Below are positions 1 to 64,000 of a stretch of DNA of 64,000 nt, piece by piece. Below the pieces are notes generated by a model. The model saw only the letters and a program-made list of their open reading frames with translations, had not been told where the DNA came from and did no database searches. The translations under genes and the position numbers were made by a program. The stretch covers positions 2,595,043 to 2,659,042 of the forward strand of contig CP129469.1 in assembly GCA_030583665.1 (NCBI GenBank). Direction: 5' to 3'. Positions within the stretch are counted from its first letter, which is position 1, and each line of letters begins with the position of its first letter. The stretch comes from Candidatus Jettenia sp. AMX2 (GTDB lineage Bacteria; Planctomycetota; Brocadiia; Brocadiales; Brocadiaceae).

Positions 1-1289
1 AACTCTCCCTTCCCGACAACTTGTCCCTTTATCTTTATAGTATACCTGTTCAGGGGGAGTTGCAGGTTGTCCCTCAGGCGTATCGGCGGAATTATCATAC
101 CAATATCCCGGCAAAGCTGCCTTCTGAGAGCACTAATCCTGTTCAGAATACTATCTGGTTTCTCCGGGTCCATCATAGAAATCAGTTTGTGCCCTACTTC
201 GACTCCCATCCTGTCAACCTGTAACAACTTTTCGAATTCATCTTCAGGCCTGTTCAACTGTTTTGTTTCTCCCGTTTCTTTTGCTGCATCCTCCCCTCCA
301 TCATCAACACCGGAAGAACTTTTTTTTGCCATAAAGGACAGAAGACCAAAGAGCGTTGACATAATAAAAAAAGGGCTTTTCGGCAAACCAGGGACGAGAC
401 AAAAAAATAACAGAATTCCTGAGGCAAACCCCAATGCCTTCGGAATGGTTAATAGTTGTGAGGCCAACTCCTGTCCCAGTCTGTTTTCTGACGTTGATTT
501 TGTTATGATCAGTGCGGCCGAGGTTGCATTAATCAAAGACGGAATCTGGGTTACCAACCCATCCCCTACCGTTAAAATTGTATAGACAGACATTGCATCA
601 ATAATATTCATGCCCCGCATAACTACCCCAACTACAATGCCACCGGCAATGTTTATCATTGTAATAACAATTCCGGCAATCGCATCGCCGCTCACAAACT
701 TACTTGCACCGTCCATTGAGCCATAGAACTCTGCTTCTTTTGTTATGGTATTCCTTCTTTTTCGTGCAACATCTTCTGTAATTACACCCGAATTTAAATC
801 AGCATCAATACTCATCTGTTTACCTGGCATAGAATCCAAAGTAAACCTTGCAGATACTTCTGAAATTCTCGTAGTACCTTTTGTTATTACAATGAACTGA
901 ATAACTGTCAGAATTATGAAAATTACCATTCCGATTACCACATTGCCGCCAACCACAAAATTACCAAAGGCTTCTATTACCTGACCTGCGTTTGCATTCA
1001 TAAGAATGAGCCGGGTAGATGCAACATTAAGTGCCAGCCGCAACAGTGTCAGGAATAATAACAAAGATGGAAATGCAGAAAGCTCCAGGGAGCACTTTAC
1101 CTGCAATACGACCAGAAGTACCAGAAAGGAAATTGAGATGTTAACCGTAATCAGAATGTCAAGCAGAAATGCCGGCAACGGTACGATAAGGAACACGATA
1201 ATACACAGCATTCCGACTGCCATGACAAACTCACTATGCCTCAATAATGGCTTTGTTTGTCTTCCTGCCCTATTCATTTCTTTTGTCAT
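1..1289 (-). CDS. flhA: FlhA, flagellar export gate protein (partial, N-terminal ~430 aa)
   Basis: Membrane component of the flagellar type III export gate that hands substrates to the channel. The reading frame runs from an ATG at 1289, preceded by GGGAGAACAAA, off the left edge, so the C-terminal part of the cytoplasmic domain is missing. The visible N-terminus has closely spaced hydrophobic segments, then the conserved cytoplasmic loop of the FHIPEP family (LDSMPGKQMSIDADLNSG, about residues 145-162), further membrane segments, and the start of the soluble domain near residue 330. It lies 113 nt downstream of flhB. That gap contains a dispersed CCGCAAAGACACAAAG-type repeat (about 1349-1379). 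It is last in the visible export-gate run fliO-P-Q-R-flhB-flhA. The identification is firm; only the 3' end is unknown. Confidence 0.96.
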   Translation of the reverse strand, partial: MTKEMNRAGRQTKPLLRHSEFVMAVGMLCIIVFLIVPLPAFLLDILITVNISISFLVLLVVLQVKCSLELSAFPSLLLFLTLLRLALNVASTRLILMNANAGQVIEAFGNFVVGGNVVIGMVIFIILTVIQFIVITKGTTRISEVSARFTLDSMPGKQMSIDADLNSGVITEDVARKRRNTITKEAEFYGSMDGASKFVSGDAIAGIVITMINIAGGIVVGVVMRGMNIIDAMSVYTILTVGDGLVTQIPSLINATSAALIITKSTSENRLGQELASQLLTIPKALGFASGILLFFCLVPGLPKSPFFIMSTLFGLLSFMAKKSSSGVDDGGEDAAKETGETKQLNRPEDEFEKLLQVDRMGVEVGHKLISMMDPEKPDSILNRISALRRQLCRDIGMIIPPIRLRDNLQLPLNRYTIKIKGQVVGKGE

Positions 1290-1402
1290 TTTGTTCTCCC
1301 GGATTCCTGCTGTTGGGTGTTACCGGTAATTTCGGATTTTCGTATAAGTTCACCGCAAAGACACAAAGAACGCAAAGATAGTTTAAAGATTATTGACAAT
1401 CC

Positions 1403-2473
1403 TCATCCCTGATTTGCAACCATATTACGCAACTGATACACATACGAAAGCACCTTTGCAACTGCCTGATAAAGTTTAGGTGGTATTTCTTCGTCAATTT
1501 CCGTTGTGCTGTATAAAACACGGGCAAGGATACTATCCTCTACTATTGGAATATTATTATTTTCTGCGATTTCCCGTATTTTTAATGCAAGATAATCTGC
1601 CCCTTTCGCAATGACCTTCGATGCTTCCATTGTGATGGCATCATATTTAAGCGCTACTGCATAGTGCGTGGGGTTGGTAACTACCACGTCTGCATCAGGT
1701 ATGGCGTTCATCATTCTCTTGTTTGACATCTGGCGCTGTACTGCCCTGATCCTTGATTTTGTCTGAGGATCTCCTTCTGCCTGCTTTGTCTCCTGCTTAA
1801 CTTCATTTTTGGTCATCATCATATCCCTGGAATATTGCCACCGCTGATACAGCAAATCGAAAAGGGACAGTATGAACAGAATAATACCAATCTTCAGGGT
1901 AATGCCAAATATCAAACCAGATACGGAACTGAAGATTACCTCCATTCGCATACTTGTTAACTCCATGAGCGGTTCCAAATCTTTCCTCACGGAAAGATAT
2001 GACACGCCACCCATTATGCACAACTTCCCCATAGACATGAACAGTTTCATCAGAGATCTCTTCGACACAAGTCTTTGTATGCCGGAAACAGGATTTAATT
2101 TTTTAAAATTCGGCATAAGCGCTTTATAGCTGAAAGCAAAACCTGTCTGTGCGTATGAAGCTATCAGGCCAACAACCATAAATCCCCCAAGTACCGGAAG
2201 AAGTCCCTTCATGTTTTTAAAAGAAATATCCAACAACAGGGTCTGAAATGTATCTGCAGTGAAGTTTTTGTAGTAAAGATTTCCACAAAGCACCCTCATG
2301 GTATCTTCCATTTGCGCTACCATTACACCTCCTAAGGAAAATATAAGTAATACTCCTGCCAGCACGATAAGTGAACTGTTGAAATCCTCACTCTTTGCTA
2401 CCTGTCCCTTTTCACGAACTTCCTTTTTCTTTTTGGGTGTTGCGGGTTCTGTTTTTTCTTCACCTGATCTCAT
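1403..2473 (-). CDS. flhB: FlhB, export switch protein
   Basis: Export-apparatus protein that switches substrate class from rod/hook to filament. The 356-aa length is typical. The N-terminus is basic (EKTEPATPKKKKEVREKGQV). Hydrophobic segments follow at about 33-55, 90-110, 143-160 and 183-208, and then a cytoplasmic domain. The autocleavage motif NPTH is at residues 267-270, close to its place in enteric FlhB. The start is 3 nt after the fliR stop, with a GGAG upstream inside the fliR end, so it is probably translationally coupled to fliR. Its expected partner for switching, FliK, is encoded at 56953-58758. Confidence 0.97.
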   Translation of the reverse strand: MRSGEEKTEPATPKKKKEVREKGQVAKSEDFNSSLIVLAGVLLIFSLGGVMVAQMEDTMRVLCGNLYYKNFTADTFQTLLLDISFKNMKGLLPVLGGFMVVGLIASYAQTGFAFSYKALMPNFKKLNPVSGIQRLVSKRSLMKLFMSMGKLCIMGGVSYLSVRKDLEPLMELTSMRMEVIFSSVSGLIFGITLKIGIILFILSLFDLLYQRWQYSRDMMMTKNEVKQETKQAEGDPQTKSRIRAVQRQMSNKRMMNAIPDADVVVTNPTHYAVALKYDAITMEASKVIAKGADYLALKIREIAENNNIPIVEDSILARVLYSTTEIDEEIPPKLYQAVAKVLSYVYQLRNMVANQG

Positions 2474-2476
2474 AGT

Positions 2477-3243
2477 TTACATGGCTCCTACTAAACTGAA
2501 CATGTTTCTGCGAAGCATATGTAATAAATATTCCATTGCACGCGTGATAAATGGAAATGTTACTGCTAAAAGCAAAATTCCGACAATAATCTTTATCGGA
2601 AAAATGACCAGAAAAATATTCATCTGTGGAGCAGATCTTGCAAGGAACCCCGAGATTATGGTAACAAGTATCATAATAACCATGACGGGGGCCGCTATTT
2701 TGATCGCAGATACAAACAATTCTCCGAACATTTGCACCATTCTGCTTATCGAAGTATCCGTCCCGATAAATCCGGTTACCGGTACCGTTTGATAACTGTA
2801 AACCAGTGCTTTTATCAACCAGTGGTGTCCGTTCAATCCTAAGAAAAGGATGATTCCGGTTATTTGAAACAGGTGTGAGACCGGACTGGAACTTCCGTCA
2901 AGTAATGGATTTACCAGTTCCGCAAGCCGGATCCCCATAGCGTTACTGATTAACTCTCCTGCTACGGTAAATGCACAAATGCCAGTGTTACTGTATAACC
3001 AATCAGGAAGCCGATTGAAATCTCCTTGAATATTAAAACAATATAACCAGCCATAGTTTTTGGCAATGCCTCCTGCTCACTGCTTATTGCCGGGAAAATA
3101 GCAAACGTTATTACCATAGCCAATCCTATCTTTAGTATTAACGGCATGTTCGTCTGACTGTAAATTGGTGAAAAGAAAAGGACACTGGCAGTTCTGAAAA
3201 GTACTATGGTAAATAATGAAAGAAGGTTAATCAAATCCATCAT
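2477..3243 (-). pseudogene. fliR: FliR, export gate protein, split by a frameshift
   Basis: FliR is an integral membrane part of the flagellar export gate, usually about 260 aa in one frame. Here the N-terminal piece (93 aa, 3243-2962; MMDLINLLSLFTIVLFRTAS, ending in FVHLP) and the C-terminal piece (2477 to about 2970; AGELISNAMGIRLAELVNP, then FLGLNGHHWLIKAL) sit in different frames that join near 2962-2975. One extra base there, reading through to AFTVAGELIS, would restore a normal FliR alignment; both halves are otherwise well conserved. The N-terminal start is 5 nt from fliQ and the end is 3 nt from flhB, so the operon layout is intact. No slippery heptamer is visible at the junction. Either this is a sequencing or assembly error, or the copy is inactivated. 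An inactive FliR would be expected to block flagellar export. Confidence 0.85.
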
Positions 3244-3248
3244 TTTTC

Positions 3249-3518
3249 CTAGAAGGTATAATTATTCAGATTCCCTAACAACACCGTTGTAAATGCAGTT
3301 AATTTACGAATAAACCATGGCATGGCAAACGCAAAAATACCAAATACCACCATAAATTTAGGGAGAAAGGTAAGGGTCTGTTCCTGGATACTGGTGGCAG
3401 CCTGGAATATTCCTATCAGAAGCCCTATCACTAAAGCGCTTCCAATAAGCGGGGCAATGATAATCACGGTAACGGTTAGCGTTTCCATACCGAGAAAAGT
3501 TATTATGTCATATCCCAT
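3249..3518 (-). CDS. fliQ: FliQ, export gate protein
   Basis: Small two-helix membrane protein of the FliP5-FliQ4-FliR1 export channel. At 89 aa it has the normal length. It has the family pattern: an N-terminal GMETLTVTVIIIAPLIGSAL hydrophobic segment, the conserved QAATSIQEQTLTFLPK loop, and a second hydrophobic helix (FMVVFGIFAFAMPWF). It lies between fliP (6 nt gap) and fliR (5 nt gap). Confidence 0.95.
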   Translation of the reverse strand: MGYDIITFLGMETLTVTVIIIAPLIGSALVIGLLIGIFQAATSIQEQTLTFLPKFMVVFGIFAFAMPWFIRKLTAFTTVLLGNLNNYTF

Positions 3519-3524
3519 ACTATC

Positions 3525-4304
3525 TCACTTTATACTTGAAACCAGCGATTGTAAAATTAAATGCCAGCCATCTACTAAAACAAACAGGACGATTTTAAAC
3601 GGAATCGATATCATCATGGGAGGAAGCATAAACATACCCATAGACGTCAGAACACTTGCGACAACAATATCTATCACAACAAAAGGCAGATAGACTACCA
3701 GCCCCATTTGAAAGGCAGTCTTTAACTCGCTCATAACAAATGCAGGTAATATAATACGCGCAGGAACTTCATCCGGAGATTCCGGTCCATCCATTTCTGC
3801 AATATTGTAAAATAACGCTATATCTCTTTCCCTTGTATGCTTGAGCATAAACGTTTTTACCGTTCCCATACCCCTGTTGAAAGCCTCTTCTTGTGTAATT
3901 TCTTCCTGCATATATGGTTGAATAGCCTCCTGGTTAATTTGTACAAATACCGGATTCATAACAAAATACGTTACGAGAATTGCAAGGCCGATGAGAATCT
4001 GATTCGGCGGCATTTGCTGGACAGCCAGGGCGCTTCTTGCAAATGAAAGTACAATAATAATCCTGGTAAATGAAGTCATCACCATCAGGAAGGCAGGAAG
4101 GAAGATAAACGACGTCATCACCAGCAGAATCTTTACAGTATTGGCAAGCTGTTTCGGCTCATTCAATTCGGTCATATTTTTTATCGCCTCTTGTATTGAT
4201 TCATTAGATGCATCAGCATCCGCTACTTTTATCAATAGCAAAGCAATTCCAATTGAAAACATAAGCATGGGTAATTTAACCGGACATTTCATCCCTGTTT
4301 CCAC
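3525..4304 (-). CDS. fliP: FliP, export gate protein
   Basis: Core membrane protein of the flagellar export gate. At 259 aa it has the usual length. A hydrophobic N-terminal segment (LPMLMFSIGIALLLI) looks like the cleavable signal peptide known for FliP. The family core follows: MTSFTRIIIVLSFARSALA, then QMPPNQILIGLAILVTYFVM, and a C-terminal part with FQMGLVVYLPFVVIDIVVAS and MISIPFKIVLFVLVDGW. The start overlaps the end of fliO by 16 nt, suggesting coupled translation. Confidence 0.97.
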   Translation of the reverse strand: METGMKCPVKLPMLMFSIGIALLLIKVADADASNESIQEAIKNMTELNEPKQLANTVKILLVMTSFIFLPAFLMVMTSFTRIIIVLSFARSALAVQQMPPNQILIGLAILVTYFVMNPVFVQINQEAIQPYMQEEITQEEAFNRGMGTVKTFMLKHTRERDIALFYNIAEMDGPESPDEVPARIILPAFVMSELKTAFQMGLVVYLPFVVIDIVVASVLTSMGMFMLPPMMISIPFKIVLFVLVDGWHLILQSLVSSIK

Positions 4305-4798
4305 CTGGAAATTGACTTTTTAAATACGTTGAGAAATTCCTTTTTTTGAATGTCTCCACCGTGACATTCGGGAACATTTTCATTTGCAATTTCGGTCAGC
4401 ATCCCTATCCTGTCGCTGGTTACACCAAGCAATAAATATTTTCCCGGCACTTTCACCAGGAAGACAGATTTTTTTACACCTAACGGAGTGTGATCAATAA
4501 TCTGTATATATTTACTTCTTCCTATATTTGTCCTGACACCATACTTATTGCCCAGCACATATACCGTTGCAATTATCATCGCTATGATTATAAGCAAAAC
4601 AACAATAGTTCTTGTATATCCCCCATGTACATCACGAAACGATATACCTGAAGAACCGCTGTTTAGCCTTCCAGCTTCAGTATTCTCAGCTAAAACATAG
4701 CCTTGCATTACGGCAACGGTAAACATAAGGTATCCCAGGATGACTGCGAATGTGAAAATAGATTTATAAAAAGTTCTTTCGGTTACCGTTTTTTGCAT
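4289..4798 (-). CDS. fliO: FliO-like export assembly factor
   Basis: FliO helps assemble the FliP ring and is poorly conserved, so the call rests on position and architecture. The 169-aa product has a hydrophobic N-terminal segment (about 12-34, probably a signal peptide), a single strong membrane helix (TIVVLLIIIAMIIATVYVLG, about 64-83), and then a small cytoplasmic domain. That domain has the FliO pattern: IQIIDHTPLGVKKSVFLVKV, then GKYLLLGVTSDRIGMLTEI. It directly precedes and overlaps fliP. It is first after a 412-nt gap, so it may head its own transcript fliOPQR-flhBA. Confidence 0.85.
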   Translation of the reverse strand: MQKTVTERTFYKSIFTFAVILGYLMFTVAVMQGYVLAENTEAGRLNSGSSGISFRDVHGGYTRTIVVLLIIIAMIIATVYVLGNKYGVRTNIGRSKYIQIIDHTPLGVKKSVFLVKVPGKYLLLGVTSDRIGMLTEIANENVPECHGGDIQKKEFLNVFKKSISRWKQG

Positions 4799-4834
4799 TG
4801 TTTATCCCATACTTGAAAAAGTTCTGTCTGCCCT

Positions 4835-4856
4835 TATGTATGTATGTATGTATGTA
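4835..4856. repeat. Short tandem repeat (TATG)5 upstream of fliO
   Basis: Five perfect TATG units plus a partial TA (read CATA on the fliO strand), 37 nt upstream of the fliO start. It is outside the coding region. Slippage could change promoter-to-start spacing but would not shift the fliO frame. No promoter is recognised beside it. Confidence 0.9.
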
Positions 4857-5210
4857 ACCTGCGCAAATAAGATACCATTATATTTATTCGTTTCTGAGGG
4901 TAGTATGATACCGTAACTTATCATGCAGGTTTGCAGGACATCCTGATAGAATTATGATATAGGTTGATCAGCATAAACAATCATCTATAAAAGACCTGGC
5001 AGGTTTTCTTGTAGTCTTTTTAAACTGACCGTAGTTTTCCTGGACAAGAATAAGTGGCTTATCAACATAATTTAGGAAAAAAAGTGATCAGAAATTAGGA
5101 TCGTGTATTTGTTTTTTTGTTTTGCAATCAAAAATCGGAAATAAAAAAATCGGGAAAGGCAGAAAGTGAAGGAGGGGTAATTGATTTATGATACAAAGGC
5201 AGGTCTCTTC
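4857..5210. other. Gap between fliN and fliO
   Basis: No convincing coding sequence or terminator is seen. The stretch is AT-rich, with A-runs near 5074-5160. It is one of only a few long interruptions in this gene run, so a promoter for fliO-flhA could lie here. I found no GG-N10-GC sigma-54 site or sigma-28 site in it. Confidence 0.5.
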
Positions 5211-5594
5211 TTATTCCAGGTCCTTAATCCTGTCCTGGGGGTTTGCAATCTTCGTTATCTTGACCCCAAAATTTTCTTCAACAACAACGACTTCCCCGTA
5301 TGCAATTACTTTACCGCGGACCGTTATCTTAACAGGTTCTCCGGCTAAGCTATCCAGTTCGATTATTGATCCTGGAAGTAATGATAAAACATCACGCATT
5401 ATCATCTCGGTTTTACCAAGTTCTACAAGAATCGGGATGTGGATGTCCATAAGCATGTCAATAGTATTTACATTTCTGCTGCCAGCCTTTGGATTTTCAG
5501 GTTTCAACTGAGAAAACTGAACAGATTTTATGGACACTGCATCTCCTGTATCTTTCGTAACAATATTTTGATCTTCACTTTTATTTTCTTCCAT
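5211..5594 (-). CDS. fliN: FliN, flagellar C-ring switch protein
   Basis: FliN forms the base of the rotor switch complex with FliM and FliG. The 127-aa product has a variable N-terminal 45 residues. A single SpoA/FliN domain follows: MLMDIHIPILVELGKTEMIM, then LSLLPGSIIELDSLAGEPVK, then VRGKVIAYGEVVVVEENFGV. The N-terminus is charged and lacks a CheC-like domain, so it is FliN rather than FliY. The start ATG has AGGAAGAT upstream. It lies 56 nt after fliM. Confidence 0.95.
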   Translation of the reverse strand: MEENKSEDQNIVTKDTGDAVSIKSVQFSQLKPENPKAGSRNVNTIDMLMDIHIPILVELGKTEMIMRDVLSLLPGSIIELDSLAGEPVKITVRGKVIAYGEVVVVEENFGVKITKIANPQDRIKDLE

Positions 5595-5650
5595 ATATAT
5601 CTTCCTTTCTCATGTTAGCTTTTTACTTTTTTATGCCATAAGCAGGCCAC

Positions 5651-6727
5651 TTACACGCTGACAGGAACATTATCTATCAAGGTTACAATTTGTATTGCTT
5701 TTTTTGAACCGGACAATCCAGGTTTTCCGTAATATTTATTTTTTCCCTCTACAGATACTTTTATGTTGTTTGTAATCTTATTGTCGAGCCTCAACACATC
5801 ACCAACTTTAAGGCTTATCAAATCATTCACTGTTATGTTTGTTTCGTCCAGCACGCCGGCGACAACAACATTTATATCATGTATAACTTTTCTCAGAAGT
5901 TTTTCATTCTCTTTGCTGTCATTTCTGACACCTTGTTCTGAAGGTTTATTACGATTGTGTAGTTGTTCCAATATGCTTTCCATACTTGAAACAGGAAGAC
6001 AAAGTTTCATTTCACCGGAACTGTATTCCAGATTAACGATAAAAGAAACCAACAGCATTGCCTCAGCTTCCGAGGCAATGTCTAAATATTTTGACTCCAT
6101 TATGGTATCAGATATCCGTCTGCCTGCATACCATTCTCCAGGCTTTGCCTTATCCCCTGTTTCTGCAACAGCTTCAGAAACTCCAGATTTCATTTCCGTA
6201 AAAGCCTTCCATGACCCGGAAAACTTTTCTACTATAATATTTACTATTTTTTTTATAATGGCAGTTTCCATTTCTGTTAATTTCCGTATCTTATTTTGCG
6301 TTTTATCAGTTCCTCCAAATGCCCTTGCCACCATAGCCAAACATAAACCTATATCTATTGCAACACATCCATACCCCTGCAACGGCTTTAGTCCGATTAT
6401 ATTAATGAACACAATATCAGGACAGGTGTTTTTAAATATTTCAAAGCTTAATTCGTCTATAGATTTTACATCGACCTTTATTGTTGTTCTCAGATAATTG
6501 GAAATCTCCCTGCTTATTTGATAGGCAGTATTGTCGTATAATTTGTATAAGATATTTTTCTTTTCTCTCGATAAGATATTCGGCCTTTTGAAGTCGTAAT
6601 ATTTTATCCTGCCGTCTTCATCTTCAAATATTTCAGTTTGCGCACTGGTAGCCTGGTCTTCACGAAAAGAATCAAGTAAACGTTCAACCTCCTCGGTGGA
6701 AAGAATTGCGTGGTCTTTGTTTTCCAT
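5651..6727 (-). CDS. fliM: FliM, flagellar motor switch protein
   Basis: C-ring component that binds phospho-CheY and sets rotation direction. At 358 aa it is near the family length. The N-terminus carries a CheY-binding-type segment (ILSTEEVERLLDSF, about residues 8-21). The middle domain has LYDNTAYQISREISNYLRT and the family's GCVAIDIGLCLAMVARAFGG region. The C-terminal SpoA domain (about 285-350) contains NDLISLKVGDVLRLDNKI and GKNKYYGKPGLSGSKKAIQI. It follows fliL by 2 nt. Several CheY-like proteins at 29445-42509 and 43684-44133 are possible ligands. Confidence 0.95.
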   Translation of the reverse strand: MENKDHAILSTEEVERLLDSFREDQATSAQTEIFEDEDGRIKYYDFKRPNILSREKKNILYKLYDNTAYQISREISNYLRTTIKVDVKSIDELSFEIFKNTCPDIVFINIIGLKPLQGYGCVAIDIGLCLAMVARAFGGTDKTQNKIRKLTEMETAIIKKIVNIIVEKFSGSWKAFTEMKSGVSEAVAETGDKAKPGEWYAGRRISDTIMESKYLDIASEAEAMLLVSFIVNLEYSSGEMKLCLPVSSMESILEQLHNRNKPSEQGVRNDSKENEKLLRKVIHDINVVVAGVLDETNITVNDLISLKVGDVLRLDNKITNNIKVSVEGKNKYYGKPGLSGSKKAIQIVTLIDNVPVSV

Positions 6728-6729
6728 AA

Positions 6730-7323
6730 TTACTGTATCACAAAATCAGAAAAATAAACCTGCGTAATTATATTGTTTTCCTCAAAAAACTCTTTGTTTA
6801 ATATATCTTTGATTTCGGTCCTTAGCTTAAGCTGGCCGTCAGGTATTCCTATATCCCTAGCGTTCATTTTCGAAAGGAATGATATCAGTTTATCTCTGAA
6901 AATTACCTTTTTTTCCTGTATTACCTTTTCTGTTTCACTGTTACTTATCTCCAGTGCAATAATAACCCTTAAAAATCTTCTGTTCTCAACATTACCCAAA
7001 TTTACGACAATACTGTCCATCGGCACTAATATCTTTTTCAGAAGATTATCATTCCCTCCGTCGCCAGCATTCCCGGAAGGAGTTTCACCTGATCCGGGAA
7101 CATAAACTTTGTTGTCTGCTCCTTCATTTGATTTTTTCAAAGACTTAAAGGAATACACTCCCGAAACAAGGACAAAAGCGCATCCAACAGAGACAACAGC
7201 GATAACAATCATAACCAGCATGTTTCGCATATCCATGTTCAAATTGCTTTTCCTGGCAGTATCAACACTTTCCCCTTTCGTTTCGACTGTTCCCGTGGTA
7301 TTTTCAGTTCTTTTGTTTTCCAT
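6730..7323 (-). CDS. fliL: FliL, motor-associated membrane protein
   Basis: Stator-associated inner-membrane protein. The 197-aa product has a charged N-terminal tail, one membrane helix (MLVMIVIAVVSVGCAFVLVSGV, about 34-55), and a periplasmic domain. That domain begins with a Gly/Ser/Asn-rich linker and has the FliL core: MDSIVVNLGNVENRRFLRVI, then EKKVIFRDKLISFLSK and NKEFFEENNIITQVYFSDFV. It sits between the stator genes and fliM, as in many flagellar operons. Confidence 0.93.
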   Translation of the reverse strand: MENKRTENTTGTVETKGESVDTARKSNLNMDMRNMLVMIVIAVVSVGCAFVLVSGVYSFKSLKKSNEGADNKVYVPGSGETPSGNAGDGGNDNLLKKILVPMDSIVVNLGNVENRRFLRVIIALEISNSETEKVIQEKKVIFRDKLISFLSKMNARDIGIPDGQLKLRTEIKDILNKEFFEENNIITQVYFSDFVIQ

Positions 7324-7393
7324 TACTTCTTTTTCATTATCCTTCTTATAAACAGTAAAACTCTCTTACGGATTTCGGATTATTCCGAAATCA

Positions 7394-8089
7394 TTATTTA
7401 TCAGAGATTTTTATGTTTATTCTGTTATTTGCTCTGGCGTAAGAAGACCCTTCACTTAACAACGGCTTATATATCCCATATCCAACTGCGGTAAGCCTTC
7501 TGTAGTCAATACCGCCAACATCGTGAAAATACCTTGTAACCGAAGAAGCGTATTCCGCTGATAATTGCCAGCTTGTGGAATATCTGTCCGACGGCACAAA
7601 CGTTCCATCAACGTATCCTTCAATAATAACCTGACAATCTCTATCCTTTATTACCTTTATTACGTTATTAAGATACAGCTTGGTTTCCGCTGACATATCG
7701 AGCATTTCGTTTATGAAATCAATTTTTGCGGGAAAAACAACCTGATGCCCTGTTTGGATATACTCAATATCAATCTCATCATCGACCGTATTAGCCAACT
7801 CTTTTTTAACCCACTGATCTTCCTTTTTGTATGTGCCGGTATCGTTCTCAGGCATGTTGATAATGGCTCCACTGCCTCCAAAGCTAATCTTATTGATTCC
7901 ATAATTATCTAACGCCTCTTTCACAGATGTAAGCGCCTCTTTTGCCGATTTTTCCTCGGGGGCACCCGCATATCCAGCCAGCATAATAAAAAATGCCAGC
8001 ATGATAGTCATCACTGAAGAAAAAGCAAGCATATCGACAGTCGGCTCACCTTCCTCCGGTCTTTTCTTTCTCCGTTTCCTGATAAACAC
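7394..8089 (-). CDS. MotB-like OmpA-family protein lacking the channel aspartate
   Basis: Second MotB-type protein next to motAB. I choose the GTG at 8089 because AGGAGG lies 5 nt upstream. An in-frame ATG at 8149 would add 20 residues encoded by a palindromic intergenic repeat. The resulting 231-aa product has a basic N-terminus, one membrane helix (MLAFSSVMTIMLAFFIMLAG), and a C-terminal OmpA/peptidoglycan-binding domain (CQVIIEGYVDGTFVPSDRY, then RANNRINIKI). Aligned to its neighbour MotB (TYSDMITLLMTFF), the helix reads AFSSVMTIMLAFF, so the proton-carrying Asp is Ser. It may form a mixed stator, be a structural partner, or have another role; this is inference. Confidence 0.85.
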   Translation of the reverse strand: MFIRKRRKKRPEEGEPTVDMLAFSSVMTIMLAFFIMLAGYAGAPEEKSAKEALTSVKEALDNYGINKISFGGSGAIINMPENDTGTYKKEDQWVKKELANTVDDEIDIEYIQTGHQVVFPAKIDFINEMLDMSAETKLYLNNVIKVIKDRDCQVIIEGYVDGTFVPSDRYSTSWQLSAEYASSVTRYFHDVGGIDYRRLTAVGYGIYKPLLSEGSSYARANNRINIKISDK

Positions 8090-8100
8090 AATTGCCTCCT

Positions 8101-8151
8101 GTAACTGAATTCCGGATTTCTGACGAGTTATTCCAAAATCCGGAATCATTA
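8101..8151. repeat. Palindromic intergenic repeat between the two motB genes
   Basis: ATTCCGGATTT and AAATCCGGAAT arms enclose a short spacer. Similar TTTCGGAT/ATTCCGAAAT sequence occurs at 7366-7391. It belongs to the TCCGGAAT/ATCCGCAATCCGAAAT family scattered through gaps in this window, and it explains the spurious N-terminal extension of the downstream motB-like frame. Confidence 0.7.
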
Positions 8152-8856
8152 TTAGATTTCTTTTATAACGATTTCCACCCTTCTGTTCCTTGAGCGGTTG
8201 TTTTCACTGCTGTTCGGAAACAAAGGTCTGTAACTGCCATATCCGGAAACACTAAAGCGTGCAGACCTGTGCATTTCCTTCCCTGCAAGATAGCTGCATA
8301 CTGCGGAAGCTCTTGCAATCGACAACCTGATATCACTATCAGAATCGGCAGAATACTGGTCATCGGTATGGCCATCTATTCTTACATTGTTTGGAATAAC
8401 CTTTAACATCCATGCAATCTTATCCAATAACTGCCGGTTTTCTTTCTTTAAGGCAATTTCACCTGCTTCAAAAAGGATATCAGCCCTTATTCTTATCATA
8501 AATCCTTCCCTGGTTTTCAGTAAGTCAACCACATTAAACAATTCATTTTCTGTCATAAACTCAACCATTTCATCCCTCACCATATCCAGGTCAATTCCTG
8601 GCGGCGGAAGGTTATCGGCCTCCACATTTATTCTAAGCCTGTCAGTAGCTTTTGTATCGAATATGCCTGAGTCTTTGAGATCCGCGGCGATTGTATTTAT
8701 AACAAGATTTTCATCTCCCTTTACGGCGACAAAAACACCTTCAATTTTATACGGGTTCATAGCAATAATCAGCACAAAGAATGTCATTAAGAGGGTAATC
8801 ATATCGCTATACGTTAATGCCCAGGCATTCGGATCTTCTTTTTTCTCTTCTCCCAT
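8152..8856 (-). CDS. motB: MotB, stator protein
   Basis: Peptidoglycan-anchored stator subunit. The 234-aa product has a short charged N-terminus and a membrane helix with the conserved pattern WALTYSDMITLLMTFFVLI. D18 is the expected ion-carrying aspartate. A plug/linker follows. The C-terminal OmpA-like domain includes VRIDGHTDDQYS and NSSENNRSRNRRVEIVI, with the peptidoglycan-binding residues typical of the family. Its ATG overlaps the motA stop (TAATG). Confidence 0.95.
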   Translation of the reverse strand: MGEEKKEDPNAWALTYSDMITLLMTFFVLIIAMNPYKIEGVFVAVKGDENLVINTIAADLKDSGIFDTKATDRLRINVEADNLPPPGIDLDMVRDEMVEFMTENELFNVVDLLKTREGFMIRIRADILFEAGEIALKKENRQLLDKIAWMLKVIPNNVRIDGHTDDQYSADSDSDIRLSIARASAVCSYLAGKEMHRSARFSVSGYGSYRPLFPNSSENNRSRNRRVEIVIKEI

Positions 8857-9656
8857 TATTCATCCGCTTTCTTTTTTTCTTCAGAATTTGGCATCTGCTT
8901 TCGTTGTGCAGGTGAAAGAAAGCCTTTTAACTTTTCTTCAACTATCGTTGGATTATCCCCTGATTGGATGGAGACGACACCTTCCACAATTAATTCCTTC
9001 ACCAGTGTTTCTTCTTTTGACCTGATATCCAGTTTCCCAGCCATTGGTAAAAATATTAAATTTGCCAATAACACCCCGTAAAAGGTAGTTATCAATGCAG
9101 TAGCCATGCCTACTCCGATCTGTGATGGATCATCCAGCTCACGAAGCATGAGAATTAATCCTATCAAGGTGCCCATCATACCAAAGGCGGGAGACACAGT
9201 TCCCATGGAAGAAAGAACGTCCCTGCCAATAGAATGCCTGTTTTTTAAATAATCAATTTCTTTTTCAAGTATTTGACGGATGCTGTCGGCATCGGTCCCA
9301 TCAACCATTAATTGTATTGATTTTGAAAGAAAGGCATCCTTACTATCATCGATTTTACTTTCTAACGATAATAATCCTTCTCTTCTTGCAAGCTTTGCAA
9401 ACTCTATCATTCTTTTCATTTCAACCTGAGGGGAAGCGACTTTTACAAACAAGGTTTTCATCATTAAACCAACCAGCCCCGTAACCCTGGTTAAAGGAAA
9501 CCGGATAAGTGTTGCGGCAACGGTTCCACCAGCAACTATCAGAATAGAAGGAATATTCAGAAATGCAATTACACCAGAAAAACCTCCCCCAAGAACGATC
9601 GATATTATGAGCAGTACAAAACCTATGAGCAAACCTGCCGGTGTTGCGATATCCAT
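8856..9656 (-). CDS. motA: MotA, stator protein
   Basis: Stator ion-channel subunit. The 266-aa product has N-terminal helices (TPAGLLIGFVLLIISIVLGG, then IPSILIVAGGTVAATLIRFP). A cytoplasmic loop contains the charged stretch used for torque (AKLARREGLLSLESKIDDSK, about 87-106). The last two helices follow (GTVSPAFGMMGTLIGLILML and ATALITTFYGVLLANLIFLP), with the conserved Pro residues. It overlaps motB by 1 nt and follows the MotE-like gene by 13 nt. Confidence 0.96.
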   Translation of the reverse strand: MDIATPAGLLIGFVLLIISIVLGGGFSGVIAFLNIPSILIVAGGTVAATLIRFPLTRVTGLVGLMMKTLFVKVASPQVEMKRMIEFAKLARREGLLSLESKIDDSKDAFLSKSIQLMVDGTDADSIRQILEKEIDYLKNRHSIGRDVLSSMGTVSPAFGMMGTLIGLILMLRELDDPSQIGVGMATALITTFYGVLLANLIFLPMAGKLDIRSKEETLVKELIVEGVVSIQSGDNPTIVEEKLKGFLSPAQRKQMPNSEEKKKADE

Positions 9657-9669
9657 TCTCTTTACCTCT

Positions 9670-10581
9670 TCATAATAATTTCCTGATCTCTTCGGCTAAT
9701 CTAGAGGCCTTCTCTGTTTCCGCCAATTCCAATATTCTCGCAAGATTTCTGTGGTCCATTTCTGATAGAATACCCACGGCTGTCCTCCTGTCCATTTTCT
9801 CTATAATGGATAAAACCTTTCCAGGGTCCATTCTCTGATAGATTGCTGCAAGCTTCCTTATGTTTCTTTTCTTAATCGTTTCGTCTGATGTTGAATCAAC
9901 CACATGCAATCTTTTCATTTGATCACTAATTACTGCCGCAACAGAAGTACCCATCTCAGTGAGAATGCTTGCAGAATTTTTTGAAGGCATACTGGCTAAT
10001 ATTTTGGCACTGACATCATGACTCATCTTCGTTATAATCTCAGCAGCCCTTACTTTGTCCATCGCTGCATAAACATTCGCTAATTGTCTTATATTCTTTC
10101 TTTTACTTTCCTCAAACAGAACAAGGTCGTTTTCAAGATCTACTCTTTCATTGCCAAGAAACACAAGCATTTCATCTATTCTTTCCCTCATAGACTCGAT
10201 TTCCGCCTTGCGGCTTTCTAAATCTGTTTTAAAAAAGTCTAATTCTTTCTCCTTTTTATCAAGTAAAGCCAGCCTGTTTTCATACATACTTATTCTTTGC
10301 TGCAGCTCTGATTTATATTTACTTATTTCCTCAGGAGAAATATTTTTCAGTATTCTGACTATTGTTGCTTCTTTTTCTTCTCTTTGCTCCACAACGGCGT
10401 CCTCACTATCATCTTCGGCATTCTTTTTTTTGTCAATTTCCGGTAGTTTATCAGAATATAATTGTTTCACCTGCTTTTCGGTCTTTTTTTTTAAAGTAAT
10501 CATTGCCACAGATGATACAGAAAAAAATGCGATAAAAAATAGCATATATTTACTGTATTTTTTTATATTTACCTTAACCAT
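9670..10581 (-). CDS. MotE-like protein with MgtE N-domain (MS-ring/stator accessory)
   Basis: The 303-aa product starts with a single membrane helix (YMLFFIAFFSVSSVAMITL). A long coiled coil follows (about 60-160, rich in E/K/R). The C-terminal half has two MgtE-N/FliG-like repeats (KVRAAEIITKMSHDVSAKIL, then QRMDPGKVLSIIEKMDRRTA and SEMDHRNLARILELA). Proteins of this shape beside fliJ and motA are annotated as MotE or FliG-related flagellar proteins. The exact role is not established from sequence. It overlaps fliJ by 13 nt, so translation is probably coupled. Confidence is high that it belongs to the flagellar operon and lower for the function. Confidence 0.75.
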   Translation of the reverse strand: MVKVNIKKYSKYMLFFIAFFSVSSVAMITLKKKTEKQVKQLYSDKLPEIDKKKNAEDDSEDAVVEQREEKEATIVRILKNISPEEISKYKSELQQRISMYENRLALLDKKEKELDFFKTDLESRKAEIESMRERIDEMLVFLGNERVDLENDLVLFEESKRKNIRQLANVYAAMDKVRAAEIITKMSHDVSAKILASMPSKNSASILTEMGTSVAAVISDQMKRLHVVDSTSDETIKKRNIRKLAAIYQRMDPGKVLSIIEKMDRRTAVGILSEMDHRNLARILELAETEKASRLAEEIRKLL

Positions 10582-11033
10582 TTTTTCATCACCAGATTAT
10601 TGGCAAATTTTGTCATTGCAATATCATCCATTTCTTTGTTCGACAAAAATTCAAGAACGTTTTTGTGTTCCTCTTCCCATCTGTCTCTGAGTTTTTCCAG
10701 TGCCTTCCTTTTTTTTACTATTTTCCACAATTCATCCTGAATGACTTTCATCTCATGCACCATTTTCTGTACTCTGAGTCTGGATGCTTTTATTTCACAA
10801 TTCAGTTTCAAGAAATAATTTTCATATGTTATAAGTTCTCCCTGTGTAACACTTCGCCCTTTTTTTGACTTCAGTTCACCCTGACAGATCATCATGCGCT
10901 TCCAAAGGTTTTCTGATTTATTTTTCTCGTTCAGGAATGCATTCTGAATGTTTTTTAATCTTCCGGCACACTCGTTTTCGTTCATACGTTCTTTATCAAG
11001 CAGCGGTTGAAGTTTAAAGTGAAATTGTTTCAT
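10569..11033 (-). CDS. fliJ: FliJ, export chaperone/ATPase stalk
   Basis: FliJ is a coiled-coil protein that sits in the FliI hexamer and links it to FlhA. The 154-aa product is highly charged and predicted almost fully helical. It has the family start MKQFHFKLQPLLDKERMNE and a C-terminal acidic/basic helical segment. Sequence conservation in FliJ is low; position after fliI and the start motif support the call. Confidence 0.87.
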   Translation of the reverse strand: MKQFHFKLQPLLDKERMNENECAGRLKNIQNAFLNEKNKSENLWKRMMICQGELKSKKGRSVTQGELITYENYFLKLNCEIKASRLRVQKMVHEMKVIQDELWKIVKKRKALEKLRDRWEEEHKNVLEFLSNKEMDDIAMTKFANNLVMKKWLR

Positions 11034-11272
11034 AACTTATAACCTTCTTTACTATACATCTCCTGCTACCCAATACCTATCTTTCAATTGCGGATTGCTG
11101 ATTGCGGATTGCTGATTTCAGACTTCGGATTTTATTCGGTTTTCTTTATACTTCCGATAGATGCAACAGTAATGGTCAAAAGTTCAGTAACCTTTTTTAT
11201 CAGAAGATCCGGTTCTTTGGGTTTCATCCTTTATTCCATACCGCAATCCGAAATTCGCAATCTGTAATTAAA
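11034..11272. repeat. fliJ-fliI gap with GATTGCGGATT-type repeats
   Basis: This 239-nt gap in an otherwise tight operon holds tandem TTGCGGATTGCTGA units (about 11088-11128). A reverse-oriented partner, CCGCAATCCGAAATTCGCAA, lies near 11240-11260. The same family recurs at 24303, 33500, 34310, 34525, 37830, 40470 and 49700. No coding sequence is seen. Confidence 0.75.
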
Positions 11273-12604
11273 CTACCATACATAATCAGACATCATTTCC
11301 TTTAATCTTTCTATGTCTTCGTTCAATTTTCCCTGCTCATCAATACTTTGTCTGAGATATCCAAGAATCGCCCCATACTTTTTTACTGCATAATCAATCC
11401 TATGATTCCTTCCTTCTGTATAGGCGCCCATATTTATCATATCCTCAGCCTCTTTATAAACCGCATAAGTAGTCTTTAACCTTTGTGCAGCCTGCATGTG
11501 TTCAGAGGATACAATATCAATCATACATCTGCTTATACTATTAAGGATGTCAATTGCCGGATAGTGATTTTGTGCTGCTATCTTTCTTGAAAGGATTATA
11601 TGACCATCCAGAATTGCCCGCACTGTATCTGAAACCGGTTCATTCAAATCATCGCCATCTACCAGTACGGTGTACATTGCCGTTATACTCCCTTTGGAAG
11701 TTGTTCCTGTTCTTTCCAGCAATTTCGGAAGAACAGAGAAAACCGAAGGAGTATATCCTTTTGTAGCCGGAGGTTCACCTATAGCCAGGCCTAATTCACG
11801 TTGTGCATTTGCAAGCCTGGTAATGGAATCCACCAATAACATCACATGCAAACCTTTGTCTCTCAGATATTCTGCGATGGTAGTGGCAACAAATGCCCCC
11901 TTTAACCTCACAACAACCGGCCTGTCCGAAGTCACCGCCACTATAACCGATTTCTTCATACCCTCAACGCCCAGGTTGTTTTCTATAAATTCACGCACCT
12001 CTCTTCCTCTTTCTCCTATTAAGGCAACAACATTCACATCTGCCGAAGAAGACTTTGCAATCTTTCCCAAAAGGGTGCTTTTCCCGACTCCGCTACCCGC
12101 AAATATGCCTATCCTTTGCCCTTTCCCGCATGTCATAAGGCTATCAATAACCCTTACTCCTGTATTAATACATTCTGTTATCAGTGGTCTGTCCAGAGGC
12201 TCCGGAGCTTCATTATACAGGAATCTTATTTCGTCGTAATTAATAGTACCTTTTTTGTCGATCGGGTTACCCAATCCGTCGAGTATTCTGCCCTGCAGTG
12301 AAAGGCCGAGTTTTACCGTGAATGGCTTGCCAGTTGCGATCACTTCACTTTTCGGGCTAATACCGTTTGTATCAGCAATCGGCATTAATAACGTTTTTTT
12401 ATCTTTAAAGCCTACGACTTCTGCCAGAACTGGCTTCTTGTTTGATTCGGTTGTCAGGCGACATAACTCTCCTATATGTACTTCCGGTCCAAGGGATTCA
12501 ATTAATACATTGCTTGCCCTTGAAACGATTCCTGTTAAATTCATGGTATGTATGCCCGATAGTCTTTTATGATATTTTTCAAACATTTCCTCTATTCGTG
12601 ACAT
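11273..12604 (-). CDS. fliI: FliI, flagellum-specific ATPase
   Basis: Hexameric ATPase energising flagellar export, related to F1-ATPase beta. At 443 aa it has family length. Walker A is GIFAGSGVGKSTLLGK (about 169-184) and Walker B is HVMLLVDSITRLA. The catalytic region includes GERGREVREFIEN and the type III ATPase signature PSVFSVLPKLLERTG. The start overlaps fliH by 13 nt. Confidence 0.97.
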   Translation of the reverse strand: MSRIEEMFEKYHKRLSGIHTMNLTGIVSRASNVLIESLGPEVHIGELCRLTTESNKKPVLAEVVGFKDKKTLLMPIADTNGISPKSEVIATGKPFTVKLGLSLQGRILDGLGNPIDKKGTINYDEIRFLYNEAPEPLDRPLITECINTGVRVIDSLMTCGKGQRIGIFAGSGVGKSTLLGKIAKSSSADVNVVALIGERGREVREFIENNLGVEGMKKSVIVAVTSDRPVVVRLKGAFVATTIAEYLRDKGLHVMLLVDSITRLANAQRELGLAIGEPPATKGYTPSVFSVLPKLLERTGTTSKGSITAMYTVLVDGDDLNEPVSDTVRAILDGHIILSRKIAAQNHYPAIDILNSISRCMIDIVSSEHMQAAQRLKTTYAVYKEAEDMINMGAYTEGRNHRIDYAVKKYGAILGYLRQSIDEQGKLNEDIERLKEMMSDYVW

Positions 12605-13233
12605 TTTCTGTCTTCTGTTTCTAAATGTTGTTCTTCAAATACTGAAATGACTTCACCCCAGCGCGTTTCCAGCCTTGCATCGACACAGCCATAATCCGTT
12701 TCGACCTTACAGCCTCCCCGTGAAATATCATTATCACTGATTATTTCACAATCCCCGTTATGATCAGAAAACATGTTGATTTTCATTTCCGTAAGCTTTT
12801 CAAAATCAGCAGGATTAACAAGGATTTTTAAAATATTGTTTTTTTTCACCTTATTAAGTGCCTCCGAAACAATTTTTGCGGTTATCTTACTGCCATTCTG
12901 TGAGATTTCTTCGTGTACCAATTTCTTTGCAACCGCAAGCGCGAGTCTGATTATTTCTTTTTCACTTTTTTCCCAGATAATTTCTGTTTCATTCTTTAGA
13001 TCGAAGATCGCTTTTTTTAATCCCTGGCAAAGAATCTTTACGTCCTCCTGGTTTTTACTCAGCGCGTCAAGCCAGCCTTTCTGATACGCTTCTTTTGCAA
13101 TCGCATCCATTAGCTTCTTTTTTTCTTCGTCCTCATCTATTGGTTTCTCGTTTTCTTTTTTATCGATAACCGGCAAATCAGGTTTCAAAAGAAACGACTT
13201 TCTGATAACCGGTGATTTGTAAATATTACTCAT
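12592..13233 (-). CDS. fliH: FliH, FliI regulator
   Basis: FliH inhibits and tethers FliI and is related to the V/F-ATPase E/b+delta stalk. The 213-aa product has a variable N-terminus and a charged helical middle (about 35-95, KKKLMDAIAKEAYQKGWLDA). The C-terminal HrpE/FliH domain follows (RLALAVAKKLVHEEISQNG, then ILVNPADFEKLTEM, SRGGCKVETDYGCVDARLET). It overlaps fliG by 4 nt (ATGA) and fliI by 13 nt, supporting an operon. Confidence 0.92.
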   Translation of the reverse strand: MSNIYKSPVIRKSFLLKPDLPVIDKKENEKPIDEDEEKKKLMDAIAKEAYQKGWLDALSKNQEDVKILCQGLKKAIFDLKNETEIIWEKSEKEIIRLALAVAKKLVHEEISQNGSKITAKIVSEALNKVKKNNILKILVNPADFEKLTEMKINMFSDHNGDCEIISDNDISRGGCKVETDYGCVDARLETRWGEVISVFEEQHLETEDRKCHE

Positions 13234-14183
13234 ACCATCGGCCCAAGATCCTGAGATTTCCCTCTTACCTTTTCACCCTGAGCTTCAAGTTTACTCAAGG
13301 CATCAACGATGACCTTTTGTGCCGCCTCTACTTCAGCCAGCGGTTTCGGTCCGAGCATTTGTTGTTCTTCAGTTACCATCTCACCCATACGTTTGGACAT
13401 ATTTTTAAATATTTTATCCCTCACTGCCTTACTGGCTGTTTTTAAACTCATGGCAATGGTAACAGTCTCTGTCTCTGCCAGCACCTGCCTGAGAAATTTA
13501 TCCTCCACCAATGAAATATCCTCAAACACAAACATAAATGCCCTGATTTCCTGTGCCATTGATGGATCCTCTTCCTTTATGCGCTGCATTACTGTTTTTT
13601 CCGTTACAGAATCGCTCCGGTTAAGTATTTCGGCAATCATCCGGTATTTTTTTTCGCTTGGCGTGCTTATTCTGTCACCCAGCAACCGTACTTTTTCCTT
13701 TAAAAGCTCATCTACCTGTTTCACAATATGTACCGGTGGCGGCGTTGCAATCACTATCTTGTTTATCAAATCAAGTCTCATTTCTTCCGGCATTATCCGC
13801 ATAATATCTGCAGACTGCTGCGGCTCAAGATAAGACAATACTAATGCCAGGAGCTGGGTATCTTCTCCTGCAAGGATTGAGATAATCTCATCTGCTGTAA
13901 GGTGCTTAAGGCATCTGAATGGCGCATCTGCAGGTCTGCGATCCCTGATGATATTGATGATTTCATCAGTTTGCCGGCACGATTGCAATTGTCCGTTGAA
14001 TTCGTTAAGCACTTGTAAGGAATCCTCGTCAGAAACGTTTTTCAGCTTTTCAATCGCATCGCTAATATCTTCGATCTCATTTTCTTCAAAATTTTTGAGA
14101 ATTTCTGCTGCTACATCAGGACCTAGATTCAGAAGAAGTATCGCTACTTTTTCCTTATTTGAAAGCTCCGGCTGCATGTTCAC
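13230..14183 (-). CDS. fliG: FliG, motor switch protein
   Basis: Rotor protein that contacts MotA and couples the MS ring to the C-ring. The 317-aa product is slightly short for FliG but has all domains. The N-terminal FliF-binding domain has KVAILLLNLGPDVAAEILK. The middle domain has the armadillo-type motif as SYLEPQQSADIMRIMP, where many homologues have EHPQ. The C-terminal charged-ridge domain has FVFEDISLVEDKFLRQVL, then KNMSKRMGEMVTEEQQMLGP. It overlaps the 3' end of fliF by 29 nt from the ATG at 14183; a second ATG two codons in is also possible. Confidence 0.95.
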   Translation of the reverse strand: MNMQPELSNKEKVAILLLNLGPDVAAEILKNFEENEIEDISDAIEKLKNVSDEDSLQVLNEFNGQLQSCRQTDEIINIIRDRRPADAPFRCLKHLTADEIISILAGEDTQLLALVLSYLEPQQSADIMRIMPEEMRLDLINKIVIATPPPVHIVKQVDELLKEKVRLLGDRISTPSEKKYRMIAEILNRSDSVTEKTVMQRIKEEDPSMAQEIRAFMFVFEDISLVEDKFLRQVLAETETVTIAMSLKTASKAVRDKIFKNMSKRMGEMVTEEQQMLGPKPLAEVEAAQKVIVDALSKLEAQGEKVRGKSQDLGPMV

Positions 14184-15729
14184 TCTCCTTCAGCCATTTT
14201 TTTACAAGATTACTGGTAGTTTTCGGGTTGCTTTTTATGTTTTCTATTAAGCTGCTCCTGATATCTTCGAATTTTACGTATGGCTTATCCAGCCCTGCAA
14301 GCCCTGTATCTTCTTTTTTTTCTGTCTGGCCATTCATAAGCTCTGGCATCGCCGGATAGGTAGCATAACCTCCCGTTGTAGCCAGGATTCGTCTTAATGC
14401 CCTTGCTGCAAACCAAAGAAAGGCAAGAACCGCTATTCCAAGGGAAGCGTTTCTGGCAACAGACAGTATGAATTCTCTTTTATCTGCCTTTTCGATGCCT
14501 TCAAAATCAATGAAACCGTGAACATTGCTTTGGAATTCAACGCTTTGTATTTCAAGCTTATCATTTCTTGGCGGTGATTCATCAAATCCTATTGCCTGTT
14601 TTACGACAGCGGCTATTCTATTTAATTCATCTTCGGTCCTGGGAATATATTTTGCATACATCTCCCCATTTTCTCCTTTTACCTTTTCATACATACCATC
14701 GACGAGGATGGCAACTGTTAGTCGTTTGATGCGGGCCTTATTTTCAGATATATTACGTTCTACTCTGCTCAGCTCATATACCGTAGTCTCAGTTTCTTTT
14801 TTTTCCCTGGAAAATCTTCCGCCGTCAGCGCCACCAGCATCCTGAGGTACTTCCGTTGACTGTGTTGTAACAACCTGATTTCTGGGAACTCTTTTTTCCT
14901 GATCATATTCTATGTGTCTTTCATCAATATGATTAAAATCCAGACTCACATGTATCTTAACCTTTGACCGGTTAGGCCCTGTTATTTTTTCGAGTATGCT
15001 CATTACTTTAGACGTATAATGGTCTTCTATCTTCCTGTTTAAATCAAACTGATCTGCAATAATCCTGGACACCTTCGAATCTCCGGCCTTTGACAGCAAA
15101 TTACCCATATTATCAGTAATAGTAATGTTTTCGGGACTCAATCCTTCTACACTTGTACTGACAAGATGGGTAATTCCTGCAATCTTTGAAGCATCCAATG
15201 TATTTCTGCCGTGTGTCCATAAGACCACCGAAGCTGTCGCCGGTTTTTTGTCAAACAGGGAAGCTTCAGGTATCACGATTTGAACCCTTGCCTGCCTTAT
15301 CCCATCCAATTGTGTAATAGTCTTAGATAACTCACCCTGAAGAGCCCTTCTATAATTAACTCTTTGTGCCAGGTCAGACATCCCAAACTGGTTTTTATCA
15401 AATAGTTCAAAACCTACGTCCCCTCTTGGCAGATTTGCATTAGCAAGAGACATTCTTGCCTCGTATATCATGTTTGAAGGAATCAGTACGGTAGAACCAT
15501 TGTCCGTTATTTTATAAGGTATGTTGTGGTCCTTTAAATACGCTACTACCTCTGAGGCATCTTTCCTGCTCATATCACCATACAAAAGACCGTAATTCGG
15601 AGTCCTTACCCAAAAGGTAACAGCAAATAAGGCTACCGCAAACCCCAGTGTCATCACAATAAAAACAAGTTTCTGCCCGAAACTTATTCCCTTCCATACG
15701 TTGCTGAACTGCTCTACTATCTGATTCAA
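14155..15729 (-). CDS. fliF: FliF, MS-ring protein
   Basis: Forms the MS ring that nucleates the basal body. The 524-aa product has an N-terminal membrane helix (LVFIVMTLGFAVALFAVTFW) and ring-building motifs (TPNYGLLYGDMSRKDASEVV, then VNYRRALQGELSKTITQLDG and VQIVIPEASLF). The C-terminal helix is NASLGIAVLAFLWFAARAL, and a cytoplasmic FliG-binding tail ends in LVKKWLKESEHA. It is preceded by a 651-nt gap to fliE, so it may start a transcript. Confidence 0.97.
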   Translation of the reverse strand: MNQIVEQFSNVWKGISFGQKLVFIVMTLGFAVALFAVTFWVRTPNYGLLYGDMSRKDASEVVAYLKDHNIPYKITDNGSTVLIPSNMIYEARMSLANANLPRGDVGFELFDKNQFGMSDLAQRVNYRRALQGELSKTITQLDGIRQARVQIVIPEASLFDKKPATASVVLWTHGRNTLDASKIAGITHLVSTSVEGLSPENITITDNMGNLLSKAGDSKVSRIIADQFDLNRKIEDHYTSKVMSILEKITGPNRSKVKIHVSLDFNHIDERHIEYDQEKRVPRNQVVTTQSTEVPQDAGGADGGRFSREKKETETTVYELSRVERNISENKARIKRLTVAILVDGMYEKVKGENGEMYAKYIPRTEDELNRIAAVVKQAIGFDESPPRNDKLEIQSVEFQSNVHGFIDFEGIEKADKREFILSVARNASLGIAVLAFLWFAARALRRILATTGGYATYPAMPELMNGQTEKKEDTGLAGLDKPYVKFEDIRSSLIENIKSNPKTTSNLVKKWLKESEHAAGAFK

Positions 15730-16380
15730 GCGTTATTGCTCCTTGTATTAAATATTTTACTGCCGAGATCAGGAGGTAGGAATACCTTGTTTGAAATTCC
15801 TAAACATCTGGTAGCCTTTTACTCCCTGGTGTAATATTTCCCCTCTCTTGCAAGCTGTTTTTTATAACAGGCAAAACATATACCACAGTAATACAATATT
15901 TCCTGAAGCAGTTTTCGCATATACTTATACTCTTAAGATACCATCAATCAAATAATTCCAATTGAGTTTATATAAACGGTTTTAAAAGTGCAATATTTTG
16001 ACGAAGCACATCATAACTAAAATCGTAGCATTATTTAACCAAGTGTAGTTTTATTCAACGTATCTTAAAAAGTAAGGTAACAATTAATATCCACCAAATA
16101 AAAAGCAGCTAAAACTGCGATGTTATGCATGGTTAGTGAGGTGAGAAGATACTATAACTTTGAAGACAGGCTATTATTTCAGGAGTTTCGTATCTTTTTA
16201 AAAAACTTACTATGAACCTTTATGTGGCTACTTTTCATAATTAATGATTTGAGGGTTTGAAGGAATTGGCTAAAGAGAGACAGGCCTCTTCTTTGGAAGG
16301 TCAGCAAAGCAATCGTGTTTCTTGTTATGTTGCATGGCTCTTGTGTTTTTTGCGGTTTCTCATTTCCCTGAGTACACAGG
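15730..16380. other. Long gap between fliE and fliF
   Basis: A 651-nt AT-rich stretch without a convincing reading frame on either strand. It splits fliE from fliF, which are usually adjacent. I looked for GG-N10-GC and sigma-28 sites on the fliF strand and found none that satisfied both boxes. Similar segments starting CGTATCTT occur near 16058 and 16190. Nothing else is recognised. Confidence 0.5.
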
Positions 16381-16680
16381 TTAAACCTGCATTTTCATGA
16401 TTTCATTATACGCATCAACTAATTTATTACGGGTTTCCATCATAAACTTAAAGCTTACTTCTGCCTTAGACATTGCAATCATCACTTCGTGAAGATTTTC
16501 AACCTTCCCTGCTGCAAAATTTTCTATTGATTCCCCGGCTTTGAGTTGCAGATCATTTACTTCATTTACGTATTTGCTGATTGTTTCTTTAAAACCAGCT
16601 TCGCCTTTTTGTATATTTTTGTCAGGTTTTTGTACAACATTCGTACTATTATGTATGGGACCTATTGAAATTGTATCCAT
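16381..16680 (-). CDS. fliE: FliE, MS-ring/rod junction protein
   Basis: Adaptor between the MS ring and the rod and the first export substrate. The 99-aa product has the family pattern: GFKETISKYVNEVNDLQLKA, then NLHEVMIAMSKAEVSFKFMM, ending in ETRNKLVDAYNEIMKMQV. It follows flgC by 6 nt in the usual flgB-flgC-fliE order. Confidence 0.96.
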   Translation of the reverse strand: MDTISIGPIHNSTNVVQKPDKNIQKGEAGFKETISKYVNEVNDLQLKAGESIENFAAGKVENLHEVMIAMSKAEVSFKFMMETRNKLVDAYNEIMKMQV

Positions 16681-16686
16681 ATTTCA

Positions 16687-17133
16687 TTACCTCCTTATGA
16701 TATCAAGCGCCCTGTTATTCATCTTTCTTAATGCTGAAATAACTGACGTATTGGCCTCGTAGGACCTTGATGCAGAAATCATATCCACCATTTCGTTTGA
16801 AATACTTACATTTGGCATGCTTACAAATCCTTGCTCGTCAGCATGCGGATGCCCTGGCATATAGACCATTAATGGAGGCGTTGTGGATTCTTTTACTCCC
16901 ATTATTTTTACACCGTTCAGTTTTATATCTTTGATCGAAGACCCGCCTATCATAGATTTATTCAAGACCGTTGCAAATTGAACCTCTTTTCTTCGGTACG
17001 GCCCTCCGCCAGGAGTTTCCGTAACCTGGGCGTTTGCAATATTGCTCGCTATCACACCCATTTTTACTTTCGCAGCCGAAAGACCTGATGCACTGATGTC
17101 AAACACTGAAAGAGGCTTATCAAATACAGACAT
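16687..17133 (-). CDS. flgC: FlgC, proximal rod protein
   Basis: Rod protein of the basal body. The 148-aa product has the N-terminal rod/hook motif (FDISASGLSAAKVKMGVIAS, ANAQVTET) and the C-terminal D0 helix (SNEMVDMISASRSYEANTSV, then ALDIIRR). It is separated from flgB by 128 nt that contain a candidate sigma-54 promoter, so it may be transcribed independently of flgB. Confidence 0.96.
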   Translation of the reverse strand: MSVFDKPLSVFDISASGLSAAKVKMGVIASNIANAQVTETPGGGPYRRKEVQFATVLNKSMIGGSSIKDIKLNGVKIMGVKESTTPPLMVYMPGHPHADEQGFVSMPNVSISNEMVDMISASRSYEANTSVISALRKMNNRALDIIRR

Positions 17134-17189
17134 ACCTAGCCCTCCCTTTTGAGTCCTTTTTAAAGGATTACATATTCCTTATATTCCTC

Positions 17190-17205
17190 AGCATTCCTTA
17201 CGCCA
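17190..17205 (-). promoter_or_regulatory. Candidate sigma-54 promoter upstream of flgC
   Basis: Minus-strand TGGCGTAAGGAATGCT has GG (17203-17204) and GC (17191-17192) exactly 10 nt apart, with TGG and TGCT matching the sigma-54 -24/-12 boxes. The predicted start would be about 45-50 nt upstream of flgC. The middle bases differ from consensus, so this is weaker than the sites at 54266 and 58804. Confidence 0.5.
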
Positions 17206-17261
17206 TGTCCAGTATTGTCTACGAATATTCTCATACTATTATTGATACGAACCGGATCTGC

Positions 17262-17627
17262 CTACCTGCCCTCTATTGCAGAAATTATACCTTTGAATTT
17301 TTTTGACAGTAATTCCACATAGATATTGTACCGGTCGGTCATCTGATAGAAAGTGACCAACTCTTTTTCCAGATCAACGTTATTGCCATCCTGTGTTGTG
17401 CTTTTATCACGGGATAACGTTATGGATTCCTTCAGGTTTTTCATTTTCTCAGCATCCTTGCTTTCGATCGCCTTTTGCAATTCATCCTGGAATGAAACCT
17501 CAAATTTCTTAAACCCCGGCGTGTTTGCATTCGCAATATTATTTGCAAGAACTTTATTTTTGGCAGATGTCAAATCAAGCAATTTTGATAACAGCACAAA
17601 ATTATTATCCGATACGTTCATTTCCAT
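17262..17627 (-). CDS. flgB: FlgB, proximal rod protein
   Basis: First rod protein, contacting FliE. The 121-aa product has the family N-terminus (FVLLSKLLDLTSAKNKVLAN, IANANTPGFKKFEVSF) and C-terminal segment (KELVTFYQMTDRYNIYVELL, KFKGIISAIEG). It starts 5 nt after the sigma-54 regulator stop, so it is probably cotranscribed with the kinase and regulator. Confidence 0.95.
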   Translation of the reverse strand: MEMNVSDNNFVLLSKLLDLTSAKNKVLANNIANANTPGFKKFEVSFQDELQKAIESKDAEKMKNLKESITLSRDKSTTQDGNNVDLEKELVTFYQMTDRYNIYVELLSKKFKGIISAIEGR

Positions 17628-17632
17628 TTCCT

Positions 17633-19000
17633 CTAAATCAGAACCTGGTCATAAAGTTTATATCTGTTCAGCTTATTTCGCAGCGTACGCGGGGTAACAT
17701 TCAGTATCTCTGCGGCTTTGGTTTTATTGCCTCCGGTATTCTCGAGCGTCTTACAAATAAGTTCCCTTTCTGCATCGTCTATGGTTAACCCTACGGATAG
17801 TCCGCTGTTTTTTCCCGGTTTATTCACGCTCAGCATATTTTCAAAGTGCTCCGGAAGCAGCACATCCGAATCAACCATTACTGCGCAACGATAAATAAGA
17901 TTCTTTATTTCCCTTACATTACCCGGCCATTCATATTGGGTTAACACCTTTATTGCTTCTTCGCTGATGCTTTTCAACAGAGTATCTGTTACCGACCTGT
18001 ATTTATTCAGGAAAAATTCTGCAAGGACTGGTATATCCTCTTTTCTTTCTCTTAATGACGGTAAGAGTATGGGAATAACATTAAGCCTGAAATACAGATC
18101 CTGCCTGAAATTGTTTTTTTCAATTTCACGGGGTATATCCCTATTGGTCGTTGCGATAATTCTTACATCCACCTTGAGTGTTTTAGAACCTCCGACACGT
18201 TCAAACTCCTCCTGTTCAAGGACCCTTAACAACTTTGCCTGAGTCTTTGGGGATATTTCGCTGATTTCATCCAGGAGTAAAGTACCGTTATTTGCCAATT
18301 CAAAACGGCCGGTTCTGCATGAATCGGCGCCTGTAAAGGCACCTTTCTCATGTCCGAACAGCTCGCTTTCCAATAAATTTTCAGATAGAGCGGCACAGTT
18401 AACCTTCACAAATGGCTTTGATTTTCTCTGGCTGTTTAAATAAATCGCATGTGCAATAAGTTCTTTCCCCGTACCGCTTTCTCCCTGAATCAGCACGCTG
18501 GCCTTGCTTTGTGCAATTCTCTTTATATCTTTATAAACCTGAAACATCTTTGAACTCTTGTCTACTACAAGCTTATGCTCTTCGTTACTGCATAATCTTG
18601 ACCTCCAGTATTTATTTTCATCTATTAGTTGCTGTCGTTCCCTGACTCTCTTCAGAAGCAGTTCAATGGTATCAGGTAAAAACGGTTTTGTAACATAATC
18701 GTATGCGCCCTTCTGCATAGCTTCTACAGCGGACTCAATACTGCCATAAGCCGTCATGATGACAACAGTCGTTTCCTTAGCAGTCTTTTTAACCTTTTCC
18801 AATACTTTTAGTCCATCTATACCACCCGGCATTCTGATGTCAAGAAATACTACATCATAATCATTTTTGTCTGTAATAGTAACAGCTTCCCGACCGTCAG
18901 AAACACTTTCTACGGTATATCCATTTCTTCGTAACACCTCTGCCAAATAACCCCTGCTCAGATCATCGTCATCAACGACCAATATTTTTTCTACACCCAT
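17633..19000 (-). CDS. Sigma-54-dependent response regulator (FlgR/FleR type)
   Basis: NtrC-family activator of sigma-54 promoters. The 455-aa product has an N-terminal receiver domain (DDDD near 10-13, phosphoacceptor D54 in FLDIRMPGG, K in TKPF), and then an AAA+ domain. That domain has Walker A GESGTGKE, the sigma-54 contact loop GAFTGA, and the motifs NNGTLLLDEISE and LYFRLNVIPI. A Fis-type helix-turn-helix ends the protein (NKTKAAEILNVTPRTLRNKL). It lies between its kinase (12 nt) and flgB (5 nt). By position it resembles flagellar regulators such as FlgR or FleR; targets would be the GG-N10-GC sites in this window. Confidence 0.93.
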   Translation of the reverse strand: MGVEKILVVDDDDLSRGYLAEVLRRNGYTVESVSDGREAVTITDKNDYDVVFLDIRMPGGIDGLKVLEKVKKTAKETTVVIMTAYGSIESAVEAMQKGAYDYVTKPFLPDTIELLLKRVRERQQLIDENKYWRSRLCSNEEHKLVVDKSSKMFQVYKDIKRIAQSKASVLIQGESGTGKELIAHAIYLNSQRKSKPFVKVNCAALSENLLESELFGHEKGAFTGADSCRTGRFELANNGTLLLDEISEISPKTQAKLLRVLEQEEFERVGGSKTLKVDVRIIATTNRDIPREIEKNNFRQDLYFRLNVIPILLPSLRERKEDIPVLAEFFLNKYRSVTDTLLKSISEEAIKVLTQYEWPGNVREIKNLIYRCAVMVDSDVLLPEHFENMLSVNKPGKNSGLSVGLTIDDAERELICKTLENTGGNKTKAAEILNVTPRTLRNKLNRYKLYDQVLI

Positions 19001-19012
19001 TTACCCCACCAT

Positions 19013-20311
19013 TTATCCCATCACGTTATACAAAAGGTCTCTTTCTCTTGCAGCATTTAGCGTTATATATTTGCTAGCAGGCAAATTTATCACAATTGTT
19101 GTCCCTTTCTTAAATTCGCTCATGATATTTATTCGCCCTTCATGAAGCTCGATAATCTTGCGAACGATTGCCAGCCCCAGACCAGTTCCATCGTCCTTTG
19201 TGGTAAAAAAAGGCTCATAAATATTTTTCATGGCACTATCATTGATACCATTACCTGTATCGGCAAAACCAATTTGAATCGTTGGTATAGTATGAATGTC
19301 AATTCTTCGTGTAAATATTTTAATTTCACCGCCTTTTGGCATCGACTGGATGGCGTTTATCATAATATTTAAAAAAGCCTGTTGTAATTTATCCGGATCA
19401 CACATAATAAGATCCGCACTGAAGTCATACTCTTTCCGGATACGAATATCCCTGCCTTTTTTTTGATCAAGTTCCTGACAGGCGAACAGGATAGCGTCAT
19501 CAATTATTTTTGATAACTCATATCTCCTCAGTTTCAGCTTTGCCGGACGTGCAAGAAGTAACAAATCGGTCAGTATTTTATTTATATTCTTTGTCCCCTC
19601 TATAATATGTCTCACAAGCCTGAGGCTATTGCTTGCAAGCTCGCGTTCAAGCAAACGTGCAAAACCCTCGATGCCATTTAAAGGATTCCTTATCTCATGG
19701 GCAATACATGCCGCCATAGTCCCGGCTGAAATGAGATTATTCGCATTATTTAAACGCCCTTTCAATTCACATATTTCAGACAAATCATAAAATATCTCTA
19801 CGGCACCTGTTATTGTTCCGCTTCTATTTTTCAGGATTGATATGCTACTTTCAATACGCCTGGTTTCCCCACCGGATATTTCAATTATTCTTTCTCTGGC
19901 ATCTACGCTTTTACTTTCCGTCATTGCCTCCAACAATAAGAAGGCAAATCCGCCTATATGACTCAGGGCATCCCTTATGTCTTTTCCCAATACTGCTCTG
20001 GCATTGATATTTAATGTCGTTTCGGCAATTCTGTTACATGTCACAATTCTGCAATTTGTATCCACCGCAATCACACCGCTATGCATGCTGCTCAATATAC
20101 TGTTTAAAAACTGGGTTAAATTATCAAGTTCTTCTACCTTTCTGTTAAGGCGCTCGTTTGTATAAGCCATTTCCCGGTCAATTTCTTTAACCCTTGCTTT
20201 TAACTGATGATAGGAATATTCCAGCTTCTGTGCATACGTATTGAAATTGTCATATGCATTTAATAATTTATTCACGCTCTTATTCTTACTATTCATCCTG
20301 TTTGAATTCAT
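19013..20311 (-). CDS. Soluble sensor histidine kinase (FlgS/FleS type)
   Basis: Cytoplasmic kinase with no membrane segment. The 432-aa product has an N-terminal coiled coil (about 20-70) and a PAS domain (about 72-180, MHSGVIAVDTNCRIVTCNRI). The DHp domain has phosphoacceptor H205 in CIAHEIRNPLNGIEG. The HATPase domain has NIMINAIQSMPKGG (N box), FADTGNGI, YEPFFTTKDDGTGLGLAIV. It is adjacent to the sigma-54 regulator, its likely partner. A soluble PAS kinase next to flgB fits a checkpoint sensor of basal-body or export assembly, but the signal is unknown. Confidence 0.92.
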   Translation of the reverse strand: MNSNRMNSKNKSVNKLLNAYDNFNTYAQKLEYSYHQLKARVKEIDREMAYTNERLNRKVEELDNLTQFLNSILSSMHSGVIAVDTNCRIVTCNRIAETTLNINARAVLGKDIRDALSHIGGFAFLLLEAMTESKSVDARERIIEISGGETRRIESSISILKNRSGTITGAVEIFYDLSEICELKGRLNNANNLISAGTMAACIAHEIRNPLNGIEGFARLLERELASNSLRLVRHIIEGTKNINKILTDLLLLARPAKLKLRRYELSKIIDDAILFACQELDQKKGRDIRIRKEYDFSADLIMCDPDKLQQAFLNIMINAIQSMPKGGEIKIFTRRIDIHTIPTIQIGFADTGNGINDSAMKNIYEPFFTTKDDGTGLGLAIVRKIIELHEGRINIMSEFKKGTTIVINLPASKYITLNAARERDLLYNVMG

Positions 20312-20315
20312 ATTT

Positions 20316-21023
20316 TTATCTTTCTGTAAGCTGTTTTAAATTTCTTTCTGCTTTAACACGCCACTCTATATCCCGAATATACCATTGAGCTTGCCTGCCC
20401 CAATAGGTACCTTCAAATTCATTCTGAATCTGCCGGTATGATTTTATTGCTTCCTCATAAAATCCAAGTTTTCTGTAGCAATTAGCAATCTGATACTCTA
20501 TCCACATTTTTCTATCTTTTACGAGCCTGTTTTTCTCAATTAATTTATATATCTCCAAAGCTGTCTTATACTCGCCTAATTTGTATAAATTTTCTGCAAT
20601 CTCAAAATGATATATTGTTTTTTCATTATCTGTTATAATCCTTTCATTTTCTGCCGTCCCTTTGTCCTTGCTTTCTAGAATTAATACGCCCTCTGCCTCA
20701 TCATCTTTATCAGCAAGAGAAATGCTATTTTGCTCATCCATAGGATTTTTTCCGCTTTCTGCTTCCCTTTTGTTTGTTGTAGCTACCGCTTCATTTGCGT
20801 TTTCTGCTTTCTTCTCTTCGGAATAAACTGCATCCTCAAACTGAGATTTCAATCTGTGCAACTCTGTTCGTTCTCTTTCTAGCGTTTCATACATATAATG
20901 TATTTCATCGCTATCGATAATGCTTTCCCTGCCGCAAGCTTCGTCCAAAACACCCATGGTAACCATACCAAATAGAAAGAAAATCACTATTTGTTTATAA
21001 ATAGCCCGGTTTATGAAGTTCAT
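20316..21023 (-). CDS. Secreted TPR/YbgF-like protein
   Basis: The 235-aa product has an N-terminal hydrophobic segment (IVIFFLFGMVTMGVL) that probably acts as a signal peptide or anchor. A helical charged region follows (about 38-110), and then two or three TPR-like units (IYHFEIAENLYKLGEYKTAL, then YQIANCYRKLGFYEEAIKSY). It ends near a conserved WGRQAQWYIRDIEWR. It is the first gene of the kinase-regulator-flgB group, 4 nt before the kinase. It may be an envelope assembly or scaffold protein; function is not known. Confidence 0.7.
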   Translation of the reverse strand: MNFINRAIYKQIVIFFLFGMVTMGVLDEACGRESIIDSDEIHYMYETLERERTELHRLKSQFEDAVYSEEKKAENANEAVATTNKREAESGKNPMDEQNSISLADKDDEAEGVLILESKDKGTAENERIITDNEKTIYHFEIAENLYKLGEYKTALEIYKLIEKNRLVKDRKMWIEYQIANCYRKLGFYEEAIKSYRQIQNEFEGTYWGRQAQWYIRDIEWRVKAERNLKQLTER

Positions 21024-21184
21024 TCTCCTCTTACCTTTCTATGGTAATCATCATAATTTACCGTTACGTTTCAAAGTACAGAAAGATTGAAAGTTTTTCT
21101 TTGCGTTCATCATTTCTATGAGGGCAAGCTGTATGCCCCTACAATGAACAATTGCCATGTATTATCTTCCTGATTCTAAAATAT

Positions 21185-21200
21185 CGCAACTGACATGCCA
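21185..21200 (-). promoter_or_regulatory. Candidate sigma-54 promoter for the TPR-kinase-regulator-flgB group
   Basis: Minus-strand TGGCATGTCAGTTGCG has GG (21198-21199) and GC (21186-21187) with 10-nt spacing. It matches TGGCA at -24 and TTGC at -12, the best consensus match in the window. It lies about 165 nt upstream of the first gene of the group, implying a leader of about 150 nt and possible autoregulation of the sigma-54 regulator. Confidence 0.65.
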
Positions 21201-21514
21201 TGGTTTATTATGCATTCAATGCAAAATAAATTTTAACACACTACCGGAGTTGGTGTATTCTAACAGACAAATAAATAATACCTTACAGATGCCGGGGAAA
21301 AATGGAGAATAAATATTTCTTAAAAATTTACAAACAAATAGGTGATAGAAACGAAATGGTAAATGGGGTATGGGTTTTCCTGTTAGCTTTTTATACCTTT
21401 TGTAGACAATTGCCACAAGGAAGAAGACGGGGACTCGGGATTCTTTCAATTGTAGATTGCAGGGTAGTAATAGTTCACTGTAAAGACGTAAAGAATGCAA
21501 AGGGATTGTTTTTT

Positions 21515-21547
21515 AGTAGAGACGAAAGATTTTTTTGCGTCTCTACT
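21515..21547. repeat. AGTAGAGACG hairpin
   Basis: Perfect 10-bp arms AGTAGAGACG and CGTCTCTACT around a 13-nt T-rich loop. It lies downstream of the STN-TPR lipoprotein gene. The same palindrome occurs at 40044-40071 and 41379-41410. It is flanked by CCGCAAAG-type repeat debris (21478-21505, 21548-21563). It could act as a terminator, though it is a dispersed repeat. Confidence 0.75.
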
Positions 21548-21584
21548 TTGCGCCTTTGCGGTGGGTTGAACTGTTACGAAATTT

Positions 21585-23360
21585 TTATATGCCATGCTGG
21601 TATGCCTTTATTGCCTTTGCAGGCAAGCCACGATTGCTATAGGAATCTCCTATTAATCCGAATACACGGTTCCTTTGATCCTCAGTGATGCCTTCCTCTG
21701 CAAGGGCTTTCCTATAGTATTTTATCGCCTCATCAGGTTTACTCTCCCGTTCCAGGCAAATACCCGCATATATGTAAGCCTGAACAGCCAGATTCTTATC
21801 CTTTTTTCTTTTCGCAATTTCCTCAAACATGTACAGTGCCATTTTGTAATTTCCATCATCAAAATAGCATAATCCTATTTCAAACTTCATTCCTTCTGCA
21901 TATGCTCCTTCTGAATGATTCCTTATACCCTGGTTGAGAATTTCTACCGCAGTATCAAACATTTTTATTTGCCGCAAAGATTTCCCGCTATACAAAAAAC
22001 CATGAGGGATCAAACTACTGCCGGGATACTCTGACAATGCATTTTTATATAACTGAAATGCTGTCAGAAAATCACCCATTTCAAAAAAACAATCCGCCAG
22101 CCTGTAATAAGCCTTGTCAGTCACATTGCTATTCTTATAATATAAGACAATTTTACCGAGCATATTAATAGCATCATCGTATTTACCCAGGAGAAAATAG
22201 CAATTACCAATCTGATAGTTCAATTCGTAACGCAATGCATCAGACAAAATGAACCGGCCTGGCATCTGAACCTCACCGTCATTCTGGCATTCCCCTTCTC
22301 TCTGGGATTTCATCTTTATCGTCTGAAACGTTTGCAATGCGGTAGCAAAATCCTGTAAATCCATATAAGCAAATCCTAACCGCATATGAGCCATTATGGA
22401 TAAGTCTCTGTCAGGAAACTCTTCGATTATATATCTATAAATATCAATAGCTTTCTCATAATTACCCAGTTTTTCCCATAAGTCACCAATAATTAGGTAT
22501 ATCTCGTCTACGTCAGATGATCGCGGATATCTCTGTACATAATTTAGATAACTCAGTTTTGCGTTTTCTCTGTCATCCAGCATTTCATAGCACTTCCCCT
22601 CCAGAAGCAGAGATTCTTTTGCCAGCGGATGGTCCGGATAACTTTCTGTTATGATCTTATACTTTTCTAATGCTATTGAGGGATACCCGGAAGTAAGGTA
22701 GAAATTTCCCACTTCATAATATGCCCTTGCTATTTCCTTATAATCCGGATATTTTACCATTGCTCTTTGATATGCCAGCATCGCCTTTTCCTGATAATAA
22801 ATATGCAAAGAAGGAACATTTAATTTGGCAGGCGATGTAACATACAATAAGTTTTCATTCATAATAATTGCTTCCAGTCCTTTTTTACCAAGGATTATAT
22901 CAAGTATATCAATTAAAGGAAGGTTTTCCAGGTGAAGAGAAATAACCGAGGATAAAACTTCTTTATCAATATCTGCATCTATGATACTATCCTTCCCGCT
23001 TACAGAAGTCAGTGTTTGTAGAGCATCCCCGACGGTTACCAAATCCGCTTTTACTGAATATAAAACAGCACCGTATTTACCTGCACTTTGTTCAACAGTT
23101 ATTCTTTCATTTATGTCTGCAATCTTATCAGAAATATCCTCATCTGCCAGGTTCTTGGAATGCTTTAACTCAAACAACTTCTTTAAACCTTCCAATACCG
23201 TTCTTTCATCAACCATCCTTTTTTCATACTTATCAATCAGGATATTCAATAATTCTGTTCCTTCACCGTCTCGTTCTGCCGCCTCAAGGCATCCTGACAA
23301 AAAAACCGTGAATAAAGATACTATTAATATACTTACACAAGCTATATGCTTACATATCAT
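21585..23360 (-). CDS. Lipoprotein with STN domain and TPR repeats
   Basis: The 591-aa product has a signal peptide with lipobox LSGC (residues about 21-24). A helical segment follows. A short secretin/TonB-type N-terminal domain (STN, about 105-175) has VKADLVTVGDALQTLTSVSG, then LENLPLIDILDIILGKKGLE and LLYVTSP. Then come about ten TPR units to the C-terminus (AYYEVGNFYLTSGYPSIALE, LIIGDLWEKLGNYEKAIDIY, YYRLADCFFEMGDFLTAFQL). STN domains normally occur in secretins and TonB receptors; joined to TPRs on a lipoprotein it suggests an outer-membrane assembly or trafficking scaffold. It is not an established flagellar protein. Confidence 0.75.
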   Translation of the reverse strand: MICKHIACVSILIVSLFTVFLSGCLEAAERDGEGTELLNILIDKYEKRMVDERTVLEGLKKLFELKHSKNLADEDISDKIADINERITVEQSAGKYGAVLYSVKADLVTVGDALQTLTSVSGKDSIIDADIDKEVLSSVISLHLENLPLIDILDIILGKKGLEAIIMNENLLYVTSPAKLNVPSLHIYYQEKAMLAYQRAMVKYPDYKEIARAYYEVGNFYLTSGYPSIALEKYKIITESYPDHPLAKESLLLEGKCYEMLDDRENAKLSYLNYVQRYPRSSDVDEIYLIIGDLWEKLGNYEKAIDIYRYIIEEFPDRDLSIMAHMRLGFAYMDLQDFATALQTFQTIKMKSQREGECQNDGEVQMPGRFILSDALRYELNYQIGNCYFLLGKYDDAINMLGKIVLYYKNSNVTDKAYYRLADCFFEMGDFLTAFQLYKNALSEYPGSSLIPHGFLYSGKSLRQIKMFDTAVEILNQGIRNHSEGAYAEGMKFEIGLCYFDDGNYKMALYMFEEIAKRKKDKNLAVQAYIYAGICLERESKPDEAIKYYRKALAEEGITEDQRNRVFGLIGDSYSNRGLPAKAIKAYQHGI

Positions 23361-23624
23361 ACGCAGTCCCTAAGCTGAAAAAACCAGCGCCAAACAGGCA
23401 TTAAATAAGAAAAGCAAGGTAAGAAAAATGAAATAAAATATGCTACTCTGATTTTCTCAAGAGCGTCATTAATAACCTTGCATCCTTGATGCTCTCATTT
23501 GGTTTTTAATTTTTAATCTGTACTACTATCCATCAATTTCTTGTTTTTTTGCGTGTTTTTCAAAATACATAAGCTTGATAAATTCCCCTCCCTCGATGGG
23601 AGGGGTTAGGGGAGGGTGAGTCAA

Positions 23625-23954
23625 TCAATCAACTAATGCTTTTCTTATGACTTCCCATACTCCCTTGGTATTCTTCAAAACTTCGTTATTCCAGAATCTC
23701 AGGACTTTAAAGCCTTTTCCCTCAAACCACTGATCCCTTTCGCTATCTTTTTCTTTACAATGCTGGCCTCCGTCAACTTCCACAATAATTCTTTTCTCAA
23801 AACAGACAAAATCCGCCACGTAATTACCAATAGGCTCTTGTCTTCTGAATGTAAAACCTTTCAACTGTTTTCCTCTCAAATATCTCCACAGCCTTTTTTC
23901 TGCATCGGTGGGTCGTTTTCTGAGAATTTTTGCTCTATGCCGTAGTTCTTTTTT
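23625..23954 (-). pseudogene. DUF559 endonuclease-like protein, start codon out of frame
   Basis: The frame encodes a nearly complete DUF559 domain of about 110 aa: KELRHRAKILRKRPTDAEKR, then LWRYLRGKQLKGFTFRRQEP, NYVADFVCFEKRIIVEVDGG, and DQWFEGKGFKVLRFWNNEVL. The DFV...VEVDGGQH part fits the PD-(D/E)XK-like core of this family. The expected start (TTG at 23958) is out of frame because of seven A residues (23949-23955). A related gene start at 49336 has ATGATG and six A residues in frame. Only an internal TTG at 23879 would give an 84-aa product lacking the conserved N-terminus. Its upstream side is a repeat module also present at 49283-49748. Probably a decaying mobile or dispersed module. 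Confidence 0.7.
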
Positions 23955-24346
23955 TCAATTCTTATTCACCCCCACCTTGCCTCCCCCATCAAGCCTGCCT
24001 GTGCGTCACCGCACGCAGACAGGGGGGGAATTTTAGTATTTCGAATTTGGTTGCGCCAAAGGCTGCACCAAGCCCGAAGGGCTGACATGATTATAGTAAA
24101 TAAACAAACAAAAACCAACAACCCCGAAGGGGTGGCATGATTGTAAGATGATCATGGGTTTCCTATGTCACCCCTTCGGGGTTAGAAATCTTTTGTATGA
24201 CTTTTGCTATAATCATGACATCCCTTCGGGATTAGAAAACAAAAAATAAATCGTAATAGTTCACCGCAAAGGCACAAAAAACGCATTTGAAATTGTTTCG
24301 AAATCCGCAATCCGAAATTCGAATTTGGTTGCGGCCAAAGGCCGCG
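23907..24346. repeat. DUF559-linked repeat module, copy A
   Basis: About 440 nt nearly identical to 49283-49748 (copy B) in the same orientation. It begins inside the DUF559 reading frame at GGTGGGTCGTTTTCTGAG. It then runs through CACCCCCACC, CCCGAAGGGCTGA and AACCCCGAAGGGGT palindromes, TCACCCCTTCGGGGTT and CATCCCTTCGGGATT. It continues through a CCGCAAAGGCACAAA string and ends in GCGGCCAAAGGCCGCG. Copy A carries an extra GC-rich hairpin (CCTGCCTGTGCGTC / GCACGCAGACAGG). Confidence 0.9.
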
Positions 24347-24363
24347 TCAGGTAATCTATTGTT

Positions 24364-25092
24364 TCAATTACTTTTCTTCGAGTAATGTTTCGCTTGTTCT
24401 ATATAACTGTTTGCAATTTCATAATGTGCTTCTATAACTATATTTCTTTCCTTATCTCCTGTATATTTTGCCTCCTGGCCGATTATCGAGTAGAGGATCC
24501 GGCGGGCTTCATCATATTCGCCCGTTACCATTAAACTCTTTCCTAATCCCAGTTGAGCATGTAACCTGTAGGGACTATGCAGGTAGTTATTGAACACTTT
24601 TTTATATCCTTCCGATGCCTTTTCATATCTTCCTGATTTATAATAGCTGTCTGCCAGACGGCAGAAAACCATATCGGCCGAATCGAAAGGAATCCCGGAA
24701 TCAAGCAGCCGCTCATAGATATCTGCAGCTTTCCTGTACCATCCATTGTCAAAATGTATATCCGCTTCCTCTATAAGATTTCTGATGGTATCTTTCGTGA
24801 TTTGCATGTGTTGCGAAACTTCAGGAAAGCTATCACCGAACTCTCCCGCATGTGATTCCGCTGATTTCACAAAATCTTTCAGCGGACGGACTGTTTTTGA
24901 TTCTTCTATACTCATTCTCTGCTTCTCAATCATTGTTCTGAGGGCATCCTTCTCTTTACTAATCCAGGTATGCTGTATACCTATCAACAGCAATATCAGC
25001 AACAGAATGCCGATATTGATAATTACGATACCCTTATACCCGCTGGTATTTCCAATTAAACCGTTTATTTTCTCTTTTATTTTTTTAACCAT
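24364..25092 (-). CDS. Membrane-anchored TPR protein
   Basis: The 242-aa product has a short basic N-terminus and one membrane helix (IVIINIGILLLILLLIGIQ, about 21-39). A charged helical stalk follows. Three or four TPR-like units come next (NGWYRKAADIYERLLDSGIP, ADSYYKSGRYEKASEGYKKV, GLGKSLMVTGEYDEARRILY), and it ends with EAHYEIANSYIEQAKHY. Topology suggests a periplasmic TPR domain. It lies downstream of the sigma-54 regulator and DHp fragment. It is similar in style to the TPR genes at 20316, 21585 and 27037, so these four may form one envelope system. No specific function is recognised. Confidence 0.65.
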   Translation of the reverse strand: MVKKIKEKINGLIGNTSGYKGIVIINIGILLLILLLIGIQHTWISKEKDALRTMIEKQRMSIEESKTVRPLKDFVKSAESHAGEFGDSFPEVSQHMQITKDTIRNLIEEADIHFDNGWYRKAADIYERLLDSGIPFDSADMVFCRLADSYYKSGRYEKASEGYKKVFNNYLHSPYRLHAQLGLGKSLMVTGEYDEARRILYSIIGQEAKYTGDKERNIVIEAHYEIANSYIEQAKHYSKKSN

Positions 25093-25264
25093 ATCATGAA
25101 AATCACTATCTTTCTGTTTCTGACTACGGTAGTCCTTTATCTGTCCGTTCCATGTGTATTCCTTTGAATTCTATCGTTAACAGAAATAATACTTACAATT
25201 CAGGGATTGGGGTGCAAGCATCCAGAAAAAGTTTCCGGCTCAGAATTCAAAGGTTAAAGGCCAA

Positions 25265-25570
25265 CTATTTTTGGTATGAGCTGTCTGAAAATGTTTTGAG
25301 AAGATCCTTTATGGTATTTTCCAAACGGTCAAGCTCCTTGTCGATCATCTCAAAAATTATTTCATTTGAATTACCCTTGTCGTATCTCCCCCGTAATACT
25401 TCAACAGCAGCAGAAATACCAAACAACGGATTTCGCACTTTATGAGCAACGATATGTATTAATTCATTAATGTCATCGAAAAAACCTGCTTCACTGCATA
25501 TTTTCAAAATAATCTTTAGCTTTTCATCATCATTTAGATCATGGCACGACTTATAATCCGAAGACTTCAT
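25265..25570 (-). CDS. DHp-only histidine kinase fragment
   Basis: The 101-aa product matches the dimerisation/phosphoacceptor helices of NtrB-type kinases. H43 sits in IVAHKVRNPLFGIS, where the usual H-E-I-R-N-P-L has K for E. A second helix follows (IIFEMIDKELDRLENTIKDL). There is no ATPase domain: only 172 nt separate its stop from the next gene and no N, G1 or G2 box is visible there. It may be a truncated kinase, or a phosphotransfer or phosphatase partner of the neighbouring sigma-54 regulator 34 nt upstream. Confidence 0.7.
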   Translation of the reverse strand: MKSSDYKSCHDLNDDEKLKIILKICSEAGFFDDINELIHIVAHKVRNPLFGISAAVEVLRGRYDKGNSNEIIFEMIDKELDRLENTIKDLLKTFSDSSYQK

Positions 25571-25604
25571 TTGCTCTCACAATGCCTCCCATGACTTTTT
25601 ATTT

Positions 25605-27011
25605 TTACGGTTGTTTAATTCCATATAGTTTTATTTTATTGTATAAAGTCGTACGATTTATTCCTAATATCCTGGACGCCTTGGTCATGCGCCATGAAGT
25701 CTCATTCAGTACTTTTATGATATGCAGTTTCTCAATAGTAGAAATAGATTTGTCGTCATCTTCAACACTTCCATTATTCTTTCCAGCGGTCTCCGTGTTC
25801 AGCAGCAACTGGTCAGCAGAAAGCGTAGTGCTATTCGAAAAAAGAACCGCTCTTTCAATTGCATTTTTAAGTTCTCTCACATTCCCGGGCCAGGAATAGT
25901 TTCTTAACGCCTCTTCGGCCTCTGATGAAATCGTAGTAATATGCTTGTTAAACTCCCTGTTAAAATTATGAATATAATATTTTGCAAGGGGAATAATATC
26001 GTCCTTTCTTTCCCTTAAAGCGCACAAATATATCGGTAACACCTTGAGACGGTAATAAAGATCCTCCCTGAAATTCCCATTCTTTACCTCCTCTTCCAGA
26101 TCTCGATTGGTAGCGGCAATTATTCTCACGTCCACGTTTATATCATCTATTCCGCCTATTTTTTTAAATTTTTTTTCCTGAAGCACCCTGAGTAATTTTG
26201 CCTGCAAGGAAATACTCATCTCACCAATCTCATCAAAAAACATTGTTCCTCTCTGTGTAGCCTCAAACAATCCTATCTTTCCCATAGCAGAAGCACCCGT
26301 AAAAGCACCTTTCTCATATCCAAACAGCTCTGCTTCGAGCAGGTTTTCGGTCATTGCGGCACAATTAACCTCCATAAACCTGTACTTATTCCTCGCGCTC
26401 ATCATGTGAACATAGTTCGCTATCAATTCCTTACCGGTTCCGCTCTCGCCCTGTATCAGCACCGTACTTGAAGGACTCTGTGCAGCTATCTTTGCATATT
26501 CAAGAATCTTCTTCATTTCATTACTTACAGCAATGATATTATTCGTACCGGAAATATTTGTTTTTGCCCTCAGCCTTGATACTTCCCTCATCAGAAATTG
26601 GGTACTTAATGCCTTCTCTACCACCACGGTAAGATGTTCCAGCTTAAGTGGCTTCTCCAGATAATCAAAGGCACCCATTTTCATTGCTTTTACCGCTGTG
26701 TCTATAGAAGCGTGTCCTGTTAAAAGTATTACCAATATATCCGGATCATACTGTTTTATTTCCCTTAACAAATCAAGGCCGTTCATTCCCAGCATCTTTA
26801 AATCTGCAATAACAAGGTCGGGAATGACCTTTTTTATTTGCTTTAAAGATCCCTCGCCGTTATCTTTTGTATATACGATATACCCTTTAGCCTCAAGTGA
26901 CTCTTTTAAACAAAATCTAATCGACTCTTCATCATCTACCACTAAAATTATGGGTTGTATACTATCCTGATTTTCTGTATGATTATTCGGTTTTCCCCTG
27001 TCCATTTTCAA
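25605..27011 (-). CDS. Second sigma-54-dependent response regulator
   Basis: NtrC-family activator, 468 aa. The receiver domain has DDEES and phosphoacceptor D70 in IADLKMLGMNG, with K in LEKPLKLE. The AAA+ domain has GESGTGKE (Walker A), GAFTGA, RGTMFFDEIGEM and LYYRLKVLPIYLC. The C-terminal Fis-type HTH has WRMTKASRILGINRTTLYNK. The intact GAFTGA loop means it can contact sigma-54. It differs from the regulator at 17633, so two sigma-54 inputs exist. Its natural kinase may be elsewhere, because the adjacent histidine kinase piece lacks an ATPase domain. Confidence 0.92.
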   Translation of the reverse strand: MKMDRGKPNNHTENQDSIQPIILVVDDEESIRFCLKESLEAKGYIVYTKDNGEGSLKQIKKVIPDLVIADLKMLGMNGLDLLREIKQYDPDILVILLTGHASIDTAVKAMKMGAFDYLEKPLKLEHLTVVVEKALSTQFLMREVSRLRAKTNISGTNNIIAVSNEMKKILEYAKIAAQSPSSTVLIQGESGTGKELIANYVHMMSARNKYRFMEVNCAAMTENLLEAELFGYEKGAFTGASAMGKIGLFEATQRGTMFFDEIGEMSISLQAKLLRVLQEKKFKKIGGIDDINVDVRIIAATNRDLEEEVKNGNFREDLYYRLKVLPIYLCALRERKDDIIPLAKYYIHNFNREFNKHITTISSEAEEALRNYSWPGNVRELKNAIERAVLFSNSTTLSADQLLLNTETAGKNNGSVEDDDKSISTIEKLHIIKVLNETSWRMTKASRILGINRTTLYNKIKLYGIKQP

Positions 27012-27036
27012 TGATTGGTTATAAAATTTTTAGAAA

Positions 27037-28200
27037 CTAAGGATTCAGTTTATTAATCTTCTCTCTTGCAATTTTGAACTCTTCAACATTGCGGGCATAT
27101 TTCATACATTCGTCAAGATGCACCCTGGCTCTTTCTGGTTGATTTCTTTTTTCAAAAAGAGCAGCCAGTACGAAATTTACTTCATAACTGCCTTTGCTTA
27201 TATCCAGTGAATTTTCAAAGGCATGTATTGCCTTATCTTCAAAACCATTCTTCAAATACAGCAAACCCATCTCTTTATAATGATTTGCACTATTTGCAGG
27301 ATATACACTTATTGCTTTTTTGTAAATTTCAATTGCCTTATCGTCATCGCCTCTCTGAGAGTAAAGCCTTGCTGTTTCCTCGAACGGATTAAGACCTGCC
27401 GTTGAGAATACTTCCAGAAAATTTACATCAAAATTCTGTTCCAGATGTCTCAAAATCATCACACCTTCCGCGATAACCTTATCTTCCAGGAAAGGTTCCT
27501 GGCGGATCCTGGAAAGATAAAGCATCATGAGCGAAACACGGACACCAATTGCCTCATGAGTCATTGAAAGCATTTCTTTGAGTTTCTTTTCAGCTACTTC
27601 GAATGTATATCGGCCCTGATTATATAAACCTAAAACACCTAATGCATCATCATAAGCGTTTAAATTTCTGCAAAAATCAGTGATCTTATCAGACAACTCT
27701 TTTAAAATAACAGAAGATAGCTCTTCTGGTTCGCCCTCCGAGATAACAAAACCCAATGTTTTCCTGTCTTTAACTCCTATTATTTCTGCATCTGTCCTTA
27801 TGCTATTTCCGATCAAAGATATTGTACCCTTCAAAGCGTAGTCTGCATTCAAATTCCTGCCGATTTTTTGAACTTTGGCAGTATCAAACCTTGCAACTAA
27901 ATCCACTTTCTCCGTGGTCCATACCCCACCGTCCCCTCTTCTTATACCATCGAGTATTAGTATATCACCAAGGAGAATATCCGTAACATGCCGATACGTT
28001 ATTTCTCTGTTTATGCACTCAAGATATCCTGTCTGGGCCAATGTACTTCTTAAAATATCAGGAACCAATTCTCCTATATTCATTTGTGTATAATCCACAA
28101 ATGGCAAAACAACGATCTTGTATCTCTTTTCCGCTTCGCATTCATGAATTACAAAGATAAAAAACACGAGTAAAATTAATGCTATTTTGATATAATTCAC
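27037..28200 (-). CDS. Secreted CsgG/TolB-N-like protein with C-terminal TPRs
   Basis: The 387-aa product has an N-terminal signal peptide (IALILLVFFIFVIHECEA). A domain of about 140 aa follows that resembles the N-terminal fold of CsgG/FlgO/TolB-type envelope proteins (YKIVVLPFVDYTQMNIGELV, then LNADYALKGTISLIGNSIRT and DAEIIGVKDRKTLG). The C-terminal half has TPR units (ARLYSQRGDDDKAIEIYKKA, MGLLYLKNGFEDKAIHAFEN). The ...VLPF... start followed by ...GTI... is shared by the lipoprotein at 61125. FlgO-like involvement in the outer-membrane part of the flagellum is possible but unproven. Confidence 0.6.
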   Translation of the reverse strand: MNYIKIALILLVFFIFVIHECEAEKRYKIVVLPFVDYTQMNIGELVPDILRSTLAQTGYLECINREITYRHVTDILLGDILILDGIRRGDGGVWTTEKVDLVARFDTAKVQKIGRNLNADYALKGTISLIGNSIRTDAEIIGVKDRKTLGFVISEGEPEELSSVILKELSDKITDFCRNLNAYDDALGVLGLYNQGRYTFEVAEKKLKEMLSMTHEAIGVRVSLMMLYLSRIRQEPFLEDKVIAEGVMILRHLEQNFDVNFLEVFSTAGLNPFEETARLYSQRGDDDKAIEIYKKAISVYPANSANHYKEMGLLYLKNGFEDKAIHAFENSLDISKGSYEVNFVLAALFEKRNQPERARVHLDECMKYARNVEEFKIAREKINKLNP

Positions 28201-28295
28201 TTTATCTATTCCTAACCCAAATGCATATTTGCTATAATCATTTCACCTCTTCGGGGTTACCCCATATTTACCCACAGGCCCACCATCAAATGTCC

Positions 28296-28484
28296 TTATG
28301 ATGCAATAAAGAACCGGTTAGCTATTCCGTCTTTGCCAATCTTTATGGTCAAGGTACGAAGACATCCCGGACATCTTCCCTGATAGCATGTTCCTGCGTG
28401 ATTATATATCCGGCCATATATATTGCAACAGGCAAAATATATTCCTAAAAACCTCTTTTCTTTCGGCAAATCAGACCCTGACAT
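28296..28484 (-). CDS. Small Cys-rich conserved protein
   Basis: A 62-aa product with two cysteine pairs (FACCNIYG and CYQGRCPGC) and a conserved-looking tail (TLTIKIGKDGIANRFFIAS). The CxGRCPxC...G...RFF pattern is one I recognise from short putative zinc-binding proteins in planctomycetes and relatives; this is from memory and untested. It begins 39 nt after the flgM stop and is probably cotranscribed. The function is not known. Confidence 0.5.
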   Translation of the reverse strand: MSGSDLPKEKRFLGIYFACCNIYGRIYNHAGTCYQGRCPGCLRTLTIKIGKDGIANRFFIAS

Positions 28485-28523
28485 GTTAAAACAGCCTTTC
28501 TTGCAAAATAAAAATCCTTTTTG

Positions 28524-28829
28524 TTAGAGGATGCCAGATTCCTTTAAATATCTGGCAGTTTCTTTTATAACCGCACGCTGATCGTAAATACCATTTTCTA
28601 TATGGACTTTAACATTTTTTATTTTCGCAGTTCTTACATCAGGTATCTTGCCTATCTCTGTTCTTAATTCACGAAGTGTTTCCTGTAACGCTTTCGCTTC
28701 CTGAGATATTTCTACCTTGTCTCTTTCATCCGGTGATTGTACCTCTTTGGAAACACTATGGTCAGTTTTTTTAATCTCATCGAGTTTTACAAGATTATGA
28801 GCAATTCCGGATGTTTTATCTACAGTCAT
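28524..28829 (-). CDS. flgM: FlgM, anti-sigma-28 factor
   Basis: FlgM holds sigma-28 (FliA) until the hook is complete and is then exported. The 101-aa product has the family pattern: an unstructured N-terminus (KTSGIAHNLVKLDEIKK), then RDKVEISQEAKALQETLREL, IPDVRTAKIKNVKVHIENG, YDQRAVIKETARYL. It is transcribed away from the che cluster and preceded by an excellent sigma-28 promoter. The fliA gene itself is not in the window. Confidence 0.93.
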   Translation of the reverse strand: MTVDKTSGIAHNLVKLDEIKKTDHSVSKEVQSPDERDKVEISQEAKALQETLRELRTEIGKIPDVRTAKIKNVKVHIENGIYDQRAVIKETARYLKESGIL

Positions 28830-28979
28830 TTCACACCTCCAATAATAACTTGACGTATCGGAATTTCACTGGTTGATGTAACAGTGCAGCAATTACCAGC
28901 AAAATTAATACAATTGGCTTTACATTCGTCCCCGGCAAATGCATCCTATTATCTATCAATTCCTATTACTTAATAAGTA

Positions 28980-29006
28980 TTATCGGCAAAACAGCAATAC
29001 ACTTTA
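28980..29006 (-). promoter_or_regulatory. Sigma-28 (FliA) promoter of flgM
   Basis: Minus strand: TAAAGTGT (29006-28999), an 11-nt spacer, then GCCGATAA (28987-28980). The enteric consensus is TAAAGTTT-N11-GCCGATAA, so this is 15 of 16 with exact spacing. The flgM start is about 150 nt downstream. This is strong evidence that the organism uses a FliA-type sigma factor and that flgM is a late gene. Confidence 0.88.
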
Positions 29007-29302
29007 ATAAAATCTATCTTCGTAACAGTTCGCAATGCTTGTACCTTTTTGATTACCTTTTTCTTTTTAGCTGAAAATATCCAGAATGAACGACAAAATA
29101 GAAGACATTGGGCTACGTTGAGAAAAATCAGGCGTACAAAAAATCAACATTTTGTCCAATATTTACGACATATATTACAATCGGTCATCATAAAATCAAT
29201 TTATTTTTGAAAATTACCGCAATTATTGTTAAGTATTCTCACCGTGTAACGATAATAGTAGCATGTGCATTTTATCTTTTAACCGGCTTTTACCGGCAAC
29301 GG

Positions 29303-29380
29303 CTTCCTCGTACGCGATCAGTCGAACTGCAAGCCTTATCATTTTTATATGCCGAACCCCGCCTTTGTTGAACGAGGAAG
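29303..29380. other. Inverted repeat in the cheY leader region
   Basis: CTTCCTCGT (29303-29311) and ACGAGGAAG (29372-29380) are perfect complementary arms around 60 nt, ending 65 nt before the cheY start. The 615-nt flgM-cheY gap also holds a small CCGG/CCGG palindrome (29283-29295). It could be a structured 5' leader or a repeat remnant. No known riboswitch consensus is recognised. Confidence 0.4.
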
Positions 29381-29444
29381 GTTAATGTCTCTTCGTAGGT
29401 AACTTATAATTCAAAAGATTTCAAAGAAAAGGATGGTGATATGC

Positions 29445-29825
29445 ATGACAAAAGTTCTGGTAGTTGATGATTCCTCTGTAATGCGAAAGATTATACAAAG
29501 AAATATAAAAGAAACAGGACTAATAGTTGATGAATTCATTGAAGCAGGCGATGGTAAACAAGCATTAGAAAAAGTGACTGATCACGGTAACCTGGATTTA
29601 ATATTACTCGACTGGAATATGCCGAACATGTCCGGCATAGAATTTGTGAAGGTATTAAGGTCATTAAACCTCCCCAAAAGGATACCGGTTGTGATGGTCA
29701 CCACAGAGGGATCTGACGCAAAGGTAATAGAAGCAAAGGAGAGTGGTGCGGACGGCTATCTCACAAAACCATTTACTGCGGACAGATTAAGAGACACACT
29801 CGGAAGCTATCTTTTAGTAAAATAA
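29445..29825 (+). CDS. cheY: CheY, single-domain response regulator
   Basis: Diffusible receiver that carries the CheA signal to the motor switch. From the ATG at 29445 (GGTGAT just upstream) the 127-aa protein starts MTKVLVVDDSSVMRKIIQ; an in-frame ATG four codons upstream is less likely. The acidic pair is DD (8-9), phosphoacceptor D56 lies in LLDWNMPNMSG, and the switch residues are in MVTTEGSD and YLTKPF. The NMP motif after the Asp fits motor-type CheY. It heads the plus-strand chemotaxis cluster next to cheX. Confidence 0.93.
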   Translation: MTKVLVVDDSSVMRKIIQRNIKETGLIVDEFIEAGDGKQALEKVTDHGNLDLILLDWNMPNMSGIEFVKVLRSLNLPKRIPVVMVTTEGSDAKVIEAKESGADGYLTKPFTADRLRDTLGSYLLVK

Positions 29826-29852
29826 CCCGGCCATATAGCAAGGAGAACAATA

Positions 29853-30383
29853 ATGACAATCACAGCCTATGGCGATATCACAGAAGATGTCATCAGTTGT
29901 ACCAATGAAATTTTCGCAACAATGATACCAATGAACATTACCCACGACGGCTCATTCTACCAAAAGGAGGATATGATAACCACAGACGTTATATCACTCG
30001 TAAGCTTTACAGGAGAACATTCAGGTATAATTGCAGTCTTTTGCAGCAAGGAGATCGCTCTGAAAATCACCACCTGTATGTTGGGAATAGAGGTTTCCGA
30101 AATGAACCAGGATGCAAAGGATGCAATGGGTGAGGTAACCAACATGATTGCCGGTTCCTTAAAGAACAGGATCTATGAAAGATTCGGAGCAATGCACCTT
30201 TCAGTGCCAATTGTCATAGCAGGTGCTGATCTTTCAATATCCTCAGCTTCGAATAAAGAACATCATCACATCAAAATATCCCCTGGCATAACGTGCAACA
30301 GCCAGAACTCCTGGCTGATGACACCATTTTCTTCGGATGGAAATAACTTTAGCGTCGGCATTATCATAAAAAAAAATGATTAG
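29853..30383 (+). CDS. cheX: CheX, CheY-P phosphatase
   Basis: CheX dephosphorylates CheY-P and replaces CheZ in many bacteria. The 176-aa product has the CheX fold pattern with the catalytic E-x2-N motif in DAMGEVTNMIAGSLKN (about 88-103), preceded by SGIIAVFCSKEIALKITTCM. The start has AAGGAGAAC upstream. It lies 27 nt after cheY, its presumed substrate. Confidence 0.88.
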   Translation: MTITAYGDITEDVISCTNEIFATMIPMNITHDGSFYQKEDMITTDVISLVSFTGEHSGIIAVFCSKEIALKITTCMLGIEVSEMNQDAKDAMGEVTNMIAGSLKNRIYERFGAMHLSVPIVIAGADLSISSASNKEHHHIKISPGITCNSQNSWLMTPFSSDGNNFSVGIIIKKND

Positions 30384-30419
30384 TGGATAAATTCCTCAAA
30401 TGCATAAGGTTCAATCAAA

Positions 30420-31415
30420 ATGACAGAAAGCCCGGAAACAAATTTGTGCCCCCCAAGACTCAAAGAACTCATGGACAACACAATAAATAAGCTGAGTAAT
30501 GATTGTACGAGTCTTTTGGGTAAAAACTTTGGCATAACAAAACCAATTATTGAGATAACCACTCTGAAAGAGTTTATAAACAGTAATGAGGAGAATTACT
30601 TTTTAATTAAAACCGGACTCGAAGACTCCTACGATGGCTATATACCTTCTATAATTCAATTACGAGACGCTATAAAAATTAGCTGTGTTCTCCTTGGCTT
30701 TGAAGAAAAAGATATAAAAGAAAGGATACATAAGGAACATCTAGATACTGATTGTACCGACGCAATTACAGAATTCAGCAGACAATTTTCAGGTATAATC
30801 GATTCAGTATTCAGAAACAAACTTCCGAAGCCTGTACACGCAAAGCTTTCATTGTGCACTGCTTTTCATAAGGATAATGCAAAAGAAATCCTGCACGATA
30901 TTTTCTCTGATGAATTTATCAGTCTCTCGTCCCTCCTGCTAATCCAGGGATTCGATACGGGAAAATTCAATATGTTTTTCCCCATTGAATCTGTAGAAGA
31001 ATTTTTTGGAGAAACGGTTCATGCAAAAAGTGCAAACATTCTCGTTACCGATGATTCCTCAACGGATATCCGGGTAATAAAAAGATATTTGTCCAACACG
31101 CCATTCCGTGTCATTACAGCACATAATGCCAATGAAACATTTGCTGTTTTGCAAAGGGAAAAGATACAACTGATACTTCTGGATTGTATTCTACCGGAGC
31201 AAAGCGGTATTGAAATCTGCAGAAATATTAAAAAAACACCATACACCAAGGGAATACCATTAATAATGATGAGCGGTAAACCGACACATGAAACGGTAAT
31301 AGAATCGCTAAAAGCAGGTGCCAGAGATTTTCTTGTCAAGCCATTTAATAAAGAAAGGCTTTTACAAAAAATAGATAAATACAAACCGAAAAAAAAACTA
31401 GCAGCACTGTTTTAA
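30420..31415 (+). CDS. CheC/CheX-like domain fused to a receiver domain
   Basis: The 331-aa product has an unfamiliar N-terminal domain of about 205 aa and a C-terminal receiver domain (about 207-325). The receiver has VTDDSSTDIRVIKRYL, phosphoacceptor D255 in LLDCILPEQSG, MMSGKP, and LVKPFNKE. The N-terminal part has a helix DAITEFSRQFSGIIDSVFRN and a tail FNMFFPIESVEEFFG that recall CheX/CheC-type phosphatases and FliY N-domains. The catalytic pair is not clearly kept. It could be a phosphate sink, a scaffold, or a second motor adaptor. It sits between cheX (36 nt) and cheA (20 nt). Confidence 0.65.
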   Translation: MTESPETNLCPPRLKELMDNTINKLSNDCTSLLGKNFGITKPIIEITTLKEFINSNEENYFLIKTGLEDSYDGYIPSIIQLRDAIKISCVLLGFEEKDIKERIHKEHLDTDCTDAITEFSRQFSGIIDSVFRNKLPKPVHAKLSLCTAFHKDNAKEILHDIFSDEFISLSSLLLIQGFDTGKFNMFFPIESVEEFFGETVHAKSANILVTDDSSTDIRVIKRYLSNTPFRVITAHNANETFAVLQREKIQLILLDCILPEQSGIEICRNIKKTPYTKGIPLIMMSGKPTHETVIESLKAGARDFLVKPFNKERLLQKIDKYKPKKKLAALF

Positions 31416-31435
31416 AGTGAAAGGAACTGAGTAAA

Positions 31436-33487
31436 ATGAGCGAGCTTAATACAGAAATGGGAAAGGTACATACGAAAGATAACGAGCTTTCTCTCGATAT
31501 TAAAGAAGATGCAGAGATATTCCTGGATTTTTTATCAGAGACATCTGACCATCTGGAAGACTCGGAACGCAACATACTCAGTATAGAAGACAATCCCTGC
31601 GACTATGAAACAATAAATGCAATCTTCAGAAGCATTCACAGTATAAAAGGAAGCGCTGGCTTTCTCGGTTTGAACGATATGCAAAAACTAAGCCATGAAC
31701 TGGAAACGCTTCTGGATAAAGCAAGAAAAGGTGAAATAAGTATCACACAGGAGATTATAAATATATCCCTGAATTCAATAGACGCATTGCGAAAACTCCG
31801 TGACAATCTGGCAATCAGGGTTAATAGCGAACTCGGAAAAATTGTAAATACAGATACATCTCCAAAAGAACAGCAGATAGATATCCAGCCATTAATAAAT
31901 ACCATATTGTCTCTGTTGAATAATGAAAAAAAACCGAAAAAGACGATCTCGGAAAACCTTACAGGTCAAAGCAAAGCAATAGATACCGGATTATTGAATA
32001 GAGATTGCGGATCAGTGATTGCAAAAAAAGATACCTCAAGACCAGGAAAATATTCAAACCCGTCACAGGAACAGGAAGGTGAAATCAACAATCCGGCACA
32101 GATAGTGAACATCGAAACCGCCAAAGAGGATACCGAATCATCGGAAAAAGAATTACTGGGTGAAATCCTGCTGGATAAAGGGGTGATTACCAGGGAACAA
32201 CTGGATAAAGCACTTACGGTCAAAAACAAAAGGCTGGGGGAAATACTGATAGAAGAAGGGACAACAACTACCGTCACCGTAGATTCCGCTTTACAGGTTC
32301 AGCAAGCTCAGCGAACATCAAAGTTACATTCCCGAACAGTCAAGGTTGATACCGTTAAACTTGATAGCCTGTTTGAACTGGTAGGCGAACTCGTGGTAAC
32401 CAATACGATGCTTAACGGGGAAATAAAGTCCATTGACGGCAACGGGATAAGTAAAAATCTCTCGCAATTGACCAAGATTACCAAAGACATTCAGGATACC
32501 GTTATGTCAATGAGAATGGTCTCTTTAAAACAGACCTTCCAGAGAATGTCCAGACTGGCAAGAGATGTATCCCTGCGATCTGGAAAGTCTGTCAAATTAA
32601 CCCTCTCAGGCGAAGATACAGAACTCGATAAGAATGTAATAGAAGAAATATCAGACCCACTTGTTCACATCCTCAGGAACTCAATAGATCATGGTATCGA
32701 ATCAGAAATTGACAGGATTACTCTCGGAAAGCCCAAAGAAGGATCGGTCAGATTAAGTGCCTTTCACAAAGGTGGGAATATTATAATAGAGATTCATGAT
32801 GATGGCCGGGGGCTGCAAAAAGACAAAATATTGCAAAAAGCAATAGAAAGAGGGATAGTAAGCAGCCAGTCATCCTTAACCGATAACCAGATATACAATT
32901 TGATTTTTGCCCCCGGGCTATCAACGGCAGAAAAAATTACCAGCGTTTCAGGCAGAGGCGTTGGTATGGACGTGGTAAAGAAAAACATTGAAAAACTCCG
33001 TGGCAAGGTGGAAATTACTTCCCGGGAAGGAAAGGGAACCACCTTTTCCATCAAATTGCCCCTTACCCTTGCAATTATAGACGGAATTGTAGCTGATGTG
33101 GGGAATACAAAATATATCATACCAACCGTTTCTGTTAAGGAATTACTTCGGCCTAAAAGAGAAGATGTCAGCACAATAAATAATCAGGGTGAAGTGGTTA
33201 CTATCAGAGGAAACGTATTGTCGCTGATCCGTCTGCATAAACTTTATCATATCGACAGGGCAAAAACGAATCCATGGGAAGCAATCGTCGTGGTTGTGGA
33301 AGATACAGAAGGCAAGTACTGTATATTGGTGGATAACCTTTCAGGACAACAACAGGTTGTTATTAAAAGTCTGGGGGACAGATTTAAAAATGTTAAAGGT
33401 ATTTCTGGAGGCGCAATACTTGGTGACGGGAAGATGGGTCTTATCCTGGATATCTGCGGGATAAGAGAAGCGTTTACCGGACGATAG
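31436..33487 (+). CDS. cheA: CheA, chemotaxis histidine kinase
   Basis: The 683-aa product has an N-terminal HPt domain with phosphoacceptor H68 in FRSIHSIKGSAGFLG. A long linker without a clear CheY-binding P2 domain follows. Residues 241-290 hold two repeats like the N-domain of type II/IV secretion ATPases (LGEILLDKGVITREQLDKAL, then LGEILIEEG). The P3 dimer helix is VDTVKLDSLFELVGELV. The P4 ATPase has HILRNSIDHGIES, IHDDGRGLQ, SGRGVGMDVVKKN and GKGTTFSIKLPLT. A CheW-like P5 domain ends the protein. It is probably cotranscribed with cheX and the receiver fusion. Confidence 0.95.
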   Translation: MSELNTEMGKVHTKDNELSLDIKEDAEIFLDFLSETSDHLEDSERNILSIEDNPCDYETINAIFRSIHSIKGSAGFLGLNDMQKLSHELETLLDKARKGEISITQEIINISLNSIDALRKLRDNLAIRVNSELGKIVNTDTSPKEQQIDIQPLINTILSLLNNEKKPKKTISENLTGQSKAIDTGLLNRDCGSVIAKKDTSRPGKYSNPSQEQEGEINNPAQIVNIETAKEDTESSEKELLGEILLDKGVITREQLDKALTVKNKRLGEILIEEGTTTTVTVDSALQVQQAQRTSKLHSRTVKVDTVKLDSLFELVGELVVTNTMLNGEIKSIDGNGISKNLSQLTKITKDIQDTVMSMRMVSLKQTFQRMSRLARDVSLRSGKSVKLTLSGEDTELDKNVIEEISDPLVHILRNSIDHGIESEIDRITLGKPKEGSVRLSAFHKGGNIIIEIHDDGRGLQKDKILQKAIERGIVSSQSSLTDNQIYNLIFAPGLSTAEKITSVSGRGVGMDVVKKNIEKLRGKVEITSREGKGTTFSIKLPLTLAIIDGIVADVGNTKYIIPTVSVKELLRPKREDVSTINNQGEVVTIRGNVLSLIRLHKLYHIDRAKTNPWEAIVVVVEDTEGKYCILVDNLSGQQQVVIKSLGDRFKNVKGISGGAILGDGKMGLILDICGIREAFTGR

Positions 33488-33780
33488 AGTATTCAATTTC
33501 AGATTGCAGATTTTGGATTACGAAATAAAAGCAAATCTGAAACCACAGATTTCACTGATTACACAGCGTGGCGAAGCCACAACCAAAAGGCTGATGAGTC
33601 GCAGTACGAAGTTAAAAACAATTTCAATGTAGGGTGGGCAGCGCCCACTAAAAAAGACCGTTTGCTTGTCATTGCGAGCGTAAGCGAAGTAATCTCTCAT
33701 GACCGGCGGGATAATTTTCCCGTCAATTGAAGATATGTTCGGTTTGATACTTTGAGTACTATAATTAAAGGAGACGCAAA
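33488..33780. repeat. cheA-cheW gap filled with dispersed repeats
   Basis: Contains ATTGCAGATTTTGGATT (33500-33520), ACCACAGATTTCACTGATTACA (33541-33563), a TGGGCAGCGCCCA palindrome (33636-33648), and a TCATTGCGAGCGTAAGCGAAG element. The last runs to about 33758 and is about 90 percent identical, in inverted orientation, to 54522-54610. There is no coding sequence. cheW therefore probably has its own promoter or depends on read-through. Confidence 0.8.
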
Positions 33781-34284
33781 ATGGAAGCGGTGGCCGAAAA
33801 GGGGAAAACGTCAGTTCACGAAGGAAAATATTTAACCTTTGTTTCAGGTAAGGAAGAATATGGTATTGAGATACTAAAGGTAAGAGAAATCATTGGCCTT
33901 CTCGATATTACAAAAGTTCCGCAAACCCCGGACTATATGAAAGGCGTCATTAACCTGCGTGGAAAGGTAATTCCCGTAATTGACCTGAGATTAAAGTTTT
34001 CAATGCCGGAAGGAGAACAGACGCAAGAAACATGCATCATTGTCGTAGAGGTTGGCGCGCAGAGTAATACGCCTCAACTGATAGGTATTATAGTTGACAG
34101 TGTCTCAGAAGTATCAGACATTGGCAGTGGCGCAATTGAAGAAACACCTAATCTCGGACAAGGAATCAATACAAGCTTTATCATGGGTCTTGGCAAGATA
34201 AAAGGAAAAATAGTAATGCTCCTTGACATTGAGCAGGTACTTTCTTCTGAAGAACTTGAGATAGCAGAACAGTTGGTGAAATAA
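33781..34284 (+). CDS. cheW: CheW, receptor-kinase coupling protein
   Basis: The 167-aa product has one CheW domain: KYLTFVSGKEEYGIEILKVR, then TPDYMKGVINLRGKVIPVID, and a C-terminal NTSFIMGLGKIKGKIVMLLD. The start ATG follows AAAGGAGACGCAAA. It bridges the MCP at 34591 and CheA at 31436. Confidence 0.96.
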   Translation: MEAVAEKGKTSVHEGKYLTFVSGKEEYGIEILKVREIIGLLDITKVPQTPDYMKGVINLRGKVIPVIDLRLKFSMPEGEQTQETCIIVVEVGAQSNTPQLIGIIVDSVSEVSDIGSGAIEETPNLGQGINTSFIMGLGKIKGKIVMLLDIEQVLSSEELEIAEQLVK

Positions 34285-34309
34285 CATCACATGTGTTTGT
34301 TGCATTATT

Positions 34310-34540
34310 CGGAATTCGGAATTCGGAATGGGAATCACAGATTTCACAGAGTAAGAAATTAAAAGTTGGGAGTTGGTCGTTGGTAGTCAACGTAATTTGT
34401 AACAGTATGGGATATTCAAATCGAAATCCGAAAGTGGAACAGGCAATTGGCAGGCAGTGCCTGCCCTACATAAAAAACATATTTTAACACCACGAAAAAC
34501 TTAGCGCGGCCTTTGGCCGCAACCAAATCCGAAATCCGAA
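34310..34540. repeat. Repeat cluster upstream of the MCP gene
   Basis: Contains AATTCGGAATTCGGAAT, ATCACAGATTTCACAGAG (about 34333), a GGCAGGCAGTGCCTGCC palindrome (34450-34466), CTACATAAAA...TTTTAACACCACGAAAA (about 34467-34497) and GCGGCCTTTGGCCGC (34505-34519). Several parts recur in the same order at 36755-36880 on the other side of the MCP gene. Confidence 0.8.
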
Positions 34541-34590
34541 AGTGGTTTAATAATTACTTATTCTTTTTATAAACGTAAGGAGGGGACCGT

Positions 34591-36747
34591 ATGACAATTG
34601 GCAAAAAGATGTATATTTATTTTGGTTGCTGCAGCATAATCCCGTTTTTTGTCATGGCGATAATAGCCTATATAAACGCAAGCGCCTCACTCAGGAAACA
34701 GGCCGAAAATAACCTGATTGCAATACGGGAGATCAAAAGTACCCAGGTTCGTGATTTTATTGAAGACAGAAAAAGAGATCTTGTAACATTCTCTAACAAC
34801 ATCGCAATAGCACAGGCTATGGAAGAGTTTTCACATGCATTCAGCATGCTGGGGGCAAGAAGTGCCAGGGATTTATATATTTTCAGAAACCCCCATCCGA
34901 TCGGGAAGAAACAGGAATTGGCCGACGCCGGCGACCCCAGCGATTATACTTATGTGCATAAAATGTATCATCCATTATTCAAAGATTATTTAGAAAGATA
35001 CGGCTATTACGACATCTTTCTGGTAGATCATACGACCGGAGATATTGTTTATGCCGTCTGTAAGGAGGATGATTTTGGAACGAGTCTTCTGAATGGGAAA
35101 TATGCAAAGGAAAACATTGCAGATGCCTTTCGCAAGGCAAAAGAATCAGACAGTGCCGACTTTGTACAGATGGCAGATTTTCGTGCATATGCACCCTCCA
35201 ATGGTGACCCTGCTTCCTTTATTGCATCACCGATATACGCCAGAGGCGTGAAAATTGGCGTTCTGGTATTTCAAATACCGGTGGACCCGCTAGACAGAAT
35301 CGTACAGGAAAGGTCTGGAATGGGAGTAACCGGAGAAACATTTCTTGTCGGAGAAGACTTACTGATTCGAACAAATTTAAGATCTAACCGGGTTGAAGCA
35401 AAATTACTGGAGCAAAAGATAGACACGGAAACGTCCCAGGCAGCTTTGAAAGGTGAGGTCGGAGTCAAAACAACACGCAATTTCAACAACATTCCGGTTT
35501 TGAGTGGTTATACTTCACTTGACCTGGGAAATCTCAAATGGATTTTATTAACAGAACAAGATACTGCCGAGGCATTTGCACCAGTTTATGCACTCAGAAA
35601 TTGGGCATTGATTATGGGTGGTATTATTGCGGCGGTCGTAGGAACAGTTCTTTTTTTCACTACCTCTCAGATTATACGACTTTTAAAGGGTGTTATTGCC
35701 AGCCTTACAGAAAGTGTGGAACAGTTTACCACTGCTTCCGAGCAGATATCAGCCTCTAGTCAGAACCTTGCACAAGGCGCTTCAGAGCAGGCATCCTCCC
35801 TCGAAGAGACAGCCGCATCTATGGAAGAAATGGCATCCATGACAAAACAGAATGCTAATAATTCCGGAGAGGCGGCCCAGCTTGCCTCACTGTGCAACCA
35901 GACTGCAGAATCAGGCAACAAATCAGTAAACGAAATGAATAATGCAATGCAGGCAATAAATGAGAGTAGCAGAAAAATAGGAGACATCATAAAGGTAATA
36001 GACGGAATCGCATTCCAGACCAACCTCCTGGCGCTTAATGCTGCAGTAGAAGCCGCACGTGCCGGTGAACACGGGAAGGGATTTGCAGTCGTAGCAGAAG
36101 AGGTAAGGAATCTGGCGCAGAGGAGCGCTGCTGCAGCAAAAGACACCGCAGTACTCATAAAAGAAAGTATCGACAAGGCCGATGCAGGCACGAAGCTTTC
36201 TGAAAAGTGTAAAGATGTGTTGACCGATATTGTAACAAATGTAAAGAAAGTAAATAATTTGATTACTGAGATTTCCACCTCATCTCAGGAACAATCAACG
36301 GGGATTGAACAGGTAAGCAAGGCCGTAAATGAGATGGATTGTGTCACCCAGCAGAATGCAGCCAATGCAGAAGAAATGGCATCAGCAAGCGAAGAAATGT
36401 CGGCACAGGCGCAACAGATTATGGAACAGGTCAGAATACTTTCGGTTCAGGTTGGTAATATTGAAAACGAGAACCATCAGACCCATCGCAAATTTTCAGG
36501 AGCTTACTACAAACCAAAAGGAAATGATTTCGCTGCCTCCGGCAATAAGAAACAGGCATCACACAGGAAGGAAAAAGCTGTATCTGCTCCGGAAACCAAA
36601 GAATCATTTGAATATATGTACAGGCAGGTCCCCGGTAAAAGTGGAAATGGAGAGAAACTCAAACCACGCAAGATTAATCCGGAGGCAATTATTCCGATGC
36701 AAAGAACTGCGATAGAAGAACATACTCAAAGACACGATGATTTTTAA
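34591..36747 (+). CDS. Methyl-accepting chemotaxis protein
   Basis: The 718-aa receptor has an N-terminal membrane helix (about 10-30, [12 protein letters not shown]) and a large periplasmic sensor domain (about 31-335) of the dCache type. A second helix follows (about 337-360, [20 protein letters not shown]). I see no clear HAMP motif. Methylation helix 1 has [17 protein letters not shown]. The signalling hairpin has [40 protein letters not shown]. The C-terminal tail is long and unlike the enteric CheR-tethering pentapeptide. The start follows AAGGAGGGGACC. The gene is bracketed by matching repeat clusters, as if carried on a cassette. Confidence 0.93.
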
Positions 36748-36754
36748 GACAGAT

Positions 36755-36932
36755 GGGAACCACGGATTTCACAGATTATACTGATTGCGGAAAGGGATGG
36801 ATGCCGGGTTCTGAGCCATGTAGGGCAGGGACTGCCTGTCCTACATAAAAGAACGCGTTTTAACACCACGAAAAGGCCATGAAGAGAAAAATACCGAAAA
36901 CCCTGACAGGGTTGAGAACCCTGTCAGGGTTA
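36755..36932. repeat. Repeat cluster downstream of the MCP gene, with a strong hairpin
   Basis: Contains ACCACGGATTTCACAGATTATA, a GTAGGGCAGGGACTGCCTGTCCTAC palindrome-like unit (36820-36844) and CATAAAAGAACGCGTTTTAACACCACGAAAA, matching the order upstream of the MCP gene. A perfect 15-bp hairpin follows: AACCCTGACAGGGTT (36899-36913), loop GAG, AACCCTGTCAGGGTT (36917-36931). There is no T-run after it, so it is not a classical terminator. Confidence 0.8.
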
Positions 36933-37054
36933 TTACCGGGAAATTACAAAGCAAATCTAAATCCTATCTTTCTTCATGTTCATCGTAAACTTCGTGTGCT
37001 TCATATTAAAAACAATTTCAATATAATAACTATTTTATATCAGGAGGTATTGAG

Positions 37055-37816
37055 ATGAAAAAGAAGATAATGCATACTTGTTTAATATCTGTTTTTGCCG
37101 CAGGTATATCAGCATCCGGCGCTTTTGCTAAAAATGAAGATACTTTAAAAAATGAAGCAGAACAAATTATAAAATTGCTGATCTCATGCAGGGCTGTTAT
37201 TGCCCAGCATCAGGAGTTGTTTAATAATCCGGATATAGGTGATAAAGGATTTACAGGAGAGGTATACAAAAACAAGATTATCGAACATTTTAAAAATGAA
37301 ACCGGCATGGAGATTTCAGAAAAAGATGCCACTCCCTCGGAACCGTTAAAAAAAGCCCTCGGAACAATATTGATTTCCGCAAAAGAGGTAATAGATGAGA
37401 ATCAGGGGGTGCTAAATGAAAAAGGGAAGGGATTCAAGAATATTATTCCTGCCCGCGTGGGCAGGAGTATTTGTAATAAATTTACCGCATCAATGGGTGG
37501 TGACTATTTATTAAAGCAGACAAGTCTTATGTATAGAAATCTATCCAACCGTCCTGATTTCTTTGAAGCAAGGGTTCTTGAAGAATTTGAGGCTGGAAAG
37601 CATCCAAAAAGCGAGGGAAAAGGAGTTGTGAGAACTAATCCTGACGGCACAAAGGTATACCGTTATATCTTCCCTCTGTACATAGAACCAGCTTGTCTTT
37701 TGTGCCATGGTGAACCCAAAGGCTCAAGGGACATATCCGGCCGTATCAAAGAGGGTTATAAAGAAGGGGAAGTACGGGGCGCAATTAGTGCGGCAATACC
37801 ATATTCATTAAGATAA
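37055..37816 (+). CDS. Periplasmic DUF3365 haem-binding sensor-like protein
   Basis: The 253-aa product has a clear signal peptide (MKKKIMHTCLISVFAAGISA, cleavage after AFA) and one c-type haem motif CLLCH (C214, C217, H218) near the C-terminus. The surrounding sequence (NRPDFFEARVLEEFEAGK, then TKVYRYIFPLYIEPACLLCH, GEPKG) matches the DUF3365/Tll0287-type haem sensor domain. In other bacteria this domain is often the periplasmic part of MCPs or kinases. Here it is free-standing, 307 nt after an MCP gene. Its start has AGGAGG 7 nt upstream. A redox- or gas-sensing partner of the MCP is possible; this is inference. Confidence 0.8.
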   Translation: MKKKIMHTCLISVFAAGISASGAFAKNEDTLKNEAEQIIKLLISCRAVIAQHQELFNNPDIGDKGFTGEVYKNKIIEHFKNETGMEISEKDATPSEPLKKALGTILISAKEVIDENQGVLNEKGKGFKNIIPARVGRSICNKFTASMGGDYLLKQTSLMYRNLSNRPDFFEARVLEEFEAGKHPKSEGKGVVRTNPDGTKVYRYIFPLYIEPACLLCHGEPKGSRDISGRIKEGYKEGEVRGAISAAIPYSLR

Positions 37817-38066
37817 TATACCTGATTTTGAATTGTGAATTGCGGATTGAGAAACGACTCGATTGTATAGGAATTTTCATTTTAATGAAGCTGGTTTGCG
37901 GGGAGGTGTTGTTATAAGGAAGGTGATGGTAGTACGATACGATAGTGTTTGTACTAGTTCATGATCAGAACACTGTCAGTGTGAATTTCCATTCGACTCT
38001 ATATGTGGCTACAAACAAAGTCGCCGAAGGCCTAATTTAATGTATAGGAATTTCAAACTGTTAGTT
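37817..38066. other. Noncoding stretch after the haem protein gene
   Basis: No coding sequence seen. It holds a TTGTGAATTGCGGATTGAG repeat (about 37831-37850). A GTCGCCGAAGGCCTAATTTA unit (about 38020-38040) recurs at about 38198-38217 as AGTCGCCGAATGCCTAATTT. TATAGGAATTT also occurs twice (37866, 38043). It reads like layered repeat debris. Confidence 0.5.
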
Positions 38067-38415
38067 CCTCCCCCCTGTCTGCGTGCGGTGACGCACAGGC
38101 AGGCTCGATGGGGGAGGTTAGGTGGGGGTGAAAGGAACAATCTGTGATCACCCTCCCTTAATCCCTCCCGTCAAGGGAGGGAAAATGTGTTTTTTAGTCG
38201 CCGAATGCCTAATTTATGGGTAAATATGAGGTAACCCCGAAGGGGTGAGATGATTATAGCCAATACATAACCATAGATTAACAACCCCGAAGGGGTGGCA
38301 TAAAACAACGATAATTCCGAAGGGATAGTATGAAGAATCTGTATTCTCTGTCACCCCTTCGGGGTTTAACCTATGTTTTGTATCTTTTACTATAATCATA
38401 ACATCCCTTCGGGAT
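38067..38415. repeat. DUF559-linked repeat module, inverted diverged copy C
   Basis: Contains the GC-rich CCTGTCTGCGTGCGGTGACG segment and GGTGGGGGTG, both reverse complements of the ones in copy A (23985-24030). Three AACCCCGAAGGGGT-type palindromes and CATCCCTTCGGGATT follow, so it is related to copies A and B but rearranged. No DUF559 reading frame remains here. Confidence 0.75.
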
Positions 38416-38527
38416 TAAAAAAGTGGCAACTTATCAAATCCCACCCTAACTTGTAAATCTTTGCGTTCTTTGTGTCTTTGAGGTGAACTTTTACCAAGTT
38501 TGCAATCCGAAATTGGAAGATAACCTA

Positions 38528-39016
38528 ATGAATTTATACGATAACGGTAATATTGTTACAGTAGGAGTGGGAGACTTGAAAATTGCAGGAACACCCAAAT
38601 TAATAAAAACCACTCTTGGCTCTTGTATAGGTGTTGTTTTATATGATAGCGTGCAAAAAATAGCAGGGATGCTGCATTTGATGCTGCCTAACTGTAATAA
38701 TAGGCAAGATAAGCCAAGCAAGTACGCTGATACCGGCATACCCTTGCTCCTTGACTTAATGATAAACCATGCCAAATCAAAAAAAAGTGCTTTGACAGCG
38801 AAGGTCTTTGGTGGAGCAAGGATGTTTAACGTGAACAGCGAGTTATTTGACATCGGAAGATCTAATATAGCCGAAACACAAAGGATACTCAATCTGCTTG
38901 ATATAAGGATTATTGCCTCAAAGGTTGGTGGTACAAAGGGGTACCAGATTACCGTCGACACAAAAACCGGCATTGTGCAGAGCCGTGTATTTGGGAAAGA
39001 GATAGAAGAATACTAG
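38528..39016 (+). CDS. cheD: CheD, receptor glutamine deamidase
   Basis: CheD deamidates glutamines in MCPs and works with CheC. From the ATG at 38528 the protein is 162 aa. An upstream in-frame GTG at 38483 would add 15 residues from repeat DNA and is unlikely. Catalytic Cys33 is in TTLGSCIGVVLYD and His50 in AGMLHLMLP. The Cys-to-His spacing of 17 is the same as in Thermotoga CheD. The C-terminus has VFGGARMF and VGGTKGYQITVDTKTG. The CheC-like gene follows at 39437. Confidence 0.94.
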   Translation: MNLYDNGNIVTVGVGDLKIAGTPKLIKTTLGSCIGVVLYDSVQKIAGMLHLMLPNCNNRQDKPSKYADTGIPLLLDLMINHAKSKKSALTAKVFGGARMFNVNSELFDIGRSNIAETQRILNLLDIRIIASKVGGTKGYQITVDTKTGIVQSRVFGKEIEEY

Positions 39017-39044
39017 TACAACGTTTCATAAAAACCTATACAAA

Positions 39045-39235
39045 ACGAATGTCATTGCGAGGAGTGGAGATTCCTCGCCTGTCATTGTAAGGTCGCTAAG
39101 ATTTTTCGTCTGTCATTGCGAGGACCGAAGCGACGAAGCAATCTCTAAAAAGGCTCGGAACAAGCTCCGCAATCTCTTATTTCATAAAGACTTAAGATTG
39201 CTTCGCTGTCGCTTGCAATGACAATAACATATGTA
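39045..39235. repeat. TCATTGCGAG repeat hairpin between cheD and cheC-like
   Basis: Three TCATTG(C/T)(G/A)AG units on one strand (39051, 39080, 39112) face TTGCTTCGCTGTCGCTTGCAATGAC (39200-39224) on the other. GTCATTGCGAGGACCGAAGCGACGAAGCAATC can therefore fold with it into a long imperfect stem. The same element occurs at 33669 and 54580-54770. No coding sequence is present. Confidence 0.8.
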
Positions 39236-39436
39236 GACATATTTGTGGAACGATACACTAGCAGCTTTAAAATTAGGGATATTGATTATTTTTAACGTTC
39301 CGCTTTTGAAAGATGGGATAAAGAGAGTAGTTGGTAGGACGAAGTCAATCGTCAATAATTTTTGAATCTTTGCGTTCTTTGCGTCTTTGCGGTAAATTTT
39401 ACCCAAAATCCTAAATTGAAGGAAAGGGTTTACCAT

Positions 39437-40039
39437 ATGCAGATAACAGCAGAACATCAGAAGATGCTGGACATTATTGTAAAAATTGGCGTGGACAATG
39501 CCTCCCGCACGTTTTCCAAAACAATTAAACATGCTGTAGTAATACAATTAGCAAAAACTGAAGTGGTAGGTATCAGTGAGATTACGGAAGAGATGAATAA
39601 AGATTTACGGGAAATGGTAGCCTCTCTTTTACGGCTTGAAGGCACCTTTAAAGGAAAACTTCTGTTCATGATTCCATTGGACAGCGCTCTGGTACTTCAG
39701 GATCTCTATATAGGATCTTTGCCTGGAACCTCGGCATCATTCGATGAATACACGGAAGCCACAGTACAGGAGATTGGAAATATCCTTGCCAGCTCCATTG
39801 GTAATTCACTCGCATCAGACATCGGTTCCACGCTTTTGCCGACACCACCGCTCGTTATGTGTGACTTTGCAGGCACCATCTTCACATCACTTATTTTTGA
39901 AGATGGTATTGATAATGACTCCTTACTCCTGACAAGGGCAAGATTCAAACTGCATAATACTGAAATAGACTGTTATTTCTTTTTACTCCCTGATCTACCT
40001 ACGATAAAAGAAACACTGAATAAATTGGAAAAATCCTAA
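39437..40039 (+). CDS. CheC-like protein with one intact phosphatase motif
   Basis: The 200-aa product (ATG at 39437; a longer frame upstream runs into repeats) resembles CheC, the CheY-P phosphatase that also stimulates CheD. The second E-x2-N motif is intact in ATVQEIGNILASSIGNSLAS (about 110-129). The first motif region reads IIVKIGVDNASRTFSKTI, lacking the E/N catalytic pair. Core pieces GKLLFMIPLDSALVLQDLYI and LTRARFKLHNTEIDCYFFLL fit CheC. It follows cheD, its usual partner. It could also be labelled CheX; the length and first-motif remnant favour CheC. Confidence 0.78.
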   Translation: MQITAEHQKMLDIIVKIGVDNASRTFSKTIKHAVVIQLAKTEVVGISEITEEMNKDLREMVASLLRLEGTFKGKLLFMIPLDSALVLQDLYIGSLPGTSASFDEYTEATVQEIGNILASSIGNSLASDIGSTLLPTPPLVMCDFAGTIFTSLIFEDGIDNDSLLLTRARFKLHNTEIDCYFFLLPDLPTIKETLNKLEKS

Positions 40040-40043
40040 ACTG

Positions 40044-40071
40044 GTAGAGACGCAAAATCTTGCGTCTCTAC
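40044..40071. repeat. GTAGAGACGCAA hairpin between cheC-like and the receiver gene
   Basis: Perfect 12-bp arms GTAGAGACGCAA and TTGCGTCTCTAC with a 4-nt loop AATC, only 19 nt upstream of the next start. It is the same element as at 41379-41410 and 21515-21547. Confidence 0.9.
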
Positions 40072-40090
40072 AATCTTAACGGAACTGATT

Positions 40091-40459
40091 ATGAAAAAAG
40101 TATTGATAGTAGACGATGCAAGTGTTGTGAGATTAAGACTAAAGAAGGTTTTCAGTCAAAGTTGCTTTGAAGTGATAGGAGAAGCTTCAAACGGAAAAGA
40201 AGCCCTTACGAAGTATATGGAACTCAAACCTGACATTGTCACTATGGACTTAATAATGCCGGTATCAGATGGTATTCAGGCTATAAAGGATATAATGGCA
40301 TTTGACGAAAATGCAAAGATCGTAATCGTATCCGGTATAGATCAAAAAGAGATATTATGGAAGGCAATCAAGGCAGGAGCAGCTTCTTATATTGTAAAAC
40401 CGTTTGAAAATGACAGGATACTATCAACACTAAGTGAGGTGTTAGGTCTTAAGTCATAG
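40091..40459 (+). CDS. CheY-like single receiver domain
   Basis: The 122-aa receiver has MKKVLIVDDASVVRLRLKKV, phosphoacceptor D53 in VTMDLIMPVSDG, IVSGIDQKE and YIVKPFEND. It is a second CheY-type protein in the cluster, divergent from the one at 29445 (D-L-I-M-P instead of D-W-N-M-P). It is next to the CheC-like gene and cheR. It could be a motor regulator or a phosphate sink. Confidence 0.88.
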   Translation: MKKVLIVDDASVVRLRLKKVFSQSCFEVIGEASNGKEALTKYMELKPDIVTMDLIMPVSDGIQAIKDIMAFDENAKIVIVSGIDQKEILWKAIKAGAASYIVKPFENDRILSTLSEVLGLKS

Positions 40460-40527
40460 TAAATTTTGAATTTCGGATTGCAGTTTTTTTATTCCGCAAT
40501 CCTCAGTTGAACAGACTGGAGTCTGCC

Positions 40528-41361
40528 ATGCAATATACCCTTTCTGACGAAGAATTTATGTTGTTTAGAAACCTGATTTACGATACCTGCGGAATAAACA
40601 TAACACCTTCTAAAAAAGAGTTGCTGAAGGCCAGGCTAAACAAACGTCTGATACAATCAGGCATAAGCTCATTTAGGGATTATTATAAATACGTTACCTC
40701 TGTTGATAATACCAGTAATGAATTAATTCATCTCATTGACAGCATTTCAACAAACAAAACAGATTTTTTCCGGGAAAAAAAACACTTTGACTTTTTGGAC
40801 AATACACTTTTACCTGCCCTGATTTCAAAAAAAACAAAGGAAAGAAACAGAAAATTTCGTATATGGTGCGCAGCAGCTTCGTCAGGAGAAGAGCCTTATA
40901 CTATTGCCATGACACTGTTTAATCATGTCAAACCCGGCAACGGTTGGGATATTAAGATCCTGGCAACCGATATCTCTACAAAGGTACTTCAAAAAGCCAT
41001 TCAGGGTATTTACAAAGAGGACTTGTTGAAAGATGTTCCACCGGAAATTATCTCTTCTCATTTTTCAAGCGTGATTATTGATAATACAAAATGTTACCGG
41101 GTAAAGGATCACCTCGGAGATATTATCACTTTCAGAAGATTTAATCTCATGACGCCTCAGTTTCCGTTCAAAAATCCTTTTGATTTTATCTTTTGCAGAA
41201 ATGTAATGATTTATTTTGATCCGGAAACACAGCGCAAACTTGTTACAAACCTCTATAATTGCTTGCCCAAAGGCGGTTATCTCTTTATTGGCCATTCTGA
41301 AACATTATCCAGAAGTAAATCTGATTTCAAATATATTCAGCCAGCAATTTATCAAAAATAA
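40528..41361 (+). CDS. cheR: CheR, MCP methyltransferase
   Basis: SAM-dependent methylation of receptor glutamates. I choose the ATG at 40528, with GGAG 9 nt upstream; an in-frame TTG seven codons earlier is weaker. The 277-aa product has the N-terminal helical domain and NKTDFFREKKHFDFLDNTLL. SAM-binding motifs are IWCAAASSGEEPYTIAM, ILATDISTKVL, and FDFIFCRNVMIYFDPETQRK. The C-terminus is GGYLFIGHSETL. It works with CheB encoded next. Confidence 0.96.
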   Translation: MQYTLSDEEFMLFRNLIYDTCGINITPSKKELLKARLNKRLIQSGISSFRDYYKYVTSVDNTSNELIHLIDSISTNKTDFFREKKHFDFLDNTLLPALISKKTKERNRKFRIWCAAASSGEEPYTIAMTLFNHVKPGNGWDIKILATDISTKVLQKAIQGIYKEDLLKDVPPEIISSHFSSVIIDNTKCYRVKDHLGDIITFRRFNLMTPQFPFKNPFDFIFCRNVMIYFDPETQRKLVTNLYNCLPKGGYLFIGHSETLSRSKSDFKYIQPAIYQK

Positions 41362-41378
41362 TAAACAATTTGATTGTA

Positions 41379-41410
41379 TAGTAGAGACGCAAGATTTTGC
41401 GTCTCTACTA
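41379..41410. repeat. TAGTAGAGACGCAA hairpin between cheR and cheB
   Basis: Perfect 14-bp arms with a GATT loop (41379-41392 and 41397-41410), ending 20 nt before the cheB start. Its loop lies immediately upstream of the cheB ribosome-binding region, so it could affect cheB translation, although it is a dispersed repeat. Confidence 0.9.
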
Positions 41411-41429
41411 TGCTTGAGGTAAGAAACCA

Positions 41430-42509
41430 ATGAATCGCAAGATAAAAGTGCTCGTCATTGACGATTCTGCTGTCGTCAGAAAAATCTTATCCAGTAGATT
41501 GAGTACCTATAAGGATATTGAAGTAGTCGGCACAGCAGCAGATCCATTCATAGCCAGGAATAAAATATTGCAACTGAAACCAGATGTGCTTACGCTTGAT
41601 GTTGAAATGCCAAAAATGGACGGGCTTACCTTCTTACATAAACTAATGACATACTATCCCATACCAACGATCATGGTAAGCTCACTCACCCAGGAAGGCT
41701 GTGACACTACGTTAAAGGCACTGGAAATCGGAGCCATAGACTTTGTCGCTAAACCAACCAGCAGGCTTAGCAGCGATGTCGGTGATGTAATCGATGAGCT
41801 CTATTTGAAAATAAAAGCCGCATCCATAGCAAAATTAAAAGCAAGGCAGAGCCTGACAGAAAATACCACCGGCTATCTCAGGGAAAACCCTCCTTATAGA
41901 AACTGCGAAAACGGACATAATTATACAATATTCAAGGGTACACAGAAGATTGTCGTAATAGGAGCATCAACGGGAGGTACGGAAGCCTTGAAGGAGGTTT
42001 TAACAAAAATGCCTCCGGATGCTCCGGGAATAGCTATTGTCCAGCATATGCCTGAAACGTTTACAAAGGCATTTGCTGAACGGTTAAACTCATTGTGTGC
42101 TATCAAGGTAAAGGAGGGGAAAAACGGGGATAGCCTTATCCAGGGACAGGCAATACTGGCACCGGGAAATTATCATATGTGCTTAAGGAGAAGCGGGGCA
42201 ATGTATCATATTGAAACAAATCAGGAACCGGCCATACACCATCAAAGACCGGCGGTAGATATTCTCTTCAATTCTGCTGCACAATATGCAGGGATCAATG
42301 CAATCGGTGTAATAATGACCGGAATGGGAGCTGACGGTGCAGCCGGATTACTGAAAATGAAAGAAGCAGGTGCAAAAACAGTAGCGCAGGACGAAGATAG
42401 TTGCGTGGTGTTTGGCATGCCGAAGGAAGCAATTAAACTGGGGGCAGCAGATGCCGTTGTGCCGTTACAGAAAATTCCGGCTACTATTCTCAGCCTCCTG
42501 AAAAATTAA
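41430..42509 (+). CDS. cheB: CheB, MCP methylesterase
   Basis: The 359-aa product has a receiver domain (DD at 11-12, phosphoacceptor D57 in LTLDVEMPKMDG, VAKPTS) and a C-terminal methylesterase. The esterase has the catalytic serine in VVIGASTGGTEAL (about residue 180), histidine in AIVQHMPETFTKAF, and aspartate in IMTGMGADGAAGL. The C-terminus has AQDEDSCVVFGMPKEAIKLG. It is the last gene of the plus-strand cluster and convergent with the unknown gene at 42523. Confidence 0.97.
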   Translation: MNRKIKVLVIDDSAVVRKILSSRLSTYKDIEVVGTAADPFIARNKILQLKPDVLTLDVEMPKMDGLTFLHKLMTYYPIPTIMVSSLTQEGCDTTLKALEIGAIDFVAKPTSRLSSDVGDVIDELYLKIKAASIAKLKARQSLTENTTGYLRENPPYRNCENGHNYTIFKGTQKIVVIGASTGGTEALKEVLTKMPPDAPGIAIVQHMPETFTKAFAERLNSLCAIKVKEGKNGDSLIQGQAILAPGNYHMCLRRSGAMYHIETNQEPAIHHQRPAVDILFNSAAQYAGINAIGVIMTGMGADGAAGLLKMKEAGAKTVAQDEDSCVVFGMPKEAIKLGAADAVVPLQKIPATILSLLKN

Positions 42510-42522
42510 TTTCAATCTGATT

Positions 42523-43584
42523 TTATATTCTAAAAAAAGATAGGAAAAAAGAAGGAATTGATTCTATTGTCTTTCTAAAACCTGTATTTCTCACATATTT
42601 CCATTCCTTACCGCTGCTGTTGTCGTCAGGCATGGTAATATTATGTACAACAGGCAGACCCTTTATCCCCCTTTTGAAATTGAAGGAACGAGTCCTTGTA
42701 TATGCCGCCCCGCCGGGTAATATGTCCATTATAAAACTTATAAAGACCTGAACATTATCAAATATTGCAGTTGTTGCATTTCTCCCGGGTTTACAATTAC
42801 CTAATGTTGCATCCGGAACATTCTCAACGGTATTTAAACCTGCAAGTGTTATATCCTTCACTACGTTATTCACGCTTCCGGGAATGCCCTTCAAAACATC
42901 TTCAAACAACGCATTTTTAAAGATTTTTCTGAAAAAATGCTTTGCCCTGCCAACAAGTCCAACAGGTTGAGATTCCCCTTCCGGAGTGTACAGACCAAGT
43001 GTCACACCACTCATCATATTCCTGAAAAAATTTGCAACCGTTGCTGTTAAACCAACCTTCCTGCCATCTTTTACATGGCCATCTTGGCACACATACTTAA
43101 ACTTTGCACCGGCACCCAAATTGTCGACCGCATTCCTGATATTACTACCAGCATCAGTCAGGTTTTTCTCCATTCTTTTTGTGAATCTGGAATGGTCGTA
43201 ATCATGTTCTCTCACCTCTGTCGATTTGTTCAGAAAATAATTATCACCGCCTGGATTAGACAACAGTTGATCCTCTTTGTATTGCTTGTATTGTTCTAAT
43301 ATTGAAAACTTTGAAGGTTTGCCTATATCGGTTTTATTTGCAGACAATCTCTCAGGAACTATAGTTAGTATGCCACTACGCACTGATTCAACTCCTATCT
43401 CTTCTCGTTGCTGCCTGCCAAAGCTGTTTACTTCACCGGATTCTCTGCGAAGTATTTTTTCAAAAGAATACTGCTCTGATAAATTGTTGTTGAAAACACC
43501 GCAATCCTGGCCATTAAAACCCGTAATACCTTTTGTCAATGTTTCCGTAATAACGTAAGAATTATTGATTTCAGGAATATTCAT
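42523..43584 (-). CDS. Protein of unknown function, 353 aa
   Basis: I do not recognise a family. The first 110 residues are polar and low in structure. Residues about 130-230 have amphipathic helices (NLTDAGSNIRNAVDNLGAGA, NFFRNMMSGVTLGLYTPEGE, AKHFFRKIFKNALFEDVLKG). A second block (IPGSVNNVVKDITLAGLNTV, NVQVFISFIMDILPGGAAY) has one hydrophobic stretch. It ends in KTIESIPSFFLSFFRI. There is no signal peptide. It lies 13 nt from cheB, tail to tail, and is upstream of a receiver gene on the opposite side. It is codon-wise like its neighbours, so it is probably real. Confidence 0.6.
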   Translation of the reverse strand: MNIPEINNSYVITETLTKGITGFNGQDCGVFNNNLSEQYSFEKILRRESGEVNSFGRQQREEIGVESVRSGILTIVPERLSANKTDIGKPSKFSILEQYKQYKEDQLLSNPGGDNYFLNKSTEVREHDYDHSRFTKRMEKNLTDAGSNIRNAVDNLGAGAKFKYVCQDGHVKDGRKVGLTATVANFFRNMMSGVTLGLYTPEGESQPVGLVGRAKHFFRKIFKNALFEDVLKGIPGSVNNVVKDITLAGLNTVENVPDATLGNCKPGRNATTAIFDNVQVFISFIMDILPGGAAYTRTRSFNFKRGIKGLPVVHNITMPDDNSSGKEWKYVRNTGFRKTIESIPSFFLSFFRI

Positions 43585-43683
43585 AAAGTAGCCATAGCCA
43601 AAAATAGGACGCAGATTACGCTGATGCTTCGGTCAAAAAAGTTTATCACAAAGCGAAAAGAATGCCATACAATATGTGAGACA

Positions 43684-44133
43684 TTAAAGATCAACTGGAA
43701 CGCCTTTTTGTAAATCACCGGTCGTATGATTAATTATTTGATATAACTTTTCGTATTCTATTGGCTTATTCAGAATATAGTCCACACCTTCCTTTTTATA
43801 ATCAGCACTCTCCATGCTTAATTCACTGCCTGTCATCAGCACAACCGTTGTTTTCACCTTTTTTTTGGAAGCATCATATTCCTTGATATATCTTGCAACC
43901 TTCCATCCATTGAACTTTGGCATTGCAAGATCGCATAAGACAACATCATACAAATTACGCTCATACATCTTTAAGCCTGCACCCGGATCTTTTGATACAG
44001 ATACGCGGTAACCTCTTGACTCAAGAATAATCTTCATCATATCCAGTATCATTTCCTCGTCTTCAATCACAAGAATGTGAACATCCTTCGTACAGTATAT
44101 GCTCCCTTTCTTTTCAGATCGCACCATACCCAT
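43684..44133 (-). CDS. Single-domain response regulator
   Basis: The 149-aa product has a 17-residue N-terminal extension and then a receiver domain: ILVIEDEEMILDMMKIILES, phosphoacceptor D68 in VVLCDLAMPKFNGWKVA, MTGSELS, and ILNKPIEYEKL. It has no output domain. The upstream DNA carries a decayed histidine-kinase ATPase remnant that overlaps its start region, so it may be the surviving half of a former two-component unit. GAGAGAAAAGG precedes the ATG. Confidence 0.82.
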   Translation of the reverse strand: MGMVRSEKKGSIYCTKDVHILVIEDEEMILDMMKIILESRGYRVSVSKDPGAGLKMYERNLYDVVLCDLAMPKFNGWKVARYIKEYDASKKKVKTTVVLMTGSELSMESADYKKEGVDYILNKPIEYEKLYQIINHTTGDLQKGVPVDL

Positions 44134-44487
44134 CCTTTTCTCTCGTAAACCAAAGGCACTTTACGTACATCGTAATTCCCACACCGGGGGCTGCTTTCAA
44201 ACTTACTGTCGCTGCAATATTTGAGGTATTAACATATACCAGACTCATTCCAAGTCCTATTCTCCTTATTCCGTGAGAATTGTTGAGTCTTGCATCTCAT
44301 TATATCGCTCCGTTTCTTGCGGCCTTTGCTGTTTCTTCGGGGTAACAATAACCTTGGTGCCGGAACCCTTCATTAACTCAGTCTTTACTATTTTCCAGAC
44401 AGCCATGCTGGAACAGGACGGCATTCTATCAATTTCACTCTTTAAGCTCAAGTATTTTTTTTGCGTAAATAAGACCAAAATTTTCAA
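44115..44487 (-). pseudogene. Decayed histidine kinase-like ATPase remnant
   Basis: Two out-of-frame pieces lie between csrA and the receiver gene. One piece (44487-44266, 73 codons) has KGSGTKVIVTPKK and ends in NEMQDSTILTE. The other (about 44292-44115) reads GIRRIGLGMSLVYVNTSNIA, then LKAAPGVGITMYVK. This is the G2-box and C-terminal part of a HATPase domain, in another frame. Together they look like the last part of a kinase ATPase domain broken by a frameshift and lacking the DHp and N box. The first 73-codon piece alone is not recognised; the family assignment rests mainly on the second. Confidence 0.4.
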
Positions 44488-44489
44488 AG

Positions 44490-44756
44490 TTATAATGCTT
44501 GTTCAGCCTGTGGGATTCCAGGTTTCGTTAGGCTGGTTACATCCCTGGCAGAATCTGCCAGGTCAATTATGCCTGAAGAAGAGGCCAACTGATTTTCTTC
44601 TTTAATCTTTTTAAATATTTCTTGTCTGTGTATGGTTATATCTTTTGGGGCATTAATGCCTAATTTTACGTTATTTTTGTTTATCTCTATAACAGATATC
44701 TCGATATTCTCCTGGATTATTAAACTTTCGCCTAACTTCCTTGTTAGTATGAGCAT
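44490..44756 (-). CDS. csrA: CsrA, translational regulator
   Basis: RNA-binding repressor that in many bacteria controls flagellin mRNA. The 88-aa product starts MLILTRKLGESLIIQENIEI, then VKLGINAPKDITIHRQEIFK, the standard CsrA core. A C-terminal extension of about 28 residues (from about position 60) is polar. The start is 35 nt after the fliW stop. The fliW-csrA pairing next to flgL is the classic flagellin-homeostasis arrangement, in which FliW binds CsrA or flagellin. Confidence 0.95.
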   Translation of the reverse strand: MLILTRKLGESLIIQENIEISVIEINKNNVKLGINAPKDITIHRQEIFKKIKEENQLASSSGIIDLADSARDVTSLTKPGIPQAEQAL

Positions 44757-44791
44757 TTGTAACCATCCTGGTTTTTTAACAAAATTCTTTA

Positions 44792-45211
44792 TTAAATTAA
44801 ATAATAGTGTATCGGGAATTTATCATCGGTAAGAATAAGTTGTTTTGCGACATTTTCTCTGGGATTATAAATAATAGGGGCTCTTAAATTGGCCCTGATC
44901 GATAAGAAGGTTTGTGATACAACCATCAACGAGAAGACAATGACTTCATTACTATTTTTTAAACGAATGTCATCAAGGTCTTGGGTCTGGAGTTTGATAG
45001 AGTACCCGTCATGAACAAAAAACGGAGATACCACAGGAAATGCGATATCAGGCTTATCAACACATTGCAACCAGAAGGTAGGGAACATTGTTTCCTTTTC
45101 TGCCAGTATATACTGTTTGCAATCCTCGAAGCCTAAGATAGGTTTCGTAAAATTGATTATCTCATCCGCATTGAATTTAATTTCATCGAACAGGCGTGTT
45201 TTTAGTAACAT
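44792..45211 (-). CDS. fliW: FliW, flagellar assembly factor and CsrA antagonist
   Basis: From the ATG at 45211 (GAAAGATCT upstream) the 139-aa protein starts MLLKTRLFDEIKFNADEIIN and continues FTKPILGFEDCKQYILAEKE, the FliW N-terminus. Later it has PVVSPFFVHDGYSIKL and RANLRAPIIYNPRENVAKQL. A longer frame from 45331 would overlap flgL and has no family match in its first 40 residues, so I reject it. FliW binds flagellin and releases it to free or hold CsrA. Confidence 0.93.
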   Translation of the reverse strand: MLLKTRLFDEIKFNADEIINFTKPILGFEDCKQYILAEKETMFPTFWLQCVDKPDIAFPVVSPFFVHDGYSIKLQTQDLDDIRLKNSNEVIVFSLMVVSQTFLSIRANLRAPIIYNPRENVAKQLILTDDKFPIHYYLI

Positions 45212-45290
45212 AGATCTTTCTTTCATAAATTTCAATAGTTTTGCAAATCTTCGGAAGGAACAATGTACTTTTGAAAAATACCGCTTCTTT

Positions 45291-46193
45291 TTAAAGATAA
45301 TCCAGGATAGACGTCTTAAAGATAAGTGCACTGAAGGCCAAAGATGCCTGAAATATGTTTTCCTGTTCCCGAAGTCTCAGAACCAGTTCCGCCAGATCTG
45401 CACTTTCTGTTGATGATAATATGTTTTGAAGCGAAAGTTTTGTATCAGCAACCTTGTTATCAACAAGTTCTAACGTGTTAGAAATACTTCCAGCCTTTGC
45501 TATCGCATCCAGAATGCCTTTCGATGCATTATCCAAGTTGTTTAATTGTTCCCTTGCAAGTGAAACAGTCCCGCCAGAAAGGGCATCCCTTATCTGAATA
45601 ATTGAACTCAGTAGCTCATTATCAGTAAACACTTCACTGCCTGGCTGATTAACTGTTACATTGGTATTAGGACCAATCCGCAAAGCTATTTTTTCCCGGT
45701 TCCCATTATAGTTTACCTCTGATATTTGCCCGTTTGAGTTGCGCATTGCCTCAAATGGCAAAGTTGTTGTTTTTGTACCGGCAAAAATGTAGCGCCCCAC
45801 CAGTGAGGAATTTGCTTCCTGTAACACAGATTCCAGAAGCTGGTTTATTTCCGTTGCAATTTTATTTCTTCCATCCTGGTCAACCGAACTGCTTACCCCT
45901 TGCATGGTTAATTCTCTTATCCTTTGAAGTATATCAGAGGTATTTTGTAAAACTGATGCGTTAAAATCCAATGATTGTTTTGCAGTTTGAATATTTGAGG
46001 AGTACTGGTTAAGTCTGAGATATTCGGTCTGTAATCTCAGGATATTTCTTGTATCGGCAGGACCATCTGAAGGGCGGTTTATTTTTTTACCGGTAGAGAT
46101 TTGTTCCTGAAGTTTATTCATATTAGACATATTCTGTTGAATATTCGCAAGTGTTGTGTTAACGAAAATTTCAAGATTTACTCTGGTAGCCAT
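45291..46193 (-). CDS. flgL: FlgL, hook-filament junction protein HAP3
   Basis: The 300-aa product has the flagellin-like N-terminal helix (NIQQNMSNMNKLQEQISTGK, KINRPSDGPADTRNILRLQT). The middle has QEANSSLVGRYIFAGTKT. The C-terminal flagellin-like helix includes NTLELVDNKVADTKLSLQNI and ends in ASLAFSALIFKTSILDYL. It lies 15 nt after flgK. Its length and the hook-junction motif GRYIFAGTKT make flgL a better call than flagellin. Confidence 0.94.
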   Translation of the reverse strand: MATRVNLEIFVNTTLANIQQNMSNMNKLQEQISTGKKINRPSDGPADTRNILRLQTEYLRLNQYSSNIQTAKQSLDFNASVLQNTSDILQRIRELTMQGVSSSVDQDGRNKIATEINQLLESVLQEANSSLVGRYIFAGTKTTTLPFEAMRNSNGQISEVNYNGNREKIALRIGPNTNVTVNQPGSEVFTDNELLSSIIQIRDALSGGTVSLAREQLNNLDNASKGILDAIAKAGSISNTLELVDNKVADTKLSLQNILSSTESADLAELVLRLREQENIFQASLAFSALIFKTSILDYL

Positions 46194-46208
46194 CAGGATA
46201 AATACCCT

Positions 46209-48380
46209 TTATAATTTCATGAGAATATCATTTATTTCGCTTATAACAGAAATATATCTTGCTGAAGCCTGAAAGGCCTGCTGAAACCTTAGCATATGAA
46301 TCATTTCTTCATCTATAGATACGCCGGATATTTCCTGGCGGCGATTTTCCAGATTCATCAGCAACATTTGAAAACTTTCTTTCTCGCTGGCTTTTTGTGC
46401 TGTTTCTGTTCCCAATTGAGCAACAATGTTATGAAGAAAATCGCTAAACGTTGAACCATTGATAAGTTTGCTGTCCTGCAGGCTGATCAACCTGAGTGCA
46501 TTTGAATTATCTCCGGCTGACCTCGTTGTAGCAGCGGCTATCCTGGTCACATCGTCTATAATAAACTGTGTCACTCTGATCGTAGAAGCATCGCTACCTC
46601 CAAAAAATGTGTTCAAACCCAAAGAAGTAAGTATATTGCTGGTGTCCGGGTTGCCGGAAACATCAAACAATAATTTATCTCCTGCCGCAATATCTCCATG
46701 CTCAAAACTCACATATATACCATCTGTTATTTGCAGATAGCCGCCGCTATATGAAGAACCAACATCAAGATCTGCCAGTACTTTGCCTATCGAATCAGTT
46801 ACCCTGATTTTGGAGTTGCCGGTTCCAATACTGCCATCTCCTGCGTCCATTACCGTGAGTGTGAAAATATCATTATCATTACCCGTATGATACCCGGAGA
46901 CTGTTACCCTGGCATCACCAATATTACCGGGATTGGTGTCCAGTTCCCTTGTGAAATTGAATTGATAACCACTATCTGCCACGATTGTCAGGAATCCATT
47001 ATTAACACTTGCATGAATGTTTGCAATGCCTGATATCTTTGCAGCCAGTGTGTTGAGGGTTTCTTCCGATGCAATACTCATACTGGTTTTTGTGATTTCG
47101 CCGGATGGGCTAATGACATTTATATACAAAATTCCATCGGTAACATCCGTTGAGGCTGGAACATCATCGGTATATTCCCCGCTTATGGTTAATTGGGTGT
47201 TACTGTCAACTGATAGTATTTTATAAAAGTTCCCATCGCTAAGTTTTATAAAATTATTTACTCTAACATTACTGCTGAACAAAGTGCCGTCTCCAGTGAC
47301 AGTGGTTGTTCCGTTTCCATTACTGGTGCTTGTAACAGTACCTGTCGCATATTTAGTAACGGAAGGGTGAAAAGGAAGTCCGGTATCTGTCAGTGGATCA
47401 TCGGCATTATTAGCCATATTTGTACTGGTCAGAGAAGTAAAGCCTCCGCTTAACCCAATACCGGTTGTGTGCACATTATTTACTTCCTTAATAAAACTGG
47501 CAGCCAGGGTATTTAAAAGTTGTATATATTTTGGAATCGTCTTATTCTGCATATCCAGCAGGCCCCTTAGCTCGCCCTGGTTAATATTGTTTGTTGACAG
47601 ATTATATATCTCAATACTTCCGCCTTCGCCGGGAGATGCTGTAATTTCTTTAAATTTATAGCCATATACCACTGAAGTTCCTCCCAGCACAACATCGACG
47701 GAGCTATTCCGGTTGTTTTTTACTATTCTGATGTCAGCCAGCTTGCTCAACCTGCTTAAGAGATTGTCTCTTTTATCCAGCAAATCATTTGCACTACTGC
47801 CGGAATATATTTCAATTTCCATAATCCTTTGATTCAGGGATGCAATCTGGCTTGTAATACTATTCAGTTCACCTGTCTTTGTTTCTATCATTCGGCCAAC
47901 ATTATCCTTAAGCCTCCCGAATTGCTCGTCCAGAGACCGGAAACTGTACGTGACCAGATTTAATGCATCCTGTAATAACTGATACCTGTTACTGCCAAGT
48001 TCAGGGTTTGCCGACAATTCATGGATGCTCTGGAAAAACTTTTCCATCATCCCATTTAAACTGGATCCGGAAAGTTCATTAAAAATTGCTTCCAGATTCT
48101 TTAGAATACTGTTTTGTACTTCTGAACTGCCCAATAAAGAGGTAAAATTATTAATTTGAGGGTCGAGCATATCATCTTTTATCCTTAGGATCTGTTCTAT
48201 GGAAGCGCCCGAACCAATAAGACCAAACGGAGAAATATTGGGAATGTTTGTACTAATCGAAAGTGATTGCCGGCTGTATCCCGGGGTATTGACATTTGCA
48301 ATATTGTGTCCTATGATTTGCAAGGCGCGCTGTGAAGTCAACAGCCCGCTTAATCCGATTGAAATATCTGATGAGGCCAT
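46209..48380 (-). CDS. flgK: FlgK, hook-filament junction protein HAP1 (enlarged)
   Basis: At 723 aa it is longer than most FlgK proteins (about 550). The N-terminus is DISIGLSGLLTSQRALQIIG, HNIANVNTPGYSRQSLSIS. The C-terminal helix ends with MIHMLRFQQAFQASARYISV. The extra length lies in the middle (about residues 320-560). That part is rich in T, S, G and D with beta-repeat character (YATGTVTSTSNGNGTTTVTG, then GNDNDIFTLTVMDAGDGSIG), probably surface-exposed domains. It is cotranscribed with flgN (24 nt) and flgL (15 nt). Confidence 0.95.
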   Translation of the reverse strand: MASSDISIGLSGLLTSQRALQIIGHNIANVNTPGYSRQSLSISTNIPNISPFGLIGSGASIEQILRIKDDMLDPQINNFTSLLGSSEVQNSILKNLEAIFNELSGSSLNGMMEKFFQSIHELSANPELGSNRYQLLQDALNLVTYSFRSLDEQFGRLKDNVGRMIETKTGELNSITSQIASLNQRIMEIEIYSGSSANDLLDKRDNLLSRLSKLADIRIVKNNRNSSVDVVLGGTSVVYGYKFKEITASPGEGGSIEIYNLSTNNINQGELRGLLDMQNKTIPKYIQLLNTLAASFIKEVNNVHTTGIGLSGGFTSLTSTNMANNADDPLTDTGLPFHPSVTKYATGTVTSTSNGNGTTTVTGDGTLFSSNVRVNNFIKLSDGNFYKILSVDSNTQLTISGEYTDDVPASTDVTDGILYINVISPSGEITKTSMSIASEETLNTLAAKISGIANIHASVNNGFLTIVADSGYQFNFTRELDTNPGNIGDARVTVSGYHTGNDNDIFTLTVMDAGDGSIGTGNSKIRVTDSIGKVLADLDVGSSYSGGYLQITDGIYVSFEHGDIAAGDKLLFDVSGNPDTSNILTSLGLNTFFGGSDASTIRVTQFIIDDVTRIAAATTRSAGDNSNALRLISLQDSKLINGSTFSDFLHNIVAQLGTETAQKASEKESFQMLLMNLENRRQEISGVSIDEEMIHMLRFQQAFQASARYISVISEINDILMKL

Positions 48381-48404
48381 TTTTATCTCCTCAAATTATC
48401 TTGT

Positions 48405-48905
48405 TTATGCGTTTATTTCAAAAAATATTTTTTTAAGTTCAGGCCCATTTAATTTTCCGGATCTCTGATAGGTAGAGTCATTCAGTGACTCACTGCATAC
48501 AGCTTTTATAAGATTATTAATATACTCAAGTGAATATTTTGTAAGAGATGTATTGATCTTGTTAATTTCCTCTACCTTTCTAACTATTCCGGTCAAAATA
48601 TCATATTGTTCCCTGAATTTATCCTTATATGGTTCTGCGATCTGTTCGATAAGCCTGCCCAATTTTAGCGGATCGTTGGTATTTCCCAGCGATTCATTTA
48701 TTGAGAACATAAGGTATCTTCTTTTTTCTTCATAAAGCATAACCCTCTCTGCCAGGTTTCGTTCCAGATAAATAACTGATTCAAGTTTGTCTATGTCCCC
48801 GGAAATTATGTGCTTTTTCTTATCCAGTGCCGCAAGAAGTATATCTTTATACGTGGCGATCATTTCGTTCAGTGTTCCGGACAGGTTTTGTAATAAATTT
48901 TCCAA
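48405..48905 (-). CDS. flgN: FlgN-like chaperone for FlgK/FlgL
   Basis: The 166-aa product is helical and charged. Its pattern LSGTLNEMIATYKDILLAAL, KKHIISGDIDKLESVIYLER, NLAERVMLYEEKRRY matches the FlgN family, which chaperones the hook-junction proteins. The TTG at 48905 gives the longest form, and its ribosome site is weak, so a downstream start is possible. It lies directly upstream of flgK. Confidence 0.85.
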   Translation of the reverse strand: MENLLQNLSGTLNEMIATYKDILLAALDKKKHIISGDIDKLESVIYLERNLAERVMLYEEKRRYLMFSINESLGNTNDPLKLGRLIEQIAEPYKDKFREQYDILTGIVRKVEEINKINTSLTKYSLEYINNLIKAVCSESLNDSTYQRSGKLNGPELKKIFFEINA

Positions 48906-48928
48906 GATAGTATATCCGTTTATTGTGA

Positions 48929-49249
48929 TTATGGTTGTTTTTTATCACGAACAAGCTGTTGATAAAGCATCTTTGCTATACCAACGCCACCCTTACCGGC
49001 CATTTCCTCCGCAAGGGAAGACAGCATGAGTCCCTCGTATAACTGGGTAGAGTTCTCTTTTTCAAACAGTCCGGACTGGGGTATTGTTTTCCACATTGCC
49101 TGGAGTACCATATTTAACAATACTGCTTCAAAATTCTTTGTGGCCTTCTCAAGTTCGGATGGGGATTCAGAGGTGGTCTTTAAAATATTTCTGGAACTTT
49201 CGGCCTTTGCGGCAGTAATCAGGAAGCCGCTGTTGGATGATATTTCCAT
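48929..49249 (-). CDS. flgJ: FlgJ-type rod-binding protein without muramidase domain
   Basis: The 106-aa product has only the rod-binding domain: ATKNFEAVLLNMVLQAMWKT, IPQSGLFEKENSTQLYEGLM, LSSLAEEMAGKGGVGIAKML. The peptidoglycan hydrolase domain found in enteric FlgJ is absent, as in many non-proteobacterial homologues. GGGAGAAAG precedes the ATG. The DNA just upstream is the truncated start of a DUF559 gene, part of a repeat module inserted between flgI and flgJ. Confidence 0.93.
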   Translation of the reverse strand: MEISSNSGFLITAAKAESSRNILKTTSESPSELEKATKNFEAVLLNMVLQAMWKTIPQSGLFEKENSTQLYEGLMLSSLAEEMAGKGGVGIAKMLYQQLVRDKKQP

Positions 49250-49267
49250 TTATGATCTTTCTCCCTA

Positions 49268-49336
49268 TTAATAGATCGTCTTGGTGGGTCGTTTTCTGAG
49301 AATTTTTGCTCTATGCCGTAGTTCTTTTTTCATCAT
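49268..49336 (-). pseudogene. Truncated DUF559 gene start (18 matching codons)
   Basis: From ATGATG at 49336-49331 the frame reads MMKKELRHRAKILRKRPT and then diverges to KTIY and a stop at 49268. The first part matches the N-terminus of the DUF559 gene at 23625-23954 with at most one change. It ends where copy B of the module joins flgJ upstream DNA. It shows the ancestral start codon that copy A has lost. Confidence 0.75.
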
Positions 49337-49748
49337 TATTCACCCCCACCTGACCTCCCCCATCAAGGGGGAGGAAATTTTCGTATTTCGAACTTGGTTG
49401 CGGCCAAAGGCCGCGCCAAGCCCGAAGGGCTGATATGCTTATAGTAAATGAACAAACAAAAACCAACAACCCCGAAGGGGTGATATTATTATAGCCAATG
49501 AACAACTGCCGACTGATAACCCCAAAGGGGTAGCATGATAGTAAGATGATCATGGGTTTCCTATGTCACCCCTTCGGGGTTAGAAATCTTTTGTATGACA
49601 TTTGCTATAATCATGACATCCCTTCGGGATTAGAAAACAAAAAATAAATCGTAATAGTTCACCGCAAAGGTACAAAGAAAGAACGCATTTGAAATTGTTT
49701 CGAAATCCGCAATCCGAAATCCGAATTTGGTTGCGGCCACAGGCCGCG
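49283..49748. repeat. DUF559-linked repeat module, copy B, between flgI and flgJ
   Basis: About 465 nt nearly identical to 23907-24346 (copy A), same orientation. It has an extra palindrome unit (about 49470-49530) and lacks copy A's GC-rich hairpin. It ends in GCGGCCACAGGCCGCG. It separates flgI from flgJ by 511 nt and carries the first codons of a DUF559 gene at one end. The shared sequence is too long to be an ordinary REP repeat. Confidence 0.9.
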
Positions 49749-49760
49749 CTAAGATATCTG

Positions 49761-50900
49761 TTACATAATAATAAGTTCTGCATGAAGGGCTGAAGCCTCT
49801 TTGATTGCCTGAAAGATTGCTATAAGATCGTTTGGCGTCACACCGAGTATGTTTAACGCACGTGCTATTTCAGAAACACTCACACCACTGGGTAAAACAT
49901 GCAGTCTTGTATCTTTTTCTTCAACCTTAATGTCCGTGCGCGGAACAACAGTAGTTTCTGCACCCCCCGGTGCAAAAGGAGAAGGCTGACTCACTTCTGG
50001 TCTTTCCGTTATTGTTATCGTAAGGGGCCCGTGCGCAACGGCCACCGTTGAAATCCTGACATTCTCCCCGACAACAATTGTCCCGGTTCTCTCATTAATA
50101 ACAACTTTGGCAGTAGTACCAGGTGTGACAGGCAGTTTTTCTATCCTGGATACAAACAGGGTTATCATATCCGGCGTTTTGAATTCCTGTGGAGGGTTCA
50201 CCTCAATCTCGGCAGCGCTTATGGCTTTAGCGGAGTCAGGATACATCGCATTGATGACCTCCATTATGCGAATAGCAGTGGTAAAATCAGCATCATACAG
50301 GCTGAGCCTGATCTTGTTCTCGTGAAGGATGTAAACAGGAATGTCTTTTTCTACGACCGCTCCGTTCGGAATGCTTGCTGTTGTAACAATATTCTTTCTC
50401 ACTTCCTGAGCTTCTCCGGCTGCCAGAAATCCACCACCCAGAGACAAAGGCCCTTGTGCAATTGCATAAACTTTATTATCAATTCCTTGTAGTGCAGTGT
50501 GGAGAAGCACGCCGCCCCGCAGGTTTTCTGCATCACCAATAGAAGAAATCAGAACATCCATACGGAAACCTGGCTTGGCAAAAGGAGGAATCTTTGCCGT
50601 TACCATAACCGCAGCCATATTTCTTGAATCAAGATCATTAATCGTTGTTACCGACCCGAGTTTTTCGAATACATTTTTTGCCAGCTGTCTCGTGAGACCA
50701 AACCTGGTCGTATCTCCTGTTCCCTCCAGGCCAATTACAAGGCCGTAACCAAATAAGTAATTATCCCTGATACCCTGGATACCTGCAATATCTTTAATAC
50801 GTGTGGTTATATTACCATATGCGGAAGTAAGCACCGGGGTATGGCATGTCGAAATCAGTACAAGAATACCCAGTATGCAACGAAATATAGAATTATTCAT
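49761..50900 (-). CDS. flgI: FlgI, P-ring protein
   Basis: Periplasmic ring protein. The 379-aa product has a signal peptide (CILGILVLISTCHTPVL). It has family signatures RIKDIAGIQGIRDNYLFGYG, LVIGLEGTGDT, and GPLSLGGGFLAAGEAQEVRK. The C-terminus has SVSEIARALNILGVTPNDLI, AIFQAIKEASALHAELIIM. AGGAAAG precedes the ATG. The 5' end is 43 nt after flgH. Confidence 0.97.
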   Translation of the reverse strand: MNNSIFRCILGILVLISTCHTPVLTSAYGNITTRIKDIAGIQGIRDNYLFGYGLVIGLEGTGDTTRFGLTRQLAKNVFEKLGSVTTINDLDSRNMAAVMVTAKIPPFAKPGFRMDVLISSIGDAENLRGGVLLHTALQGIDNKVYAIAQGPLSLGGGFLAAGEAQEVRKNIVTTASIPNGAVVEKDIPVYILHENKIRLSLYDADFTTAIRIMEVINAMYPDSAKAISAAEIEVNPPQEFKTPDMITLFVSRIEKLPVTPGTTAKVVINERTGTIVVGENVRISTVAVAHGPLTITITERPEVSQPSPFAPGGAETTVVPRTDIKVEEKDTRLHVLPSGVSVSEIARALNILGVTPNDLIAIFQAIKEASALHAELIIM

Positions 50901-50943
50901 GGTGTCCGCTTTCCTGCCTTGATTAAATAAAGCATATCACGGT

Positions 50944-51597
50944 TCAAAACGGCCATACAATATCTCTTAACCTGTTAAACCATCCTTTTGACCCTGCCCT
51001 GGTCAGCCATCCTTTTCCTTCAAGTCCGAATGTTACGTTTGTCATCTTGCTTGATTCTATCACGTTATTCCTGCTTATATCGATAGGTCTTGCTATCCCG
51101 GTAAGCTTCAGGGTATAATTTTCTTTATTTGCAGACACGCGCCTTCTCCCTTCAAGAACAAGGTTGCCATTGTCGAGTACCTCTACAACATTTGCTGTAA
51201 TCGTCAGGCTTATACTCCGCCTGCTGTCATAGGATCCCTCCCCTTTAAAATCGTCATTAAACTCTGAATTAAAGCTGTTTGCAGGCCTGTCGGTAAATCT
51301 GGCGTTCTCCCCATGAGTCAGTTGACGTAGTAACCCACTCTGAAATTTTTTGTTGTCAGTTGACGCAGAAACCGAACTCACGTTATTCGTGTTAGATCTT
51401 TCACCATAATCAATCATTGTTGATTCAGATACTGCTATGGTTACAATATCACCGATTCTTCTGCCTACATTATCATCAAAAAGATTATAGTTTGCAGCAG
51501 CCCTTTTTTGCCATAATGAACTGGCAATAACCTTATCACATATCCCGGCAAAAATACTTGCCATTACAATAAGTTTAACTATGAGGTTTGTACACAT
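50944..51597 (-). CDS. flgH: FlgH, L-ring protein
   Basis: Outer-membrane ring protein. I choose the ATG at 51597, with GGGAGGAG upstream; an in-frame ATG at 51624 adds nine residues. The 217-aa product has a hydrophobic leader (NLIVKLIVMASIFAGIC). The family core is LFDDNVGRRIGDIVTIAVSE, then FKGEGSYDSRRSISLTITAN, VEVLDNGNLVLEGRRR and ENYTLKLTGIARPIDISRNN. FlgH is normally a lipoprotein. Here the only leader Cys follows AGI, not a standard lipobox, and a signal peptidase I site near VIA is equally plausible. Confidence 0.93.
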   Translation of the reverse strand: MCTNLIVKLIVMASIFAGICDKVIASSLWQKRAAANYNLFDDNVGRRIGDIVTIAVSESTMIDYGERSNTNNVSSVSASTDNKKFQSGLLRQLTHGENARFTDRPANSFNSEFNDDFKGEGSYDSRRSISLTITANVVEVLDNGNLVLEGRRRVSANKENYTLKLTGIARPIDISRNNVIESSKMTNVTFGLEGKGWLTRAGSKGWFNRLRDIVWPF

Positions 51598-51639
51598 TTT
51601 CTCCTCCCTTTCAATAAACCACATAAAAGCGGAACATAC

Positions 51640-52611
51640 TCAAAAGAGTATCCGGACTTTGTCAGAATTGACAATGGTACCATAAAGCTGCTTGTCTGAG
51701 TGTATATTCTTTACCCTTATTACATCACCAATATGCCCCGTTTCCTGTGCTATTCCTTTGGTAACGATCTTAAATCCATTCGATTGAATATACACCTCCA
51801 CCACTGCACCCTGCTTTATAGCTGGTAGTATCTCAACCATATCTTCAGTAATGACAGCGTTTGGCTGAACCGTAGTAGTCGTCGCTTTGCCTATCAGGTC
51901 ATCAACACGGGAAAAGGTAAATCCGCCAATGTTTGTTGTTTCCCTTCTGACCACAGAAATATCTCTTTCGTGTAATTGTTGCTTGCGGCCTATTTTCTTC
52001 CTTGCAACAACAACATCTTCATATACCCTGATTTTAAAGAAGACTGGTATCTTAAAAAAACATGTGCCTCCGGAAGATGCACTAACGATTAACTCCACAT
52101 TTCCTCTGTCTTTACCTGGGTCTACCAGTGAGAAATCAAGATCAATCCTTTCTTTCCTCCTCGGTATCCATTGATCATTTGGTATACTTACCAACTCTAT
52201 CGTAGTTTCTTTACCAGCCACAGGCATCACGTCCAATAAATATTCCTTTGCTTTTTGCGCAATCTCCGCACCAGTCAGCTTTGCTGATTCAACAGAAACT
52301 ACTACAGATCTGGCATTGATAAAGCTCACATCTGCCGTATTTACCTTTGAGAGGGATAGACGCATTTTCAGGAAATCCTGACTTAATCTTCTGGTATTAT
52401 TTGCCCATGGGGTCTTTCCAAGTTCAATGCTATTAATTTTATTTACCAACTCCTCGTCATCACCGCTTACCGTTGAAATGTCACGAAAAGTTATTATTTT
52501 CTCCTCCAGAACAACGTTATCCATAAAATGTATTTCAATTTTACCGGCTAATACGCCAGGCATTATCATGAACACACCGACAAGGAAGAACAAAGATATT
52601 CTGATTTTCAT
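51640..52611 (-). CDS. flgA: FlgA, P-ring assembly chaperone
   Basis: The 323-aa product has a signal peptide (LFFLVGVFMIMPGVLA) and the FlgA/SAF C-terminal region: VVARKKIGRKQQLHERDISV, DLIGKATTTTVQPNAVITED, GAVVEVYIQSNGFKIVTKGI, GDVIRVKNIHSDKQLYGTIV. It is longer than enteric FlgA because of an N-terminal domain (about 20-190). It lies between flgG and flgH. Confidence 0.92.
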   Translation of the reverse strand: MKIRISLFFLVGVFMIMPGVLAGKIEIHFMDNVVLEEKIITFRDISTVSGDDEELVNKINSIELGKTPWANNTRRLSQDFLKMRLSLSKVNTADVSFINARSVVVSVESAKLTGAEIAQKAKEYLLDVMPVAGKETTIELVSIPNDQWIPRRKERIDLDFSLVDPGKDRGNVELIVSASSGGTCFFKIPVFFKIRVYEDVVVARKKIGRKQQLHERDISVVRRETTNIGGFTFSRVDDLIGKATTTTVQPNAVITEDMVEILPAIKQGAVVEVYIQSNGFKIVTKGIAQETGHIGDVIRVKNIHSDKQLYGTIVNSDKVRILF

Positions 52612-52670
52612 TACAAAACTCCTTTATAGTAGCCCAATGACTTTACCTTATGATGTTTCATATATCACCG

Positions 52671-53456
52671 TTATCCGGAAATACGGTTTGTTGTCTGTAA
52701 CATATCATCGCTGGCCTTAATTGCCCTTGAGCTTGTTTCGTATGCCCTTTGTGCAACAATAAGGTTTACAAGCTCATTGACAACCTCAACATTTGAACTC
52801 TCCCGGAACCCCTGCATAATCTCCCCTACACCATTCTGCCCCGGTCTTCTTGTCTGGGGAGATCCGGATGCGGTTGTTTGCCTGTAAAGATTTTTCCCTA
52901 TGCTTTCCAGCCCGGCAGGATTAGGAAAAATAGCGAGAGTCAATGTTCCTACTGACCTGGAGCTGCCGTCTGCATTTTGTGTTGAAATGGTCCCATCCGA
53001 TCCGATATTGATGCCAATTACATCGTTTGCTATAGAAACAGACGGCGAAAGCTTCAGGCCTTCGCTATTCACTATTTCTCCGGCACTATTAAGCTGAAAA
53101 GTTCCATCCCTTGTGTAAACAATGGTCCCGTCTGGCTGGGTAATCTGAAAAAACCCTTTCCCCTGAATTGCCAAATCAAGTGATCTGCCGGTACTTTCCG
53201 GCACACCCTGAGTGAAAACTTTATTGGTTGCCACGACACGCACACCGCTTCCTATCTGCATACCGGTAGGCGTTTCTATCCCCCTGGCAGACTCTGAACC
53301 AGCTGCAACATATTTATCGTATAATAAATCCTGAAAATTAATCTGCACCCTCTTATACCCTGTTGTATTAACGTTCGCTATGTTGTTTGATATTACATCA
53401 AGGAGAAACTGGTTTGCCTTCATGCCTGTCGCACTTGTATACAATGCTTTCATCAT
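52671..53456 (-). CDS. flgG: FlgG, distal rod protein
   Basis: Rod protein and the best conserved axial protein. The 261-aa product starts MMKALYTSATGMKANQFLLD, VISNNIANVNTTGYKRVQIN, has the FlgG-specific VYTRDGTFQLNSAGEIVNS, and ends with SSNVEVVNELVNLIVAQRAY. The length matches the family. The distinctive start MKALYTSATGM separates it from flgF. It lies 19 nt after flgF. Confidence 0.97.
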   Translation of the reverse strand: MMKALYTSATGMKANQFLLDVISNNIANVNTTGYKRVQINFQDLLYDKYVAAGSESARGIETPTGMQIGSGVRVVATNKVFTQGVPESTGRSLDLAIQGKGFFQITQPDGTIVYTRDGTFQLNSAGEIVNSEGLKLSPSVSIANDVIGINIGSDGTISTQNADGSSRSVGTLTLAIFPNPAGLESIGKNLYRQTTASGSPQTRRPGQNGVGEIMQGFRESSNVEVVNELVNLIVAQRAYETSSRAIKASDDMLQTTNRISG

Positions 53457-53475
53457 GTTTTACATCTCCTTTACC

Positions 53476-54195
53476 TTATACTGCATTTGATTGATTACTG
53501 ATTAAACGCTCCATTAAACCACTGAATGATTTTATGACGTTATTACTTGCCTCGTAGTTCCTCATATTGGCAATCATATCAACCATCTCCATTACTACAT
53601 TTACATTTGAACTTTCCAGATAACCCTGCGAAACCCTGGATTTTACGTCTTCGTCCAAATTTGCCAGTTCCAGAGATGCAGAGAACGTCGAATCACCCGA
53701 TGGAACAAGGGATGTAATATCTTTAAAGTTGACAATCATTAAGCTGTCTGTTTCTTTACCATCAACAGCAATAATACCAGTTTTATCTATCACAATTTCC
53801 TTCCCTCCGCTGGGAATTATTACCGGCCCACCCTGCCCCAATAATTTCAAGCCGCCAGCAGTTACTATTTCACCCGTACCGGAAAGCAAAAACTGACCAT
53901 TTCTTGTATATCTCAAACCCTTATCCGTCTCTAATACAAAAAAACCGTCGCCTTCAATGGCTATGTCCAAAGGATTGCCTGTATAGATAAGGTTTCCCTG
54001 CGAATAATCAACCCCGTAATTTATCTGAAGATTGCTTGTGCCTTCACCCCCGGTTTGGGCAAGGGCATTGTTAAAAGAAACAATATTCTTTTTAAAACCT
54101 ACGGTGTTCGCATTTGCAAGATTCCTTGCTATAACCTCCTGTACATTTGTATAAAAATCCAATCCAGCCGATGCCAGTTTGATACCATTAATCAT
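53476..54195 (-). CDS. flgF: FlgF, proximal rod protein
   Basis: The 239-aa product has the axial-protein N-terminus ARNLANANTVGFKKNIVSF, the central YTRNGQFLLSGTGEIV, and the C-terminal ESSNVNVVMEMVDMIANMRN. It is the first gene after the 708-nt gap and sigma-54 promoter. The FlgF call over a second FlgG rests on its position immediately before flgG and its shorter length. Confidence 0.9.
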   Translation of the reverse strand: MINGIKLASAGLDFYTNVQEVIARNLANANTVGFKKNIVSFNNALAQTGGEGTSNLQINYGVDYSQGNLIYTGNPLDIAIEGDGFFVLETDKGLRYTRNGQFLLSGTGEIVTAGGLKLLGQGGPVIIPSGGKEIVIDKTGIIAVDGKETDSLMIVNFKDITSLVPSGDSTFSASLELANLDEDVKSRVSQGYLESSNVNVVMEMVDMIANMRNYEASNNVIKSFSGLMERLISNQSNAV

Positions 54196-54265
54196 CGTTA
54201 ACCTCTCAGTTTAAAACGAGTTTTTAGAGGAAGATTTGAGAAATATCCTAGATGTTTTTCAACTA

Positions 54266-54282
54266 CGCTATCTTTGTGCCAA
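54266..54282 (-). promoter_or_regulatory. Sigma-54 promoter upstream of flgF
   Basis: Minus-strand TTGGCACAAAGATAGCGT has GG (54279-54280) and GC (54267-54268) with 10-nt spacing and a full TTGGCAC -24 box. It is nearly identical to the site upstream of fliK (TTGGCACAAGAATAGCGC). A start near 54255 would leave about a 60-nt leader for the flgF-flgG-flgA-flgH-flgI run. Confidence 0.75.
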
Positions 54283-54499
54283 AAACAAATCGAAAACAAA
54301 CAAAGAAAGATATTGTGTAAATAATGTATAATATTCTGTGATTTCAAAGGTTATATTGATTATAAATTTAAATTGTAAGGAAAAATGATTGCCCGCTATT
54401 TTTACTAGTGGTATTTACGATAATTTTTTCCACATTATGTGGAAAAATCTTCACTAAATTCAAAAATTTTGGTTACTCATATAAAGGTACGAAAATAGG

Positions 54500-54775
54500 T
54501 ATTAAGAATTGGGAATCATAATACTCAAAGTATCAAATTGAACATATCTTCAATCGACGGAAAACTATCCCGCCGGCCATTAAAGATTGCTTCGCTTACG
54601 CTCGCAATGACCGTGTGCTTGTCACATTACCTCCACCCGTCATTGCAAGAGGTTCGTAACGGAGTGCAGAACCCCGAAGCAATCCCTTCCTCCAGCACTC
54701 GTCATTGCGAGGGTCTTTTCCGAAGCAATCCCAAAGGCAGAGACTGCTTCGTCGCTTCACTCCTCACAATGACGT
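54500..54775. repeat. TCATTGCGAG repeat cluster between flgE and flgF
   Basis: Holds an inverted copy (54522-54610) of the element at 33669-33758, followed by further units (GTCATTGCAAGAGG, GTCATTGCGAGGG, CGAAGCAATCCC, near 54638-54735). Together with the promoter it fills much of the 708-nt gap. No coding sequence is seen in the rest. Confidence 0.8.
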
Positions 54776-54903
54776 TTTTTCAGGATTTATTATGTCCCAT
54801 ATACCTGTATATAAACCAAAGAAACAAGTTTAACCATATTCTGTTCGGTCTCATCTGTTAGATACTATAGGGGTTAACCAACTACCTACGTACCTTTGTA
54901 CGA

Positions 54904-56499
54904 TTATCTTGATAAATTGACCAGTTCCCGGAGAATTTCATCGGTTGTTGTTATGGTACGCGCATTTGCCTGGAAGGCCCTTTGGGAAACAATTAATTTG
55001 GTGAACTCTTCTGCCATATCTACATTCGATGATTCCAGAGCGCCACTGATAATACTACCGACCCCTCCGGAAAGCGCTGTCACGAAAACTGCATCGCCAG
55101 AAGCAAGGGTTTTAGAGAAAAGATTGTTTCCCACGGCAGACAATCCCTCCGGATTACTGAAGATTGCTAATTGAATCTGGCCTACTTCTCTGGTCTGGCC
55201 GTTAGTAAACAAGGAAACAACTTTTCCGTTCTGATTTACAGCAACAGATGAAAAGTACCCTTCCTCATATCCATCCTGGTAAACAGATGCAGCAGAAGAA
55301 GTCCCTCCAAACTGGGTCAATCCGTCAAATGTATTTGCCGTACCGAAATTCAGGGTTATTGTTTGCATCGAATTATTCGGATAAGTTATTGTAATTGTCG
55401 GCGTTCCGTCAACTGATGCAAATGAACCGTTCGTATTAAAGTTTATGGATGAAATACTATCGGTAACAGAGCCAAATTCTGCTTCCATCGTTGGTGTTAA
55501 ATCAAATTGATTGTTGCCGGTTTTCTCAAAATAAAGGGTTATCAAATAGGATGTCCCCAAGGTATCATATACCGTCAAGGAAGTAACGTATACATCCCCG
55601 CTTCCTATTACATCGGCAACATAAGTAGGATGAGCTGCCCTGCCGGTATTTCCAGAATCGTCTGAAATACTCAGCGTAAGATTTGAATTGCCAGGCGGAT
55701 CTGAAGTAAGTAACAAGTTTCCGTTCGCATCGAGCGATGCTGTTGCTGTACCGAAGTTATTTGAAATAAAGTCTATTAAGTCCCCCAGTGTTGTACCATC
55801 GGTTCCATAAACAAAAGATTTATTCACAGTTTTCCCATTATGTTCAGAACCAATTACACTGATCTTATCTCCGGCTATATATGAAGCTGTTGTTTGATCG
55901 AGATCATTAAGAAGTGCTGCGGTAGTTGCCGGAACACCATCCACCGTATACGGGCTTATGCTTTTCGTTACGTGGTTAACAGCTCCGGTACTAAATTCGG
56001 CATTTAAATTTCCGGATATACTGGCAGTTGTTGTAGCCCTTCCTTCCACCGTTGAACCAACAGGCACATTTATAGCGTTACCGGAAATACCTTTTGCCCT
56101 GAGACCGGTACCTAAGTCGATAATATTATTACTTTTATCCAGTCCAAAAGAACCAGCCCTTGTGTAATAATCCTCAAATTCACCTTTCAGCACAAAAAAA
56201 CCACTGCCTTGTATTGCAAGATCAAAAAGCCTGCCTGTAGATATCAGGTTTCCTTGGGTAAAATTTTTGATTATACTGGAAACTCGTGTACCGGTACCGA
56301 TCTGTATTGGATTCGTCCCGCCAACCACACCGGAAGACTCCAGCGCCGGCCGTATGGTCTGCATTAATTCATTAGCAAAATTTACACGAGATACCTTGAA
56401 ACCAGAGGTATTTAAGTTAGCAAGATTATCTCCAATTACGTTCAATGCCATTTGCGAAGTCTTCAAACCTGAAACACCAGAAGCTAATGATGTAATCAT
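54904..56499 (-). CDS. flgE: FlgE, hook protein
   Basis: The 531-aa product is a large FlgE with the axial N-terminus SLASGVSGLKTSQMALNVIG, DNLANLNTSGFKVSRVNFAN. It has LISTGRLFDLAIQGSGFFVL and a Thr/Ser/Gly-rich middle. The FlgE-type C-terminus is GNNLFSKTLASGDAVFVTAL, and then ALESSNVDMAEEFTKLIVSQ, RAFQANARTITTTDEIL. It lies between flgD (32 nt) and the 708-nt gap, in the fliK-flgD-flgE order. Confidence 0.96.
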   Translation of the reverse strand: MITSLASGVSGLKTSQMALNVIGDNLANLNTSGFKVSRVNFANELMQTIRPALESSGVVGGTNPIQIGTGTRVSSIIKNFTQGNLISTGRLFDLAIQGSGFFVLKGEFEDYYTRAGSFGLDKSNNIIDLGTGLRAKGISGNAINVPVGSTVEGRATTTASISGNLNAEFSTGAVNHVTKSISPYTVDGVPATTAALLNDLDQTTASYIAGDKISVIGSEHNGKTVNKSFVYGTDGTTLGDLIDFISNNFGTATASLDANGNLLLTSDPPGNSNLTLSISDDSGNTGRAAHPTYVADVIGSGDVYVTSLTVYDTLGTSYLITLYFEKTGNNQFDLTPTMEAEFGSVTDSISSINFNTNGSFASVDGTPTITITYPNNSMQTITLNFGTANTFDGLTQFGGTSSAASVYQDGYEEGYFSSVAVNQNGKVVSLFTNGQTREVGQIQLAIFSNPEGLSAVGNNLFSKTLASGDAVFVTALSGGVGSIISGALESSNVDMAEEFTKLIVSQRAFQANARTITTTDEILRELVNLSR

Positions 56500-56531
56500 A
56501 AATTTGCCTCCCTATCTAAACGTTATAAGAA

Positions 56532-56939
56532 TTACAAGTATTGGTATATCCCAGTTATATAGGATAGCGGAATTTCCCTGTTTTCTATCACAACCATTGC
56601 TGATCCTCCATTTGGCATTGCGCCTTGTACGACACCTAAAGCATTTTCTCCGGTATCAGTATCGATATAGGTAACTGCTTTTCCGATTAGCTCACTGCCA
56701 CCTAATAATTGCTGAAATTCAAACATCTCCTGAAAGGAATTATTAAGGTTGATAAGCTGTTCTACGGAAGTAAATTGTGCCAACTGTGCCATAAATTCAT
56801 GCCCCTCTAATGGATTCATGGGGTTTTGATTCTGCAACTGTGTTACCAGTAAACGAAGAAAATTTTCCGTATTTGCCGATGCACTGCCAACACCGGAATT
56901 ATTACTAACGGTGGTACTGCCTATGCCGGAAATATCCAT
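56532..56939 (-). CDS. flgD: FlgD, hook cap scaffold (short form)
   Basis: Hook-capping protein. The 135-aa product has the conserved N-terminal FlgD region: NTENFLRLLVTQLQNQNPMN, EFMAQLAQFTSVEQLINLNN, and the LIGKAVTYIDTDTGE segment. The C-terminal FnIII-like domains of longer FlgD proteins are missing, as in other short forms. It sits 13 nt after fliK and 32 nt before flgE. Confidence 0.93.
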   Translation of the reverse strand: MDISGIGSTTVSNNSGVGSASANTENFLRLLVTQLQNQNPMNPLEGHEFMAQLAQFTSVEQLINLNNSFQEMFEFQQLLGGSELIGKAVTYIDTDTGENALGVVQGAMPNGGSAMVVIENREIPLSYITGIYQYL

Positions 56940-56952
56940 TTATTCCTCCTTT

Positions 56953-58758
56953 TTATACGAAATAATTAACCTGATTCGATCCTGCATCGTATACAACCGG
57001 ATTCTCACCGGTAGTGTCTTCAAAACATTCATTTCCCTGATCCGGATGATTATAGAGATAACCCCCTCTTGAACCTGACCGAAAATCTTTGTCAAAAGAA
57101 CCCCATATTCCCCCTTCTTTTTCCTGAAGAAACACATCAATCTTATTCACATTAATATCTGAATTGGTAAATAATGCCCTTATTCTCGGAATATCCTCCT
57201 CCACAATCTCTTTTACCATAAATCTTTCCACGGTAATCTTTGCTTCCAGCATGTCGTTTTCCATACTCAATTCAAGTGTCATAGTTCCGAGTTCCGGAGG
57301 ACTAAGCTGAACCCTCATTTCAGATTTATCTCCCTGAATATGCAATTTTGCTTTTTGAAGGATATTATCTGTTATACCGTTACCTAATAATTCCAGAGAT
57401 TTTGCAGAACTACCAATTTGTGATAATGTACCGGAGGGATATGTTTCGGGTTTGATATTGACTGAATTTATGCCGGATTCACCAATAGTATCTGTTCCGT
57501 AATTTATTATCTTTTCTTTGCCTGACATTCCGACCAGACCGGCAAGAGTAAGATTTTCTGGGAAATCAACAACGGTTTGTTTATTCGCCTCTGCTTTGAA
57601 AGGGTCAGGAGGAAATTCCGCGGCTTTGTTTCTGTCAGCCGTACGGCCTGCAGGTATCTCACCACTATTGGCATTTACCGGTATGCCCCCCCGTGAAGCC
57701 CGCACTTCCTCTGTATTTACAGGATTTCTGCCGGGTTTGTCACTGGTACCTTTCCCATGGTTATTCATAAAGGAATTATCCGGTAATATATGTGCCTGTA
57801 ATACTCCATCCTTTATACCCATGCCTTTTACACGGGAATTGACAGTGGGATTTGCTGTGCCGGATGATTCAGATTCGGTAACGGTGGCTTTCACCAAATC
57901 CTGACCTGCATCAAGGATTTTCTCAGGCTCACTGACAGAATCACTTTTTAGCACGGAATCTTGCCGTACCGATACATTTTTTACAAAATTCACCCATGAA
58001 ACATGAGAAGCAAACCGTTCGTTATTTTCGTTATTTCCCGGGAGAAAATCTGTATGATATCCCTTCGGTGGTTCAGGAATTGATTTACCTGGAATCCCGG
58101 AAAATGGTAAAATTTCTTCTTCATCCCCTGTTCCAGACGGCCTGGCAAAACCAGTGTCTTCCCGGGCTTCAGGAATAGATTCTTTCTTCATAGCTATGCT
58201 GTTTTCGTCTGCATTCAAATTGCCGGTAAATGATTCTGATGCATGCCCCGTATAATATCCCATGGATACATCAGGCGTAATTTCCGAACGGTTTTTGTCT
58301 GCACCTCCAAATACCCCTGCATCCTGATGTCCTGAAATTACATGGGTTAATATGGTAGTTACAGGTATCTGTGCAGGTATGGGATTGTTATGAGAAATAT
58401 CGACCGGATCAGGAGATAATTCCACAGTTTTGTTTCTGTCAGACGCATGGTCTGATTGTATCTGAAAGCTGGCGGTAGTTGCCATTCCGCCCATTGATGG
58501 TGCCGCATCCCCCAGATAATCAATATCTCCTATTATTGATCTGTTCAGTCCCGGTAGGGCAAAAGCGAACATCTGATTATTTAAGTCCGATGGATTCTTA
58601 ATCATAGAAGCTAATTCCGTAAGAAAATTCTCATCAGCAAAATCTGTAGAATAAGAACCACGCTGATCTTTACCTGGAACCGTGCGTGAGGTTTCTTTTA
58701 ACATTCCCATTACTAATAATGAAATTACTGATTGATTCAGCATTTTGTTTTTAAGCAT
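56953..58758 (-). CDS. fliK: FliK, hook-length control protein
   Basis: The 601-aa product has a long, poorly conserved ruler region rich in S, N, G and P (about 60-470). The C-terminal Flg_hook domain (about 475-560) has EMRVQLSPPELGTMTLELSM, LEAKITVERFMVKEIVEEDI, NVNKIDVFLQEKEGG. FliK measures hook length and acts on FlhB at NPTH. It is the first gene of the fliK-flgD-flgE run. Confidence 0.92.
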   Translation of the reverse strand: MLKNKMLNQSVISLLVMGMLKETSRTVPGKDQRGSYSTDFADENFLTELASMIKNPSDLNNQMFAFALPGLNRSIIGDIDYLGDAAPSMGGMATTASFQIQSDHASDRNKTVELSPDPVDISHNNPIPAQIPVTTILTHVISGHQDAGVFGGADKNRSEITPDVSMGYYTGHASESFTGNLNADENSIAMKKESIPEAREDTGFARPSGTGDEEEILPFSGIPGKSIPEPPKGYHTDFLPGNNENNERFASHVSWVNFVKNVSVRQDSVLKSDSVSEPEKILDAGQDLVKATVTESESSGTANPTVNSRVKGMGIKDGVLQAHILPDNSFMNNHGKGTSDKPGRNPVNTEEVRASRGGIPVNANSGEIPAGRTADRNKAAEFPPDPFKAEANKQTVVDFPENLTLAGLVGMSGKEKIINYGTDTIGESGINSVNIKPETYPSGTLSQIGSSAKSLELLGNGITDNILQKAKLHIQGDKSEMRVQLSPPELGTMTLELSMENDMLEAKITVERFMVKEIVEEDIPRIRALFTNSDINVNKIDVFLQEKEGGIWGSFDKDFRSGSRGGYLYNHPDQGNECFEDTTGENPVVYDAGSNQVNYFV

Positions 58759-58803
58759 ATCGATGAAAAACTATTAATCAATGGACAGGACATGGGAGTG
58801 TAG

Positions 58804-58820
58804 CGCTATTCTTGTGCCAA
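58804..58820 (-). promoter_or_regulatory. Sigma-54 promoter upstream of fliK
   Basis: Minus-strand TTGGCACAAGAATAGCGC, GG (58817-58818) and GC (58805-58806) 10 nt apart, about 47 nt upstream of fliK. It differs from the flgF site at only two of 18 positions, so the two hook/rod operons probably share the same activator. Confidence 0.77.
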
Positions 58821-58904
58821 AATATATTTTATCTTAACATTCTCTGTTCATATGAGGATTAATTCTTCCCAATATCTCTATTTCCGGTCTTTAGAAAGGA
58901 GATC

Positions 58905-58973
58905 ATGAGAAAATATTTTTTTATTCAGACACACTTAAATTCGTATTACCTTGTAATTGGTAAATTCCTGTAA
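58905..58973 (+). CDS. Possible 22-aa peptide with a strong ribosome site
   Basis: AAAGGAGATC precedes an ATG, and a short frame MRKYFFIQTHLNSYYLVIGK runs two further codons and stops at 58973. It is the only plus-strand signal in the 385-nt gap between the fliK promoter and the insertion sequence. It may be a spurious match or the start of a gene disrupted nearby. Confidence 0.2.
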   Translation: MRKYFFIQTHLNSYYLVIGKFL

Positions 58974-59143
58974 TACTTTTTACCACAAAACCAGGAAAAT
59001 ATTTCCTACAGTAATATCAGAGGGAAGGTAATGAAGCGAAGGTTTGTCGTTGCTGTATCGAACCACACGAAAACGTCGGGAATCAGGCAGTGGGCAGTGG
59101 GTAAACGACCTAATACTCCAAATATTCAACAAATTTAATATAT

Positions 59144-60987
59144 CTGACATTCAAGAGGTTTTTTTCTTCTTAAGCAGAAGAAATCGTTTTTAATGATTGA
59201 TAGATTGCAGTATCAAAGGCGAAATAATTCAGAATATCCTCATGCAGTTGCGTAAAATTGGTAACCTGCTTAAAGACAGACTCACCAAGAGAGACAACAA
59301 CCACAGCTATTCCTCTCATATTTTGAAACAGTACTCTCCCTGTTGGATTATCAGTTAGTCCCTTATTACCCGGTATGCTCTTCTGATCCCTTTTCAGTGA
59401 CTGTCTTATCTGCCGTTGCATCAGCGTATATACCATAAGGGCTACCAGATAAACAAATCCTAAGACCGCAATTCTCTTTGGATCCTTCAGGAAGATAGGA
59501 GCTACTGCTGCAGGATTCTTAGCCCATTTAAAGTTTGTCTCCACTGAAGACTGTCCCTTGTATGCCTTCAGAATCTCTGCATCAGTCATCCGGGAAGAAT
59601 CCAAAATATTCGTTACCAGAATGAATTTGTTCAGTCTTTGCTTACTCTGAGAGAGGTGCTCAGCGTCTTCCTGAAAAGAGAGATTTACTGTCCAACTCTC
59701 CCTCTGGGGAAGTTGTTCTCCTGCTCTTGGTCGGCCTCTGTGCTGTCTTTTTTCAATAACCGTTCTCTTCTCCCTCTCAAAGCCCAACCTATGATAGTCT
59801 ACCTTGATCTGTTTTCTGAGTTTATCAATTTCCCTCAGCGCATCCTCCTCACAAGCAAATTCCCTTTTCTGTATCCCCTGAGAAAGTTTCGTAAGCCCCT
59901 GATATTCCTTTTCTTTCTTTGCCTTCCATACCCTTTCTTTCTGTTTCTGAAGGGCGGTTGATTCCACTACCACAAACCTCATCTGCCTGTGTCTTTGCTC
60001 TGCGTTGTCTGTCTTATAGACATAAGGTGCTATCAGAGAAAACCCCCGGTACTCTTCATATTCTCCTTTTCTCCTACCTGGGGTAGTCAAAAGAATCTCT
60101 GATGGCTTATCCTCCTTGAGTATCTCCTCATACATCCCTACCGTTTTTGGCATCAAACTGATAAAAGAAATCCCCTGCTCAAAGGCCATCTCTACGGTTG
60201 GGGCAGAAAAAAATTTACTATCCGAAACAAGGATGCTCCGGGAAATATCCGGCACTATCTCTCGCAATGTTTCCAGGTTAAACCGGTTCTCCGTGCTGTC
60301 AGAGGTGTTCCCCGAGGTAATCCTTCCTGTAAGAGGAACTCCCCCATCTCCACTAACCGTCATTCCAAATAGTACTTGCTTGAGGTCTGTTCTCTTATCC
60401 TTACTATGTCCATACGTAATTCTCGGAATGTCATCCCCATCTTCTTCTTGCTCATAAGCACCGTACAGGCTAATACTGGTAGTATCAAAATGCAGCTTCT
60501 CCAGTCCTAGCGAGTATTTCATGATAGCTTTTGCTATGAGCTTTGAATACAACATTCCCAAACCGGCTTCCCACATCTGATCCAGTGCCGCCCCTAACCG
60601 GTTATCATGGAATGACTCGGCCTTAATCTGTTTCTGGAAAACAATCTCGGTATCATAGTCACCCAATACTTCTGAGACTTTGTACAGAGCATGCTGACCG
60701 GTCAGGATTGACAAGACCATTGCCTGGAGACATTCTCCGGTACTTACACAATTGAGTTTGTGAGAATCAACCAGTTCGTCGATAATCTGACCAATTTCCA
60801 GGTATCGCATACAAGCTGATACCAAAGGAAGGTGATCAAGTCTCTTGGTAGTTAGAATTTCAAAAGATTCACTCCCCTGCATACCTTTTCCTTTCTTTTC
60901 TGAAGGTTTTTACCGGGTAGATTAATCTATCTTCCTAAAAAATCAATTAAATTTTATCTTTTCTCTGAAAAACCTCTTGAATGTCAG
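59144..60987 (-). mobile_element. IS1634-like insertion sequence with intact ends
   Basis: Ends are perfect inverted repeats CTGACATTCAAGAGGTTTTT (59144-59163) and its complement (60968-60987). They are flanked by ATATAT on both sides (59138-59143 and 60988-60993), a probable AT-rich target duplication. The 1844-bp element carries one transposase gene and seems complete and recent. It separates fliK from a pair of lipoprotein genes. Confidence 0.88.
59170..60882 (-). CDS. IS1634-family (IS4 superfamily) DDE transposase
   Basis: The 570-aa product has the DDE fold of IS1634: first Asp in LEKLHFDTTSISLYGAY, second Asp in ILVSDSKFFSAPT, and the late Glu in GQSSVETNFKWAKNP, followed by a C-terminal helix region (LGFVYLVALMVYTLMQRQI). 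The insertion domain is charged (about 310-430). The frame is complete. Confidence 0.92.
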   Translation of the reverse strand: MQGSESFEILTTKRLDHLPLVSACMRYLEIGQIIDELVDSHKLNCVSTGECLQAMVLSILTGQHALYKVSEVLGDYDTEIVFQKQIKAESFHDNRLGAALDQMWEAGLGMLYSKLIAKAIMKYSLGLEKLHFDTTSISLYGAYEQEEDGDDIPRITYGHSKDKRTDLKQVLFGMTVSGDGGVPLTGRITSGNTSDSTENRFNLETLREIVPDISRSILVSDSKFFSAPTVEMAFEQGISFISLMPKTVGMYEEILKEDKPSEILLTTPGRRKGEYEEYRGFSLIAPYVYKTDNAEQRHRQMRFVVVESTALQKQKERVWKAKKEKEYQGLTKLSQGIQKREFACEEDALREIDKLRKQIKVDYHRLGFEREKRTVIEKRQHRGRPRAGEQLPQRESWTVNLSFQEDAEHLSQSKQRLNKFILVTNILDSSRMTDAEILKAYKGQSSVETNFKWAKNPAAVAPIFLKDPKRIAVLGFVYLVALMVYTLMQRQIRQSLKRDQKSIPGNKGLTDNPTGRVLFQNMRGIAVVVVSLGESVFKQVTNFTQLHEDILNYFAFDTAIYQSLKTISSA

Positions 60988-61124
60988 ATATATTGATTTA
61001 CATTGACTTATGACTTAAAAAATCGAGAAAAGATAAATTCCCGGACAACCTGTTTCATTAAAATTTAACTACATCGGAATATAGGCATCGTTTGATTCGG
61101 AATGGCAGGAGCAAGTAGAAGATT

Positions 61125-61766
61125 TTAAAGGGTTGTCAACATCTGATATGCAACAAATTGAGCATATCTTTTCATTGATAATAAGATAATTTTCCATTCA
61201 TAGAGCGATTGCATTTTTTGATAGTATTCTTTGTGGTAAGCTTTAATAAGCTTTATAATTTCCGCCTTACTACTATCAAATATAGCATCAGCACTCCAAA
61301 TAACGTTACCGGACCTGGCAGAAATCATACCCATTTTAATGCCCAAAACCGGTGGTTCATATGGGCGGTATTGTGTGATTGTACCGCAAATAATTGCATC
61401 CACATTATACCTTTTTTTTGCTTCAAGGAATGCTTCTGCACTAATTAAGCCTCTGTACCATACATCTTTTTGTTGTGATACAATATCACGGAACTCCCGG
61501 GCTACTACGGTATCAAATTTAGACACTCTTTGCAGTTCGATAAAAAAGGCATCGGTAATCTCGTCTACCACCTTATCCCTTCCTGATTCTACCGTGAATG
61601 GAAGCAATAGAACCCTTCGTACATTGGCATTGTCATATTCTTCTGATTTATAAAAACTGACAACAGTAGATTGAGATACGGATTTTTTTGAAAATGTTGT
61701 GCAGCCTGAAATGTTTACCGTGGTAATAACGGATAGGATTATTGCGGTAATATGAAATTTTTTCAT
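61125..61766 (-). CDS. Lipoprotein of the CsgG/FlgO-like type
   Basis: The 213-aa product has a lipoprotein signal peptide with lipobox ISGC. A domain follows that reads VRRVLLLPFTVESGRDKVVD, EITDAFFIELQRVSKFDTVV, then NVDAIICGTITQYRPY and KMGMISARSGNVIWSAD. The pattern is that of envelope lipoproteins related to CsgG, GNA1162 and FlgO. It is the second of two lipoprotein genes upstream of the insertion sequence. A flagellar outer-membrane role is possible because of its location. Confidence 0.65.
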   Translation of the reverse strand: MKKFHITAIILSVITTVNISGCTTFSKKSVSQSTVVSFYKSEEYDNANVRRVLLLPFTVESGRDKVVDEITDAFFIELQRVSKFDTVVAREFRDIVSQQKDVWYRGLISAEAFLEAKKRYNVDAIICGTITQYRPYEPPVLGIKMGMISARSGNVIWSADAIFDSSKAEIIKLIKAYHKEYYQKMQSLYEWKIILLSMKRYAQFVAYQMLTTL

Positions 61767-61834
61767 ATGGGTGACGGATATGCAATTATAAAGATAGGGT
61801 TGAGCAGATTTGTTTTACCATTTCAAGAAAAACA

Positions 61835-62521
61835 TCAATCCTGTTTCAGACTATCAATTTTCAGTTTATATAACTCTTGCTGTGATCTTATTTCAGAAAG
61901 TTGAGTTTTGAGAAGTTCTTTTTTAACAGAACGTAATTCCTGTTCGGCAGCTATTGCCCTCGTCCCGGTTTCATTGAGTTCAAATTCTAACACCTTGATT
62001 TTCTCCAACAATTCACGGTTTCTGTCTTCCAGTTCCTTTTTTATCCCAAAGAACTCTTCTTTTGCACGAGCCAGGACTGTTTGCAGATCAGAAAGTTTTT
62101 TTTCATAGGTATTCTTTAATACATCTTTCTCCTTTCTTTCTTTCTCTAACCCGTCCTCCAATCTCTGAATTTTTTTTAAAAGTGCAATTTCTTCATCTCC
62201 ATCTCTTACTCCCAGGCTAATTGTTGCCCCCCTTGATAAATATCCTGCTCCTTGTGTATTTTGAACTGGCATGCGCTCAATGGTTTCATCCTGAGAAGGA
62301 TTTCCTGTAAATACTCCGATACTATGCGTCTCCGGGACAGGCCCACTCCTCTCTGGATTATTTTCTATTGTAAGAGATCGGGGATTACCTTCATCGACTA
62401 AATATTCGTCTTTTTTCCCTGTAAATTTTGTTTTCAGAAATGTACAACCGTTACCTAACATAACTGAAATACCTATTATGATAAAAATGGATTTTTTTGC
62501 TGTAAAATTGATATGAAGCAT
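61835..62521 (-). CDS. Coiled-coil lipoprotein
   Basis: The 228-aa product has a lipobox LGNGC after a hydrophobic leader, a polar middle region, and a long coiled coil from about residue 110 to the end (ALLKKIQRLEDGLEKERKEK, then FGIKKELEDRNRELLEKIKV). No family is recognised. It lies 68 nt before the other lipoprotein gene and is probably cotranscribed with it. A spacer or tether between outer membrane and peptidoglycan is a plausible but untested role. Confidence 0.6.
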   Translation of the reverse strand: MLHINFTAKKSIFIIIGISVMLGNGCTFLKTKFTGKKDEYLVDEGNPRSLTIENNPERSGPVPETHSIGVFTGNPSQDETIERMPVQNTQGAGYLSRGATISLGVRDGDEEIALLKKIQRLEDGLEKERKEKDVLKNTYEKKLSDLQTVLARAKEEFFGIKKELEDRNRELLEKIKVLEFELNETGTRAIAAEQELRSVKKELLKTQLSEIRSQQELYKLKIDSLKQD

Positions 62522-62847
62522 TTTATTTACAAGGTTGCTTTATTAAAGTAACAATATTGGTTATTGTGAAGAGACCCGGCATCATTCTGCTGTAATGAAC
62601 GATTACCTATTTTATAACGTTACCGGATATTTATATAAAATATTTTATAAATGTCAATATTATTATTCTACAAAAGCCATACAAAATTGCTGAGATGGTA
62701 AAGCAGGGAAGAAATTATAGGCAGTCTTTCTTTCAATGGTCCATCCCTCACCACGAAAAAAAAGCAGAAGAATCAAAAAAGAAAACTGCACAATAGAGGT
62801 GAAAAATAAATGAGATGTTGACAAAAAGGAACGTATGCCGGCTAATG
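62522..62847. other. Gap between the lipoprotein pair and ahbB
   Basis: A 326-nt AT-rich stretch, including an ATAAAATATTTTATAAAT palindrome near 62635-62652 that could act in transcription termination or initiation for the genes on either side. No coding sequence or recognised promoter is seen. Confidence 0.4.
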
Positions 62848-63318
62848 CTACAATCTGACCCCGACTTTTTTAAATTCTTTTTCACTATAAAGAATTACAT
62901 AGTCGTTTAAACCTGTCCGGTTTCTGATAGCCTGGATCACAGCCTCACACTCGGCATCCGTATAGCCATGAATCATGGTAAATACATTATACTCCCAATC
63001 GGGATAGGTAGGCCGTTCATAACAATGGGTTACTTCTTCAAAACTGGCCATAATCTGGCCTACTTCATCAACGCTTTCCTTCGGTACCTTCCATACACAC
63101 ATAGCGTTTGCGTTAATACCGATCTTACGGTGGGCAATAGAGGCAGCCAGCCGACGTATCTTGCCGGATTTTAACAGTTGCTGAAGCCTTTGTATCACCT
63201 CTTCTTCTGATATGCCCAATGCCTGACCAATGTCTTTATAAGGGGTTTTTGTTATAGGTAAGCCCTCCTGAATATGCTTGATAAGCTTTATATCGATATC
63301 TTCTTTTTTATTTGTCAT
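62848..63318 (-). CDS. ahbB: AhbB/NirG-type siroheme decarboxylase subunit
   Basis: Lrp/AsnC-like subunit of siroheme decarboxylase, which makes 12,18-didecarboxysiroheme for the alternative haem or haem d1 pathway. The 156-aa product has an N-terminal HTH-like part (DIGQALGISEEEVIQRLQQL) and conserved pieces IRRLAASIAHRKIGINANAM, CVWKVPKESVDEV and THCYERPTYPDWEYNVFTMI. The HCYERP histidine region is typical of AhbB-type subunits. It is 71 nt after its partner subunit. Confidence 0.83.
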   Translation of the reverse strand: MTNKKEDIDIKLIKHIQEGLPITKTPYKDIGQALGISEEEVIQRLQQLLKSGKIRRLAASIAHRKIGINANAMCVWKVPKESVDEVGQIMASFEEVTHCYERPTYPDWEYNVFTMIHGYTDAECEAVIQAIRNRTGLNDYVILYSEKEFKKVGVRL

Positions 63319-63389
63319 AGTTTAATATTGGTATAAACAATCAAGTTTGCTCATACCACCCTTTATAGTAAAATTCCCAAACATACCTG

Positions 63390-63857
63390 TTAATAAATTT
63401 TAAAACGTACGCCGATCTTAAACTTCTTAACGGTCGGCAAACTCCTCACGGTAAGCTCTGTTCTTTCTTCGATCTCTTTTAATAAACGGTGAAGTTCCTC
63501 GTCGTCCCTGGCTGACATCGTAAACCATACATTGTAAGGAATGTAGGTATTTTTCCCTTTCCTGAGATAATTGTGAGACACACCGCTGTATTCGTTGATA
63601 ATTTCACTGACTTCTTCTATACGGTCTTCCGAAACCTTCATAGCAGCCAGCGTAGCTTCTCTGCCCATGGCCTGAGTATTTATAATAGGCGCAAGCCGCC
63701 TTACATATCCCTTCTCAATCATGAACTTGACACGCTCAATAATTGTATCTTCATCTATATCCAGTTCTTTACTCAATTCCAAAAAAGGCCTTTCTACGAG
63801 AGGCATATTGGATTGTAAACGGTGAAGTATCTTTCTGTCTGTATCACAGAGTATCAT
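63390..63857 (-). CDS. ahbA: AhbA/NirD-type siroheme decarboxylase subunit
   Basis: The 155-aa partner subunit has DTDRKILHRLQSNMPLVERP, a winged-helix part (LSKELDIDEDTIIERVKFMI), and the conserved RRLAPIINTQAMGREATLAA, SGVSHNYLRKG and YIPYNVWFTMSARD. It could serve haem biosynthesis through siroheme or haem d1 for a cytochrome cd1 nitrite reductase; the window does not decide. Its ATG overlaps the stop of the next upstream gene (ATGA). Confidence 0.83.
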   Translation of the reverse strand: MILCDTDRKILHRLQSNMPLVERPFLELSKELDIDEDTIIERVKFMIEKGYVRRLAPIINTQAMGREATLAAMKVSEDRIEEVSEIINEYSGVSHNYLRKGKNTYIPYNVWFTMSARDDEELHRLLKEIEERTELTVRSLPTVKKFKIGVRFKIY

Positions 63858-64000
63858 ATTCGTTTTTTTATCTCCTCAATTCCTATTTGTTCTATAACTG
63901 CTCTGAACCGGTGTTCAGTTTTATCCGAAAGAATCGTATCTGTACATACATCGAGGGCTTTTAACGTAGAGGATTCATCTGCCTGGGACAACAAGTCCAG
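63854..64000 (-). CDS. C-terminal end of an upstream gene (partial)
   Basis: An open frame of 49 codons enters from the right edge and ends at the TGA overlapping the ahbA start by 3 nt. It reads LDLLSQADESSTLKALDVCT, then HRFRAVIEQIGIEEIKKRI at the C-terminus. It is probably cotranscribed with ahbAB. I cannot name the family from this tail. Confidence 0.7.
   Translation of the reverse strand: MDLLSQADESSTLKALDVCTDTILSDKTEHRFRAVIEQIGIEEIKKRI

Follow-up and report, generated by a model that had tools for sequence, protein, structure and literature searches.

An ancient MotB paralogue without the channel aspartate suggests that the flagellar motors of anammox planctomycetes and some relatives may run on one ion site

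A tandem MotB pair in the flagellar operon

We analyzed a window of 64,000 nucleotides (the whole stretch of DNA under study) from the closed, 3.46 Mb genome of Candidatus Jettenia sp. AMX2. This genome belongs to Brocadiales, the anammox order, and its nearest relatives are anammox-order planctomycetes that include Candidatus Scalindua rubra and Candidatus Anammoxibacter. On the minus strand, we found a flagellar operon that runs, in order of transcription, fliF, fliG, fliH, fliI, fliJ, an MgtE_N/FlbB-like gene, motA, motB, motB2, fliL, fliM, fliN, fliO, fliP, fliQ, fliR and flhB (names from open reading frames, Pfam and sequence). The tandem MotB pair reported in a preliminary description is in place, with two bases between the MotB stop and the MotB2 start. 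The stator genes and their neighbors are as follows.

9670..10581, minus strand: MgtE_N-repeat membrane protein encoded upstream of motA, weakly similar to the collar protein FlbB
8856..9656, minus strand: motA, 266 aa; no other flagellar MotA was found in the genome
8152..8856, minus strand: motB, an ordinary MotB with Asp18 and the full peptidoglycan motif, 234 aa
7394..8149, minus strand: motB2, a MotB paralogue without the channel Asp, 251 aa (MotB_plug and OmpA domains; alignment to MotB)
6730..7323, minus strand: fliL, stator-associated protein (PF03748), directly downstream of motB2

The closed genome encodes exactly two MotB_plug proteins and one flagellar-type MotA; judging by their length and by how their sequences begin, its other MotA_ExbB proteins are presumably ExbB/TolQ-like. 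MotB and MotB2 both exceed the gathering score of Pfam MotB_plug and of OmpA, and the MotB2 matches are at 25 bits (cut-off 24) for MotB_plug and at E 4.7e-9 for OmpA (PF00691).

MotB2 has serine at the channel position

The features that bear on the channel lie at the following positions.

8803..8805, minus strand: Asp18 codon GAT of MotB (E. coli Asp32)
8015..8017, minus strand: Ser45 codon TCA of MotB2, at the channel Asp position
7970..8032, minus strand: membrane helix of MotB2, residues 40-60, the most conserved part of the protein (AlphaFold2, conservation)
7904..7957, minus strand: plug-like helix of MotB2, residues 65-82 (AlphaFold2, modest confidence)

When MotB2 was compared to the solved MotB 6ysf by phmmer, 6ysf aligned to residues 40-249 and placed its Asp on S45. 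When about 65 sequences were aligned with MAFFT, S45 fell on the same column, as did D18 of MotB. MotB2 thus lacks the conserved ion-binding Asp of the MotB helix, and the Asp-to-Ser replacement noted earlier in this one protein is part of an order-wide pattern. An E. coli MotB anchor row, with numbering off by one residue, served to mark columns only, and the conclusions on the channel column rest on retrieved sequences. The alignment rules out another Asp or Glu of MotB2 at the channel position: the closest acid, D39, lies six residues before S45 and is aligned with Trp12 of MotB. In the Scalindua and Anammoxibacter types, D39 sits close to where the helix ends on the cytoplasmic side; Brocadiaceae-type MotB2 has Phe at this position, and most other planctomycete MotB2 have Tyr or Trp.

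Distribution and ancestry of the Asp-less copy

In Brocadiales, the channel Asp is present in MotB at all 29 readable distinct loci and in MotB2 at none of 30 (25 Ser, 3 Ala and 2 Gly); in these column counts, one row ended before the column and two loci were second copies of the same contigs. The gene order is motA-motB-motB2 throughout, with the genes overlapping or shortly spaced. The Asp-less MotB2 is therefore a fixed trait of Brocadiales and not one odd gene. Relatives that share it rule out a peculiarity of a single genome, and sequencing error or chance is ruled out because every readable Brocadiales pair shows the pattern and the dN/dS values and conservation agree.

Profile searches over the phylum found 29 more motA-motB-motB2 arrays in other planctomycete families (L094-L122). 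Of these, 27 have Asp in the second MotB and two have Ala (L117 and L120), so that MotB2 of two more planctomycete families is also without the Asp, and the notion of an invariably Asp-less second copy is refuted. In Sumerlaeota, where the order is motA, Asp-less motB2, motB, the second copy lacks the Asp in 4/4 loci (L131-L134). This Sumerlaeota copy retains most of the peptidoglycan motif.

In trees built without the channel columns, all MotB2 sequences, including those of Sumerlaeota, fall on one side of a branch with support of 96/82, and the planctomycete MotB2 sequences group at 99/96. MotB2 forms a single ancient paralogue clade common to Planctomycetota and Sumerlaeota. On the best tree, the Asp-less state requires two or more changes, and a single loss is compatible with the data (AU p 0.147). 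The order of families is largely concordant between the MotB and MotB2 subtrees, indicating that the two genes travel together. Among anammox-order genomes, 30 have both MotB2 and fliP, 24 have neither, three have MotB2 only and two have fliP only (Fisher p 6e-11, a value that ignores kinship among the genomes). In a closed 4.4 Mb relative (G010), fliP (C1:623089-623622) is broken by stops and frameshifts and motB2 (C1:356977-357645) is open.

Selection acts on the membrane helix

To compare constraint on the two genes, we calculated pairwise dN/dS in nine pairs of relatives, and the values were 0.09-0.33 for MotB2 vs 0.07-0.30 for MotB. MotB2 is under purifying selection, like MotB, and these values together with the conservation contradict a reading of MotB2 as a pseudogene. 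Across 17 Brocadiales MotB2 sequences, mean pairwise identity is 0.61 in the membrane helix, 0.44 in the OmpA domain and 0.29 in the linker. Six helix residues are invariant in Brocadiales MotB2 (T48, L51, A52, F53, F54 and I55), and T(+3), F(+8), F(+9) and I/V(+10), counted from the Asp position, are invariant in MotB too. Conservation in the MotB register is what would be expected of a helix that is still packed in a MotA ring.

Peptidoglycan residues of MotB and MotB2 differ among lineages

Two features of the periplasmic part of MotB2 are relevant here.

7397..7747, minus strand: OmpA-like periplasmic domain of MotB2, residues 135-251 (Pfam; Foldseek to MotB/OmpA domains)
7550..7552, minus strand: Tyr200 codon of MotB2, in place of the peptidoglycan-motif Arg (LSxxRA to LSAEYA)

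AlphaFold2 predicts for MotB2 a membrane helix at residues 40-60, a second helix at 65-82 in the place of the plug and an OmpA-like fold (mean pLDDT 54). The AlphaFold models are of single chains with low overall pLDDT (54 and 52) and served solely to outline the domains. The best Foldseek match of MotB2 is the H. pylori MotB domain (E 3.5e-8). The OmpA domain had been described as kept in the paralogue; this is so for the fold, but the Arg of LSxxRA is Tyr200 in Jettenia AMX2, and nearly all Scalindua-type relatives have Tyr, Phe or Gln there. In Jettenia AMX2 MotB2, the Asp of GHTD is also present with V in place of T, and NRR has become NNR.

In the Scalindua type, to which Jettenia AMX2 belongs here, MotB has the whole peptidoglycan motif (GHTD, LSxxRA and NRR), and MotB2 has its Arg replaced, with one exception, and has often lost the Asp of GHTD. 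In other lineages, the balance of peptidoglycan residues between MotB and MotB2 is reversed: in the Brocadiaceae type, GHTD and the NRR end are missing from MotB, and MotB2 retains the Arg and an NDR end. Judged from the sequences, ion binding appears always to stay with MotB while the anchoring residues drift between partners. A heterodimer would explain this simply, although the fit is incomplete, as GHTD is variable in single planctomycete MotBs too, and these often lack its Asp. For the same reason, a strict rule of exactly one peptidoglycan-binding partner is unsupported.

A proposed stator with a single ion site

We observed that MotB2 has lost the Asp, that this loss is conserved, that the paralogy is ancient, that the two genes are inherited together and that selection acts on the helix. 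The best explanation, and in our judgment a somewhat probable one, is that MotA, MotB and MotB2 form a mixed stator (MotA5-MotB-MotB2) with one ion site. This reading is favored by the single flagellar MotA, the strict tandem, the co-inheritance and the invariant helix in MotB register; gene pairing and co-inheritance would also fit two separate complexes. The preliminary description had offered membership of a mixed MotA5B2 stator, anchoring of the motor or modulation of it. The first now appears to be the best-supported of these, and pure anchoring is weakened in the Jettenia AMX2/Scalindua lineage, as MotB2 there has lost the peptidoglycan Arg and MotB has the full motif. MotB2 could still have a regulatory or brake role.

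In the proposed stator, MotB2 would be the second axle subunit, and one MotA pentamer would enclose a MotB-MotB2 heterodimer (five MotA, one MotB and one MotB2). The ion would be carried on the MotB Asp only. The Ser, Ala or Gly of MotB2 would be permanently neutral, like a fixed protonated site, and MotB2 would contribute the second helix, plug and periplasmic arm. Such a unit would take one ion per 72-degree step and five per MotA turn, vs one per 36 degrees and 10 per turn. As the step size is one deduction built on another, our confidence in it is tempered. We propose, more tentatively than the mixed stator itself, that the stator of anammox bacteria and relatives is obligately asymmetric (5 MotA, 1 MotB and 1 MotB2), with a single ion site and about five rather than 10 ions per MotA turn. 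In the turnstile model, two Asp sites exchange protons, giving 36 degrees per ion and 10 ions per turn (PMC9389320; PMC11940233). Because the turnstile sites trade protonation, a single site may not suffice, and Rieu et al. 2022 state that five ions per turn would demand a new model (PMC9389320).

Among the alternatives, the most credible is that MotB2 forms its own non-conducting complex of MotA5 with two MotB2, which acts as a brake, is kept in reserve or, as a decoy, competes for rotor or anchoring sites. MotB2 has a MotA-compatible helix and a plug-like helix, and D-to-N MotB complexes are structurally normal (PMC9389320), so an inert unit could assemble. However, MotB2 of the Jettenia AMX2 type would be expected to anchor poorly without the peptidoglycan Arg, the number of torque units would be halved if every lineage encoded a brake 1:1 with its motor, and the Asp-bearing MotB2 at 27 loci suggests an original motor role; we therefore consider an inert complex unlikely. 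It is also rather improbable that MotB2 surrounds the stator as an accessory anchor or scaffold, with a plain membrane anchor outside MotA and a role like that of MotX/MotY/FlgT or the collar proteins. The OmpA-like fold and the stator-associated neighbors (fliL and the FlbB/MgtE_N-like gene) agree with such a role, but a plain anchor would have no need of six invariant helix residues in MotB register while its OmpA domain drifts, and in Jettenia AMX2 that domain has lost the peptidoglycan Arg.

Two further alternatives keep the second protein as a carrier or dismiss it altogether. That MotB2 carries ions via D39 is suggested by the location of this acid in the Scalindua and Anammoxibacter types; its offset of six residues, its alignment to Trp12 and the aromatic residues found there in other MotB2 make this very improbable. 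That MotB2 is a degenerating copy about to be lost agrees with the missing catalytic residue, but the frame is open, purifying selection is seen in all nine pairs and the gene is retained in all flagellated lineages sampled, and we give this reading hardly any credence.

Comparison with known 5:2 motors

MotB2 shares with MotB, PomB and MotS the membrane helix with its T..L..FF register, a plug-like helix, an OmpA-like domain and a place behind motA within flagellar genes. It differs from them in having no channel Asp, in being an extra copy beside an intact MotB and, in the Jettenia AMX2 type, in the loss of the peptidoglycan Arg. The Asp-bearing MotB2 of other Planctomycetota (L094-L122, Asp in 27/29) belongs to the same clade and holds the same place behind motB. 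The nearest known case is AglRQS, the gliding motor of Myxococcus, which likewise has one MotA homologue and two MotB homologues, AglQ and AglS (PMC9389320). Whether these form homo- or heterodimers is undetermined (PMC9389320). In contrast to the flagellar, Asp-less MotB2, both AglQ and AglS are predicted to retain the Asp and are non-flagellar (PMC9389320). ExbD and TolR, also axles of 5:2 motors, each insert one helix into a pentamer formed by a MotA homologue (PMC9389320), but their periplasmic domain is different and MotB2 matches OmpA and MotB models instead. The accessory ring proteins MotX, MotY and FlgT are secreted or outer-membrane proteins with no MotB_plug helix, whereas MotB2 has a plug-type helix.

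Every MotAB stator described in the papers we read is MotA5MotB2, in which the two axle subunits are identical and provide two ion sites; how many ions pass per turn is still debated (PMC9389320). In the literature we searched, outside which most subscription papers lie, no flagellar MotB pair in which one member lacks the Asp is described, which is weak evidence of novelty. In the text of a 2025 survey of MotAB evolution (PMC12505986), the word 'tandem' is absent and the lone 'duplicated' refers to the A subunit. Taken together, our data suggest that a single ion site, not the usual two, may drive each flagellar motor unit in anammox bacteria and some of their relatives. If so, these units would be a natural one-site version of the 5:2 motor. 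A site fixed neutral by evolution would amount to a direct natural test of the turnstile model, with the lineages that have Asp in the second copy as a ready control.

Gene order in relatives

Although the Jettenia AMX2 genome is kin to the Brocadiaceae-type family f1, its MotA shares about 79% identity with the Scalindua-type family f4 vs about 50% with f1, and its MotB and MotB2 both nest within f4. A second genome of the same genus (G001) lacks fliP. The f4-like MotA, MotB and MotB2 and the fliP-less G001 suggest that the operon (1403-15729) was acquired by transfer. In Scalindua rubra, a gene similar to the MgtE_N/FlbB-like one (L040:514-1287) is likewise found upstream of motA. In Brocadiaceae-type genomes, the stator operon lies apart from fliP, and at L015, L018, L022, L024 and L027 (about 2215-3250) motB2 is followed not by fliL but by a conserved protein of about 330 aa that ends ...VEELYDFVT..TEIIIQ, often with a cyclodeaminase-like gene next to it.
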